From Simmondsia chinensis (lineage: Eukaryota > Streptophyta > Magnoliopsida > Caryophyllales > Simmondsiaceae), in the NCBI GenBank assembly GCA_018398585.1, contig JAGTTD010000001.1, forward strand, positions 24,807,438 through 24,871,437: a stretch of DNA of 64,000 nt, written 5' to 3'. Below, in pieces: positions 1 through 64,000 of this stretch (position 1 is the first letter of the stretch; each line of letters starts with the position of its first letter). A program made the position numbers and the translations under genes. Under the pieces are notes generated by a model. That model was not told the DNA's origin, searched no databases, and saw only the letters and a list, made by a program, of their open reading frames with translations.

Positions 1-147
1 CATTCAATGAAATATAAATTGATTTCCTTTTGGAATTAACTCTCTTTTCTCAACTCTTTCTCTATTTCTCATCCCCTTTCACTTCTCTTCTCACCTGACT
101 TTTTCCTCTACTAGGTTAGACTTTCAATTCTTAATTGGAAGCTAACA
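1..147 (+). mobile_element. 3' end of a gypsy LTR (same family as element I)
   Basis: This stretch aligns with the last ~120-150 bp of the LTRs at 56086-56455 and 61550-61941: the same CATTCAATGAAAT start, pyrimidine-rich middle and a GCTAACA end matching their CCTAACA. The rest of the element lies left of the window. At 147/148 it abuts, without spacer, the protease region of a related minus-strand gypsy element, so it looks like the right end of a nested insertion. The target duplication cannot be checked because the left side is missing. Confidence 0.75.
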
Positions 148-1644
148 CCTCCCATCCTCAAGAGTCAAAAATCATCGACAAATTGATGTCCTTGCATCTT
201 TCAATTGAAATTCTTACATTTAGTGTGTGTTTGGAGTGAATTTCCATCAGCCATCGTAACTGCCAGAGGGTTGGTTTTGATGATCTCTTGTCTCACAGCT
301 CAAATAACCTTTAGATCAATAAAACTATGTGTACTTCCGCTGTCAATGAGTATCAAGAATGACTGCTGTCCTACAACTCCCCTGATTCGAATGGTGCGGT
401 TAGAACCAGTGCCAGTTAGAGCCTTCATGGAGATTTCAACAGAATTGTCATCATCAGCGTCTATACCTTCTTCCTCTAAGTGTGGTTCCTGAAGAACCTC
501 ATCATCTAGCTCATCATCCTCATTCTCTTCTCTAGTGACTGCCATCAAGTACTTTGGATCACACTTGTGACCAAAGAAGTACTTTTGATTGCATTTGTAG
601 CATAACCTTTGAGGCTTCTTATCATCAAATCTATCATTCTTACTGCTAGGCTGTGTAGCTCGCGTGGATGAAGAACCAGGAAAGTTCCCCTTCACCTTAA
701 GAGTATCCGCATTCAATGACAGAGAGCTCTCCACCTTCCGAGCTTTGTGGTATGCTTGAGTTAAGTTTTCAGATTCAAAAGCTTTCACCAAGCTCTTGAT
801 GCATGGTTTGAGTCCACTCACAAAACTGGACACATAAAAGGTTTCGGGAGCATCTGGATAAGCGGAGAGCATTCTAGCTCACAATCCTTCAAAACGCGCC
901 ATATAGTCCTTAACAGAAGCAGATTGGACCAGCTTGTTAAAGTTATCAACGACCTCACTCACATCTTCATCACCATATCTGGAGCATAATTCATTTGAGA
1001 ATGTAGTCCAAGTGAGTTTAGGCTTAGTGCGTAACAATCCATAGTACCATGTTCATCTCACCACGCAAGTAAACTGCTGCAAGTTCTACCTTCTTGTGCT
1101 CATCAATGCTATAGAACTTGAAGTATCTTTCACATTTTCTCAGCCATGATTGAGGCAAAGTGCCATCAAATGGTTCCAAATCAACCCAAGGCTGTCTATA
1201 AGCATAATTTCTTGCATTAGACGCACTGTCACTCGAATCAGTAGCTGGAGGATTGGGATCTGGTGGTCTAATTGGCTGTCGAAATGGTTGCTGGCTAGCG
1301 GGAAGGAGAATTCCACCACTAGGCTGCTGAGATTCACTTCTCCTTTGCCAATCGGAGAGATGTTGAGAGAATTGTTGTGATTGATTCTCAATTTTCTGAT
1401 CCAACTTCGGAGCTTCATTGTCTAGCTTTTGATCCAGCTTGTGCTCCATATCCTGCTGGAAATTCCGTAGCATATTCTACATCATCTGCAGCACTTTATC
1501 CATCTGCATTCCTTGGACATGGCCTCCATCAGCTCTAGCAACAGCAGCATAAGTAGGGGCTCCACCAGCTGTACTACTAGCTGCAACATTAGGAACGGTA
1601 TTAGTTGCCTTGTTAGCTGCATTGGAACGAGTAGTAGGAGCCAT
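148..1644 (-). pseudogene. Decayed gypsy gag-protease polyprotein fragment
   Basis: This is the minus-strand remnant of a Ty3/gypsy gag-protease, a nucleocapsid precursor followed by an aspartic protease. The likely start codon is at 1644 (MAPTTRSNAAN...), followed by a Gln-rich coiled-coil-like region near 1300-1450 and a gag core with the motif FDGTLPQSWLRKCERYF. A zinc-knuckle segment CYKCNQKYFFGHKC lies near 560-600 and the protease motif LIDSGSTHSFID near 310-345. It is related to element I at 56086 in domain order and in the SMKALTG and DSGSTHSFI motifs, but is clearly diverged. An in-frame stop lies near 1476, there is a frameshift near 1040, and more stops lie near 880 and 300. Pol is absent: the reading region is cut at 148 by another element's LTR. 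Non-functional. Confidence 0.85.
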
Positions 1645-1763
1645 ATCCGATCTTCTTTTTCTAGCTAGACTTGAATCAAACTCAATTCAGCTTGAAGGAG
1701 AATCCAACATGCTCAATCAATCGAATGGGAGTGAAAAACAATCCGATTAAATGCCTAACTCGA

Positions 1764-1776
1764 GGCTCTGATACCA
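1764..1776 (-). promoter_or_regulatory. Primer binding site, initiator tRNA-Met type
   Basis: The reverse strand reads TGGTATCAGAGCC, which pairs with the 3' end of plant initiator tRNA-Met, three bases downstream of the LTR end at 1780. It fixes the orientation of the gag-protease remnant at 148-1644. Confidence 0.85.
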
Positions 1777-1779
1777 ATT

Positions 1780-2066
1780 GTTAAGTATCAAGAGGGATCT
1801 TGATCTTAACCTAGGAGAGAGAGTTGAGATGAGAGAAAGAAGGGAAGGAGATGAGAGAATAGAGAGAAAATATCTAAGATATTTTTAGTTTATTATTGAA
1901 TGAATGATTCTTACAACTCAACTAACCTCTTACAGCTAATACAAGATCAAATATCAACCGGACAAGCGCCTACAACTTCAACTAACTTTCCCGCCACAAT
2001 ACAATTTCAAAACTACCTTTCCCGCCACATTACAATTTCAATTATTACATATTCTGAGACATGACA
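1780..2066 (-). mobile_element. 5' LTR of the minus-strand gypsy element
   Basis: On the minus strand it begins TGTCATGTCTC (2066) and ends CTTAACA (1780), giving TG...CA termini, directly before the tRNA-Met PBS. It is about 287 bp, short like other LTRs of this type. The plus-strand text contains ACAACTTCAACTAACTTTCC-like near-duplicated segments around 1970-2035. It sits inside the copia LTR that resumes at 2067. Confidence 0.7.
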
Positions 2067-4004
2067 GTTTAGAATCCATAACTCTAAACCTAGGGTCCAT
2101 TTAAAATTTCTAATTTTAAATCTACTGACTTAAATTTATAATTTAAATCAAGAAAACTAAATTTTTAATTTAGATCTACAGGCCTTTTATTCTAATACAT
2201 TCATAACAATACATAGGCTTAAACAGCCATAATAACGAATACTATAAATAAATAGAAAAGCGAAACTAAACGTAAAAGGAAAGAAGAGCATACCGGGAAT
2301 TGCTCCAATAATAAAGAACACCAAGAAAATCAAGACCCCGGGATCTTCTAAGCAATGACCTCAAACTGCCCGGAGGGTGGGCTCCGAAAAATATTAAACT
2401 GAGGAAAGAAAATTTTCAACTGAAATTTTTCTCTCCAATTAGGTCTCCGAAACAATTTTTAGAAATCCAAAATAATTTGTTTTTGATTGAATGCCAAAGC
2501 TCTGGAATAGGTACCTCTATTTAAAGGAGTATACCGGAGCAAAAAAATCCAATTAATTCGATGTGGGATTCGCAGTTAGCAAGAAAAACGCAGCGTTTCA
2601 TTCAAAAAGCAATTCAAAACGATGCGTTCCATGCACATTGCATGCGACATGGGCCCCTGTCACAGCATGCCATGTGTCACGACCTGATTGGCCAAGGCGC
2701 GTGCTTGCGGATCCTCCCTAGAGCCGCCCAGTGGATACGCGGATCGTAACCTATGAGTGATATTTTTTTTTTTTTGTGTGTGTGTGTTTGTTTTTTTGTG
2801 CTTTGTTTCCCACATCTAAAAATTCCATTGATGAATTTTAATTTTCAAAATTATTTTATTTTATAATTTTTAATTTTTTTCATCTCATGAATAATATTTG
2901 GCACAATTAATTAACCCATCTTATGGATAAATAATTCATCTCATGAATTCTTTAATATTTTTTAGATGGTAATAAATACAGAGGCTTATGCAGGGATCTC
3001 AAGGACAATTTAAATCTGGCTCCAAATGGGTTAAATTAATCATCTTATAAAATAATTTAATTACCATTTAGTGAGAATTAATTCCACTAAATAAATCTCA
3101 TTGCACTCCAGACTTAAATTACTTATTCGATATCTCCCTAATAGACTGTATTGATGACAAAACCCCTCCACTAGATAACCATGACATAGATTAAATATAA
3201 CCACTACCATTATCCTTCTCACAGCTTCTCCATTAGTTACCAACTCGCCCTTCACTGAATAATTCAGTTATACTTGAATATATTCACCATATAAATTCCA
3301 AATGTCAAACACATAGAATACTTTGGCCAAAGTTTTCGAACTATTAAAATATTTGTGAATCAACTGAGGGGACATCTGTATCTCATAAGAGACTGTAGAT
3401 TCCCTATTGAATACCTGATCCTTGTCACACTTCACGTCGCTATCCAGTATACGTGGGATTTCAGTCATTCTCTTAGACCTTACTTATAGTACACCAAAGT
3501 AACTAACGCTCCATGCACAAGTCCATAATACCCTCAGGATTTAGAGTTGTCGTTCAAACAGTACAATGTGAATCACTCATCTCCGATTGTAGTAGTAAAC
3601 CACATGGTCCAACTCAGTGTGTCAATCTTATTAAATAGACTAACCAAACACTTTTGGATCTCCATCCACATGACCAACACAAGTCGTCTAAAGTGTCACG
3701 TTATAGTCTTAACATACAAGTGGTCCAAACTTGTCTTCGACTATGAGTCTTTCAAGCAATAATCCATACCATTTGTTCCAAGTTTATCTATGGCTTTGTT
3801 TCATAAACCACTTTGAACAAACATGTAAGTTGTAATATGAGGACTACACCCATCTCATGGATGTCTCCCAAAAGACAATCACATGCAGTATAAATGCTCG
3901 CATACACAATTTTAACGAGGAAAACGGTTGGAACATCAGTTTTATTTGTTAATTAAAGCAATATATCTAGAATAAATCTGGATTTCAGGGCACTGTTCCT
4001 AACA
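2067..4004 (-). mobile_element. Copia-type ~2-kb LTR, 3' end truncated
   Basis: Reverse-complement homologue of the LTR at 34494-36529. Its minus-strand start TGTTAGGAACAGTGCCCTGA at 4004 matches TGTTAGGAGTAATGTCCTGA there. Shared landmarks run throughout, including the GGACTTGTGCATGGAGCGTTAG-like stretch, AATCCTGAGGGTATT and a promoter-like region near 2500-2540 (minus strand TTTAAATAGAGG). The last ~70-100 bp of the LTR are missing where the gypsy LTR of 1780-2066 abuts. ORFs read inside it are not genes. Confidence 0.8.
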
Positions 4005-4284
4005 GGTACAAGAGTAGTGGTCTTAGAAGTAGGAGATGTTAGCTTAGTATTTCGTGGTAGAGTTTTGATTTTAAAGGATTATTTATTTGTACCTACATTG
4101 TAAAGGAATTTGATTTCTATAACTCATTTAATGGATAATGGTTATTCAGTTAGTTGTGTTTGAGAACATGTTATTATGTGAAATAAATTGTTTATTTGCA
4201 AAGGCACATGTGTCGATGATTTATTCATTTTATTTTCTAATATAAACTCTGATGTTTGTTTAAATGAATCCAACACAAGCTCAC
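4005..4284 (+). pseudogene. Copia pol fragment (GAG-pre-integrase region)
   Basis: Plus-strand translation contains VGDVSLVFRGRVLILKDY, then LFVPTLKRNLISITHLMDNG and YSVSCV, the pattern of the segment between protease and integrase in plant Ty1/copia polyproteins (family form: L.DCLYVP..RRNLISVS.L...GYSV). An in-frame stop follows soon after and only ~90 codons remain. It is cut on the left by the copia LTR at 4004 and on the right by copy A of the Athila-like family. It is a scrap with no function. Confidence 0.7.
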
Positions 4285-5340
4285 GGACAAGTCTAATTTA
4301 GTATATAATTATTCACATCAATTAGGTTCATTTTCTAACAATTTCGCTCCTATTGCTATTTCCATGAAAAAACGCTCTTTTTTGCTAAATCTTGCTAGGT
4401 TTTATTGTCAACACCAACAAGTGAATCCAAGATACGTCAAACAAAAGCAAGAAATGGGATAAATACATCAATTCTACACAGCTAAAGCAAGGATGAATAA
4501 CAAACAAGTACAATTTGTTATAAATTGTAAATTTGGGCAGCAAATGAACAAATCAGAGCAAGGATGCATTGTACACTTCAAAAATGTGTTCAAGTAGATG
4601 TAAAGACTGAATTTGGGTGACAAAAGCTGAAGCAAAATGAGAAAAATACGAAAACAAATTCAACTTGCAAAGGTAGACATCAAAGTCGACAAATGAGAGC
4701 AAAGCTTATGTAATTTTCTAGACTTTTGAGTTTGCAACCTTAAAAATTATAAATAGGAGTGTTTGGGAGGTCTTGGATCATCAATTCATTCCGAAAAAAA
4801 TCAATCCAAACTAGAAACAATAGAGAAAATTTGGATAGAAGAGGAAGGGAGAGAAAATAAAGAGTTTGGGATGTAATTTTTCAATTTGAAGTTCTTTTCT
4901 ATCCTTTTCTTCTTTAAGTTCATATATTTTATGTTAGTTTTTCTTTATATTATGTATACCATGAACTAATATTTTCTTTCTAAGGCTGTGACGTAGCCTA
5001 AGTTGTAATATACACTATTTTCTAATTCAAGATACTCAAACTTTGTTTATTACTGTGTTTGAGTGTTTATCATTGTTCTTCATGAGTTATGAATGCTTGA
5101 TCACCATTCCAAGCCTATAATGATTCATAAAAAGTCTGAGAGGAGATTTATGATGAATGCTAAAGTGATAAACATCACAAATTAAGCGAATGCTAGAGAT
5201 AGATTAATGCGATTTGTGTGGTCTTAAGTGCAAATCATGCATCTTCAAAACTCTTTTCTTATTTAAATTCATGAAAGAGATTGATGATTTATATATAAAA
5301 TAGCATGCTAAATGTTGGTCGAGAGAGAATATTTAGTAAA

Positions 5341-5569
5341 AGGAACATACCCAGTGCCTCAAGGGCTCCCGCCTACGCAGGGTCTGGAGGGCCGAATGTA
5401 CGCAGCCTTCCCCCTTCAGGGTGTTAACCTGAAGAGAGGCTGTTTCCCAGTGCCCCCAACCTGAGGGTGAGGACTTCCCAGGAGGTCACCCATCCTGGTA
5501 CTACTCTCGCCCAAGCACGCTTAACTTCGGAGTTCTAATGGGATCCGGTGACAGAGTGTTGGTGCCCTT
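5341..5569 (-). mobile_element. SINE with 5S rRNA-derived head and Au-like tail
   Basis: This 229-bp insertion is flanked by a perfect 9-bp duplication TTTAGTAAA (5332-5340 and 5570-5578). Paralogous LTRs at 27251-27259, 27943-27951 and 20467-20475 carry the single, empty target. Read on the minus strand, it opens with ~95 nt that closely match plant 5S rRNA from about its nucleotide 13 to 105, including ACTCCGAAGTTAAGCGTGCT and GATGGGTGACC. It then changes to GGAAACAGCCTCTCT, GGCTGCGTACAT, CAGACCC and finally CACTGGGTATGTT, which is the 3' body and end of Au-type plant SINEs. Known: plant SINEs normally have tRNA heads. Inferred: the 5S part supplies an internal Pol III promoter and the tail is recognised by an L1-type reverse transcriptase. 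Confidence 0.85.
5471..5527 (-). promoter_or_regulatory. 5S-type internal Pol III promoter in the SINE
   Basis: Minus strand 5527-5504 reads AAGTTAAGCGTGCTTGGGC plus GAGAG, covering the 5S A box. 5494-5471 covers the C box (GATGGGTGACC, then CTGGGAAGTCC). The intermediate element lies between them with normal spacing. Both boxes match the plant 5S consensus with only one or two changes. Presence of the boxes is seen; promoter activity is inferred. Confidence 0.7.
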
Positions 5570-5920
5570 TTTAGTAAATTAGGATTTTCAATTATCAACA
5601 TGCGATAACAACTTGAATATCGAGAATAGAAAGGCATATTGAAGCAATTAGGTGAAAACGGATGCCTTGGATCTTACTAAATCATAAAAATCATTTAAAA
5701 TTGGAACAATTTCTTAAAATCCGTAACCTTTTTTTTTCATTTTCATTTTGCTTTGTTTCATATCAAAAACTTCAAATTTCGGTCCTTCAAATAGTGCTGA
5801 AACTACTATTTTTGGTACTCATTCTCTAACAATCCTCATGGGATGATACTCTACTCATTTCTATATTACTTCATATGAATTAGTGGACTTGCTAAGCAAA
5901 CACCATAAGCATCACGTTTT

Positions 5921-5938
5921 TGGCGCTGTTGCTGAGGA
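5921..5938 (+). promoter_or_regulatory. Primer binding site, tRNA-Asp type (copy A)
   Basis: TGGCGCTGTTGCTGAGGA differs by three transitions from TGGCGCCGTTGCCGGGGA, the complement of the tRNA-Asp 3' end used by Athila-type elements. It lies six bases after the LTR end. Confidence 0.75.
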
Positions 5939-6612
5939 TTGTTCTTATTTCAGTGATATTGATACCAACTAGTTTTAGCACTAATTTGAAGTTGTTTTGT
6001 TAAAATTTGTAAATTTTGTTTAAGTTTGAAGAAGAGATTTCTTTTCCTTCATTTGTTTAATTCACTTGATTTTATTTGTAAAGCTATTTTTACTTGAAAA
6101 ATTCGCACAGCACCCCCTCAAAAAATTGTGTTTTTGTTAAGTTTTGCTATTTTGTCAATTTTCTTGTGTTTTCTCTTTATTTTCATCTTTATTTTATTTA
6201 TAAGCTCATTTTGATAAAATTTTAAAAAGTTTAAAATTATTATTTGTAAGATTTTCAAGACATTAGTATTACTACCGCATCTTCCCCCCCCCCCCCCCCC
6301 CCCCCCCCTCCCTCCTGTAAATTTGGTTTTTTTTTTTATTAGATTGTTGTATTTGTAAGTTTTCCCTATAATTTTATCTCCCTTCGAAATTTTTAATTCA
6401 CCTAGATAAGTTTTAAAAAGCGAAGTTCATATTTTTAATATTTTCAAAACATTAGTATTACTATTCCCCCCTCCGCCCTAAAATTTAGTTTTTTTTAAGC
6501 TTTGTGTTATCGTGTTATATTTTTGTGCTTTCTTGTTATTTTTATCTTTTTTTTTTAACTTTTAATTCTATTTTTTTATATTACAGCCTCAGATCCAAAA
6601 ATTTAACATAGA
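5939..6612 (+). other. Untranslated leader of copy A, with duplicated blocks
   Basis: AT-rich, T-runs, no coding. A block of ~170 bp is imperfectly duplicated: each copy has CATTAGTATTACTA followed by a C-rich tract (25 C at 6284-6308; CCCCCCTCCGCCC near 6465) and then AAATTTGGTTTTT-like sequence. The same leader occurs inverted in copy B (19480-20119). Confidence 0.6.
6284..6308 (+). repeat. Poly-C tract (25 C)
   Basis: Uninterrupted run of C in the leader of copy A. The homologous place in copy B carries a run of 24 G on the plus strand (19746-19769). The length may be affected by sequencing slippage. Confidence 0.9.
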
Positions 6613-7565
6613 ATGTGGCTAGAGGCGATAGGTAGCTGCAACTATATGAAACCTCAATATCAAGTTGTACTAAGAACACTATTGGGAATTCATAAAATTA
6701 ATGTGTTAACTGCTCAGCTCTCACTAAGTCAAAAACAACTAAATAACATTAGTGTCAAAGTTGTTCATACTTCTAGATGTGAATTTTGTGTAGGTAACCA
6801 TGCTAGTACGGAGTGCCAAGTGGGCAATAGTTATTCCTTATTAGGTTTTGAAGAGGATAACTACATGTCAAATTATCAATAAGCCCAATACAACCCTTAC
6901 TCAAATACCAACAGTCGAGGATGGATGAACCCTTCTATGTTTTCTTGGAACAATCACGAAGCACCTTGGTCACCCATTCATCCACCTCTAGAAAAGAAAT
7001 ATGACTTAGAAGAGATGTTTAGGGAGTTCACGAATGAAACAAAAAATTTTACTCAAGAAACAAGGGCTATCTTTATAAACCAATAACCTTAATCCGAAAT
7101 TAAAAAACTCAAGAAGGATCTATGTTAGAGCAACTTTTTGAGAGGTCCAAAGATTCATCACCTAGCAATACCATCACCAAACCAGCGGAACGAACTAACA
7201 CCATAGCATCGAGGGATGGGGACACATTAGAAGAACCACCTCAATGCGACATAACCCCCTTGATCGACTCATCCCCATCAATGACCAAACCTATCTTGAC
7301 TGACCCACCACCACCAGTGATCGAAATATAGTGTCAAACTTGTCTAACGAAGTCAGAGGTTTTTGGAGACAAGGATGACTTGCTGAAAAAATGCAGAAAA
7401 GATCAGAAAAGGGAATTCAAGTTGTGGCACATTAAGCTCAAGATTCCTATCATAAGAGAAGGTGGAGGTAATCATGTCAAGAAGGGTATAACGAAGATCC
7501 ATGGAAGAAAATGGTCATTTAGGGAGGATGGAGGAAACTCCATTCGCCCTCAGAATACGGGATAA
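6613..7565 (+). pseudogene. Gag-like ORF remnant of Athila-like copy A
   Basis: The first 89 codons (6613-6882) are open and carry the zinc-knuckle-like CEFCVGNHASTEC (CX2CX3HX4C), typical of Athila-type gag proteins. After a stop at 6880-6882, homology to copy B continues with YNPYSNTNSRGWMNPSMFSW and an acidic patch. A C-terminal block with KKCRKDQKREFKLWHIKLK and KKGITKIHGRKWSFR lies near 7380-7530. The same blocks in the same order occur on the minus strand at 18514-19472, with no protease, RT or integrase between them. The family is therefore a gag-only, non-autonomous derivative. Stops at 6880 and near 7085 and frame changes near 7110 and 7330 make this copy non-functional. Confidence 0.75.
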
Positions 7566-7894
7566 GTCATCGTAAAAAGGTTAAGCTAATGGCTCTACCT
7601 TAAGTGCTTCTTAGGAGGCAACGCAAGTTTCCTTTTCTTACTTCTTTTCTTTTAATTTTTATTATTTTCTAATATTTTTGTATATTTCGTTCAACAGCTT
7701 TTTTTAAACAAGTTTGGGGGTAGCATGACATAAACATTCATCATCAAATAAGCAATCCCCAAACCTGGAATTTATCTCTCACCTACTACTTCGTTCCTTG
7801 CACTTCTTTTAACACTGAAGACAATGTTAACTTTAAGTTTGGGGGTGGGAGAAACATTTTGTAATATTTTTTTAAATTTTGAGCAAAATTTTTT
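7566..7894 (+). other. 3' untranslated part of copy A, truncated
   Basis: It contains CTTCTTAGGAGGCAACGCAA and two AAGTTTGGGGGT motifs, which are typical of the stretch between coding end and polypurine tract in Athila-type elements and match copy B at 18300-18510. It ends abruptly near 7890 against a copia LTR, so the 3' LTR of copy A is lost. Confidence 0.6.
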
Positions 7895-9595
7895 CGGAGA
7901 CAAGTTTGGACCACTCGTGTGCTAAGATTATAACATAATACTCTAGATGACTTATCTTGGCCATATGGATGGAGATCCAAAACTATTAGGTTGGTGTGTT
8001 TAATAAGATTGACACACTGAGTTGGACCATGCGAGTTACTTGTTTCTAAACTACTAGTGGAGATGAGTGATTCATATTATATTGTTTGAATAATGATTCT
8101 AAATCCTGAGGGTATTCTGCACTTGTGTACAGAATGTTAGTTACTTTGGTGCACTATAGGTAAGGTCTAGACAAATGACTGAATTCTTGCGTACACAGGG
8201 TAGCTGTGTGAAGTGCAACAAGGATCAGGTATTCAACACTGAATCAACAGTCTCTTATGAGATACAAATGTTCCCTTTGTTGATTCGCAAGTGTTTGAAT
8301 GATTCTGAAACTTTTTCCAAAGTGTTCTAGGAATTTGACATTTGGAACTTATACTGTAAATATGTTCAAGTATAAATAAATTGTTTCAAAAAGAGCGAGT
8401 CGGTAACTTATGGAAAAGCTATGTGAAGGATAATCATAGTAGTTATAAATATTCTTTGTCATGGACATCTAGTGGAGGGGTTGTTGTCATCAATACAGTC
8501 TGTTTGAAAAATACCGAATAAAAGATTTAAGTATGAAGTGCAGAGATATTTATTTAGTGGAAATAAGCCTCATTAAATGGGAATTAAAATTTATCATGAG
8601 ATGGCAATTAATTTAACCCATTTGGAGCTAGATTTAAATTTTTCCTGAGGTCCCTGCGCAAGCCTCTGTGTTTATTGCCATAGAAAAATATTAAAGAATT
8701 AATGAGATGCATTATTCATTCCTAAGATGAGTAAATTTACTTTTCCAAACATTATTCATGGGATGAATGAAAATTAAAAATTATGAGGTAAAATAATTTT
8801 TTGAAAATTTCATAAGATGAATTTTTACACGTGGGAAACAAAGAAAAAAAAAGGAACACAAGTCGCAATTCGTGTATAAGCTAACGGACTAACTAGCATG
8901 CAACATGTGCCCCGCGTTGGCTAGTACACTGTGAGAATCCACGTGTATGCGCATGGGCCAATCATGGCCCTCCACGTAGCATGCAGAATAAGATCCAAAG
9001 ACACGCTATTTGAACTGTGTTAATATGCATCATTTTAACTATTTTTTTTGATTGAACGTTGCATTTTGCAATTTTAATTGTGCGTCACACATCCAAAATT
9101 TTAGATTTTTTGCTCCGGTATCCTACTATAAATAGGGCAATGATTTCAAGGTTTGGCATTGAAAATCCAATTGAAATTTAAGGGTTTTAGAAAGTGTTGA
9201 CATTTGGGAACCTAATTAGAGAAAAAAATTTTCATTGAAATTTTTCTTTCTATAGCGTAATATTTTTCAGAGCTCGCTTTCTTAGCGGTTCAAGGTCATT
9301 GCACAGATGGCCGCTGGGTCTCTTTTTCTCGGTTTTATGTGAGTTTTATCTTTCTTGTATTCTTTATTATTGGAGCAATTCCAGGTATTATTTCTTTCCT
9401 ACTCTTTTAAGTTTTTCACCTTTCTATTTATAAATGTATTAGAGTAGAGGCATCTAGATTTAAATTAAGAATTTAAATCGATAGATCTCAAATTAGAAAT
9501 TTTAAATCAATATTTGGTTTAAAATTCATATTTTAAACCCTTTCACTTTGTTAGCTTTATCAAATTAGGGAAAATTTTTGAAATTCGTCCCAATA
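7895..9595 (+). mobile_element. Copia-type LTR, 5' truncated
   Basis: Homologous to 34494-36529 from about its position 34780 to its end: shared GATGACTT-TCTTGGCCAT, AATCCTGAGGGTATTCTG, CCCATTTGGAGCTAGATTTA and the end TTCGTCCCAATA (CCCAACA in the full copy). A clear TATA box, TATAAATA, lies at 9127-9134. The first ~290 bp are missing. No PBS follows at 9596. Confidence 0.75.
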
Positions 9596-9894
9596 ATTTA
9601 GACATTTGACGTCTGAAATGCAATTCTTCTCTTCTAGTTGGAGTCACTAGATGGTGAAGAGTGAAGAAGTCTTGAATTTCTTACTTCACTATGGAAGTCG
9701 GGCACTTCACAGCTACGAAATTATTGAGTAGACTAGTTGTCTCAGAAGGTTCTTAAAAGATGAAAGCATGTGAGCAAAAAGAATCAGACAGTAACATATC
9801 AGTATTGGTTACAGTTTATTGTTAAGGAGTTGATGGATCCTTACGGGGTAGTTATGCAATGTAGGACTAATTGGGTTTGGGACAAGTGGGAGAT
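9596..9894 (+). other. Unassigned stretch between two LTRs
   Basis: No open frame with recognisable protein motif. The last ~20 bases GGGACAAGTGGGAGATTG form a copia polypurine tract directly before the LTR that starts at 9895, so at least the right end is internal sequence of a copia element. Confidence 0.5.
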
Positions 9895-10960
9895 TGTTGG
9901 AATTGGTGTCTTAAAAAACCCAATCAGTTTGTTTTAAATTTTAAATAAATGAAATTGTTTTATTTATTTATTGCCTGATTCTGTTTTACGAGTCAAACAT
10001 GTGTATGATTCTTTTCTAAAACATTCCATGAGTTGGATGTAGTCCAAGATGACATCTCAAGTTTGGTTTAAGTGGTCAATGAGATTGACCCACAGATAGA
10101 CATATATCAAACTAGGGATATGTTGTCAAAGTATGTTTGTAGTCAATGACAGGTCTGGAAAACTTATCTGATAAGACTATAATATAATACTTTTGATGAC
10201 CACCAAAATTAGTTGTTTCATTAACTGCTATCATAAATAATTAATGCTGTAAAGCGATAACTCTAAATCCATGAAAATAGTTCGAACTCGTGCATGCAAT
10301 GTTAATTCCTTTGATGCACTAAAGTGATGAGGTTATTAAGTTTAACTATGATCTTACATTCATTAGGAAATTGCCTGAAGTGTGACGGGAACGAATATTT
10401 TGCTAGGAATCTACAATGTAATATGTCTCCTTACTTGGTTCGCAAATATATATACAGATTCTATAATCTTTGGCCTGAGTATTCCATATGTTTGACATTT
10501 TGAATCAATATTGAAATTGTTTCCGCATTATGAATTGTTCAAGAAGGACGAGTCGGGAACTACGGCGATAGATGTGAGAAAAATAACGATAGTAGTTAAA
10601 GTTACTTTTGATCATGGATATCTATTGGAGGGGTTAACTTTCACAATAATAGTCATTTAAGAAATTCTTAAGTTTATATATGTAATTCTAGAGTGCAGTC
10701 AAACTTATTCAGTGGAATTAAGTTTTACTAAATGGTAATCAGCTGTTATCATGAGATAATAATCAAATGTGACCCATTTGGAGCTAGAGTTAGATTGTCC
10801 CTGAGGTCCGTTCGGAAGCCTTAACTTAAGCATCGTTTTGGAAATATTTAAAATAATGAATTCATGAGATAGATAAATTTGTATACAAAAAATAAATATT
10901 AATGATATAAACATATAATATGAAAATCTCGTATTTTAAAATAATTAAAAAAAAAAAAAC
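9895..10960 (+). mobile_element. Second copia-type LTR, 3' truncated
   Basis: Begins TGTTGGAATTGGTGTC directly after the polypurine tract. It is a diverged relative of the other copia LTRs: it shares TGGATATCTATTGGAGGGGTT, CCCATTTGGAGCTAGA, TCCCTGAGGTCC and the AT-rich segment with GAATTCATGAGATAGATAAA. Recognisable homology fades near 10930-10960; the 3' end is not found. Confidence 0.6.
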
Positions 10961-11559
10961 GATGTGAGCTAAGTCATGTGTGGGCCCCACACCTTAAAAA
11001 ACAGAAAAACAAAAAAAAAAACAAAAAAGAACCATGTCAGATATCATGCTGAAGTTAGGAATGCAAATTGCAGTTTAGTATGGACACGGAGCTTGCAACG
11101 GCTTTTTTTTTTTTTTTTTGGGTTATAAATAAGATATATTTTGTCGTGAGAAGTATTAGGCTTTTGCTTCCTCATGCTCGGGGGCACTAAACCTCCTTGT
11201 CCAGACCATTGGCAATTGGCTGGCAATTACGCTCTAATAATCCCCGAAAGGCTAAAGACAAAGAAATCTTGTTTCATGCCTCCCACTGTGGTTGCCAAAG
11301 AGTCATGTTTACTCTATTTTGGTTCAAGCTCTATGTGTGTGATCGACGTAAATGTGAAAACAAAACAAATGTGCAAAAGGGACTCACCACGACTAGGGAA
11401 TGAGCCTAATTACTAACCGCACATCGTTGATCTCATCCACTCACATTTTCGGAGAAAAGGTTGTGATATGTTGGTGTATCTGACTTAGGTTATATCATGA
11501 GTTCTTCTAACGCTTCAATTAAGAAGACTTTGTTAAATTTTTTTGTGAATTTTTTATTT
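10961..11559. other. Unassigned, low-complexity stretch
   Basis: It holds A-rich and T-rich runs (18 T near 11103-11120), a TATA-like TTATAAATAAG near 11123-11134 and short overlapping ORFs at 11174-11416 with no recognisable motif. It could be the downstream part of the copia LTR or a separate repeat. I see no supportable gene. Confidence 0.4.
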
Positions 11560-12697
11560 GTATTTATTACAGAATATTAAAAGGGTATGGACCTAAATCA
11601 AGTAGCAACCACAGTGATGGAGCAGGGCCCGCAGACACCTTTCCTACTACACTTAAAAGTTAGGAATTACGTTGGAGACAAACCCAAGAGCTCAGCAATC
11701 CACTTACAGGCCTGAGTTAAATCAAGCCTGGCACCCTTGATTGATAATAACTCGAATGAGTTTAGGTCTAACAAGATTAAGATGGAACAAACCGTATTCA
11801 GGCCACTAGGCTAGGACCAATGCAATCAAGAGACAAGCCTTCACCGTCAGAGTCCTATCAACGATGTTAACCTAAGTTCACCTGACTTACCCTGCAGTGA
11901 TAGTAGTATTAAGACTAATGCAATCAAGGGACAAACATCGGCCATCAAAGCCTTAAGCTAAAGCCTCAAATCTCAACTTACCGATTTGTGGGAACAAATA
12001 AAACTTGGAAAATCATACCTAAAGCCCGAGAATTGTTTTACTATGAAGATAAGTACAACAAAGATCTACATTACGCTATGCCTAGCTAAGTTACGTTACT
12101 CCTAAGAAAAAAGTTCAAGTGTGCTGTAAAAGAAAACTTAGAAAAGTTTTGTAATGAATGTATGTACTACTTTGGATTGACGTAAAGTCCATTATTTATA
12201 GCAAACAATAAATAATGGCTGCTCCTTCTTCCCCGACAACTCCTCCCATGTTTTGCCACTTAGCGCTCTTCAACGGGCACAAATCTTCAATGAACATGCC
12301 TTGAATTCAATATTGGAGGGAAATCCTTGGTTCCCACGTCCGAATTCTTAGTGGAAGTCCCTTCCAAAAGCCCCACATTCTCCTGGATTAAGCTTAATGC
12401 CCAAGTAACCACAATTGTGCTCCAAATAATTGCCTCGAGCCTAAGAACCACCTGTCTTGCAGCCTTCCTGATAACCCCTCGAGCTCGAGCTCACTTGACC
12501 CCTTAGACCATCTCCAGCCTCAAGTGGCTAATCCCCTTGTCAAGGGCAATTACCTTTTCAAAATGTTGGGCTCGAGATCATGTTATCATAGGACTTAAAG
12601 GCACCACAACCCTCAAGAAGACCTTCACATGCTAACCACTTCCCACTTTATCCAAAATGGCATCGTCCTAACTCCATCGAAATTAGGGTGTAAATAA
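11560..12697 (-). mobile_element. Putative Tat-type LTR (3' LTR of the large element)
   Basis: On the minus strand it follows a polypurine tract (CTAAAGGGGGCA) and opens near TTTACACCCTAATTTCGATG, the pattern of plant Tat/Ogre LTR starts. A minus-strand TATA box, TATAAATA, lies at 12193-12200. No long ORF is present. Left boundary and terminal CA were not found, so coordinates there are approximate. CTCGAG-rich text at 12430-12580 recurs near 37280-37400 and 50210-50240. Confidence 0.45.
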
Positions 12698-12710
12698 ATG
12701 CCCCCTTTAG
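12698..12710 (-). promoter_or_regulatory. Polypurine tract of the Tat-type element
   Basis: Minus strand CTAAAGGGGGCA just upstream of the putative LTR start. It gives the minus-strand orientation shared with the pol remnant at 21605-25854. Confidence 0.5.
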
Positions 12711-13009
12711 CTAGTTGGAAATTTAAATTTACAGAGGGAAAATATTTACCTGATTTGACCTTCAATGGCTATAGGGAGCTCGAGAAACGCTGCACGATGC
12801 TGGCTTTTCCTTCCGGTTTATCTACAAATAGGACAGTTAGGGCTTGAAATTCCCACTTTCTTGCTTTGTTCTCTCTCCTTCGTTGTCCATCACGCGCTTC
12901 TATGAATTATCTCCTTTGTTCTTAAGTCACTAAATTCTTGACTCAACCTATTTTCCTACTTCGCTTCCTTCTTGTTAATTAATGACACAAATCCCATTTT
13001 CCATTTCTG

Positions 13010-13036
13010 CCCCCCCCCCCCCCCCCCCCCCCCCCC
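13010..13036 (+). repeat. Poly-C tract (27 C)
   Basis: Uninterrupted C run followed by GGGC, in the leader of the PMD-like reading region. It is one of several long C/G homopolymers in the window. Confidence 0.9.
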
Positions 13037-13114
13037 GGGCAAACAATCCCATTGAGAAACTCACATGCTTTCTGCAGTTAAACCCTTTGATAATCCCTGA
13101 CATTTTTCAGAGCT

Positions 13115-15780
13115 AAACTAATCTCAATGTTATCAAAGTGGATCTTTCTTCGTTGCTGGAGGATGATTCTTCATTAAACCTGCCATTTCGTGTCCTAGGG
13201 CTAATATTTGACCCATCCCACGATGTTTCCAATCTTAAGAGATTGTTTCCAGACACTGATGAATCTCCTCTTCTTCGTGCAGTCTCTTCAGGTCATTCTT
13301 GGGGAGGAAGGCACATTTGTAAGGAAGCGGTGCCCTTTAAAGAATGGACATTTCTAGCCAAGTGATGCCTTGAATGGGTAGATGGATTGATGGTGACCTA
13401 TGGCAAAAAATGGAAGCAATTACGCATCTAAGAAATCATTTGGCTTCCTACCATCGCCTTCAGGTATGCTTTTCCCATTGTAACAGCACTAACTTGCTGT
13501 TGGAATACCAGTTATAACACTTTTGTCCCTAGGGAACGATCATATGACCAATGCCTAGGCCAACAGATGTCCCCTTAAGACATGCAAGGGACACAATGCA
13601 CTCCCTTCAAGAGAAGGAATCTTAGTCCTGAATGGTTTAGAAAACTGGACCTTCATGATGATGTCTCAGTAGACGTCAACTCCTAAATCAGGCAAGCCAT
13701 CTTATGCCCCCAAGATTTGCACTTTTATCACTAGGCTCAAGTTAATGTAGAGACGTATAGGCCTAGGTTGTTTGCCAGGAAATTTGGTATGGTCCAAGAT
13801 GAGCTTTTTCCAAGCCTAGGGACCAAGAACATCTGATGGGCCAAGAGAACTTCTCTTCATTCTGCCCAGCTTCTAGAGCATCATGCTCTAAACTAAGAAG
13901 TCAGATCCCTTTATGGGTGCCTTGTGGCTTGTAGGTATATTCCATGTGCTACGCCACGTTTGTCAGCTTGGTACCAAGCCTATTGGTCCTTCTTGGAGGC
14001 CAGAGGTGACAAGCAATATTGTATTCCTTTGTCTGAACTTCTAGGTCCCAACTCAAGGAGAAGCTAGCCAATCAACATCAAGCCAACCTTGTATAAGGCA
14101 CAATCAGGTAAGTAATCACTTTTAAAGTATGCTTCAGTCTTTTGGTGGTTTGAATCAAAGATGGATCTTTATTCGTTTCTTTTATAGCAACTGTCCAGGC
14201 AACCCCCAAGAGTGCTAAGACTAGGAGCTTTACTCAAATGCCGCAAATGGAGTCCCGTCCAGGAACCTATTCATCTGCACTCAAGGTTAGTGGCTCATGA
14301 AAGAGGAAGAATGATGCTACTTCTCTAAGTTTCCCTACCACCGAAGAAGAAGAAGAAGAAGAAGAAGAAGAAGAAGAAGAAGAAGAAGAAGAAGAAGAGG
14401 AGGAGGAGGAGGAGGAGGAGGATGAGGAAGAAGAAGAAGAAGAAGAGATACCCGTCTCGCAATTAGTGAGAAAAGAAGAGCTGCACACTCAGTATTAGAG
14501 GTATTGGGCTTTCTCCAATGGTGCTCTTGTTTATCTCCATTAGGGAAGCTTCTAAAATAACCTTTTACAGCCATAAGAAGAGCCAGCTCCATATATTATG
14601 GTGATACCAGACTCTCCATCTCGAGAGACTGCACCAGAGCCCTATCAAGACACTGAATCATTAAGTTAGGGTATTGAAGAAGAAGGTCATATGGTTGCCT
14701 CAGTTATGGAGCCAATCACAAGTCACTCCCATGAAGAGGTTTCATTTCTAACTATCTTGAGCCAAAGTCTTATGTAAGCTCCCTTTTTACACTTAAGAGG
14801 CCCAATTTCTTCTAAAGAGACTGCTTAAGGTAAAGGCCTATGTGGTTTCCCAATCCTTAATGTTTCAAAGCATATTTGGTTCTAACATGTACGCCTTTTT
14901 TTTTCAGAAGTCTCTCTCGAGGAAGGTGTATCTGTAGCTGAAGAGCTAGCACCAGTCCCAATAGTTGAGACACCTATTGAAATTTCAAGGACGAATGCAC
15001 CATCGAAAACTCCCTTGGCCGTAATGCCAATAAAGGCTCCTTCTTTGCTTCCATTGAATTCCATTGAGGTAAAAAGCTTTTGTTTCAACCTTGGTTGGCT
15101 GTTTTCCAATGTCAAAATCTATCCTAACTCCTTTGTTGATATGCTTTTCTAGGTTACTCCTTCCAGAGCCATTCCTTCCTCAAGGATAGGGGAAATTTTT
15201 TTTCCTCTAGAGTGGTTTGGAGCGATTGGTAGATTGGCTTTCCAACGACTCGACCAAGAATCTCCCAAACTCCAATCACTTAGAGAAATCACACATATCC
15301 TTGTTTTAACCCTGGCTAAGGAGGTCATTTTTCAGGAAGTCATTTCTTTGGTAAGATCCCTGAAAGAAGATCCAAAGGTGGCTCATTCTCTTGCTAAGGA
15401 ACTTGAGGCCCTTGAAGAGGTATCCTAGAAGTCCCAGCCCTTCTAAAGAGAAAAGGGCATTGCCAAGATGCTATTAGAAACCTTGGGCATTCAAATAACC
15501 TAGGTGGCCTGTAGCTATTATTTAAAGAGCTCCAAGCAGCATGAAGGATCTAGGACCATCAAGCTCAAGGGATTAGAAGTCTGGAAGACAAGATCCATCA
15601 TCTAGAGGAGAGGCTGATTCATCTTTTGATACAACTAACCAACCAACTATTTTCATTAGAAGTCCTTTCACTTGATCATGAACTGAATGACACAACCAAC
15701 CAACTATTTTCAATTAACGAATCCCTAGTAAGGATTAGGACTCAACTCTTTTGATATTTTTAGTCCCTGTAAAGATATTT
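13115..15780 (+). pseudogene. Plant mobile domain (PMD)-like gene remnant
   Basis: Plus-strand translation gives PMD-like segments in order: FLAKCLEWVDGLMVTYGKKW (read across a TGA near 13363), ...IIWLPTIAFR, then after a probable intron or gap VETYRPRLFARKFGM near 13750, and RLSAWYQAYWSFLE near 13955. These resemble the core of PMD proteins (MAIN/MAIL1-like and TE-borne PMDs). Downstream are a poly-Glu tract from a GAA/GAG repeat (14343-14446), a Ser/Pro-rich linker (14900-15110) and a helical region (15234-15428: FQRLDQESPKLQSLREITH). Stops are frequent and splice sites unclear. It lies antisense to the gypsy pol of 21605-25854 and between that pol and its polypurine tract, the place where some Tat-lineage elements carry an extra antisense ORF. 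The PMD assignment is by pattern only. Confidence 0.55.
14343..14446 (+). repeat. GAA/GAG microsatellite coding poly-Glu
   Basis: (GAA)~18, then (GAG)~8, then GAT and (GAA)n. In the PMD-like frame it gives an uninterrupted Glu/Asp stretch of about 34 residues. Minus-strand poly-Ser and poly-Leu ORFs here are shadows. Confidence 0.9.
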
Positions 15781-15803
15781 TGGTTGTACAAGTTACTGGT
15801 AAT

Positions 15804-17002
15804 TGATTGCTTGGTGTATTGCTGAGCAAGTGCACTAAGTCGTATAGAGTAATATAGAATGAGTAAAGCATCATTCCACTAGGATTGTTATTGAATGAGT
15901 AACAAAATTAGTAGTTTTAGCACTATTTGAAAGATTGAAATTTTTGTTATTGAAATGAAACAAACAAAATGAAAAGAACTAAATCAGGTTACTGGTTTTT
16001 GGAAAGTTTTCTGATGTTTATAATTTAATAAAGCACACAAATTTCGTTAATCTGTCTCTAGCATTCGCTTAATTTGTGGCATTATCACTTTAGCATTAAT
16101 CATAAATCTCTTCTTGGACTCATTATGAATCATTATAGGCTTTGAATGGTGATCAAGATTTCAAAATTGTTGAAGAACAATGGTAAACACTCAAACAGCA
16201 GAATAAACAAACTTTGAATACATTAAATTAGAAAAGATCGCATGCTACAAATTAGGCTACATTGTAGTCTTTGGAAGACAAAATTAGTTTATGGTATACA
16301 TAATATAAAGAAAAACTAAGACAAAATCAATGGACTTAAAGAAGAAAAGGATAGAAAAGAACTTGAAAATATGAAATTAGAAATAAAACTTTCCTTCTTT
16401 CCTTCCTTCTCCTATGGTTTTCCTAAGCTTCCTACTACTTTTGTTTTTTTGTTTTTTTTTTTTTTTTTTGTGGATGAATTCATGCTAAAAGACTTCTCAA
16501 ACACTCTTATTTATAGTGTTTGAGGTTGCAAATTCAAAAAATAAAAAAAATACATAAGCTTTGCTCCCATTTGTTCTTCTTGCCACCTATGTTCAGCTTT
16601 TTTAATCAACTTGCTGATTTCTTCAGTTTTTTCTCCATTCGCTACCCATATTTAGTTTTTACATCATCTTGAGCATGTTCTTGCAGTGTACAAGAAGTTC
16701 ATGCATTTGATTTGTCCATTTTTTCGCCCAAATTGTACAAGTTTGTTGTTCATCCTTGGTTTAGCATGTAGATTGATGCGTTTAGCCCATTTTTTGCTTT
16801 TGTTTGATGTATCTTGCATTCACTTGTTAATATTGATGGTAAAACTTAGCAAGAATTAGCATAAAATAAGTGTTTTTGCAAGGAAATAATGATAGGTGCA
16901 AAAATGAGCAAAAGAGAGCAAAAGCGAAAAAGGTTTGATGCAAAACGGTTTGAAAATGAACCTAAATGATATGAATAATTACATACTAAATTAGGCCTAT
17001 CA
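15804..17002 (-). mobile_element. 3' LTR of copy B
   Basis: 1199 bp; minus-strand start TGATAGGCCTAATTTAGTAT (17002) and end CAAGCAATCA (15804). It aligns with the 5' LTR at 20144-21396 with many substitutions and indels, so the insertion is old. A T-rich tract lies at 16441-16470. Confidence 0.8.
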
Positions 17003-17016
17003 AAACCCCCAAGCTT
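17003..17016 (-). promoter_or_regulatory. Polypurine tract of copy B
   Basis: Minus strand AGCTTGGGGGTTT directly precedes the 3' LTR start. Confidence 0.65.
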
Positions 17017-18513
17017 AAATCTTGCTCATCCTCGAGCAAGGCTATATATTAAAGAGTAGGATCTCATGCTTTTTAAGAATTTTAACACAATTCAAAGCAA
17101 GACTACTTTTATTGGAAAAGAATGACCAAGGTTCGATGTTTAAGGTTCTAAAGGCAAAACAATCTTTCTAAGGAAAAAACTGCCAATCACCTAGGTAACC
17201 GTATTCAACAGTCGGCTAAGCAAATTAAGTTTATCCATTTTTTTCTAAAATCAAGACATTTAAACCAAATATATTACAAAAATCATGCCATTCATAACAA
17301 AACTTTTAACGTATTGGCCAAGACTAAAAGTCATTCACAAAATATTCTCCCCTTTTTTATATAATATTTATGAGGGACTGATCTATCCCAGTCAATCCCG
17401 GTTCATGAGTATATCTCCAATGTGAATCAAACTTCTAACCCCTGGGCAATGACCTCATGGGTAAGAGATGCCACCATTGACATGCCCTCAATATGACCGC
17501 GTGAGTATATCTTGAGTGAGAATTGAGCTCCTGACCCCTGGGCGATGATCGCATGGGTAAGAGACGCCACCACTGAGATGCCCTCATTATGACTGCATGA
17601 GTATATCTTCAGCGAGAAACGAACTCCTGACCCTCGGACGGTGACCGCATGGGTAAGAGAAGCCACCACTTAGACGCCCTCATGTTGAGCATCATATATC
17701 TTGAAATGTTTATATGGGATAGCGATGCTAGAGATGCTTCCATCATTTTCTCTATCTCGTTTTTTCATATTTTTCTTTAGACTTAGGCATAACTCTTCAA
17801 AGTCTATTATGCAAATGATAATCTTAATGTAATCCATTCAAATTTAAGCATCTTTTATTCAGAAAAAAGGTAAAAAAGCCATGCTAACTAGTGAACTCAA
17901 ACACCGCGATTTTATCAAGATAGTGCCTTAGAATAGATCATGCTTTGCATTTAGAACACAAAAACAATTGATTATTATGTTATTCAAACCTAATTAAAGT
18001 AAACGAGCTAAAAAGAGTAGAAAAATTGCCTAAAAAGCATGATGATAAGTTCTTTCATTCTTTTTTATATGAAAACTTTTTGAAAGATTAATGATAAAAA
18101 CTATAGAAAACAGACAATATTATTGTTGGCCGACACTATTTACATCCCCATACAAAGGCTCCGAACTCTGGGAGGCATTAAAACCAACTCTAAAAGATAA
18201 AATAGGATTGACAAGAAAAACTTTTAAAAAAATTTGTTCAAAATTTAAAAAGAGTGTGACAAAATGTCTCTCTCACCCTCAAACTTAAAAACTAACATTG
18301 TCCTTAATGTTAATAGAAATACAAGAAACGAAGCAGTAGGATAGAGATACTTCCCAAGTTTGAGGATTGCATTTTGATGGTGAATATTTGTCATCAGGGT
18401 ACCCTCAAACTTGTTTCAAAAAGTGTACAAAATATTAGAAAATAATAAAAATTAAAGGAAATTAAAAGAAATGAAGTAAGAAAGGAAAACTTGGGTTGCC
18501 TTTCAAGAAGCTC
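17017..18513 (-). other. 3' untranslated region of copy B
   Basis: Non-coding. It contains CTCATCCTCGAGCAAGGC near 17024 (the plus-strand mirror of the Athila TCGAGGATGAGC motif), the 96-bp repeat at 17405-17690 and AAACTTG/TTTGAGGATTGC blocks near 18355 that match copy A at 7690-7850. Confidence 0.6.
17405..17690. repeat. Three ~96-bp direct repeats
   Basis: Units begin (A/G)TGAGTATATCT at about 17405, 17502 and 17598. Each contains TGACCCCTGGGC- and GCATGGGTAAGAGA-like blocks and CCACCA, ending GCCCTCAT. The text resembles a degraded antisense tRNA-like segment (GAACTCCTGACC), but no complete tRNA can be folded by eye. Confidence 0.75.
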
Positions 18514-19472
18514 CTAAGCTATAGTCGTTAGCTTCAGTTTTTTATGATGTTCTATCCTGTATGATGAAGGATAATGTGAGTCACCTCCATCCACCCTCAA
18601 TGACCATTTTCTTCCATGGATCTTCTTTGTACCCTTCTTTACACAACCACCTCCACCTTCTTTAATCATTGGATCCTTGAGCTTAATGTGCAACAACTTG
18701 AATTTCCCTTTCCGATCTTTTCTGCATTTTTTCATACAGTCATCCTTAGCTCCGAAAACCTCTAACTTCATTAGACTAGCTTGACACTCTATTTCGATCA
18801 TTGGTGGTGGTGCTTCGGTCAAGATGGGTTTGATCATTGGTGGCAATGAGTCGATCAAGTGAGTTATGTCGCATTGAGGTGGTTCTTCTAATGTGTCCAC
18901 ATCCCTCAATGCTATGACGTTAATTTATTCCCCCGGGTTGGTGATGGTATAGAAAAGTAAGGAATCTTTGGACCTCTCAGAAAGTTCCTCTAATTTAGGC
19001 CTTGCTTGAGTTTCTATAGGCCTAGTTTCTTGAGTAAACTTTCTACTTTCATGCATGAACTCCATAAACATCTCTTCTAAGTCATAATTCTCTTCTTGAG
19101 GTGGTTGAATGGGTGACCAAGGTACTTCATGATTGTTCTAAGAAAAGTTAGAAGGGTTCATCCATCCTTGACTGTAGGTGCTAGAGTAAGGGTTGTAATG
19201 GGCTTGTTGATAATTTGACATGTAGTAATACTATTCAAAACCCAATGAGGAAAAACTGTTGCCCACTTGGCACTCCGTACCAACGTGGTTACCTGCACAA
19301 AATTCACATCTAGAAGTATAAAAACTTTGACACTTATGTTATCCATTTGTTTTTGAATTAGTGAGAGTTGAGCAAATAACACATTAATTTCATGAATTCC
19401 CAGTGGTGTTCTTAGTACAGCTTGATATTGAGGTCTCATATAGTTGTTACTAGCCATCCCCTTTAGCCACAT
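18514..19472 (-). pseudogene. Gag-like ORF remnant of copy B
   Basis: Minus-strand homologue of 6613-7565. It starts MWLKGMASNNYMRPQYQ (19472), shows the zinc-knuckle-like CAGNHVGTECQVGN near 19265-19305 after a frameshift near 19320, then YNPYSSTYSQGWMNPS. It ends in a 131-codon open segment (18514-18909) with KKCRKDRKGKFKLLHIKLK and KKIHGRKWSLRVDGG. The C-terminal block is more conserved between copies than the surrounding DNA, suggesting the gag-only protein was once under selection or that the family spread recently enough to keep it. Protease, RT and integrase are absent. Stops near 18930 and 19230 and the frameshift disable it. Confidence 0.75.
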
Positions 19473-20119
19473 TCTGCGTTAAATTTTTAGAAAAGAAAAA
19501 ATAAACTTAAAAGTGAAAAGAAATAAAAATAATGAGAAAGTACAAAAATACAACACTACAACATAAAACAAAAACCAAATTTTAGGAGGGGGTAGTGATA
19601 TTAATATTTTGAAAAACTGTAAAATACAAATTGAACTTTGAAAAACTTATCTAGATAAATTAAAAACTTAAAATAAGGATAAAATTAATATGAAAACTCA
19701 AAAATACAACAATCTAATACAAAAACCCTTTTTTTTGTTTGGGGAGGGGGGGGGGGGGGGGGGGGGGGGTAGTAACAAGAATGTTTTAATAATATTAAAA
19801 ATAACAATTTTAACAATCAAAATTTGTTCAAATTATAAGTAAAAGAAAGATGAAAATAAAGAGAAAACAAAAAAAAAAAAAAAATAATAAAGGAACACAA
19901 ATCTAACAAAACTTAACAAAAACACAATTTGAAGGGGGGGTTGCAATACAAATTTTACAAGTAAAAAAAATTACTTTACAAATAAAATCAATTGAATGAA
20001 ATAAATAAAAGAAAAAAAAATTTCATCTTCAATTTTAAACAAAATTTACAAGCTTTAACAAAACAACTTTAGATAAATGCTAAAACAGGTTAGTATCAAT
20101 ATTACTCAAATATGGACAA
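19473..20119 (-). other. Leader of copy B
   Basis: AT-rich, non-coding; inverted homologue of 5939-6612. It includes a 24-G run (19746-19769) and the G-rich TTAGGAGGGGGTAGTGATATT near 19581. Confidence 0.6.
19746..19769 (+). repeat. Poly-G tract (24 G)
   Basis: Uninterrupted G on the plus strand, i.e. C on the coding strand of copy B, preceded by GGGGA. It is homologous to the poly-C tract of copy A. Confidence 0.9.
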
Positions 20120-20137
20120 TCCCCGGCAATGGCACCA
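20120..20137 (-). promoter_or_regulatory. Primer binding site, tRNA-Asp type (copy B)
   Basis: Minus strand TGGTGCCATTGCCGGGGA; two transitions from the perfect complement of the tRNA-Asp 3' end. It lies six bases from the LTR end. Confidence 0.8.
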
Positions 20138-20143
20138 AAAACT

Positions 20144-21396
20144 TGACTGCTTGATGTATTGCTTAGCAAGTGTACAAAGTCTTATCAAGTAATATAAAAT
20201 GAGTAGAGTATCGTCCCACGAGGATTATTAGTGAATGAGTAATAAAATTAGTAGTTTCAGCACTATTTGAAAGATTGAAATTTTAGTTTTTGAAATGAAA
20301 TAAACAAAATGAAATGAACTAAACTAGGTTACTAATTTTTAGAAAGTTTTCTGATTTTTCTGATTTATTAAGTTCCAATGCATCCAATTTCATCTCGTTG
20401 CATCAATATGCCATTCTATTCTCGATATTCAGGTTGTTATTACATGTTGATGGTCGAAAACCCTAATTTACTAAATATTCTCTCTTGAACAACATTTAGA
20501 ATGCTCTTTTGCATGTTAACTCATCAATCTCTTGCATGCATTTAAATAAGAAAAGAGTTTTGAAGATCCGTGGTTTTCACTTAAAACCATACAAATCGTG
20601 TTAATCCATCTCTAGTATTCACTTAATTTGTGGTGTTTAGCACTTTAGACTTCATCATAAATCTCCTCTCGGACTCATTATGAATCATTATAGGTTCTGA
20701 ATGGTGATCAAGAATTCAAAACTGTTGAAGAACAATGATAAACACTCAAACAGCACAATAAACAAACTTTGAATACGTTGAATTAGAAAAGAGCGTATAT
20801 TACAACTTAGACTACATCGTAGCCTTAGACAGACAAAATTAGTTCATGATATACATAATATAAAAGAAAACTAAGAAAAAATCTATGAACTTAAAAAAGA
20901 AAAGGATAAAAAAGAACTTGAAAATATGAAATTACAAGCCAAACTTATAGCGTCTCAGGTCACAAATTCAAAAAATAGAAAAATACATAGGCTTTGCTCT
21001 CATTTGTTCTTCTTGCCACTCATGTTCTAGTTTTTTAATCAACTTGCTGATTTCTTCAGTTTTTTCTCCATTTTGCTGCCCAAATTCAGTTCTTACATCA
21101 TCTTAACATGTTCTTGAAGTGTCCAAGAAGTTCTTGCATTTGATTTGTCCATTTTGCCACCCAAATTTGCAATTTGTAACAAATTGTACAAGTTTGTTGT
21201 TCATCCATGCTTTAGCGTGTAGATTGATGTGTTTAGCCCATATTTTCATATTATATTTGATTTATCTAGTATTCACTTGTTAAACCTAGCAAGAATTAGC
21301 ATAAAATGCACATTTTTGTAAGGAAATAACAATAGAAGCAAAAAGGAGCGAAAGCGATAAAAGTTTGATATAAAATATACTAAATTAGACTTATCA
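20144..21396 (-). mobile_element. 5' LTR of copy B
   Basis: 1253 bp; minus-strand start TGATAAGTCTAATTTAGTAT (21396) and end CAAGCAGTCA (20144). It carries the empty SINE target TTTACTAAA (20467-20475). Confidence 0.8.
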
Positions 21397-21604
21397 ATAA
21401 TTTTTCTATATACATAAGCCATGTACTCTTTCAAAGCTAATGAAATACGCATTTTGTTTACTATGTCTATCATAGTGGTATTTCTTTTCTTTTCTTTTCT
21501 TTTTGTCTTAATTTGAGGACATGGGCTTGACCCTTTAGACAATGATTTTGAAACTGAGCCCATGGCTCCGATAATCTATACTATGGACTTCCTTGTTAGA
21601 ATCT
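21397..21604. other. 3' region shared by PMD remnant and Tat pol end
   Basis: Plus-strand continuation of the PMD-like 3' UTR after copy B: joined across B it reads GGTAATTTTTCTATATACAT. AATGAAATACG near 21441 is a possible polyadenylation signal. A TTTTC-rich tract lies at 21482-21505. On the minus strand it lies just after the pol stop. Confidence 0.4.
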
Positions 21605-24600
21605 CAGATTGAAGGCACGTATTCCTTTAAGAATCTACCATTGATAGCCCTTGGATGAGTCCTTCCATCCAAGTCTTGGAGTACATAGGCATTACCTCCA
21701 AATACCTCTATGACTCTGAATACAAACACCCTCCACGGGCCCCCCCCCCCCCCCCCCCCCCCTCCCTAGAAAAAAAAAAAAAGTTTTGGGACCATTTCCT
21801 AGAGACTCAATCCTTGTAGCCCTCTTCTTTTGAGTTTTCAACCTAAACAGGGCATCAAAAACCTAGGTCTAAATTATTGGGCTCATCCATCATGGACTGC
21901 TCATGTTCATGTTCAAAAAACTTCCCATGATGGGCTAGCCTAATAGACTGAACTATCACCTCCATTGGGAGCACTACATCATGGCCATACATTAAATGAA
22001 AAGCAGTTGTCCCAGTTGCATCTCGTTAAAGAATCCGTAAGCCCGAAGGGTGTCTAGCAGCTATCATGCCACTTCCTAGGATTATCTTCTATAATCTTTT
22101 CAATGGTGGCCTTTAGAATCTTGTTGGTTGTCTCTGTTTGGCCATTAGCTTGAGCATAATAAGGTGTTGAGTTCAAGATCTCTATGTTGAAACTCTTGGT
22201 AAACTCTTTAACCTCAGCCCCGTTAAACTCTCTAGCCTGGTCCACTGTAATGGTTTCCTGGATGCTAAACCTACATAGTATGTATTCTTTGATGAACTCA
22301 ATCACGTCTTGCTGATTGATATTCCTATATGGTTTAGCTTCTACCAACTTTGTGAAGTAGCTAGTAGCCACCAGAATATAAAAGCGTGATTTATTAAAAG
22401 GAAGGTCAATCTCCCACATGATGTTCATTGCCTAAACACTAAATGGTCATAGCTTGGCAATAGCATGCATCTCAGCAGCTGGGAATCCTTGCACATGTCC
22501 AGGTCTCGGGCATGCTCTGCATCCCTTGGCATACTTTATCCATTCATCCATCATTGATGGCCAGTAGTAGCTATAAACCCTGATGAGCCAATTCATTTTG
22601 TTACTAGCCAGATGGGATCCACAGATACCCTTGTGGGCTTTTACTATTACTAGCATTGCTTCATCCAAATTAAGGCACTTTGAAAGTACTCCACTAGCGT
22701 CCCCTTTATGTAACTCATCAGACTCACCATCCAGATGGAACCTATGAGCATTCATTTTCATCTTTTTGTCATTAATGTAATCTTGAGGGTTCTTGAAGTA
22801 ATCCACCAAAGGCTTTCTTTAATCCTCTCATTAACTTAAGATAGTTTGATTAGCCTCGTAGTACGCCAAGTGTCAACTTGGCGCGTCTTCACCAGTGAGG
22901 GTGGAGGACTCAGTGGACTTGATGTCATGATCCAGAACCTTAGTCTTGATGACCATGGTTTCTTCACACCATGTTCTAGGCAAATTGTACCCAGTTTCCA
23001 ACTGGGCCAAGTCATTGGCTACCTTATTCTGTTCCATGGGAATGTGTTCAACCTACACACCATCGATTTTATTCAATAGCTTTTATATCACAGAGAGGTA
23101 TCGATTCGAGGCATCACTCAAACATTAAAATTCTTCTTTTACTTGGTTAATTACTAATTGCGAATCCCATTTGATGAAAACATTGAGGACTTGCATTTCC
23201 AGGAGAGTTTGAAGGCTAATTATTCATGCCTTATACTTTGCCATGTTGTTGGAACATTTGTGCACCAAGTTCACAACGAATTTAGTGATGATACTAGCAG
23301 GGGATTCTATCATGATTACAACTCTAGCACTTGAATTGGTCATCAAACCATTACAAAAAATGGTTCTAAGGAACAAGTTCTACCACTATAAGCTGTTCTG
23401 GCTCATCGTATAAGCTTGTATGGATGTTTGGGTGGTCAGCTAAAAGGTCTACTAAAGATTGTCCTTTCACCAACTTTTATGAGACATAACTATAACTGAA
23501 GTAGAGCTAAGCTCCCCTTATTAAGTCCCCCATTTAGAAATGGTCTATCTAGCATGTGCCTAAGGACATCTATTTAGGCAACCACATATAGTAAACGCCA
23601 AGAAATAATGTCGCAATTTTGTTGACGCATAAAATAATGATAAAAACACTTTTTCAATTGGGGAATACTTTATTTCACATCCATTCAACCAACGGCTAAG
23701 GTAGAACACAGCCTATTCAAAACCTTGCTTATTGTCTTATACAAGCAAACAACCAATAAATTCCTCAAGGGCAGAGACATAGATCTTCAAAGGCTTGCCT
23801 TACTTTAGCGGAATAAGTACCAGCAGCCTTATCAAGTATTCCTTGATGGCCTCGAATGCTGCTTGATGTGGCTCCTCCCACTTGAAGTCCGTATCAGATT
23901 TGAGTCTCAGTAGTGGAGGGATACTTTCATTTTCCCTACGACATTCGAGTTAAAACATCTCAGGAAGTTAACGTACCCAAGGAAGCACAATAGCTCCATT
24001 TTGTTTAAGGGTCGTTTGGCCTGTTGGATTGCCTTAGTCTTATTAATATCCACCTCGATGCCCCTTTGGTGCACCAGAAAACCAAGAAAGGTTCTAGTTC
24101 GTATGCCAAAAGCACATTTTAATGGGTTCATCATAAGGTTATGGGCTATTATCCTAAGGGTCTCACCCTCAAGTCCTTCAAAGGTTTAACTTGGGATTCT
24201 GAATTGACCATGATGTCATCTATACACACTTCTATGGTATTGCCAATGAGGATATGAAAGATCATGTTCATATCTCTCTAGGAGGTGGCTCCAGTGTTCT
24301 TTAAAACAAAGGGCAAAGCCACCCATTAAAACATCCCTATTGACTATGGACACCTAAATGATGTTTTGTGAGTATCCTCTGTAGCAATCATGACTTGGTA
24401 GTACCTACAACAGCCATACATAAAGGACAAAGCATCATGCCTCAAAGCTGCGTCAATTAGGACATCGGCAATAGGCATTGGATACTCGTCCTTGGGCGTG
24501 GCTGCATACAGATCTTTAAAATCAACATAGGCCCCAATTTTTCCATTATTTTTAATAATGGGAACAATATTTCCAGCCACTCAACATACCTGGCAGTTCT

Positions 24601-25854
24601 GATAAATTTGGCCTGGATGATGGCCTCGAGCATAGCTTAATAGGAAGCATGTGCTTGACTACTTTTCTGCCTGCGCCAGGCATCTCATGGTGATCCCATG
24701 AAAAGAAGTTCTTGAATTCATGAAGCAAAGCTAGGTACTGCTGTCGTTGCCCCTCAGAAAGTAGAGTGCTCAGATACATAGGTCTTGGGTCTTTTATTGA
24801 ACCTAAATTAGGGGTTCCTAGACTTCAGCATTTAATTCCTCCATTTTGGCTTGTGCAGCTCTTATTTCAGAGAGCTCGAGCTCTTTTTCTTGTGTTGTAT
24901 GGACTTGGAAAGCATTGAACGGTTGCTTAGTCCAAAGCGGATCTTCAGTGTGCCAGGACACGAGCCTTGCTAATGATGAGGAAATGGCCTCCTGCGCCAT
25001 CACTAGGATGTCTTGGTGCCTCCGCATCTAGGTTCTGAAGTGCCCGGGAAGTCCCCTTTGTCGAGAAGGGCTCTCAAGCATCCCAATTGTTTGAGTCTTC
25101 GGACTTTAGATCCGCTTGACCAACCTCATCTTCAGTCAGTGGGCTGCTAAGGACAGCTATCGTGCCCTGCTATTAGGCAGATTGTGGCATGGCCATTTTG
25201 ATGTCTAGATGTCCCATGCCATCTTTGTTGAGTCCTTGACAATATTACTTTTAAGAGATCTCTCAGATGATAACTTTAGTTCCAAAAGAGGGTCAGTGGG
25301 GGAAACATATTGAGGAAGAAACCTAAGTTTACTCATTGCATTTTATAGTTTCCCATGACATTGCTGGCACACTGTGTATGACATCCTTTCATGGCCGTGA
25401 GATATTTTCTCTCGACTAGTTAGACTTTGAGAGGATCCCTTGTTGCTTCTAATCTCCATAGTCAACTCTTCTTCCACTGTTAGTGAGATGGAGTTCAGTG
25501 ATATGCCAATGGAATATTCCATCACATCGTTAAATGTGCGAACCAGTCTTGGGAATCCCAATATTCCTTTGATGACTAACCCCTTGAAAAGGTGATTAGC
25601 CACTCGTGCCTTCTGATTGCCACACAGAACCATTTTCCTTCTTATATAGGGAAAAAGGGTTAGTCCGGAGACAACAAGGCTTATCTTTTCCTAGGTCTCA
25701 ATAGTGTTGACCAGAAGAGCACTAGGGACAAGGTCTTTATCCGTGCCCATTTACCCTTTTCTCATGAATATCAATTCCCTTGCCACTATAAAATCGTGAA
25801 CCATGTTTCTAAAGATCATGTAGTTCCTCATTGATGGGTCAACAAATAGCGCCA
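21605..25854 (-). pseudogene. Tat-type gypsy pol remnant (PR-RT-RH-INT)
   Basis: Read right to left. A gag/protease-proximal segment lies at 25854-25340. RT N-terminal sequence around 24780 reads LLSEGQRQQYLALLHEFKNF; RT core at 24580-24344 has IVPIIKNNGKIGAYVDFKDL; the catalytic region near 24215 keeps a CIDDIMV; and 24134-23907 reads MNPLKCAFGIRTRTFLGFLV. RNase H lies at 23600-23000 (KYKA..., SQLVINQVKEEF). Integrase has a zinc-binding HKGICGSH...CRAC at 22809-22447 and a core YFTKLVEAKPYRNINQQDVI with NGQTETTNK at 22428-22054. The tail near 21740-21610 has GGNAYVLQDLDGRTHPRAIN. The domain order RT-RH-INT and these motifs fit the Tat lineage. Stops and frameshifts occur about every 100 codons. 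A 23-C run (21740-21762) sits in the tail. Confidence 0.85.
21740..21762 (+). repeat. Poly-C tract (23 C)
   Basis: C run followed by CTCCCTAG and a run of A, inside the decayed pol tail. The coding strand has G here. Confidence 0.9.
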
Positions 25855-27596
25855 TGATAAGTCTAATTTAATATATAATTATTCATATCATTTTGATTCA
25901 TTTTCAAACCATTTTATATCAAATTTTTATCGCTATTGCTTGCTTTTGCTCTTTTTCGCTCCTATTGCTATTTTCTTACAAAACACTCATTTTGTGCTAA
26001 ATCTTGCTAGGTTTAATCATCAACAATAACAATTGAATGAAAGATATATCAAACAAAAGTAAAAATTGGGGTAAAACACATCAAAGCACACAGTGACAAC
26101 AAGAACAACAACAACATGCACAATTCACTTCAAATTTTAAAAAGGGGTGGCAAAAAGCACAAATCAAGAGCAAGGATGGATTAAACAATACACTGACATG
26201 TTCAAGTTGATGTAAACTCCAAATTTGAGTGGTGCAATGCTAAAAAAACTGAAGAAAAACCACAAGAACAGCAAGTTGCATGGGATGAACAACAAGCTTG
26301 AACAATTCACTTCAACTTGCAAAAATGGGTGGCAAAATAAAAGAAATCAAGTGCAAGGATGCACTATACACTTCAATAACGTTCATAATGATGTCAAGAA
26401 TGATTTTGGGTGGTGTAAGGCAGGAAAAAATGACAAAAAAAAAAGCGAGAACATCAAATGCAGAGAATGAACAACAAGCTTGCACAATTCACTTCAACTT
26501 GCAAATTTGGGTGGCAAAATGGACAAATAAAGTGAAATAATTTCTCGTACACTTAAATATCATGTTAAAATTAATGTAAATAAGGATTTTGAGCAGCCAA
26601 AGCTAAAAAAAATTGAAGAAATCAACAACAACTTAGCAACCTGCAAAAAGTGGCGGCAATGGCAGTGTGTGGTACAATGAGCTTTAAGCTTGCTATATTT
26701 TTTATTTTAAGTAATCCCAACCTTATGTACTACAAATAGAGAGGTTGAGGAGTTGTTTTGGATCATTCACTCAAAAAAAAAAGAAGGGGGGGTAGAGAAT
26801 TAGGTAGAAATTTGTAGGGAAGAAGGAGGACGAGAAAAGAAGAAGTTTGGTTTATGATTTCTTATTTTCAAGTTCTTTTCCATCATTTTCTTCTTTAAGT
26901 TCATGGATTTTGTCTTAGTTTTGTATTATATTATGTTTGAACTAATTTTGTCTTTCCAAGACTGCGATGTAGCCTTAGTTGTAAATTACCCTCCTTTCTA
27001 ATTCGATGTATTTAATATTTTGCTTATCGCGTTATTGAATTGTTTATCATTTTTCTTCATGAGTTTTGAGTTCTTGATCACCATTGAAACACACAAATTG
27101 AGTGAATACTAGAGATGGATTAACATGATTTGTATAGTTTTAAGTGGAAACCACGGATCTTCAAAACTCTTTTCTTATTTAAATACATGCAAGAGATTGA
27201 TGAGTTAACATGCAAAAGAGCATTCTAAATGTTTTTCAAGAGAGAATATTTAGTAAATTAGGGTTTTTGACCATCAACACGTAATAACAACTTAAATATC
27301 GAAAATAGAAAGGCGTATTGATGCAACAAGGTGAAATCGGATACCTTGGATCTTATGAAATTATAGAAATCATCTTAATCAATATGCCTTCCCTAAAATT
27401 AGTAAACACTTTTGTTCTTTTTCATTTTTTTTTATTTCATATCAAAAACTTCAATTTTCGGTCTTTCAAATAGTACTAAAGCTACTAATTTCAGTTCTCA
27501 CTCAATAATCAATCCTCGTGGTGACGATACTTTAATAACTCTGTATTAATTGATATGAATTGGTGCACTTGCTAAGCCAATACCAAGTAGGCATCA
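25855..27596 (+). mobile_element. 5' LTR of copy C
   Basis: 1742 bp; start TGATAAGTCTAATTTAATAT, end GGCATCA. It is longer than the other copies because a ~182-bp segment is present about three times (26109-26640). Empty SINE target at 27251-27259. Confidence 0.8.
26109..26640. repeat. ~182-bp direct repeats inside LTR C
   Basis: Units begin AACAACA(A/T)GC near 26109, 26288 and 26469. Each contains CACAATTCACTTCAA-like text, GGGTGGCAAAA and a CAAGGATG- or CACTT-rich part; the third is incomplete. Confidence 0.7.
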
Positions 27597-27602
27597 AGTT
27601 TT

Positions 27603-27619
27603 TGGAGCCGTTACCCGGA
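27603..27619 (+). promoter_or_regulatory. Degenerate tRNA-Asp-type PBS (copy C)
   Basis: TGGAGCCGTTACCCGGA, seven bases after the LTR end, alignable with the PBS of copies A and B with a few changes. Confidence 0.65.
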
Positions 27620-27869
27620 TTGTTCTTATTTAAGTGATAATGATACCAACTAGTTTTGGTAATTATTTGAATTTTTTTTGTTAAAATTTGTAAATTTTGC
27701 TTATGTTTGAAAAATAAATTTCCTTTCATTCATTTATTCCATTCACATGATTTTGTTTGTAAATTTATTTTTATTTTCATATAGCACCCGCTCTCTAAAA
27801 TTGTTTTTTTCTTAAGTTTGTTTTTTTTTTTGTTTTTTTTCTATTTTTTATCTTTATTTTTATCTTTCT

Positions 27870-28289
27870 TATTTTAATTCATGCAAGAGATTGATGAATT
27901 AATATGTAAAAGAGCATACTAAATGTTTCTCAAGAGAGAATATTTAGTAAATTAGGATTTTCGACCATCAACATGTAATAAAAACTTGAATATTGATAAT
28001 AAAAAGGCGTATTGATGCAACTAGGTGAAATCGGATACCTTAGATCTTATTAAATTACTAAAATCATATAAAATCAAAATACATTTCATAAAATCAATAA
28101 ATATTTTTGTTCTTTTTCATTTTGTTTCATTTGATATCAAAAACTTCAATTTTCGGTCTTTCAATAGTGATAAAGCCACTAATTTTAGTACTCACTCAAT
28201 AATTAACCCTCACGGGAATGATACTCTACTCACTCTATATTAGTTAAACGGCTTAGTGCACTTGCTAAGCGAACACCAAGTAGGCATCA
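27870..28289 (+). mobile_element. Partial LTR (copy D / 3' LTR of copy C)
   Basis: Matches the last ~420 bp of LTR C, from ATGCAAGAGATTGATGA to the end GGCATCA, including the empty SINE target at 27943-27951. It is joined directly to the leader of copy C, so ~1.3 kb of LTR and the internal region were deleted. Confidence 0.7.
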
Positions 28290-28639
28290 TGCCACTTACA
28301 GTATACCTTTCCCTCGAGTTTATTATTTTCCTCAAGCCAATCAAATATTACATCAGCTCTAGAGAGGTCAAACGATTATTTCCTCATGTCTTGGGACGGA
28401 CAAGATTTCTGGGCTTTAATATCCTTCTCGACCAAAGGATTATAAACCAAAGAAGGACCTTTGACGTATTTAGCAACGTCAATCTCGTATGGAGGATCTT
28501 CTTCTTCTTCTATTAAGTCGTGTACTTAAGTCCCATACACGCTATTTTTCTTAAGGCTTTCTTCTTTTAGGACAGCCTCGTATCTAACGGCACATTTTGC
28601 CAGTTGAAGAAGCGTCATAAAGTTAGAGCATTTGGATTT
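28290..28639 (-). pseudogene. Tat-type gag remnant, middle segment
   Basis: Minus strand from 28639: LLQLAKCAVRYEAVLKEESL, then IEEEEDPPYEIDVAKYVKG, and FDLSRADVIFDWLEENNKLE, ending VYCKW at the copy C insertion. In Tat-lineage gag the same order (RYE..., DLS...IFD.L, YCKWH) precedes protease. One in-frame stop is seen. It is separated from the upstream gag (33996-34131) by element H and from pol by copy C. Confidence 0.75.
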
Positions 28640-29179
28640 TGTAATGATCCGAGAATCCAAGGCATGAGCTGGTGGTGGCTGTGCTGCTGTGGTGTTCGCT
28701 GCTGCTGGTGCACGTGCTGTTTGCCTGCTGTGGTGGCCGTCTTGTAGCTATTTGATGATCGTTAGTGTAGGAAAGTTGTATTAGAGTGTGGATATTGTAA
28801 CTAGAATAAGTCTTTGATGTAATTAGTTGCATAAGTTCCTTGTTAAGAGATGTAATAGGTGAAGTCTAGAGCTTGTTAGCTGCGATGGTCGAGCTAGTGG
28901 TCAATGCCGGTCATTAGTGGCGGCTAAGTAGGTGGTTGGCGGTTATAGCATGAGTTAGATGCATTGTAATAGATCATGTCATGTATGTAGTATAAATTGT
29001 AAGGCTTTGGCTTGTAATCTCATAACTTTGATGAATGAAATTGATATCTTTGATCTCTCTCTCTACTTCTCATCTCCTTTCCCTTCTTATCTCATCTAAA
29101 CTCCAAATTCTCTCCTCATCTCATACTCTCACTATCCCAACAAAGGTTAAGGTCCAAGAGTGATCTTTGAATCTTAACA
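28640..29179 (+). mobile_element. 5' LTR of element H
   Basis: Starts TGTAATGATCCGAGAATCC and ends GAATCTTAACA; TATA box TATAAATT at 28991-28998. GC-rich CTGCTGTGG-type repeats lie at 28665-28740. Aligns throughout with 33455-33995. Confidence 0.9.
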
Positions 29180-29181
29180 AT

Positions 29182-29194
29182 TGGTATCAGAGCC
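29182..29194 (+). promoter_or_regulatory. Primer binding site of element H
   Basis: TGGTATCAGAGCC, a perfect initiator tRNA-Met PBS, two bases after the LTR. Confidence 0.9.
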
Positions 29195-30431
29195 TTGATT
29201 TGGCTTCCGAATCAAGCTCTAAAATAGGAAAAATATAAAATCTGATTGATTGTGTTGCAATTAATTAACAAAAAAAATTTTGATACTGATTTAGTTCTGT
29301 TTATGTGATCAAGAATTCAATTCTGAATTCTGAATTTGAAGATTGGTGGTTACTGCCTTATTGATCTGCAAATGCCTAGGAATTGCTTCGGTTGGGATTA
29401 ATTTGATTGAGTTACATTGAAGAAAGTTTAATTGATTAGTATTTGTCGAAATACATTCAACATCAAAGCTGATTCAGATTGAATTCAGTAGAATTGATCA
29501 AGCATTATCTGCTGAAGTTTAGTGCTGAAGCAAAGCATTAGTTGCTAAAGTTGAGTGCTGAGCATAATTATTCTTGATCAAATATTCACTTGATCTGTTG
29601 GAGAAGAAGTTAAAGTGAGCTATTGGATCAACATTACACTTGATCATAATCAAAAGATCAGAAACATGTTGCATTGAGGTGATTTCAGGTTCTATAATTC
29701 AGTAGTTGAGGTTGAGGTAGCGATTTTCTAAACTTCAAGTTACAATTCAATCAGAATCTGTGCTTGTTGTTGGTTTGTGATATAATTCGTGTTGATAAGC
29801 ATAGAAGTGGTGAGAATTCAATTGATTCTTAAGAATTATATGTTATTGAGTTAAGGTTTTCTTAGTCGAGAATCTAACATTGAGCTGAGGACCAAAAGCG
29901 TTGAACTTTGATTTCGTTCTTGAAGATTGCCTGAGTAATGTGTTGAGAACTTGATTGCGATCTAGAACCAAGTTTAATTCAAAATTGTAAGTCTAAATAT
30001 TCAAGAAAGCATCTCTGTTAGGGTTCGTTCATGAATTCTGCAAGTTAGGGTTTGTTCGAGTTCTTTGTGTGGCGAAAAACCCGCGTATTAGGGTTTGTAA
30101 TCAGTGACGATTGAGGTACCGTTAGCAAGTGATGGTTGTCTAAGTGAAGGAGTATAATTTCTTTAAGCAATCATCTGTTGAAGTGATTTGAATCAAATTT
30201 TGTTCTTTTGCGAACTGAGTTGGTTCTTATCTCTACGAACTGAGTTGGTTCTTTTTGAAACGCTGCTTAATATTGCAAATATGGTTGGTATGTTGATGAC
30301 AGCTCTTTTCAATTTGTGATGAGTGATCCTTGGTAGAAAATAAAGCAAGAATTGAGACAAGAACCCAGGAGTTCTAGCAGAAAATGAAACAGGTATGGGA
30401 CGAAGAGCTGCAGCGAATTTTTGATTGGTAG
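29195..30431 (+). other. Long leader of element H
   Basis: About 1.2 kb with frequent stops in all frames and no recognised motif. Short repeats GAACTGAGTTGGTTCTT occur at 30212 and 30236. A short open stretch with ATG at 30384 precedes a TAG at 30429 that closes the frame of the main ORF. Confidence 0.5.
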
Positions 30432-31667
30432 TGTTCGGCTCATCAGTTTGCAAACATCAATCGAGATTGTGCTGGTGTTCTTGATGCAAATGACTTTCCG
30501 GAGCTAGTGGATAGCGTTAGACAACAAGAGTTCAATGTTAACCAAAAAGAGAAAATGGAATCTGTTGCTTTTGAAGATGAATTCGACCACGATAATGCCG
30601 AAACTGATGAACACAAGTTAGAAGAGCCAAAGTTTGATCAAGATGATCATTATGAAGACTCTTTGCTAGAGTTAAAGTATTTTGAAGATGATGAGCTACA
30701 GCAAGATTTGCTTCCGGAATTGGAATATGACTCACATGTCAAGAGAATGATAAAGAAAGCGAAGAGCAAAGTGAAGAGAAGCCATCTAAGTGAAGCATTG
30801 AAAGATTTTTGGGGTAAAAAGAAGTTGACAAAGCCGAAATTGAAGCGTGAGGTTGTGTGTCTGCCTAAGGAGCTTCTAAGTTTGCAAGAACGGAACAATG
30901 GACTACCGGTTGCTGCTGTAATTGAGTCCAATTCAGCTATAGGACATCGGGATGATCCACTGGAAGAAGTTAGGATGCTTGATGATAAACAAGAACTAAC
31001 TCAAGATACTGATTTTACCCGTGCATACGCTGGAATACAAGGTTCATATATATATACTGGTATACAAGGATTGGTTACAGCAGAATCTTTGATTTCAACT
31101 GAAAAATGTGATGCTACTGCTGTAATATTGTCGAATACATCACCAAATCTGTTATGTATTACTCCATGGCAAGCTGGTATGCAGAATCGAAGCATCTTCA
31201 CTATTCAACTATCACATTCTATTGAGAAATCAGTTGTTGCTGCTGTGGTACTACCTGATGCAGAACAAGGTGTGCTTTTGTGTGGAGAAAAAGTGTATTC
31301 CAATACACACTCTTATGGCGAGTTGCCTCCTGATTCGGGAGAAGATACTCAAGGCTATGTGAAGCTAAAAAGAGTTGATTTTATGTTGAAACAAAGTAAT
31401 CAAGCTGCAAGAGTGAGTTTCAAGGTTCAACAAAGGAGAAGCATTGTGTCTATACAAGCAATTGAGTTGTTGGGGGTGTATAATTTCAGTAAAGCGCTGA
31501 GACAGATTTCGGTTCAGACTAAAATCAGTACAATCGATGCTTTAACTGATGAAATTGCTGTTGGAAGTCCCTTTGATCCGGGTAAGGTAGATCATCATTG
31601 TACCAAGCTGAAATACGAGGTCGAGTTGGAGGAAAGGTTCAAGCAAGCTGCTAAAATCATTTCCTGA
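30432..31667 (+). CDS. Unknown acidic/basic protein ORF in element H
   Basis: An open frame of 411 codons; the first in-frame ATG is at 30555 (MESVAFEDEFDHDN), giving ~371 residues. I do not recognise the family. Seen: a very acidic N-terminal ~75 residues (Glu/Asp-rich), a strongly basic patch KRMIKKAKSKVKRSHLSEAL and KKKLTKPKLKRE at about residues 65-100 after that ATG, then a mixed, partly hydrophobic C-terminal part with repeats AYAGIQGSYIYTGIQG. No zinc knuckle, DSG protease or RT signature. The same frame continues past the single TGA at 31665-31667 to 32090, so the ancestral ORF may have been longer. The basic patch could bind nucleic acid (inference). It could be a captured host coding segment or a highly diverged gag-like ORF. 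Confidence 0.6.
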   Translation, partial: CSAHQFANINRDCAGVLDANDFPELVDSVRQQEFNVNQKEKMESVAFEDEFDHDNAETDEHKLEEPKFDQDDHYEDSLLELKYFEDDELQQDLLPELEYDSHVKRMIKKAKSKVKRSHLSEALKDFWGKKKLTKPKLKREVVCLPKELLSLQERNNGLPVAAVIESNSAIGHRDDPLEEVRMLDDKQELTQDTDFTRAYAGIQGSYIYTGIQGLVTAESLISTEKCDATAVILSNTSPNLLCITPWQAGMQNRSIFTIQLSHSIEKSVVAAVVLPDAEQGVLLCGEKVYSNTHSYGELPPDSGEDTQGYVKLKRVDFMLKQSNQAARVSFKVQQRRSIVSIQAIELLGVYNFSKALRQISVQTKISTIDALTDEIAVGSPFDPGKVDHHCTKLKYEVELEERFKQAAKIIS

Positions 31668-32090
31668 GTTCAATTTAGGCCTAGTTTAACTTCTGGAAGA
31701 ATTCTTAACATGCTACAAGTTCACAAATTGGGTACTAATCTAAAAATTGGGTTTGTTCAGCCAAGATCCAGTAGTATTGAAGGTCTTTGGGTTATGTTTG
31801 ATATTAGAAGACCCCCTGAGGCCTTGGTGGAATCTGGTAGCTGCATCTGTTCTAAAATGGCAATGCTGGACAGTATTGAGGCAAGTGTATTGAGCTCCAA
31901 ATTCAGATTATACATTAATCAAGCTATGGGCAGAGAACAAGCTCCATTAATGCAACCAAATGTGAGTTCTCTTGAAGTTATGGGGCTTGGTGGTTGGGGG
32001 GGTTTGATTTTGGAATACAAAAGCTTTTGGTGGGAAATTCAGAATTGTGGCAGTATGGGATCATATTACAGAATTATGGCTCATTTGTGA
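31668..32090 (+). pseudogene. Same-frame continuation of the unknown ORF
   Basis: In the same frame as 30432-31667 and separated from it only by one TGA. It has 140 further codons, with LQVHKLGTNLKIGFVQPRSS and MFDIRRPPEALVESGSC. No known domain recognised. A run of seven G at 31996-32002 lies inside it; the other frame open from 31994 suggests a frameshift here. Confidence 0.4.
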
Positions 32091-32551
32091 TCTGCTGTGG
32101 GTGTTCTGAATGGAAAAATCATATGCACAGGCTTCAATATATCCTCAATGTTTGGATGAAAAGGATCAATGCAACATCAAGGGTAACTCTAGTTGGAATT
32201 GGAGTGAATACCAGCAAGGTAGTTTGGAACATAACAACTCTAAGTTTGAAGGAGTTTACAGTTGTTCGAGAGTTCTTTTGGTGTCTCCACTTGTTTTATT
32301 TGTTACTCATGCTTGAGATGGTTAACAAGGAAGCAAAGCTTGATCTTTTGAGGCATGTTTGGTGGCTGGACGAGCACTGGATCCAGGAAAGTCTTGAGAA
32401 AAGGCTGGATGGTGTGAGCTGCAGCATTAACATTGTCGATTGGAATGTTTTGGAAGTTCAAGTTATGACATTGTGTCTTGGGCATTCAACAATGGTTTAT
32501 GAACACTTAGTTTGTGCGGTCTATGCTGGAGTTTTGGAGGAAAAGGCATAG
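31994..32551 (+). pseudogene. Second unknown ORF in element H
   Basis: 185 codons, overlapping the previous segment by ~97 bp in another frame, starting at the G7 run. Trp/Cys/Leu-rich: SEWKNHMHRLQYILNVW, EFFWCLHLFYLLLMLEM, DLLRHVWWLDEHWIQESLEK. A hydrophobic stretch near residues 90-110 could be a membrane segment. The same frame stays largely open to about 33100, with stops at 32549, 32816 and near 32998 and with segments such as LSAVDELLRLSVDGAIVALG. No family recognised; translation is uncertain. Confidence 0.35.
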
Positions 32552-33441
32552 ACTTTCAGACCTTACAAGTTCACTCTCAAGATTCAAGCAATGGAAGTAT
32601 TAGAGGCTACTAAACAATCTTGGAGAATCAAAATTCCTTCACTATCAGCAGTAGATGAGCTGCTTAGATTAAGTGTGGATGGTGCTATTGTGGCTTTGGG
32701 AAGATGTATTATCTTGTCAGCAGCAAGTAGCTTCCATAATCGAGCTGAAATTTGTAATATCCGCAGCAGTGAGTTGTCTTGGTTATACACTGCTGAATTC
32801 TCTAGCTCTGCAGCATAACATGTGGAATTAGGAAGCAATCAAGAGTTTGTTGAGCTTGGTCTGAGATGGTTTAGTAAGTGGATATTTATACAATACAAAT
32901 TTTGGATAAGATGCAAAGTAAAGTGGTTGCAGCTACATTTTTATGGGATCTCAATGTGTTTTGTCACCAAGATCAAGATATGGGGATGTTTTAGCTAAAA
33001 TTGGGAAATGGTTCAAGCAGATTTTGACCTTGGTTCTCTTGGTTTGAGTTGGGAAGGCCTCTCGAGATGCTTAAGGACTTCATGTGCAGTCGTATGGGTT
33101 TAATGACATTCAAACTCTGTTCTGCAGCATTTTACAAGCAGAATTACAGAATTGTTGTTGTGTTTTATGATTCTCAGCAGCAAGATAGAGTTTTGAGCTG
33201 TGGTAACTGCATCATGAGGTGTCATGGATGTGTTGTTGATGTTTGGTTTGATCAGTGCAGACCTCCTAAAGAGTATTGTACATTCAAACGCAAACGTTCT
33301 GTCGAAACAAGATGTCATCCTCATGTATCTGCTGCATTTCAGATTGAGTTGCTTCAGATGTCTTCCAGCTGCATAACTTCAGCAAGAAGTTGATCTTCCT
33401 TTTTACAACTCTCTTCTATTCTTGCGGACAAGAATGTTTTC
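32552..33441 (+). pseudogene. Further decayed coding-like part of element H
   Basis: Open pieces at 32591-32818 and 33049-33393 with no recognised motif. Base composition is like the upstream ORFs, unlike the AT-rich neighbouring LTR elements. It reads up to the polypurine tract, so the whole 30.4-33.4 kb span may once have coded. Confidence 0.35.
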
Positions 33442-33454
33442 AAGGGGAAGGGAA
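33442..33454 (+). promoter_or_regulatory. Polypurine tract of element H
   Basis: AAGGGGAAGGGAA directly upstream of the 3' LTR. Confidence 0.8.
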
Positions 33455-33995
33455 CGTTATGATTCGAGAATCCAAGGCATGAGCTGGTGGTGGCTGTGCT
33501 ACTCTTGTGTTCGCTGCTGCTGGTGCACGCTGCTGTTAGCCTGCTGTGGTGGCTGTCTTGCAGCTCTTTGATGATCGTTAGTGCAGGAAAGTTGTATTAG
33601 CGTGTGGATATTGTAACTAGAATAAGTCTTTGATGTAATTAGTTGCATAAGTTCCTTGTTAAGTCATGTAATAGGTGAAGTCTAGAGCTTGTTAGCTGCG
33701 GTGGTCGAGCTAGTGGTCAATGCCAGTCATTAGTGATGGTAAGTAGGTGGTTGGCGGTTATAGCCTGCTTAGATGCAATGTAATAGATCATGTCATGTAA
33801 GTAGTATAAATAGTAAGGCTTAGGCTTGTAATCTCATAACTTTGATGACTGGAATTGATATCTTTGATATCTCTATCTCTACTTCTCATCTCCTTTCCCT
33901 TTTTACCTCATCTAAACTCTAAATTCTTTCCTCATCTCATACTCTCATTATCCCAACCAAGGTTAAGGTCCGAGAGTAATATTTGATTCTTAACA
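33455..33995 (+). mobile_element. 3' LTR of element H
   Basis: Starts (C)GTTATGATTCGAGAATCC, ends GATTCTTAACA; TATA box TATAAATA at 33805-33812. It differs from the 5' LTR by scattered substitutions and a few small indels, so the insertion is fairly young compared with its host. Confidence 0.9.
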
Positions 33996-34137
33996 TATTT
34001 CTTCCTGAATGCAATATCCAAGCCATTCAAAGCCAGCCCGGTGTACTCAAGTTCAGGAAGGGCTACGGTGCATTTTAACATGGCTCTCTTAAATTGGTTA
34101 ATATGGTCTTCCACTAACTCCCCTGGCTTCTCATTCC
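33996..34137 (-). pseudogene. Tat-type gag remnant, upstream segment
   Basis: Minus strand RNEKPGELVEDHINQFKRAM, LKCTVALPELEYTGLALNGL, DIAFRKKYV; the retrotransposon gag core pattern of the Tat lineage (ESVEDFI.RFK.A...LALNGLD...RKK). It continues at 28639 once element H is removed. It is cut at about 34131-34137 by the copia RNase H end; the gag N-terminus and the 5' LTR of this element were not found. Confidence 0.75.
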
Positions 34138-34473
34138 GAGTACGTTGCAGCTTCAAAAGCTACAAAGGAGGCATATTGGCTCAGAAAGTTCCTGTTAGAT
34201 CTAGAGGTTGATAAAGATAGCCTAACACTAGTTACGGTCTTTTGTGATAACTTAGGTGTGATGGCTAATTCTAAAGAGCCTAGAAGACACAAGACGTCCA
34301 AGCACATTGAAAGGAAGTACCACCTCATTAGAGACCACATGGAGAAGGGTGAGTTGGCCATCTTAAAGATAGACACCAACCATAATCTTACAGATCCTTT
34401 TACAAAGACTCTGACTCAAAAGATTTTTGAGTCACATTTAGAGGGGATGGGTATGAAGTATACAGCAAATTAG
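34132..34473 (+). pseudogene. Copia RNase H C-terminal fragment
   Basis: Translation YVAASKATKEAYWLRKFLLD, VFCDNLGVMANSKEPRRHK, TSKHIERKYHLIRDHME, then LTDPFTKTLTQKIFESHLEG and GMGMKYTAN, stop. This is the C-terminal RNase H of a plant Ty1/copia polyprotein (TKHIE.RYH.IR and ADP.TK patterns). It is open from the junction to its natural stop, ~20 bp before the LTR's polypurine tract. Confidence 0.9.
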
Positions 34474-34493
34474 ATTTAGGACAAGTGGGAGAT

Positions 34494-36529
34494 TGTTAGG
34501 AGTAATGTCCTGAAATCCAAATTTATTTTGTAATATTATTTTATTTATGATTAAAATTGAAGTTCCAGTCGCTTCCTAATTGAATTTGTGCAAAGTGAGC
34601 TTATATACTGCATGTGATATTCTTTTAAGTATTGTCCATGAGATGGACGGAGTCTTCAGATTACATTTTACATGTTTGTTCTAAATGAATAATGAGATTT
34701 ACCCACAGATAGACTTGGAATAAATGGTATGGAATGTTATTTGAATAACTTTTGGTCAACGATGAGCTTGGACTAACTGTCTATTAAGACAATGACCTAA
34801 CACTTTAGATGACTTGTCTTGGCCATGTGGATGGAGATCTAAAAGTGTTGGGTTGGTGTGTTTAATAAGATTGACACACCGATTTGGACTATTTGGGCTA
34901 CTTATTTCTAGACTGCTATCGGAGATGAGTGATTCACGTTGTACTATTTGAATGACGACTCTAAATCCTGAGGGTATTCTGGACTTGTGCATGGAGCGTT
35001 AGTTACTTTGGTGTACTATAAGTCAGGTCTAAATGCATGACAGAATTCCCACGTACACTGGGTAGCGGCGTGACGTGTGATAAGGATCAGGTATTCAATA
35101 TGGAATTTATAGACTTTTATCAGATACAGATGTCCCCTCAGTTGATTCGCAAATATTTGAATAGTTCGGAAACTTTGGCCAAAGTATTCCAAGTGTTTGA
35201 CATTTAGAATTTATACTGTGAATATGTTCAAGTATAAATGAATTATTCAATGAAGGGCGAGTCGGTAACTAATGGACAAGCTATGGGAAGGATAATGGTA
35301 GTGGTTATATTTATCTCTTGTCATGGACATCTATTGGAGGAGTTGTTGTCATCAATACAGTCTATTATGCCGATATCGAATAAATGGTTTAAGCCTACAA
35401 TGTAATGAGATTTATTTAGTGGAATTAAGTCTCATTAAATGGTAATTAAATTATTTTATGAAATGATTAATTTAACCCATTTGGAGCTAGATTTAAATTG
35501 TACTTGAGGTCCTTGCGCAAGCCTATGTATTTATTGCCATCGAAAAAATATTAAATAATTCAAGAGATGAATTATTTATCCATGAGATGGGTAAATTAAT
35601 TTTGCCAAACATTATTCATGAGATGAATAAAAATTAAAAGTTATAAAATAAAAAATATTTTAAAACTTTAAAATTCATTAGATGAATTTTTACATGTAGG
35701 AAATAAAGCAAAACAAAAAAAGGGAAAATCGTGAAAATTCCAGGAGGAATCTGCGAAAATGCTCAAGAGCCAACCAGCGCGTGACATGGCGCCAATAGAT
35801 GAGCATCCGCGCCATTAGGCATGGGCCATTCACCGCATGCCACATGGCACGCGATGACAGGGAAAAGGACGCACAAACAGGAGTTGAAACACAGCTTTTT
35901 GAGTTGTTTTCTAAATGAAACGACGTGTTTTGTTTTAAACTTGCCGATTCCCACATCAAAAATTTTGAGAGGTTTTTGCTCCGGTAGCCTACTGTGAATA
36001 GAGGTACTTATGCCATATGTTTGGCATTCAATGAAACAAATTATTTTGGGTTTCTAGAAATTATTTCGGAGACCTAATTGGAGAGACAAATTCCAGTTTA
36101 AATATTTCTTTGCTTAGTTTAATATTTTTCGGAGCCTACCTCCGAGCAATATGAGGTCATTATGTAAAAAATCGCGGGGTCTCGATTTTGGTATTCTTTC
36201 AAGATTATTATTTCTTTAGGTATTCTATTATTGGAACAATTCCAGGCGTGTTCTTCTTTCCTTCTTCTTTGAGTTTCACTTTTCTATTTATTTATAGTAT
36301 CTGTCATTGTGCTTGTTTAAGTTTATGTATTGTTATGAATGTATTAGAGCAAAAGGCCTATAGATTTAAAATAAGAATTTAGATATGTAGATTTAAATTA
36401 TGAATTTAAATATGTAGAATTAATATTATGAATTTCAAATCAGCCCTAGGTTTAGAATTATGAATTCTAGACCCCTTTCGCTGCGTAATTTCATAAAACT
36501 AGGGAGAATTTTCAAAATTCGTCCCAACA
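34494..36529 (+). mobile_element. Full-length copia LTR (2036 bp)
   Basis: Begins TGTTAGGAGTAATGTCC after the polypurine tract AAGTGGGAGAT and ends TTCGTCCCAACA. It is the reference copy for the LTRs at 2067-4004 and 7895-9595. Promoter-like GTGAATAGAGG near 35994 is the equivalent of the TATA box at 9127. ORFs inside are spurious. Confidence 0.85.
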
Positions 36530-36530
36530 A

Positions 36531-36542
36531 CCGGTATTAGGG
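36531..36542 (+). promoter_or_regulatory. Degenerate tRNA-Met PBS after the copia LTR
   Basis: CGGTATTAGGGC, three transitions from TGGTATCAGAGC, immediately after the LTR. A second GGTATCAGAG lies at 36712-36721. Together with the RNase H end upstream, the LTR has both a 3'-type and a 5'-type neighbour. Confidence 0.5.
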
Positions 36543-36544
36543 CA

Positions 36545-37700
36545 AAGGGTTTATAGAGATAGACCTATTACCGAGAACTCTCGCACCTGAGGTGTCGCGA
36601 AGTGTGACTCTCCGACCTGGGGCTTAGGTAGCGAGAAAGTCTCCTACTTTAAGTGCTCTACTAGCTACCCCTTGTTGTGACCACAATTGAAAAATTGTGA
36701 ATCTAACGATCGGTATCAGAGTTTATTTTTCCAACAAAAGTTACCTTTTCCTAACAGTTACTCCCTTCCAAAGGCTCAGTTTTTGACATATCAGGAATAA
36801 GAAAGCCCGCATGAGTCATACTGTGATTACTCATTATACTAAACAACTTAGATTGTTAGAGAAATAGGATTAATAAGTGATCAAAATATAATTCAATTAT
36901 GCCCCCGTAGAGGTACAATAGGATAAGTGGCACTCCGACCGCCAAGATTAACACGGTATCCATCTCAGCAATGTACTCTAAAGAGATGGGTTAGCTTATG
37001 CCCCAACTTCCTTAGTAATGTGAGAGGGAATTACTTTGTGTGAGAAAGAAAAGCATGAAGAAGAAGATGAGTTTCTGTAATTTTTTATGTTTAACAAAGC
37101 CTTAAGGTACGGTATTTACACAGAAAAATCCTTCTGCATTAAAGAAAATATCATGGCTTTGGAATTAGGCTACAATAAATAAAGTGGCAGCTATGGGGGA
37201 GCCTATTCATCCGATTTCAGTTATGAATAAAAAGGTTTATGGAAAGAGCAAAAATTGATGCAATCAAAATGCATACTTAAATTCGAGCTTGTAGCCTCGA
37301 GCCTCACCTGGAGTAAGGACATCCCCTGGAGGTAGCACCCTCGAGGCCAACTAAGGAAGAAACCTCGAGCTCATGCCAAAGGCCTTGAGCACTACCCAAC
37401 GACAAGAATGCATCTTGAGTTCATTTACAAAAACTTAAATAAACATAGTGGTCGTTAAAATAAAAGCCTGGATTAGAAAAAGTCCACACTATGCACCGGC
37501 TAGCCCGACAAGGCAGGGTGCTCGCGTGCATGCATTTGGTGCAATAGGCCCTCTCTAGGTCCACAAAACTTTACCAAGTGCAATAACAAGGGGGTATATA
37601 AACAAGGCTCACCTCCTCTAGATTTTCTATGTGGGATTGAGGTACTTTCTCAAGACATCAAAATTGATGCACGCTACAACCAAATTCCAACAATAATAAC
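36545..37700. other. Unassigned repeat-like region
   Basis: No coding. 36545-36710 looks like copia 5' leader. From about 36780 the origin is unclear. A CTCGAG-rich part at 37280-37400 (CTTGTAGCCTCGAGCC) recurs inverted at 50210-50240 (GAGCTCGAGGCTACAAAC). Confidence 0.4.
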
Positions 37701-38257
37701 TATAAATTTAAGGAAAATTATCACTTTGGTACCTTGACTTTTATCACTTAGGTATCCTTACATTTCAAAGTCTACGATGAAGTACCTTATGGTTTAAAAA
37801 TTTAATGTCCTACGTACCTTGAAGTTTTAAAATATCATCAATCAAGTACCATTCTTTCATAATTTGACAGGTTTTTCTTCGAAAATACTAAGCTGAAATA
37901 TGATTCTAATCATATATAAGTATATTCATTAGAATTTGATGAGTTTTTACAAAAAAAAATGCTAATATGGCATATGATTTTGGCAATATATGGGTAGTTT
38001 ATATCCAAATTCATTGAACTTTTTATCCTACATTGTTTTGTGTATATGTATTATTATAATCATTCACTACATTGGCATCTTTTGTGTAAACTTAGTATAA
38101 TTCTCGCAAAAATTCATCAAATTGCAACATAAGGTGCCTAAGTAATAAAATATTCAAACCTCGGGGTACGTAGGTGATAAATTATCAAACCTAGGGTACC
38201 TAAGTGATAAATTATCAAACCAAGGGTACCTAAGTGATAATTCTCCTAAATTTTATA
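37701..38257. mobile_element. MITE-like element with terminal inverted repeats
   Basis: The left end TATAAATTTAAGGAAAATTA and the reverse complement of the right end TATAAAATTTAGGAGAATTA match over ~24 bp and on into TCACTT(A/T)GGTACC. Near the right end GGTACCTAAGTGATAAATTA-like units of ~28 bp occur three times, and related ones near the left end. No ORF. Target duplication not resolved, so superfamily (Mutator-like is possible) is open. Confidence 0.6.
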
Positions 38258-38516
38258 GTAGATAAGGCACCCTTTTATGTACTGTAGTTTTTCCTCTAGT
38301 TAAGAGAGGGATACACATAAGTTTTATGTGTTGTTTTTGTGCCAATTGCAAGATCACACATGCATACACACCTGCGCATATAGGGCATTGACTCTTATAA
38401 GAGGGTGAGAGATGAGAAAAAAATAATGACCATCAAATTTAAATCAAGGAAATCTAGGCCATTGATTGATATGAGAGGTGTAAAAAAAACTTTTGAAATC
38501 TTAGCCTTTGATTTTT
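38258..38516. other. Unassigned short spacer
   Basis: No ORF or recognised repeat; AT-rich with GAGATGAGAAAAAAATAATG-type text. Confidence 0.3.
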
Positions 38517-39300
38517 GTTAGGGAAAGTGTATAAACAGGTACTATAAACTCAGTCACCACTTCCAAAGTGTGTAGCGAACCACTTTTTCCAATCTCACAA
38601 AGTTCACCATCAAAACCCATAAAAGAAGCCATTTTCGTAAAAGAAAATAAGCCTTAAGATTGTTAGGGAAATTGTAACATGCATCAAATTCAATCACCAG
38701 CTTCAAGGCGTGTAGTGAACCATTTTCCTTAAAACTATTTCATGGATACAGAAGTAGTCTCAGAGATACAATGAAACCCAAAGACATAGTGAGAGTAACA
38801 TCATAGAGAGGAAGGATAACAGAGATTGAGAGTGAAAAGATAATATTGTTTTTAAGTATTTGTTCAAGTACTTTTCAAACCAATTTACAAGTACCTTTTC
38901 CATGTTCAATCAAGTATGATTTGGTGAGGCATTATATAGATTTACAGGTGTCTCTTCAACTCTTAAGAATGACCCAAAAACGTTTCCATATCATTGCAAA
39001 AAAAAGGACAAAAAAGAGTTATTTTGTGTTTTGAAGCTGGGTGTCGACGACACATAGGGGTTATGTCTCGACACACGGCCCATTGTTTCAACATATAGAC
39101 CCAATTTATGGGTTCTACAAGACTGTGTTTCGACACACACCTTTCTAAAAGAGGTCGTGTAAGCTCGTGTGTCAACACAGACCTAACACGTGTCGACGCA
39201 CAACATGTTTAAGCTAAAACACATCAAATACGTATCCAAAACACTTTATTTTGAAAATACGCAAAAAGATTCAATCTATTGGTCATTATTTACTCTTGTC
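38517..39300 (-). mobile_element. Copia LTR fragment with phased palindromes
   Basis: Minus-strand relative of the LTR at 49811-51400. Its end (plus TGTTAGGGAAATTGTAACAT at 38661) matches the inverted end of that LTR, and ATTTCATGGATACAGAAGTA matches inverted 51325-51300. The end segment is present twice (38519 and 38661). The part at 39043-39197 holds GTCGAC-centred palindromes. Right boundary uncertain; a CATTAACA at 39597-39604 would fit the LTR start. Confidence 0.55.
39043..39197. repeat. GTCGAC palindromes at ~21/42-bp steps (copy 1)
   Basis: Cores (GTCGAC or one-base variants) start at 39043, 39067, 39087, 39129, 39171 and 39192, spaced 24, 20, 42, 42 and 21 bp, each flanked by TGTG/CACA-like arms. 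Confidence 0.75.
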
Positions 39301-39417
39301 ATCATTTTCCCTCTCATTTGAGTCATGCCTGTTGTTTATAATGTTAGCCCTAGTATTTTAAATATTAGCCTGGTATCCTATATGTCTACAATACTAGCCC
39401 AGACACGGCTGGGACTT

Positions 39418-39552
39418 ATATACTACTGCCCAGCAATTAGACATATATACTACTGCCTAGTAATCAGACCTAGATACTACAGCCCAGTAATCGGATCTAG
39501 ATACTACTGCCTAGTAATTGGACCCAGATATTACTGCCCTGAAATGGGACCT
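39418..39552. repeat. Minisatellite, ~29-30 bp x ~4.5
   Basis: Units of the type TACTACTGCCTAGTAATCAG plus ACCTAGA, at about 39420, 39447, 39476, 39505 and 39530, with small differences. The ORF running through it is spurious. Confidence 0.8.
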
Positions 39553-39604
39553 ATTCGCGTTGACCAGCATTGACCGCTATTTGACCTGTTAACCAGCATT
39601 AACA

Positions 39605-40081
39605 AACTCTATAGGGGGTTCTCTCCCATACCTTCACAGACACACTTCTAGGGGACCATTCTCTCACTCCCTTACTCTCTCTCTCGACCACCCTCTCTAC
39701 TTTCCAAGGCAAGGCAAAGCTTGGCTAAGGTAGGCTTCCCCACACCTCGACCTCCCATTGTCTTTTACGGTCATCTCTCTGAAGCAATAGCTACTCTAAC
39801 CTTCTACTCTTCTTAGGCTAAGTCTTTTATATTTTTTATATGTATTTATTACCTACATTTATTATTATTATTTTATTAGATAAATACTTATTTGAGCATC
39901 GGAGGGACCCCCCCCCCCCCCCCCGGTGGGTTACCCCCCACACCCCTCTAACTATTTGCTTGAATCTTGCAGGAAACACTAGATGGGCGTGCAGCTAGAG
40001 CTTGAGTCTAGCTCATCATTATGAAGCTCACCTCGTACCGGTCTCCCATACAGTAAATAAGCTCACTGGCCAAATTCGTCG
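39605..40081 (+). mobile_element. Tat-type gypsy LTR end
   Basis: Contains the hallmark near the 3' end of Tat LTRs: TTTGAGCATCGGAGGGACC, then a C run (39909-39925), GGTGGGTT, and TTGCTTGAATCTTGCAGG, followed ~100 bp later by the PBS. The start of the LTR is not resolved; it may begin before 39400. Confidence 0.6.
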
Positions 40082-40091
40082 AAAACAAAAT

Positions 40092-40109
40092 TGGCGCCGT
40101 TTGTGGGAA
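40092..40109 (+). promoter_or_regulatory. Tat-type primer binding site
   Basis: TGGCGCCGTTTGTGGGAA; the family form is TGGCGCCGTCTGTGGGAA. It orients the non-coding region to the right as element interior. Confidence 0.8.
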
Positions 40110-40429
40110 GGAATGCAAGCTCACGCCTAGATTGATGTTTCTTGTAAGGCTCAGGCGTTTTAAAGGTTGAGCAAGCAACTCAAGCAGCAGCTTAATCGAG
40201 CTTGAGCTTTTCAACTTTGTGAAATTTTTTGTTCGATTTATGTTTCAGGTACTTTTTATGAGCTTTTGTTTGTTTGAATTTTGTTTTCATTTAAAATTTG
40301 GTGCTCAATTTGTTAGTTTGTGCTCTCCTTAGTGTTTCCACTAGTTGTTGTAATAAACTAATGTAAATTATCCTTTTTTTGCTGTTCTAGAATTTTCGTT
40401 TTATCTTAATTAGGTGTCGCGGAGCTTAT

Positions 40430-42480
40430 TATTCAAAAAATTTATGTATGCACCTAGAGCTCCTCAAGAGCTTCATTTGGATATAAAATTTGATCCAAAA
40501 CTCTCCACGAATTGAAAGTTATGCCCATTTTAACTTGTAAGGTAAGTTATACGACTTACCTACGTCTAGCTTGCCCAAAGCCCTTTTTGGGTACTTTTTA
40601 GCACCAAACATTCAAAAACTTTATATGAGTTTCTAGAGTGCCTCAAGAGCTTCATTTTGATATAAAATTCGATCCATAACTCTTCACGGATTGAAAGTTA
40701 TGTCCATTTTAAATTGTAAGGTATGATATATGTTGTACCTACGTCTAGCTAGCCAAAAGCCTTTTTAGGTACTTTTTATCATCAAACATTCAAAACGTGT
40801 TTTATGGGGACCTAGTTCTCCTCAAGGGCTTCATTTTGACAGAAAACTTGATCTGTAACCCTTCACAAATAGAAAGTTATGTCCGTTTTAAGTTGTAAGG
40901 TAAGTTGTACGCCAAGTACGCGTCTAGCTCGTCAAAAGCCTTTTTTGTGTACTTTCTGCCATCAAACATTCAAAAAATTTATATGGATGCCTAGAGCACC
41001 TCAAGAGCTTCGTTTTTATATTAAATTCAATCTATAACTCTTCATGGATTGAAACTTATGTCCGTTTTAAGTTATAAAGTAAGTTATACACCTAGTACGC
41101 ATCTAGCACTCTAAAAGCCTTTTTCGGGTGCTCTTCTGTCACCAAACGTTCAAAAAATATAAGTAGGTGCTTATAGCTCATCTAGGTCTTCGTTTTGATA
41201 TAAAATTGGATCTGTAACTCTTCACGAATTGAAAGTTATTTCCGTTTTAAATTGTAAGGTACGTTATATGCCTTACCTACGTCTAGTTTATCAAAGGCCT
41301 TTTTTAGGGACATTCTGCCATCAAACATTCAAAAACTATTCATGGATGCCTAGAGCATTTCAAGGGCTTCATTTTTGTGTAAAATTCGATCCGTAGCTCT
41401 TCACGGATTGAAAGTTATGTCCGTTTAAAATTGTAAGGTAAGTTGTATGCTTAGTACGCGTCTTGCTCGCAAAAAGCCTTTTCAGTTACTTTCTATCATC
41501 AAAAAAACTTTATATGAGTGCCTAGAGCTCCTTAAGAGCTTCATTTTGATATAATTGAAATTTCTGTCCATTTTATGTTGTAAGGTGAGTTGTACACCTA
41601 GCATGTGTCTAGCTCGCCAAAAGCCTTTTTTGCTTACTTTCTTTCACCAAACATTCAAAATTTTGATATAGGTGCTTAGAAATCATCAAGAGCTTAATTT
41701 TAATATGAAGTTCGATCCATAAGTCCTTAGTGGATTGAAAGTTAGGTCTGTTTTAAGCTGTAAGGTACGTTATATGCCATATGTGCATCTAGCTCGCCAA
41801 AAGATTTTTTGAGGTACTTTCTGTCATCAAATGTTCAAATGATTTATATGGACACCTAGATATCCTCAAGAGCTTCGATTTCATACAACACTTGGTCCGT
41901 AACTCTTCACGGATTGAAAGTTACGCTTATTTTAAACTATAAGGTAAATTATATGCCTTACTTGCGTCTAGCACTCCCAAGTCACTTTTTATGTACTTCT
42001 TTTCTTCAAAAGTTTAGAAACTTTCTATGGGTGCATAGAACGCTTCAATAGTTTCATTTTGATATAAAATGTGATCCATAACTCTTCATAGATAAGAAGT
42101 TACGCCTATTTTAATTCGTATGGTATGTTACCTAACCACAACGGGCAATTTGTTGTGTCGATTCACCTTTTCATGCCTTCTTTGATCCAAAAGCTCTAAA
42201 AATCATGGTAGTTATATAAAGACCTTCAATATTTTCATTTTGATGGGTGATCTAGCTCGTAGCTTCTTGGGAATTCAAAGCTATATTTGTTTAAGTCTCG
42301 GGGTTAACTTATATAAACCAGCAATCACTACCATGTTTTGTAAACGCCAATCACTTCTTTGATATCTTTTCTTTAAAACATGAGAAATTATGCTAGTTGC
42401 ATAAAGTTCTTTGAGAGCTTCATTTTGATATAAAACTCACATTCTAACTCCCACTGATTTAAAATTTATATCCGTTTAAA
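40430..42480. repeat. Satellite-like array, ~180 bp x ~11-12
   Basis: Units begin TTCAAAAA(A/C)TTTATATG near 40432, 40611, 40789, 40969, 41150, 41329, 41500, 41653, 41833, 42010, 42190 and 42375. Shared blocks: CCTCAAGAGCTTCATTTTGA, TCTTCACGGATTGAAAGTTA, TTGTAAGGTAAGTTATA, ACGTCTAGCTCGCCAAAAGC. Most spacings are 177-185 bp, with shorter units at 41500 and 41653; the last three units are the most diverged. No coding. It lies ~320 bp after the Tat PBS. Confidence 0.9.
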
Positions 42481-42647
42481 TTACAGGATACCTAATTAAA
42501 AAAGTAATAAAAATAATAAATATGAAAAATGACAAAAGTAAAATAAAAAGCTTGGACACTTTGACCATCCTCATCATCTACATCGACGGTAGCACCCGAC
42601 ACCACCCATCACAAAAACACCACCACTGCTGCTACTGGCGTCATCTT

Positions 42648-42795
42648 AGTTCGCCGGTCCTAGCTCGCCGGTTCTAGCTCACCGGTTCTAGCTCGCCGGT
42701 TCTAGCTCTTCAATGTCTGGCTCACCATTCCTAGCCTGCCAATCTTAGCTCGCCGGTCCTAGCTTGCCGCCCTAACTCGCCAGTCGCAGCTCACC
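42648..42795. repeat. Short GC-rich repeats (TAGCTCGCCGGTTC)
   Basis: About eight imperfect copies of a 16-17 bp unit TAGCTCGCCGGTTC, most regular at 42650-42710. Surroundings (42560-42950) are GC-richer than the array before and after. No gene. Confidence 0.75.
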
Positions 42796-42948
42796 CATGC
42801 TTCTACTCACGCACACTTGTGTTGCCTTGACCCATGGCACCCTATACACCTTACTCTAGTGTGGCCAAGCTGCCACCAACAGCCAACTTCAGCCACCCCC
42901 ACTGGTGGCTCTCTCTCTTTTTCCTCCACTGAACCCAGGTCAACTTTT

Positions 42949-43330
42949 ATTACAATCATTGTTTAATTCAACCCTAAAAGAGTCAATTTTTATTACAATC
43001 TTTGTTTAATTCAACCCCAAAAGGATCAATTTCTATTATAATATTTGTTTAATTCAACCCTAAGAGGGTCAATTTCTATTATAATCTTTGTTTAATTCAA
43101 CCCCAACAGGGTAAATTTCTATTATAATCTTTGTTTAATTCAACCTTAAAAGGGTCAATTTCTATTATAATCTTTGTTCAATTCAACTCTAAAAGGGTCA
43201 ATTTCTATTATAATATTTGTTTAGTTCAATCATAAAAAGGTAAATTTCTAATACAATCTTTGTTTAATTCAACACTAAGGGGTCAATTTCTCGTTACAAT
43301 CTTAGTTGAACCTAAACCTAAGGTGTCAAT
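42949..43330. repeat. Tandem array, ~44-45 bp x ~8
   Basis: Unit GTCAATTTCTATTATAATCT then TTGTTTAATTCAACCCTAAA and AGG. Regular to ~43265; degenerate CAACC...TAATTT relatives continue to ~44110. Confidence 0.9.
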
Positions 43331-46289
43331 TTTAATCACAATCTCTACTCCACCCAACCCTAACTTGGGTCAACTTCTACTGCAGCATTAATCTAATACA
43401 ACTCCAAAAGGATTAATTTTGGTCATAAAATCAAATTAGCTCAACCTTAACTGAGCAAATTTTCATGGAAATCTCTATATAATTTGACTTTAATGGGTTC
43501 GATCTATGTTATAACCTCAATTTAATAGGTTAATTTTCGTCAACTCTGACGGATCCCATACTTGTTACAATCTTAATTTTCGTCAACTCTGATTGAACTC
43601 AAACTTGTTACAATCTCAACTTTTGTCTGCACTAATTGAATAAGTTCACATTACAATCCCAGTTTAATCCAACTCTAGATGGACTAATTTTACTTATAAT
43701 CTCCACTCCCTTCAGCTATAAAAGATCAGTTTCGTTGCATTTCTTGCTCATCTTAATTCTAAATGGGTTAACTTTCGTCAACCCTACCCCTATTCAATGC
43801 AACCCTTAGTGGATTAATTTTCATTATGATCTTGATTTAGTTCAACTCGATTTAAATCAATTTTTGCTACAATCTCAGCTTAGTTCAACCTTGTCGGAGA
43901 AAATTTTTGTTGTAGGACTTGCTCAAATCAACCCTTTAAAGCTAATCCTTGTTATAATCTTAGTTTAACTCAACATTTATTGAGAAATTCCCGTTGTAAC
44001 ATATGTTTAATTCTACCTTGTTCGGATTTATTCCTGCCCCCATCTTATTTCAGTTCAACCCTGCTTGAACTGACTATTCATAACAATTTTAGTTTAATCC
44101 TACCCTTGTTAAACCGATTTCATCTTAATCTCGGTAAATTTTAGTTACAATCCCACGTTAAGTAAATCTCAACTTGGCCAGCTTTTAATTCCATCATAAA
44201 ATCAACTTAGGTCATAATCTCAATTCACCAAAATCTTGTTTCGATTCAATCTTCGTTATAACTGAAGTTGAACCAATTCTCGTTCGACGAAGTTATGATA
44301 GAGTATATTCTTTTTACATTTCGTTCCTATCCAATCAAATTTGGATTATATCAACTTTTACCCATTTGTTCATATAGCAGCCGAAGTCATTCATCATATA
44401 TGTGATCCTAGCTTAGAGTACAGTTTGCAATAATCTCTTATATCCTTGATAATCGCATTTGAATCTCTCTCATGTTCTTATTCAAATTAAGGCTCTTTCG
44501 ACTATTGTTTCATAATACAGCTCTAATAGACAGTCAATCCTATTGATATACTTAGCTATTATATAAAGTTAAAAGTTACTTGCTTTTTATTCTGAAAGTG
44601 CCAATTAGACAGTTTGCTTTCAGTCAATCACAAGGAATTCAATTCCTCTGAACACTCCATTGAAAATGAATAAAGTAATAATTTTCATTTATTAATTACT
44701 TACAAATTAAAAGTTTATTGGGTGATACCTTCTACTAAAAACTACAGCTTCTTTCTATAGATATCATCTCTATTATCCACTTCCGTTAAGTGCTAACAAT
44801 CACACACAAATTATGTGTGGAACTTGTTGTGAAAGTATTTGTATCACCTGCCTCTCATAAATATCACACATATCTGAACTTCTCTTGTTATAGATCGACT
44901 GAGAGAACTATAATGCATCAACACAAATTATTGTAACCTCAATTAAAATAATAATCATCCAATAAGCCAACTTAACCAACCTTTGCACCAACTCCTTTTC
45001 AAATCAAACCCCAAAGAGTTAATGTTTGTCATAGTTCCACTCTAATAAGTTCTTATTTCAACCAACTTTTGGTTCAATTCCATCAAACTCTACCTGAACA
45101 ACCACCATCATAAGCAAACGAATTGAAAATTACAATTTCTGTTACATGAGGTCCAATTGGCTAATGGTGGAGTTGACTCTTGCACTTTCTAATGCATCTG
45201 TTGGCTAAGAAGTTTGACTAGAAACTGACTTTGATGAATTAAGGGAGAGAGCTGCAGGTGCAAGAAAATTCACGCACTTCAAACTAGGACTATTAGCAAT
45301 AGAGGAACTTGTATTTGTCAATTTAGTTCAACACTATTCAAACTAACTCTCGTTACAAGCTCGATTTAACTCATCCCTCGTCAAACCAATTTTCAATACA
45401 ATTTTAACTAATATTTGCAACAATTTCTATTCAACTGAATTCAGATCACATCACAATCCTAAACTGCTCCAATCCTAATATTCGAACAAATTATGTTCAT
45501 TAACCAGCACGAAAGCATGTCTATACTTGTCGGCCACTATATCAAGTGACCAAGTTCACTATAATATATCTTTCGTAAGGAATCGTACTTCGCTAGATCC
45601 TTACTTGCAAATTGTCGAGATAACAATTAATCACAACAATTCTAAAATTAAGGATATTAAAGGAGCGAAGTCATCAGCCATACCTTTTATAATTCCATAA
45701 TACAAAGCATAGACAATCCAACGACGAGGCACAAGTGCAAATCAAAAGATACATACATGCACCAAAATCAAAAGTGTCAAAAATGCCAACAACAAGATGA
45801 CAAAGTTACATGAATCACTCTTATGACGTTGCTGGGACATGCCAGAAACCTTATAACCCCCTTGGGAATTGCAAAATAGGTTTACTATCTCTTTCCATAA
45901 CTGATTAATCCAATTACTTTGTGGATTTCTCATCCGTATAGTCTATTCATCCATAAAACAACTCCAAAGCATACAATTCATCAAACGGGAATACAGGACA
46001 TCATTGCCACCCATAAAACCTAAGCTACTTGCCATATACGATCAAGCTCATTACTCACCTACAAAGCACTAGCAAGGGTGATTTAGTAAAAAAAGACAAA
46101 ATTCCACCATACTTGACTTACTTCATAGGTTGCGCGATGTCAACATCCCTGAAAACCAAACGTAGCGATATGATAAGGACTTTTTGGGAGATACTGTTCA
46201 AACTCGCTAAATCGTGCAAAATCAAAAATAAAAAATACGTCCAAGTCAAGAATCATTTCATAAATAAGGGAAGTAGGAAGACATTGCCT
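43331..46289. other. Long non-coding stretch
   Basis: Degenerate continuation of the 44-bp family to ~44110, then unique-looking AT-rich DNA. No ORF over 70 codons with recognisable content, no LTR end, PBS or RNA gene seen. It is probably interior or 3' UTR of the Tat-type element that begins at 40092. Confidence 0.5.
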
Positions 46290-46640
46290 TCATTTGTGAT
46301 TCCCTATTCTTGGTGGCGCAAATCATTCAAGGACTGCGGGACTTCGCCTCGGTCATTTCCTTATTCTGGTGGCAAATCATTTTTAAGATGAGGGGACTTC
46401 ACCTCAGTCGTTTCCTCATTCTGGTGGCAAATTTTTTAGGGCTAGGGGCCTTCGCCTCAATCATTTCCTCATTCTGGTAGAAAATTATTTTAGGGTTGGG
46501 GAATTCGCCTCAGTCATTTTCTTATTCTGGTGACAAATTATTCTACCACTTGGAGACTTTGCCTCAGTCATTCCTTATTTTAGGGGCAAATCATTTTTAG
46601 GACTGGGGGATTTTGTCTCGATTCACAACTTCGACATCTT
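46290..46640. repeat. Tandem array, ~54 bp x ~6
   Basis: Unit of the type GGGGACTTCACCTCAGTCGT, TTCCTCATTCTGGTGGCAAA, TTTTTTAGGGCT; copies start near 46290, 46339, 46393, 46447, 46501 and 46555, with substitutions. Confidence 0.85.
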
Positions 46641-47029
46641 TGCCTCGATAGTGCAAATCACTTTTCATGACTATGGGACTTTACCTCCAAAGCACAGGCC
46701 AGACATTTCCTCCATCACAAGGGCTAAGCCTCTCCAAAATATAGATGCTTCATAATTAGCAACGGTTCAAAACACATTCTTTTCATGCAATGCAAAGTAG
46801 GTAAAAACAATTGCAAGTCAAGAACCACCCATCCATAAGGGGCAATCCCTTTAAAAACTAGGGATTTTTGTCCTCAATTGCACAACATCATGGCATATCA
46901 GGGCTTCATTACCCGTCAAAAACCAAATTATAATCATCAAACTTGGTTGCTCATTGCAACTTGACAAAATATTTCTAGTAAGAGAATTGGAAATGAACTA
47001 AATTTGAGCAACTTACACTCCAATCAATC
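46641..47029. other. Unassigned spacer
   Basis: Loosely related GACTTTGCCTC text continues to ~46740. Nothing else recognised. Confidence 0.3.
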
Positions 47030-47378
47030 TTTCGCTAAGTTATTTAGTACCCGCCATGTACCGTGCCTCTAGAGTGTCCCACAATTCCTTTGTGGTAGGC
47101 ACGTTGGAGTAGATGTCAAAGAGGGCGTCCGTCATTCCGTTGAGTATCTGCCCTCAACATATGTAATCATCGTTCTCCCATTTCAACCGGGCTCGTTGCT
47201 CAGTTAGTGTCTCCTCCTCCTCAACAGCGGAGGCGGGGAACGGTGTATTCAGGACATACACCACATTCAAGATCATGATTAGGAAATGCATTTTCCTTTG
47301 CCAATGGCAGAAATTGCCACCGTCAAAACGATCCAACTTAACAAAATTCACGGTCATCTCCCTCACTGACGATGCCAT
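47030..47378 (-). pseudogene. Copia gag N-terminal fragment
   Basis: Minus strand from 47378: MASSVREMTVNFVKLDRFDG, GNFCHWQRKMHFLIMILNVV, YVLNTPFP, ERARLKWENDDYIC then, after an in-frame stop, GQILNGMTDALFDIYSNVP and TTKELWDTLEARYMAGT. This is the N-terminal gag of plant Ty1/copia elements (F.GTNF..W...M...L, W..D...C...I...L, AKEMWD.LE..Y). The gag is cut near 47030. It sits just downstream of the LTR at 47452-48072 on the same strand. Confidence 0.85.
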
Positions 47379-47672
47379 ATCAAACCAAGATCACAAAATG
47401 AGACTGAGTCTTAAGATTATTGGTGCAATTCTTAAAATTCACAAGGAACGGGTAACAAATCGATCTACAGGTTTCGAGCCGTGATGTCACTTTCCTTAAG
47501 ACTTATTTCAGCGTATGAAATAGTCTCGGGGATACAACGATAACCTAATGTAAAATAGAATGAGTGTATGCAAAGGGAGATACAGAAGAGATGTATGAGA
47601 ACGATGTTTTCAAGAGCAATAAAACAAGTTCTTTCAAATCATTTGATCCATCTTTAATCAAACACATAAAAG

Positions 47673-47674
<2 letters not shown>

Positions 47675-47720
<46 letters not shown>
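47675..47720. repeat. (TA)23 microsatellite
   Basis: Perfect AT dinucleotide run of 46 bp in the LTR. Confidence 0.95.
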
Positions 47721-47724
<4 letters not shown>

Positions 47725-47810
47725 ATTAGTGCAAAGAGACACCCCAAAACATGCCTCAACAAAAGGGCGTAAAGGCCGGAAGTTGACACGCAAAAATTGG
47801 TAAAAATATG

Positions 47811-47985
47811 TCCCTGTGTATCGACACACAGGTGCTGTGTGTCGACACACAGTTCTGCAGATAAGGTTCTGTTGATCTGTGTGTCGACACACGGACCGTG
47901 TGTGTCGACACACACCCCTGCATCCCTATTCTGTAAGAATGTGTGTCGACACACTAGCCCTGTGTATCGACACACATCCCAACAC
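47811..47985. repeat. TGTGTCGACACA palindromes, 21-bp phased (copy 2)
   Basis: Six sites of the 12-bp perfect palindrome TGTGTCGACACA (or with A for G at the first core base) with cores at 47820, 47841, 47883, 47904, 47945 and 47966. Spacings are 21, 42, 21, 41 and 21 bp. Spacer sequences differ between pairs, while the palindromes stay nearly intact. Confidence 0.9.
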
Positions 47986-48072
47986 ACTTCAAAACATATC
48001 AAACAAACTTTGGGACCAACCTTAAACACCTTATTCACAATTCTTATCACATTATTTGAAAATACATCAACA

Positions 48073-48740
48073 ATAAATTAGGAATATATGACTGAAATAT
48101 TGGAAAGATAGAAGATAACAAAACCACACATAAAATTTTATAAGTTTTTACTAAAGACTACCTAAATTTTATGTACGGTTTTACAAAACTATCTAGATTT
48201 TTAATTTTTCAAAAAATCATATAAACTTTCCCAAATATTTCAATGTCACAAAATAATTTTAATGTTGCTAACATTCGTTAGTTTTTGCTGACATCATATC
48301 CAAAAATATTTTTTAAAATAAAAAATTATTTTTTAAATATTTTAATTTTTTAGATATTTCAAATATTTCTCTAAATTTTTAATATATTTTAAAATCATTA
48401 TAAATGTAAAGGAGCCAAAAACGGAGACAGGAGGAAAGCATCTGAAGAAATTGAGTGCTTATTCAGTGGGGACCAATACCATAAGTAGTATTTCACAATT
48501 TACGTAGTATTTTACAAATTAATAAGTCATACTATAATACAGGGCATGGTCTGTTGTATATTGAATCAGGTTTCAAAAGAAAAGAAAAATAAAGTGATCC
48601 TGTATGGTCTTTGGAACAAAAGGTCTGGTGTAGCGGTTGTTGTTGGAAAGATATACTACCAATCCAAGTAAATTTCATTGGCAAGCGATACACATATAGT
48701 ACTGTAATATCTTAAAAAAATCATGGATTATTGTATTACT
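48073..48740. other. Unassigned AT-rich spacer
   Basis: 48130-48320 (CTACCTAAATTTTATGTACG, CAAAACTATCTAGATTTTTA) resembles one arm of a TIR/MITE-like repeat, but no matching second arm was found. No gene. Confidence 0.35.
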
Positions 48741-48741
48741 T

Positions 48742-49235
48742 TTAAAGGGTATCCTTCTACATTAGAAGCATACTCGGATGCTAGTTGGATCTCCAATATT
48801 GTCCATTACGCTTCTACAAGTGGGTGGGTATTCATATTTGGTGTGGGTGCTATCTCTTGGAGTTCCAAGAAATAGATATGTATAACTAATACAACCATGG
48901 CTGCAGAGTTCATTACTCTATCTTCTGCTTGTCAAGAAGCAGAATAGTTGAATGATCTTTTGTATAAGATTCTTTTGTGTCTAAGCCAATATCATCTATT
49001 TCTATCCATTTTACTCAACCGACACTTTCAAAGGTGTAGAGTGAGGTGCATAACAGGAAGTCTAGACATATTGATATAAGACATGGTTATGTGAAATAAC
49101 TCATCAAAAATGGAGTGATCACGGTGGACCTTGTAAATTCAAGTCAGAATCTAGCTGATCTCTTCATGAAAAGCCTTGCTAGACTTGATAACAAATAGTA
49201 GAAAAGGGATGGGACTTAAACCCATTAATGTCAAT
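48742..49235 (+). pseudogene. Copia RNase H remnant
   Basis: Translation YPSTLEAYSDASWISNIVHY, ASTSGWVFIFGVGAISWSSK, stop, TNTTMAAEFITLSSACQEAE, stop, then after frame changes KSRHI-, LADLFMKSLA- and KGMGLKPI-like sense. This is the copia RNase H (catalytic D in YSDASW, E in AAEF; family form EGYTDASW...STSG). At least four stops and two frameshifts. It belongs upstream of the LTR at 49811. Confidence 0.8.
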
Positions 49236-49810
49236 CACCCATGATGGACCCTTGACCCAATGCTTGATACAATGCCATGTCTTGAGTTTAAACAGGCAAA
49301 ATCTATCATCTATATGATTGCAAGCACTATAGCGAAAATCCACCCTAGGTGTAGTGCTTGGTAAAATGTGACAAAGGGAAAATGATGCTGAGCGGATACT
49401 CTTAATGTACTTGAGGCAATTTATTGAATTTCGAGTTGCAGAGGCATGATCAATACGGTCTACCTATGTGAGTCTAAAGTTTGGATGCTTCAATTAGTGA
49501 GTTAATGATATGGGTTTGACTATGTTACATCCATGAAAGGGACATGACACAAGGCCATGAAATGTGTCATTTTGAAGTAGAGGTTTGTGTAGGGAGTAAG
49601 CCTTGTGCATAAGATATGTTCAATTAGTCAATTGGGATGCATGGTTCGAACATGTGATCTACTATGTTTTTCCAATTAATTATAATGTATTTTTACTAAG
49701 TGAGGGTTCAATTGAGAGACACCTTTATTTATGCATTAAGACGTCTTCCGCATTCCGAGACCATGTAATTTTCATTTGAGAAAGTACATATTTTGAAAGA
49801 GGTTAGGGAT
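49236..49810 (+). other. 3' untranslated interior of the copia element
   Basis: Between the RNase H end and the LTR; no ORF. It ends in the purine-rich TTTGAAAGAGGTTAGGGAT, the likely polypurine tract. Confidence 0.55.
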
Positions 49811-51400
49811 TGTTAATGTATTTTGTTGGAAGTTTGGAGGTAGTGTGCTTCAATTTTGTTTTTTTTGTAAATTGCCTTAATCCCACTTATAGAAAATAGA
49901 GGAGGGAAGCCTAGTTTATATACCCCCTTATCCTTTCCCTTGGTAAAGTCTTGTGGGCCTAGACTAGGCTCAGTGGACCACACTCGCACGTGCACACCAC
50001 GTTAAGCCCACACTGAGCTAGCTTGAGCATCATGAGATGGAATTTTTCTAACCTAAACTTTTATTTCTATGGCCATTTTGCTTTTGTTGTCGTAAACAAA
50101 CTCGAGGAAGGTTCCATGGTGAGCTTGAAGGGCATGTGGTCATGCTAGAAATGTCCTCTCCTAAACATTCTTGGGCCTGCTATACTTAAGGTTCTAACCA
50201 TTATTCCGAGTTTGAGCTCGAGGCTACAAACTTGAGCTTGAGCATGCATTTTGGCCACATAACTGCCCACTTCTTTTCTTAATAGTTGTTGCCTTAGATG
50301 TTTTGCCGTTTCATGTCCGCCTACCTTCCTAATTGAGACGGATTTCTTGCCCACATTCCATAACTGACTTTTACTTGTACGTTAAGAATTTTTCGCATAG
50401 ATACCGTGCCTTGGGACATTATTTGATGGACTGAATACATGGCTATCATACTTCTCTTATTCTCTTGAAGATTCTTTATGTTTTTCTCCATTACTCTGGT
50501 TATTGAGCAAGTTGGAGCGTACTCCAAATCATCTCCTAAGAGCACACTCCTTTGTTGGATGTCGTGTTGACCCTTGGAGTCGGAGTGTCTGGCAATCTAA
50601 TTTTTACTGTCGCGAGGGCATAAATGACATAGGGCATTGGTAAGCTCCACAACGTGGTGACTTCCTTCCGTTCAATCTTTCTTGTCTAAATTTTTTATTT
50701 TTCAGTCATTTATTTATCTTGTCTCAAGTTAATTTGTTGTTATTTGAGGTTTATAGTGTTTAGTATCATCGTTCCGTGAGTTCAAATTTCATTGCCCCAT
50801 CTCGAGTTAGCCTTTGCCTCTTGAGCTTGAGAATTTGATTACCCATTTTCCTTACTTTTCCAACATATTTTCAATATAAAGTGTTTTAAATGAGTTTTTG
50901 CTCGGGTATGTTATAAGTCGACACATGTCATGGTGTGTGTTTGTATGCATACTCTAGAAACGCTCACAGGAAAGTTTGTGCCGACACACAATTTTTCAAA
51001 AAGATCGGTACTCAAAAAGTGATTGTCTATCGACGCATGGGAAGTCTTGGCCGTTATTTTGTGCTTTTTTTGTGACGTTTGAGGAATTTTTTAAGTCTTT
51101 TGAAGAATTGTGTCTCTTCCTGAGGGACTCCTTTTAATCTATATAAAACATCCACCAAATGAGCTTGAAGTACTTGTGACTTGAATTGGAAAAATACTTG
51201 GAAATTTACTTGTGTGAATCATATCATGCTGTATTTCTTACATGTCATAAATCAATCCTTTCTATGCTAATTCTCTATTTGTGTTGTGATTATCATTGTA
51301 TCCCAAGATTGTTTCGATAAACATGAAATAAGTCTCAAAAAGAGTAGTTTGTTGCACGTCTTGAAATTAATTTAATAGTATCCGTTGAATTTACCTAACA
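49811..51400 (+). mobile_element. 3' LTR of the palindrome-bearing copia family
   Basis: 1590 bp, TGTTAATGTATTTTG ... TTTACCTAACA. U5 matches inverted 38661-38780 and 47500-47560. GTCGAC-type cores at 50917, 50980 and 51029 sit in TGT/ACA arms. CTCGAG-rich text at 50210-50240. Confidence 0.7.
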
Positions 51401-51829
51401 AAAAATAATCGTGCAAAAGTGATAATTTGCTTTAATGGTAAGAGCTGCTATATTTTTTATCCAAAAAAAAAGGAACTGCTATATTTATACTGAACATGAT
51501 AATCACTATGTAAGAAAAACAAAGTATAATATAAGCTCCGACTACAATTTTCTCAGGGTTGAAAACAGTAATACTTGATGAGACGAAATAATTATGAAAC
51601 CTTATTTTACAGTATTTATAAAGGAAACCCTTTGTCAGATGTCTCCAAAGAGACTATAAAAGAAACTTTTCCAAAAGTAATTTTACTTTCAGTGCGGCTC
51701 CATAAAATAATTTATTATTATTATTTTTTTTGGAAATCACCTTACTTTGTAAAAAGTTTACAATATTACACATATGTATTTTCTACATTTATCAAAATTT
51801 AATATTGAACCCTATTCACTAAACACATC
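51401..51829. other. Unassigned AT-rich spacer
   Basis: No recognised repeat or gene. Confidence 0.3.
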
Positions 51830-53512
51830 TAAATTGAAGTTTAGGGCAAGAAAGTGTCGTATCATAGGGACTAAGAGTACGTGAATTTATTCTATGACCT
51901 AAATCAATTGGAGGAAAATTATGGGATTTTGTATTAATTAATCTAAAGAAATGAAAATTAAAGTAAGCACTCTACTTCTAAAGGGAAATGGAATTTAGAA
52001 TTGGAACCTAGGGTTTCGAATCCATCATTAACCAATTATTCGTGCGTTAACTCTTATATTGGGACTATTGATTGCCACATGAGTAGTGGTTTCGGCTACA
52101 AGCTTTAACCTACTAAGGTAATGTTGTAAGTACAGCGTATTGACCCTATGTAACTAAAGCATAAGGAAAATAGGCTCTATCTAACGTATTGTTGACTATC
52201 ATGTATTGACCGTATCTAACTAAAGTATAAGAAAGATAGGCTTTAATTAACAATTTGGTGAATACTATTGCTTGATTAATTAATCCTAAGGTTACAAGTA
52301 CAAAGAATTAATCTATAAATATTAACATCAACGATCAAATGTTACAAACTCAATAATCATCTCAATTGAATAAACGATAAAACAATAATACTTTAAAGTA
52401 TTTATGTCAATCAAAAAACTCATGTAAACAATCAAATTAACCTAAATCAAGAGTAATATAAAAGTAAAAAGGCTAAGACTTCATCTAACCCTAGAGAGCA
52501 AGTTAGCTCTCCATCAAGGATGAACCGGTAAAGGAAGAGATGAATAAACTCATGTCGATCTTCCTGCTAATTTCACGGTCGTTCCAATTTATTTAAAAAA
52601 TAGGAAGAATAAACGAAAGGAGAGAGAGATATTGAAGAGCTTAGCGGTGCACTTTATCACAAAACCAAAAACATAGAAGAGCCCAAAACTACAAACCCCG
52701 CCCCTGAATACATACTGCTGCTGCGAACCCTATGAAATCTATGCTGAACGATGAGCCACAGGGTGCTGGTGGGCCTGTGGTGCTGGGCCCGATGGTGGGG
52801 TTGTGATGAGGTTGACGAAGGTTTGGGCTCGGTATGCGAGTGACGATGAGCCTGTGAAGTTTGGCTGATGAGGACGGTGGTTGGTGGTTAGGCCAATGTG
52901 AGCTGGAGGAGGTTGGGCCTCGGACTGGTGCCACAAAATGATTGAGAACTAGGACAGGATCGAAATAAATTTTCTTCTTTTTATTCAATAAGTATTTCAT
53001 GACCCAATAATTCAAGGAAGGCCACACTACGGAGAGGGTCCTTTCAAGTAGATGACTTGTGGAGCCGTTGTAGACTTGTTGAGCCTACTTTTCAAAGAGA
53101 AGAGAGAGAAAGGAAAGAAAGATGGTAGAAAGCAATCTTTCCAATCAGCCAACTTGCCGAGTTGAACACAATACTAACTTCGGCTATGTTCTTCCATCGA
53201 TCTTGTGGCTCTTGCTTAAGTCCTCGTTCCGTAAATCGGTCGCTGGTTGATCTGATCGGATGCCCACCAACTTCCTGGCCAAATGCCTACGGTTAAAAAC
53301 CACTGACATGTCAAGATTCAAATTCGAATTGGTTCCTGGTCCTGGTCAGAGATCACTGTGTTCGCGCTGGCAGTCCATCAAAGAGGCGAAGTAGTGGTGT
53401 CTTTCTCTCCATTACGAACGACACGCTTAGGCCGGTCCCTCCCCGTGTCCACTAGCGCTCTTGTCCAAAGCGAAGAGAAGGCAAAAAAGCGCAGCCAAAG
53501 TAGCATGAGCGA

Positions 53513-53607
53513 GGGGAAAGCCGGCCATAGTGATCCAGGAGTCCCGGGTGGAAGGGCTGTCACTCAACGGATCAAAGGTACGCCGAGGATAATAGGTTGA
53601 TGACTCG
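53513..53607 (+). rRNA. Mitochondrial-type LSU rRNA fragment (domain V)
   Basis: GGCCATAGTGATCCAGGAG, GGAAGGGCTGTCACTCAACG, GATCAAAGGTACGCCGAGGA and TGATGACTC match the peptidyl-transferase region of LSU rRNA. GTACGCCG and GATGACTC favour the mitochondrial over the plastid form. Only ~95 bp, with changes at conserved places; a transferred fragment, not a gene. Confidence 0.75.
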
Positions 53608-53714
53608 CTTGGCGAATGAAGTGGGTCAACCTCTTTTTGGCTTCGGTCGGTCGAGCTTTCTACAGAAAAAGTGATGCGAGAACGTATTCTCTTATCTAAG
53701 CTTCTTCCCAGTGT

Positions 53715-53909
53715 CTCGGGCGGACTCCTCCTTTTGGTCCTCAACCTACAAGGTATTTGCAGTTGTTTCTAGCTGTTGTTCCCCTTCCAAGGGCAGGTTT
53801 GTACGCGTTACTCACCCATCCGTCATTGGAAACACCACTTCCCGTCCGACTTGCATGTCTTAAGCAATGTCGCCAACGTTCATCCTGAGCCAGGGTCAAG
53901 ATCCGTTAC
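53715..53909 (-). rRNA. Plastid 16S rRNA 5'-end fragment
   Basis: Minus strand from 53909: CCTGGCTCAGGATGAACG, ACATGCAAGTCGGACGGGAA, GTGGTGTTTCC, GGTGAGTAACGCGTA, AACCTGCCCTTGG, GGGGAACAACAGCTAGAAAC, then AAAAGGAGGAGTCCGCCCGA. This is roughly the first 190 nt of plastid 16S rRNA with a number of substitutions. Truncated and degraded, so non-functional. Confidence 0.9.
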
Positions 53910-54489
53910 TCAAACCGAATAACGCCAATGTTATGGAAGTTCCTGTATCATATGAAATAAGAGTAGTACCAAAAGCAACATCTTCTGATTTTATAATAAA
54001 AAAATAGAAAATTCGCTACGGAGATTCTGTGCGGTCAGAAATTCATACAGACACAAAGGTGTTCGCACTCGGTCTGAATCCTAATTCGAGGAAGGGCTCG
54101 CCGGGCACAGGTGTCTCCAAAATCCTGTTAAAAGTATCTAGCAGTTGCGCAGGTTATTCTCTACGTACTTTATTTTCTCTCCAACTAGCTGTGCAGGTGC
54201 TGCATGTTGGGCCTAATGGTGGGCTGATGTGTCAGTTCCGGTGGGTCTATGAGGTTACGGTAGCTGGTGTTGGGCTGGATGATCTCGTCTCGATCTCCGA
54301 TTGACTTGATTTAATTGCATACGCATCCAATTTTGATTCGTTTGCACTAAAATTTGACAATTTCTAAAACTTTAAATTTGAGCCTATAAAACATAAAAAT
54401 TGCCAAAGTGAGTATAAAACTATTATTAATCAGGTTGAAAATAATTAAAATAGCAACTAAAAGATACGTAAATATGAGACGCATCGACA

Positions 54490-55760
54490 CCCCCACTCCC
54501 AACTTTTACTAGTCCTCGAGCAAACCGTAGGATAAACATAAAATTCAGTGATCAACTACCCCAATCTTCACCAAGTTTTCCGAGATTAACACATACATTA
54601 CAATTCAAGACAAGATTGAGTCATCTAAAGCATTCTATAATTCCATGAATTTAGGTGATTAAACTTCAAAACTCGTCATAGAATTTCATTAACCATGTAT
54701 CAACTAACAGAAACTACTTAAGCAGTTTAAGCACACAAGTGAAAGTAAATGGGATCTCATGCCACGGAATCTCCTCAAATTCTCGCATCCAACCAAATTT
54801 ACCAAGGTTTTGTACACCCACACTATTAAATCACCTAAATACATGCCCATACATTAAGAACTTTAAGTGGCATATGAGTGATCACTTTACAATATTTTAA
54901 TCTCGATATAGCATAAAAGAAGAACAACTTAATCATGAATGCACATCAATTTTTATTTTCTTCTTTTCCTTTTTCTTTTTTTTTTCTTTTCTTTGGAGGA
55001 AACCTTTTTCCCCCCTTTCTTTTCATTTTTTCGTTCTCTCTTTATTTTTTTTTTTAACTTTCATTTCCTCTTCTTTTTTGGTCCAATTTTTGGACTTTTG
55101 CTTAATAAGTATCTCAACATTACAATTGACATTAATCAATAAGTACTTCATACAACATCAAGAGGCAAGGATTAGGATAAGCCAATAGGGCAAGCCTGCA
55201 AAACCCAAGACATATTGGATTGTTTACACAGATTTTTCAGATTTTCCACAATATGAAATCCTCTGCATAGTGAATATGTGAGCGGCATGAGTAGAATCCA
55301 TTAATATCAACAATTGTCGACAATAATATGGAGAAGAATCATTTAATTTCATGGACTCGAGAGAATGAAATAGTACCATCATCTTAACATATGTGTCGAT
55401 TAAGGAAAATCTTGGCTAAACGGTTATAATGCACACTCAAAATGCACAAAAGATGTTCAAAGTTTTTAAAATTTGGCCAAAATGAGCACATGCAAATGAG
55501 CCTCATCCCCACACCTAAATAATACATTGTCCTCAATGCGACAATATTAATCATTAAAGCACAAGAAATAGGTGTGATGGAGCAATACAACCTGACAAGA
55601 TAATGATCGTGAATGGGCGTGAACGAAGATGTATGACTCCTCCAACATGGGACAAGAACTAAAACGAGAGAAACAAGCCTCCAAGCAACTACTTAGTTTA
55701 ATAAAATTAAAAAAAAAAAAAACCTAAAAGTAAGGAGTAACAAACCTAGGCTGCCTTCTA
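54490..55760 (-). other. 3' untranslated region of the Athila-type element
   Basis: Holds the polypurine-like tract (54490-54506), TCCTCGAGCAAACC near 54514, a long pyrimidine tract (54948-55078), CCTCAATGCGACAATA near 55532 and, near 55745, the GGCTGCCTTCTAGTAGCACT mirror of the Athila AGTGCTACT..GGCAGCC motif. No gene. Confidence 0.55.
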
Positions 55761-56085
55761 GTAGCACTAAGTTTTACGCCCTTAGCCGAGTGCAATGGGT
55801 CCAACGAAGATCACAAAATGACATCAACCAAAGAAGCCACCTAAGGCAACACCTATAGTAAAATCAGAAGCATCACACATGATTTCAGGAGGGACAGAGT
55901 AGACGGGTGGATGCCTAATGGGGGCAGCAACCAGCGTAGACTAAAGCTTATGAAAAGCTTCTAACCAAGACTTATTGAACTCAAAAGATATGTCCTTAGC
56001 TAGCAAACTAGTCAATGGTTTGGCTAACTTCCCATGGTCTTGAAGAAATCCTCTATAGAAACATGTATGATTTAAAAAGGCTCTA
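55761..56085 (-). pseudogene. Athila-type RT/RNase H fragment (downstream half)
   Basis: Minus strand from ~56085: FLNHTCFYRGFLQDHGKLAK, PLTSLLAKDISFEFNKSWLE, AFHKL, stop, LVAAPIRHPPVYSVPPEIMC, DASDFTIGVALG. This is the RT-to-RNase H connection of gypsy pol (family form FLGHAGFYRRFI..FSKIA.PL...; ..MCDASD.A.GAVLGQ). It stops right after the first RNase H Asp region and passes into 3' UTR, so most of RNase H and all integrase are deleted. It is the continuation of 61947-62045 across element I. Confidence 0.8.
56081..56085. repeat. Target site duplication of element I (left)
   Basis: CTCTA directly before the LTR, identical to 61942-61946. Confidence 0.9.
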
Positions 56086-56455
56086 TGTTATAAATCGTTG
56101 GAATTTCATTGTAATTTTTGTTTGTAGTGTTGGATTAGTTTCTCAAGTTGAAGTGGTATATTTTCAAATGTTGGTTGGGTCGGTAGTTGGCGCCAATAGG
56201 GGGAGTTGGTCAAACACGAGTCAAAGGTGGTGTGCGGCTGCATTTTAGGCGCGAAAGTCGGTTGGGCTTTTGAGTCTTGGTTCTTTGCACTTAGTTGCCT
56301 ATAAATAAGCTCCTAGGTTGTAATATCAATCATTCAATGAAATACAACTGAATTTCCTTTGGAATTCTGTCTTTCTCATCCCTTTTTCCTTCTCTTCTCA
56401 TCTTAACTCCTTCCTCTACAAGGTTAGGCCTTCAATCTTGAATTGGAACCTAACA
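56086..56455 (+). mobile_element. 5' LTR of element I
   Basis: 370 bp, TGTTATAAATCGTTGG ... GGAACCTAACA; TATA box TATAAATA at 56300-56307. Confidence 0.95.
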
Positions 56456-56457
56456 AT

Positions 56458-56470
56458 TGGTATCAGAGCC
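56458..56470 (+). promoter_or_regulatory. Primer binding site of element I
   Basis: TGGTATCAGAGCC, perfect initiator tRNA-Met type, two bases after the LTR. Confidence 0.95.
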
Positions 56471-56679
56471 TCGTTTGGCTTCCAAATCGAGTGCGTAAAC
56501 AAAATTTAACAACTAAAAAATTAAAAAAATTATGGATTCAGTAACTGAATTCTAGTCAGTTCAATCGATACGAAATCAGTTCAGGTTTCGTATTAGAAAT
56601 CAAGATCAAATACAGATTTCAGCTAATTCAGATCTGTTGAAGATAAGTGATCGAGGTTCATTCATAATCTGATTCGAGG

Positions 56680-57165
56680 ATGTCTGGTGGAGTAAGGACC
56701 AGGTCAGGAGCTGGAGGAACCGTTGCACCTGGTTCGGATATGAATTATATGGCGGCAGTAACAGATTCTGGTGTAAATGTACCATCTGACCATATCAAAG
56801 ACTTGAGTGACAAGATCGAACAAATGAATGTAAAGTTTGATATGAAGTTTGAACAACAAAATGATAAGATCGAACGAATGCTGAACATGTTGATGGATAA
56901 AGATTCAAAAAAGGATGAACGATTACAACAAATTGAGAATAAATTAGAAAAATTGCAAGATCAGGTTAATAAGCAAGGAGAATCAAGTGTGGAGGCAATC
57001 TTGAAGCCTGCAAGTCTGATTTTTCACCAAAAAGAACCCGACCTGCAGCAAGAGCATGTTGACAGGTCTGAAAATCTGGTAAGTAAACATGGCAAATCAC
57101 CGGTAGTGCAACCGATGGTTGAACCTTCAATTAATATCAGATCAGCTCTAAATCAATCCATGTAG
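56680..57165 (+). pseudogene. Gag N-terminal part of element I
   Basis: 161 codons from ATG 56680 (MSGGVRTRSGAGG) to a TAG at 57163-57165. Residues ~35-110 form a coiled coil (IKDLSDKIEQMNVKFDMKF, RLQQIENKLEKLQDQVNKQG). The remainder of gag continues in another frame from about 57190, so a frameshift near 57165-57190 splits the original polyprotein. The equivalent N-terminus in the sister element is at 1644-1300. Confidence 0.8.
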
Positions 57166-57189
57166 ACAATTAGAATTGAGTCTCTGGTT

Positions 57190-60100
57190 AGGCACCTTGC
57201 AGACCTGAAGCATCGAATCCAGATCACAACAGCAGGCCTCAGAATTCTGTTTTGCAACGCAGTGTTGAACTTGATGAGATCGAACATTTGGACAGACCTC
57301 CTGATCGACATTTTCAGCATAGAAACGTGAGTAATGACATGATATCCGGTAGCAAAAGTAGTAATCACAGGCAACTAAGAGTTAAAATTGATCCTTTTGA
57401 TGGCAAATTACCAGAGTCGTGGCTTAGAAAGTGTGATAGGTACTTCATGTATTATGACATTCCAGAGGATGAAAAACTCCAATTAGCTGCAGTACACCTA
57501 CATGGTGACCATGAGGTGTGGTATTACAGTTTGTTAAAGAGCAAACCAAACCTTTCTTGGGGCCAATTCGTGGAGGAAATGTGTGAACGCTATGGAGGGG
57601 GAGAAGCAACGGATGTTGTGGATAACTTTAACAAGCTGACTCAAACTTCTTTCGTGAAGGAATACATGATCAGATTCGAGAACTTACGAGCTAACTTACT
57701 GTCAGTGTTGACCTTAGCTCCCGAAGATGTCGAATCTTATTACGTTTCATGCTTTATAAGTGGTCTTAAGCCTAGGATCAAGAACATGGTGAAAGCCATT
57801 GGTCCTAAGACTTTGTCAAGTGCTTATAATAAGGCACTATTGATTGAATCCACTCACATTCAATCGGTTGACAAAGTTAAGCAGCTGAACAGCAGGTACC
57901 GGCCACAACAGAAAACAGAGTGGAACGCAGGATCGGGTGCTGGATTCAGGCGTGCGGTTAACAGAGGTTCGGTGAGACTATGCTTTCGTTGTGATAAGCC
58001 ATATCAGCCCAGACATAGGTGCAAATCGCAAGCAATAATGTATGCAAAAGGGTCCCAGGTGGAAGCTGAATCAGGTAGTGAGCATTCTGCTGCAGATAGT
58101 GACAGCATTGGCGATCTTTCACAAGATGAATTGAGTGAGGATGAAGTAGAGATATCAATGAAAGCGTTAACCGGTAATGGAGCTCACAACACAATCAAAA
58201 TCAGAGGCAAGGCTGGTAAACATTCCATCATTATCCTCATTGACAGCGGAAGTACACATAGCTTCATCGATCCCAAACTGAGTAAGAAGGTTAGGCATGA
58301 AACAATAAAGACTCATCCTTTGCAAGTGATGGTGGCTGATGGCAATTCCTTAACCATTCACAACAAATGCATAGCGTTGCCTTGCTCTATGCAAGAACAT
58401 CGTTTCACCTTTGATTTTCGAGTTCTTCCTTTGGGAGGTTGCGACATGGTGCTAGGGGTGGATTGGATGAGAACCTTTAATCCGGTCGTGTTTGATTTCG
58501 ATAAGATGACCGTGGCATTCGAGGTTCATGGCTCCAAAGTGTCCTTGAAAGGCATGATAGAGGATGCTCAACTCAAGATAATTGATGGCAAACGGGTACA
58601 CGATGGGATCAAGAAGAAGGCGACACAATGGATAGGTCATTTATTCATGATATCATCGGTTGACTTGCAGCCGGGACTTCAACCAGAAGTGCAAGCCTTA
58701 GTGAATGAATTTGATGATATCTTTGAGCCTCCTAAGAGTCTCCCTCCTCCGAGAAGTGTGGACCATGCCATTCCCTTGTGTGCGAACGCCGATCCCGTGA
58801 AGATTAGGCCTTACTGTTATGCACATGGCCAAAAATCAGAATTAGAAAGGCAAGTGGAGGAACTTCTTAATATGAACTTCATTCGCCCAAGCCATAGTTC
58901 TTTCGCTTCACCTGTGATCCTTGTGAAGAAGAAAGATGGCTCGGCTAGAATGTGTATTGACTACCGCCGGTTAAATGCTCTCACGGTGAAGGATAAGATT
59001 CCCATTCCGATCATAAACGATTTGCTTGATGAACTACATGGGTCGTGTTTCTTTTCAAAGCTGGATTTGAGGCAAGGATACCATCAAATCAGGGTTCTTG
59101 AGCCGGATATTTACAAGACAGCTTTTCAAACTCACCATGGCCATTTCGAGTTTGTTGTGATGCCTTTCGGCTTGACTAATGCTCCGGCCACGTTTCAAGC
59201 AGCCATGAATGATGTTTTCAAACCTTTTCTGAGGAAGTCGGTGCTCGTTTTCTTCAATGACATACTAATTTATAGCTCGACATGTGAAGCTCATCTTAAT
59301 CACCTCCGACAAGTGTTTGAATTGATGCGACAACACAAGTTTTTTGCGAAGTTGACCAAGTGTTCGTTTGCTCAAGATAAACTCGAGTATTTGGGGCACA
59401 TCATCTCTCATGAGGGAGTATCTACTGATTTGAACAAGATCCGTGCAATGCAAGAATGGGCAATTCCGCTCACCTTGAAGAAATTGAGGGGATTCCTGGG
59501 TTTGACCAGCTATTATAGAAAATTTATTAGGGGATATGGTTCTATTGCCAAACCCTTGATCGAGCTTTTGAAGAAGGATGCTTTCACATGGAACGAGAGA
59601 TCTCAAGCCGCATTTGAAGCCCTTAAAGCTGCAATGTGTGCTGCCCCAGTTTTGGCGATGCCGGATTTTACCGAAAGCTTTATTTTAAAGACCAATGCAA
59701 GTGGTACTGGTATAGGGGTTGTTCTTTCCCAAAAAGGAAGGCCTATTGCTTACTTAAGTTAGGCCCTTAGCCCTAAACATCAAGCGATGTCAACATATGA
59801 GAAGGAATATCTCGCCATCCTCTTAGCCGTGCAGAAATGGAGACAATACTTGGAGGGTCATAAGTTCATCATTAGGACGGACCACCAAAGCCTCAAGTAT
59901 CTCTTTGAGCAAAAGATCGTGATGAGGATTCAGAAGAAAGGCCTCTTGAAAATGTTAGGCCTTGATTACGACATCAAATATAGAAGTGGCAAAGAGAACA
60001 CTGCAGCAGATGCACTGTCAAGGCAGTTTGAGGATGAAAATCAGGCTACCTGTGCTGCTGTAACCATGGTAATACCTTCTTGGGTGCAAGAGCTATACAA

Positions 60101-61520
60101 GTCCTATGAGAGTGACCCATTTGCTCAGGAAAAAGTGGCCGCTGCAGCCCTCACACGCAATGCAAAGTTCGGTTCTGCAGACAGTGGGGTATCGGTACAG
60201 CAGGGACTGATCAGGGTTGAGGGGTTGTTATACGTTGGTTCTGCCACTAACTTGAGAGAAATGGTCATCCAAGCTTCACATGATGCTGCTTGGGGTGGTC
60301 ATGAGGGTGTGGAAGGTACCTAACAACGAATCAAAGCATATTTTACGTGGCTAAGTATGAAGTAAGAGGTGAGTGAATACGTGAAGTCGTGTGAGGTATG
60401 TCAACAAACGAAGTTGGGAGATCCTTGTTACAAAGGACTTCTTCAGCCTCTTCCCATTCCGGAGGGAGCTTGGGTTCATATTAGCATGGATTTCATTGAG
60501 GGACTTCCGAAATCCGAAGGTAAGGAGGTCATATGGGTCGTGGTGGATCGTTTCACCATGTAAAGTCATTTCATTGCTCTTGTTCAACCCATCACCGCTG
60601 AAAAGTTGGCAAGGATCTTCCTTGACAACATTTATAAGTTGCATGGATTGCCTTAATCCTTTGTGTCCGATCGAGATAAGATTTTTACAAGCATGTTCTG
60701 AAGAGAGTTGTTTAAGTTGTTGGGCACCACATTGGCACTCAGCTCCTCATATCATCCTCAGACAGATGGCCAAACCGAGCGAGTCAATCAATGTGTGGAA
60801 CAGTATTTGCGAAGTATGGTCTTCTTGAAGCCCAAGGAGTGGAACCGTTGGCTTTCCTTAACCGAATTTTGGTTCAATACACACTTTCATACATCTATTG
60901 GCACTTCTCCATTCCAAGCATTGTATGGTTACTCTCCACCCTCTCCTATGATGCTCCAACAGCCGAGAAGCAATGGTACTGCAGTAGTAGATTTGCTGTA
61001 GCAGAGAAGACAGATGTTGCAAGAGCTAAAAGACAATCTTCATCAAGCTCGAGCTCGGATGAAGTATTATGCTGATAAAAAAAGGGTAGACAAGAGTTAT
61101 GACGTTGGTGAAATGGTCTACCTAAAATTACAACCGCATAGACAGTCGTCCTTGGCTGTCAGGCGTAATGTCAAGCTAAGTGCCCGATACTTTGGCCCGT
61201 ATAAAATTTTGGAGAAAATTGGCAATGTTGCTTATAAACTTGACTTACCTCCACACTCGTACATTCACCCCGTGTTTCACATGTCCCTACTCAAAAAGCA
61301 GGTCCAAAGAGGTGCTGCAGCAGCCCGGGAGCACCCTGTAGCAGAGGCCAATGGCATTCTGAAATTGCAGCCAGAAGCTGTTGGAGCTCGGAGGACGTTG
61401 CAGCTGGAACAAGGAGCTGTGCAGGAGGTTTTGGTATCATGGTGCAACTTGGACAAGAGTTTGAGGACTTGGGAAAATCGCAATTTCTTGCGGAGTCTAT
61501 TTCCGAGCTTCACTTCTTGA
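57190..61520 (+). pseudogene. Gag-pol polyprotein of element I
   Basis: Open 57252-59762: gag core (FDGKLPESWLRKCDRYFMYY), zinc knuckle CFRCDKPYQPRHRC (~58000), protease LIDSGSTHSFID (~58240), RT 58840-59290 (CIDYRRLNALTVKDKIPIPI; KLDLRQGYHQI; VMPFGLTNAPATFQ). The catalytic box reads VFFNDILIYS instead of FFDD: its first Asp is Asn. After TAG at 59760 come RNase H (TDHQSLKYLF) and integrase: HDAAWGGH...CEVCQQTK, then MDFIEGLP, SDRDKIF and QTDGQTERVN, keeping D, D and E. Stops at 60321, 60363, 60561, 60654 and 60699 and a frameshift near 61000 follow. The C-terminus (to 61520) has a GPYKILEKIG...YKLDLPP segment and a short chromodomain-like VSWCNLDKSLRTWE. Not functional. Confidence 0.95.
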
Positions 61521-61534
61521 GGACAAGAAGTTTC

Positions 61535-61549
61535 TCAAGAGGGAGGGAA
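61535..61549 (+). promoter_or_regulatory. Polypurine tract of element I
   Basis: CAAGAGGGAGGGAA immediately before the 3' LTR. Confidence 0.85.
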
Positions 61550-61941
61550 TGTTATAAATCGTTGGAATTTCATTGTAATTTTTGTTTGTAGTGTTGTATT
61601 AGTGTCTCAAGTTGAAGTGGTATATTTTCAAATGCTGGTTGGGTCGGTAGTTGGCGCCAATAGGGGGAGTTGGTCAAACACGGGTCAAAGGTGGTGTGCG
61701 CCTGCATTTTAGGCGCGAAAGTCGGTTGGGCTTTTGAGTCTTGGTTCTTTGTACTTAGTTGTCTATAAATAAGCTCCTAGGTTGTAATATCAATCATTCA
61801 ATGAAATACAACTGAATTTCTTTTGGAATTCTCTCTAATTTCTCATCCCTTTCTCTATTTCTCATCCCTTTTCCCTTCTCTTCTCATCTTAATTCCTTCC
61901 TCTACAAGGTTAGGCCTTCAATCTTGAATTGGAACCTAACA
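61550..61941 (+). mobile_element. 3' LTR of element I
   Basis: 392 bp, same ends as the 5' LTR; TATA box TATAAATA at 61764-61771. The 22-bp excess is a tandem duplication of CTCATCCCTTTCTCTATTT-type text near 61846-61870. Confidence 0.95.
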
Positions 61942-61946
61942 CTCTA
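61942..61946. repeat. Target site duplication of element I (right)
   Basis: CTCTA directly after the LTR. Confidence 0.9.
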
Positions 61947-64000
61947 ACTTGCTTCACATTTGAGGGAAAGGGTGAGTTAGCAGTCAAATCAACCTTAGTC
62001 TTATCAACCTCAAGACCCTCCTTAGATAACCTATGACCTAGTGCATTTCCCTATTGAACTATAACGTGATTCTTCTCCCAACCCAAACCTTCTTTCATGT
62101 CAGGGTTCAACCTTCGTTGCATCTCTCTATAAGGTTTTGCATTCTCATCAAGGGGGTGACTAACAAGGATAGAGGAGAGTGTTTGGTTTACCAAATCATC
62201 AAAATCCACACAGAAAGACTCCAACTCATCCTCACTAGTGGGTGACACAGAGGCTTTTAGAAATGTTTAACCTAATAGTCATGTTTGTAAGACTAACATC
62301 CATTATCCCGGATCTACAGTTAATGGTAGCATTGGCCGTCACTAAGAAAGGTCGAACCTAGAACGACAGGGACATGGCTTTTCGAATGACTAGAAGGTTC
62401 CGTATCAAGCACAAGAAAATCGGTAGGAAACAGGGCTTTGTCTACCTTCACTAGCATGTTAGTAAGCTCACCACGGGGAACTCTAGTTGATTTATCCGCT
62501 AACTGCAAGGTCACTGTGGTGGGATGCAATTCTCCAAGGCCTAACTTCTCATAAACCGAGTAAAGAATAATGTTGACACTCGCTCCTAAGTCCGGTAAAG
62601 CTTTATCAATCGAGTAGTCTCCAAGTGAACAAGAGATGGTGGGGACACCAGGGTCTTTGCTCGGCTAAAAACACTTTCTTAGGAAGATGTGCTATAGATC
62701 GCCTCTTTTGGTTCAGTGAGTCTTTAATGAACTTCGCATAGGCCGGGATCTATTTGATTGCATCAAGAAGGGGAATGTTTATCTTCACTTGCCTAAAAGT
62801 CTCCAAAATGTCTTTCCACGGGTTGTCCTTCCTATTTAGATGTGGTGCAACTAAAGCATGGGGGACGGGTACTCTAGGTTCAAATGAGGAAGGAAGATCG
62901 GAGGCCTTAAGAATGCGAGAAGGGTGCGTGACCTCATCGGTCTCCTTCTCTCTTACCTTGCTCATCTCTTCTCCCTCACCACTCATGGATACTTCACTCT
63001 CAATACTCACCCCATTGTCAACCCCTTTCCACTTCTCAACATTGTAATGCACTTTGCCTATTCTTGATGGGGCAGGATAGTTGTCTTGCCACACACAGTT
63101 CCTAGGGTTCTCTACGGCTTGGCTAGGGAGTCTTCCCTCATCTCTCCTACTCAAAGCGTTAGCTAGCTGACCTATTTGGGTTTCTAGCTTTGAGATTGAT
63201 TGTGTATAGGAGTAAAAGAGTTAGGAATTAGCTTCTAAACCTTTCAACGCACTAAGGACCTTCTCTTCAAAATTTGAATTAGCGCTCAAATTAGAAGGTT
63301 GAGAGTAGTTAGAAGCATACCCTTGCGGTTGAAAACCGAGATGTCGTGGCATACCAGATTGTTGAGGTTGTGGATTCGGTTGTTGTGGTACGAATTGTCC
63401 TACTCCTCCTTGCCTCCAGGAGAAGTTTGGATGGTTTGTCTAGCTCGGATTGTATGTGTTCGAGTACGAATTGTTCCTTGAGAATTCTTGGGCTGCATTA
63501 ACCTGTTCCTGTGAGCACTCAACAAAGGATGAAGCAGAGGGGCAGTGAAATGTAGAATGAGAGACACTAGAACATAAAGAACAAGTACTATGCATGTTTT
63601 GAACATTATACATATTAGGCATAGTAGATGGAGTTAATGGCATCTTAAATAAGAAAATAAGCTACTCCACAGAAAAGGTAACAGAGTCTACTTTCTTATC
63701 TAAGATGGAGGTGTGAGTAATTTCATGTACTCCTCATCTATTTATCCTGGTAGCATTTAAACATGCATGTGCAGCATTCTATTGTGAGTTCTCATTCAAA
63801 TGTTTAAACAATTCCCATGTCGCATCCTCATTCTTCCTAAGGAATTGACTACCACACGGGGCATCAATAGTTTGTCGATCCTTTTCATTCAACCTATAAT
63901 AAAATTTCTGGACCAGTTGCCATTTGGGGATAGCATGATGTGGACAAGCTCTCAGCAGTTCCATAAACCTATTCCACCTCTCATGAAACTCTTCACTCGA
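61947..64000 (-). pseudogene. Athila-type gag-protease-RT remnant, upstream half
   Basis: Runs in from the right edge. Gag: ELLRACPHHAIPKWQLVQKF (63964-63900), zinc knuckle CSLCSSVSHSTFHC near 63560 (CX2CX4HX4C), then LETQIGQLANALSRRDEG and PVPHALVAPHLNRKDNPWKD (63154-62750). Protease: DLGASVNIILYSVYEKLGLG near 62570, with VTLQLADKSTRVPRGELTNM at 62529-62320. Linker to RT: PYREMQRRLNPDMKEGL near 62110, then directly ALGHRLSKEGLEVDKTKVDL and PFPSNVKQV, ending at element I. The step from ...NPDMKEG to the ...GHRLS motif skips the whole catalytic part of RT, so ~300 codons were deleted. Several frameshifts and stops. Continues at 56085-55761. Confidence 0.8.

Follow-up and report, generated by a model that had tools for sequence, protein, structure and literature searches.

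At positions 5341–5569 of the window, the 64-kb stretch of Simmondsia chinensis DNA analysed here, a 229-bp element is inserted on the minus strand, with its 5' end at 5569 and its 3' end at 5341. The element is flanked by two exact copies of the target site duplication TTTAGTAAA (no strand assigned), one at 5332–5340 on the element's 3' side and the other at 5570–5578 on its 5' side. The two copies are identical over 9 bp and unmutated, which bears out a preliminary description of this DNA that had claimed an insertion of 229 bp flanked by a perfect duplication of 9 bp. When 20,000 random 229-bp blocks were drawn from the window and each end was allowed to slide by 3 bp, a perfect 9-bp flanking repeat was found in 14 of them. 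The repeat that surrounds the element is a dispersed family within the window, with 73.9–88.5% identity over the larger matches. Four related copies were aligned, of which three spanned the site and all three were empty, carrying a single TTTAGTAAA and no insert at 27249–27257 (plus strand), 27943–27951 (plus strand), and 20467–20475 (minus strand). These empty sites had been placed at 27251, 27943, and 20467, and all three were found, the first being 2 bp away, at 27249. The fourth related copy, near 16034, was uninformative about the insertion, because the stretch around the site is absent there (matches end at window position 5220 and restart at 5704). The low chance rate of the 9-bp repeat, together with the empty sites, therefore makes the case for a single insertion firm, and positions 5341–5569 are a real, sharply bounded copy of a 5S-headed retroposon. 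Self-comparison identified no second copy of the 229-bp element elsewhere in the 64-kb window.

Other repeats were observed in the same window. A Ty3-type element occupies 56085–61941, with ends (56085–56455 and 61549–61941) that are 91.6% similar and polyprotein ORFs between them, and its left end is followed by ATTGGTATCAGAGCC, which we take to resemble a methionine tRNA primer site. A second pair of similar ends (92.4%) was found at 28641–33995, also with the primer-site-like ATTGGTATCAGAGCC, and a 411-aa open frame within this region (30432–31667) had no Pfam match. Across the five window ORFs that were searched against Pfam, one Ty3-type polyprotein and one fragment with SH3_Tf2-1 were recognized, and nothing was found for the remaining three. 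A satellite-like tandem array at 40431–42088 has units of ~179 bp (6.3 copies, 74% matches in 40431–41554) and also fits units of 359 bp, out to 42088, and another tandem array at 42938–43307 repeats a 43-bp unit 8.6 times with 85% matches. At 17404–17683 there are approximately three head-to-tail units of 96 bp with 82% matches, which on the minus strand slightly resemble degenerate tRNA-type promoters (AGGAGTTCGTTTCTC and AGGAGCTCAATTCTC). Neither an exact GTTCGA nor a tRNA (by ARAGORN) was found at 17404–17683, which could possibly be a trimeric tRNA-derived SINE head.

The 5' part of the 229-bp element is derived from 5S rRNA. Rfam family RF00001 (5S rRNA) matched window positions 5568–5463 on the minus strand with 65.9 bits, the sole Rfam match at the gathering score in the window, and the element searched alone against the Rfam 5S model gave an E value of 4.3e-14. 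There was no further 5S-like stretch in the window at E values up to 10. As delimited by Rfam, by published probes, and by the end of protein-level similarity, the conserved 5S core, which extends up to GTCCTC and includes the internal control region, lies at 5469–5545 on the minus strand. On the same strand, it contains the A box region AAGTTAAGCGTGCTTGG (5511–5527), the intermediate element region GCGAGAG (5504–5510), and the C box core GATGGGTGACC (5484–5494), each placed where we take its extent to be. Compared with two angiosperm 5S probes, which cover most of the control region, the head was identical at 28/29 and 23/24 letters (51/53 in total) (PMC7413363), and 40 of 41 letters were identical to a plant 5S FISH probe (PMC11121585), which indirectly supports a plant host. 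Plant chromosome studies give a 30-letter piece of the 5S control region as a probe. From the A box to the C box, a single letter differed from the published probes, and the control region, whose A and C boxes had been proposed to be intact, is nearly unchanged. Natural 5S reading frames continued past SWEV(L/F) into VLH, as 5S normally does, in all eight matches, and the element departs from 5S at this point, which places the end of the 5S part at window position 5469. Counted ungapped from a published probe, the head spans about nt 13–107 of 5S. The preliminary description had given nt ~13–105; the 5S identity of the head and its start at nt 13 stood, and the end was moved nearer to nt 107.

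The upstream part of the head is less well conserved than the boxes. It corresponds to 5S nt 13–30 (window 5546–5563, minus strand), where 13 of 18 letters matched an angiosperm 5S probe (PMC7413363). In the Rfam alignment, the head opens with AGGG, which is followed by a gap of ~7 nt before nt 13, and there is a block change at 5S nt 22–25. The changes clustered upstream of the boxes (5/18 vs 2/53, p = 0.0096, Fisher test), a value that overstates the clustering because four of the five upstream changes form one block at a spot where natural 5S reading frames vary too; the natural frames compared at this block were biased toward copies without the usual stop there.

The joint between the 5S head and the body, ACCCTCAGGTTGGGGG, occupies 5453–5468 on the minus strand. 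The longest word common to the joint and the 3' end was 4 bp, and that common to the joint and the 5' end was 6 bp (GGGCAC), compared with 9 bp for the two ends of the insertion. As there is no duplication at the joint, the 5S head and the body entered together. It had been suggested that separate insertions of the 5S and Au parts would speak against a single chimeric element, and inside this copy neither part was found to have a duplication of its own. At the joint, GGTTGGGGGCA (5451–5461, minus strand) has three mismatches to GGTTCRANNCC and may be a decayed B box, in which case a head swap would lie near the old tRNA promoter. The best match to GGTTCRANNCC anywhere in the element had two mismatches, GTTCRA and CTTARA were absent from both strands of the element, and ARAGORN scanned the whole window without detecting a tRNA. 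The loose A-box pattern [GA][CGA]TGG occurred three times in the sense and once in the antisense orientation of the element. The element is thus without an intact tRNA B box.

The body and 3' end of the element lie at 5341–5452 on the minus strand and contain GGAAACAGCCTCT, GGCTGCGTACAT, and CACTGGGTATGTT, which we take to be motifs of Au and Angio-domain SINEs. The presence of Au-like motifs in the 3' body had been reported, and the letters of the motifs were found at 5396–5407 and 5344–5356, their likeness to Au being our assumption. By itself, GGCTGCGTACAT is weak evidence because its match count was near the expectation (two matches at up to two mismatches, one of them exact, vs 1.49 expected). 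No SINE-titled paper was among the literature matches to words of the body. A hairpin with the form CTTCAGG-loop-CCTGAAG was predicted in the body at 5414–5434 (minus strand). A special stability of the RNA was considered and rejected, since the predicted fold had a z-score of −0.08 and 83 of 200 shuffles were at least as stable. The element contains 8 CpG dinucleotides vs 19.6 expected.

Nowhere inside the 229-nt element do three or more T letters stand in a row. Because TTTT was likewise missing from 77.2% of dinucleotide shuffles, this absence is weak evidence. The short T tail that characterizes the Au family was found as TTTT at 5338–5341 on the minus strand, which consists of the element's final T followed by TTT of the duplication, so that three of its four letters belong to the duplication too. 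This TTTT likely served as the overlap of U tail and priming site and as a Pol III stop. It occurs only at the border between the 3' end and the duplication, where a Pol III transcript that was primed at AAA would be expected to have it.

Plant SINEs usually have a tRNA head. We propose, with a probability of about 0.6, that the element is a non-autonomous retroposon (SINE) that belongs to a family and combines a 5S-derived Pol III promoter head with the T-tailed body of an Au/Angio-type plant SINE. At the internal 5S boxes, TFIIIA and TFIIIC would recruit Pol III, and the transcript would run through the body and end at the oligo-T formed by the 3' end and the flank. As there is no internal T run of at least three, Pol III should read through the element. 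A partner LINE would recognise the 3' body of the RNA, and after the LINE nick, the end ...GTAAA-3' would pair with the U tail and prime reverse transcription, leaving the 9-bp duplication. Such pairing between ...GTAAA-3' and an RNA that ends in U would account for the overlap of tail and duplication. In the weakest step of this scheme, this copy would not be a lone accident but a member of a family that originated when the head was exchanged close to the former B box. We hold more tentatively, at slightly less than even odds, that this is a propagating plant SINE family that replaced its tRNA-type (type 2) Pol III promoter with one of the 5S type (type 1), kept its Au/Angio 3' module, and would be missed by structure-based searches for tRNA A and B boxes.

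Membership of a family, as opposed to a one-off chimera, appears somewhat probable to us. The duplication is unmutated, so the altered letters of the head, and its gap ahead of nt 13, probably arose before the insertion, which favours an origin from a master copy that has a history. In the rival explanation, a LINE reverse transcriptase would have started at the 3' end of the RNA from an Au-type SINE and then jumped to 5S rRNA as its template, giving a chimeric retrocopy that was a dead-end insertion. U6/L1 and 5S/L1 template-switch chimeras occur in mammals, and as in those chimeras, a 5' small RNA and a retroposon 3' end lie here within one duplication. This is a serious rival, which we consider less likely than a family. 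It is consistent with the single copy within the window, with the 51/53 identity of the 5S part to plant 5S probes, as for a fresh 5S copy, and with the protein-level relatives listed for three frames of the element, all 12 of which were plain 5S without the body. By frame, four of four and eight of ten candidates were listed as relatives, each a plain 5S ORF, and none of six was in the third frame; one of the eight plain 5S ORFs was named Stylosanthes scabra. Unlike that expected from a fresh switch, however, the head is neither clean and full-length nor simply truncated (AGGG, the ~7-nt gap, and the nt 22–25 block), and its changes and gap are seemingly older than the insertion, in contrast to the U6/L1 and 5S/L1 chimeras. 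Another of those eight, P0011, aligned over 80% of the query, but once past the 5S part its alignment has 12 gaps, and we take this extension as chance. The joint and body patterns had no matches in viral contigs or in bacterial and archaeal contigs, and a 38-letter 5S pattern had none in viral contigs. These results are uninformative on the copy number in plants because the collections are viral, bacterial, and archaeal. The 229-bp element also had no match in plasmids and phages.

A 5S-headed SINE could also have acquired its head from the LTR of a Cassandra TRIM instead of a 5S gene. Cassandra is described as widespread in plants, with conserved boxes and a 5S region that has a core of ~70 bp and exceeds 100 nt in some species, and by the same description it tends to vary beside the boxes (MotIE and MotC) (PMC10853983). 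The element, in contrast, differs from the 5S probes by only one letter between the A box and the C box. We consider this source improbable. The different origins of the head and the body could reflect nested insertions, in which a 5S retrocopy came by chance to lie directly beside an independent, 5'-truncated Au SINE, but one duplication encloses both parts, the joint shares repeats of at most 4 bp with the 3' end and at most 6 bp (GGGCAC) with the 5' end, and both parts are missing from all three empty sites. We therefore rejected nested insertions as very improbable. An assembly or cloning artefact was given still less credence; only one record was examined, but a misassembly would not be expected to produce a target duplication that is exact, or empty sites that agree with it.

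The proposed 5S-headed SINE shares features with several known systems. It resembles the SINE3 class of animals, including the lepidopteran HaSE3, in having a 5S head with a kept control region and a diverged upstream part, a short non-coding body, and an insertion with a target site duplication that encloses both parts. It differs from SINE3 in its plant host and in its body and T tail, which we take to be plant SINE-like. With the Au and Angio-domain SINEs of seed plants it shares a T-ended tail and, as we assume, the body and 3' motifs, but a tRNA-related head such as Au SINEs carry, with its boxes A and B, was not found here. Angio-domain SINEs are characterized by a conserved 3' domain of 37 bp. 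Like the Cassandra TRIM, it is a plant retroelement with a 5S-derived Pol III promoter. In contrast to Cassandra, the element is 229 bp long, has 5S at its 5' end, and lacks the two-LTR layout, as it matched itself only over its whole length, with no internal repeat pair that could be LTRs. The target duplication of Cassandra is 5 bp, unlike the 9 bp found here, and Cassandra is also characterized by a methionine tRNA primer site and a polypurine tract. Cassandra elements are described with full lengths of 563–968 bp and with the 5S region inside the LTR and never at the termini (PMC10853983). Au SINEs have been tabulated with (T)2–5 tails (PMC3747384), and the wheat Au is ~181 bp (PMC5787218), vs 229 bp for the element. 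SINE3, AmnSINE1, and the springhare Ped-1 are listed as 5S rRNA-derived SINEs of animals (PMC3747384), and Ajax and the lepidopteran SINE3 are described as having kept the promoter and diverged in the upstream part (PMC10886601). Aspergillus fumigatus has 5S rRNA-related SINEs (PMC5063351), which by their description are likewise 5S SINEs outside animals but belong to a fungal host.

Previous studies give several statements on promoter exchange in SINEs. According to a 2024 paper on Cassandra, the capture of 5S promoters is known for animal SINEs, and promoter reshuffling in SINEs is credited to Seibt 2020 (PMC10853983). A 2010 paper mentions 5S-headed SINEs "including plants", but the reference given is to Cassandra. 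Two Arabidopsis loci of ~160 bp were called "SINE3" in a 2005 paper that, in the text covered, does not state the head type (PMC1297646). Among the matches listed, no plant 5S-headed SINE was named in titles or abstract openings, a coverage that mostly excludes the subscription literature. The literature found describes 5S-headed SINEs in animals and fungi, and Seibt 2020, the key plant paper, may already contain one.

AnnoSINE lists 5S rRNA among the SINE head types. As described, its structure-based stage relies on the A and B boxes of tRNA, and candidates near known RNAs are discarded afterwards, with a default Rfam E value of 1e-15 (PMC8825457). Searches of the AnnoSINE type may thus have a blind spot for an element without a B box. 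With an E value of 4.3e-14, the element would narrowly escape the 1e-15 filter, and copies nearer to 5S might not. If the family exists, a plant SINE can switch its promoter class and yet keep the 3' end recognised by the LINE, and the family would allow the modular evolution of SINEs, and the question of which SINE part is required by the LINE machinery, to be tested cleanly. Such a family would add another plant element, beside Cassandra, that exploits the 5S transcription factors.
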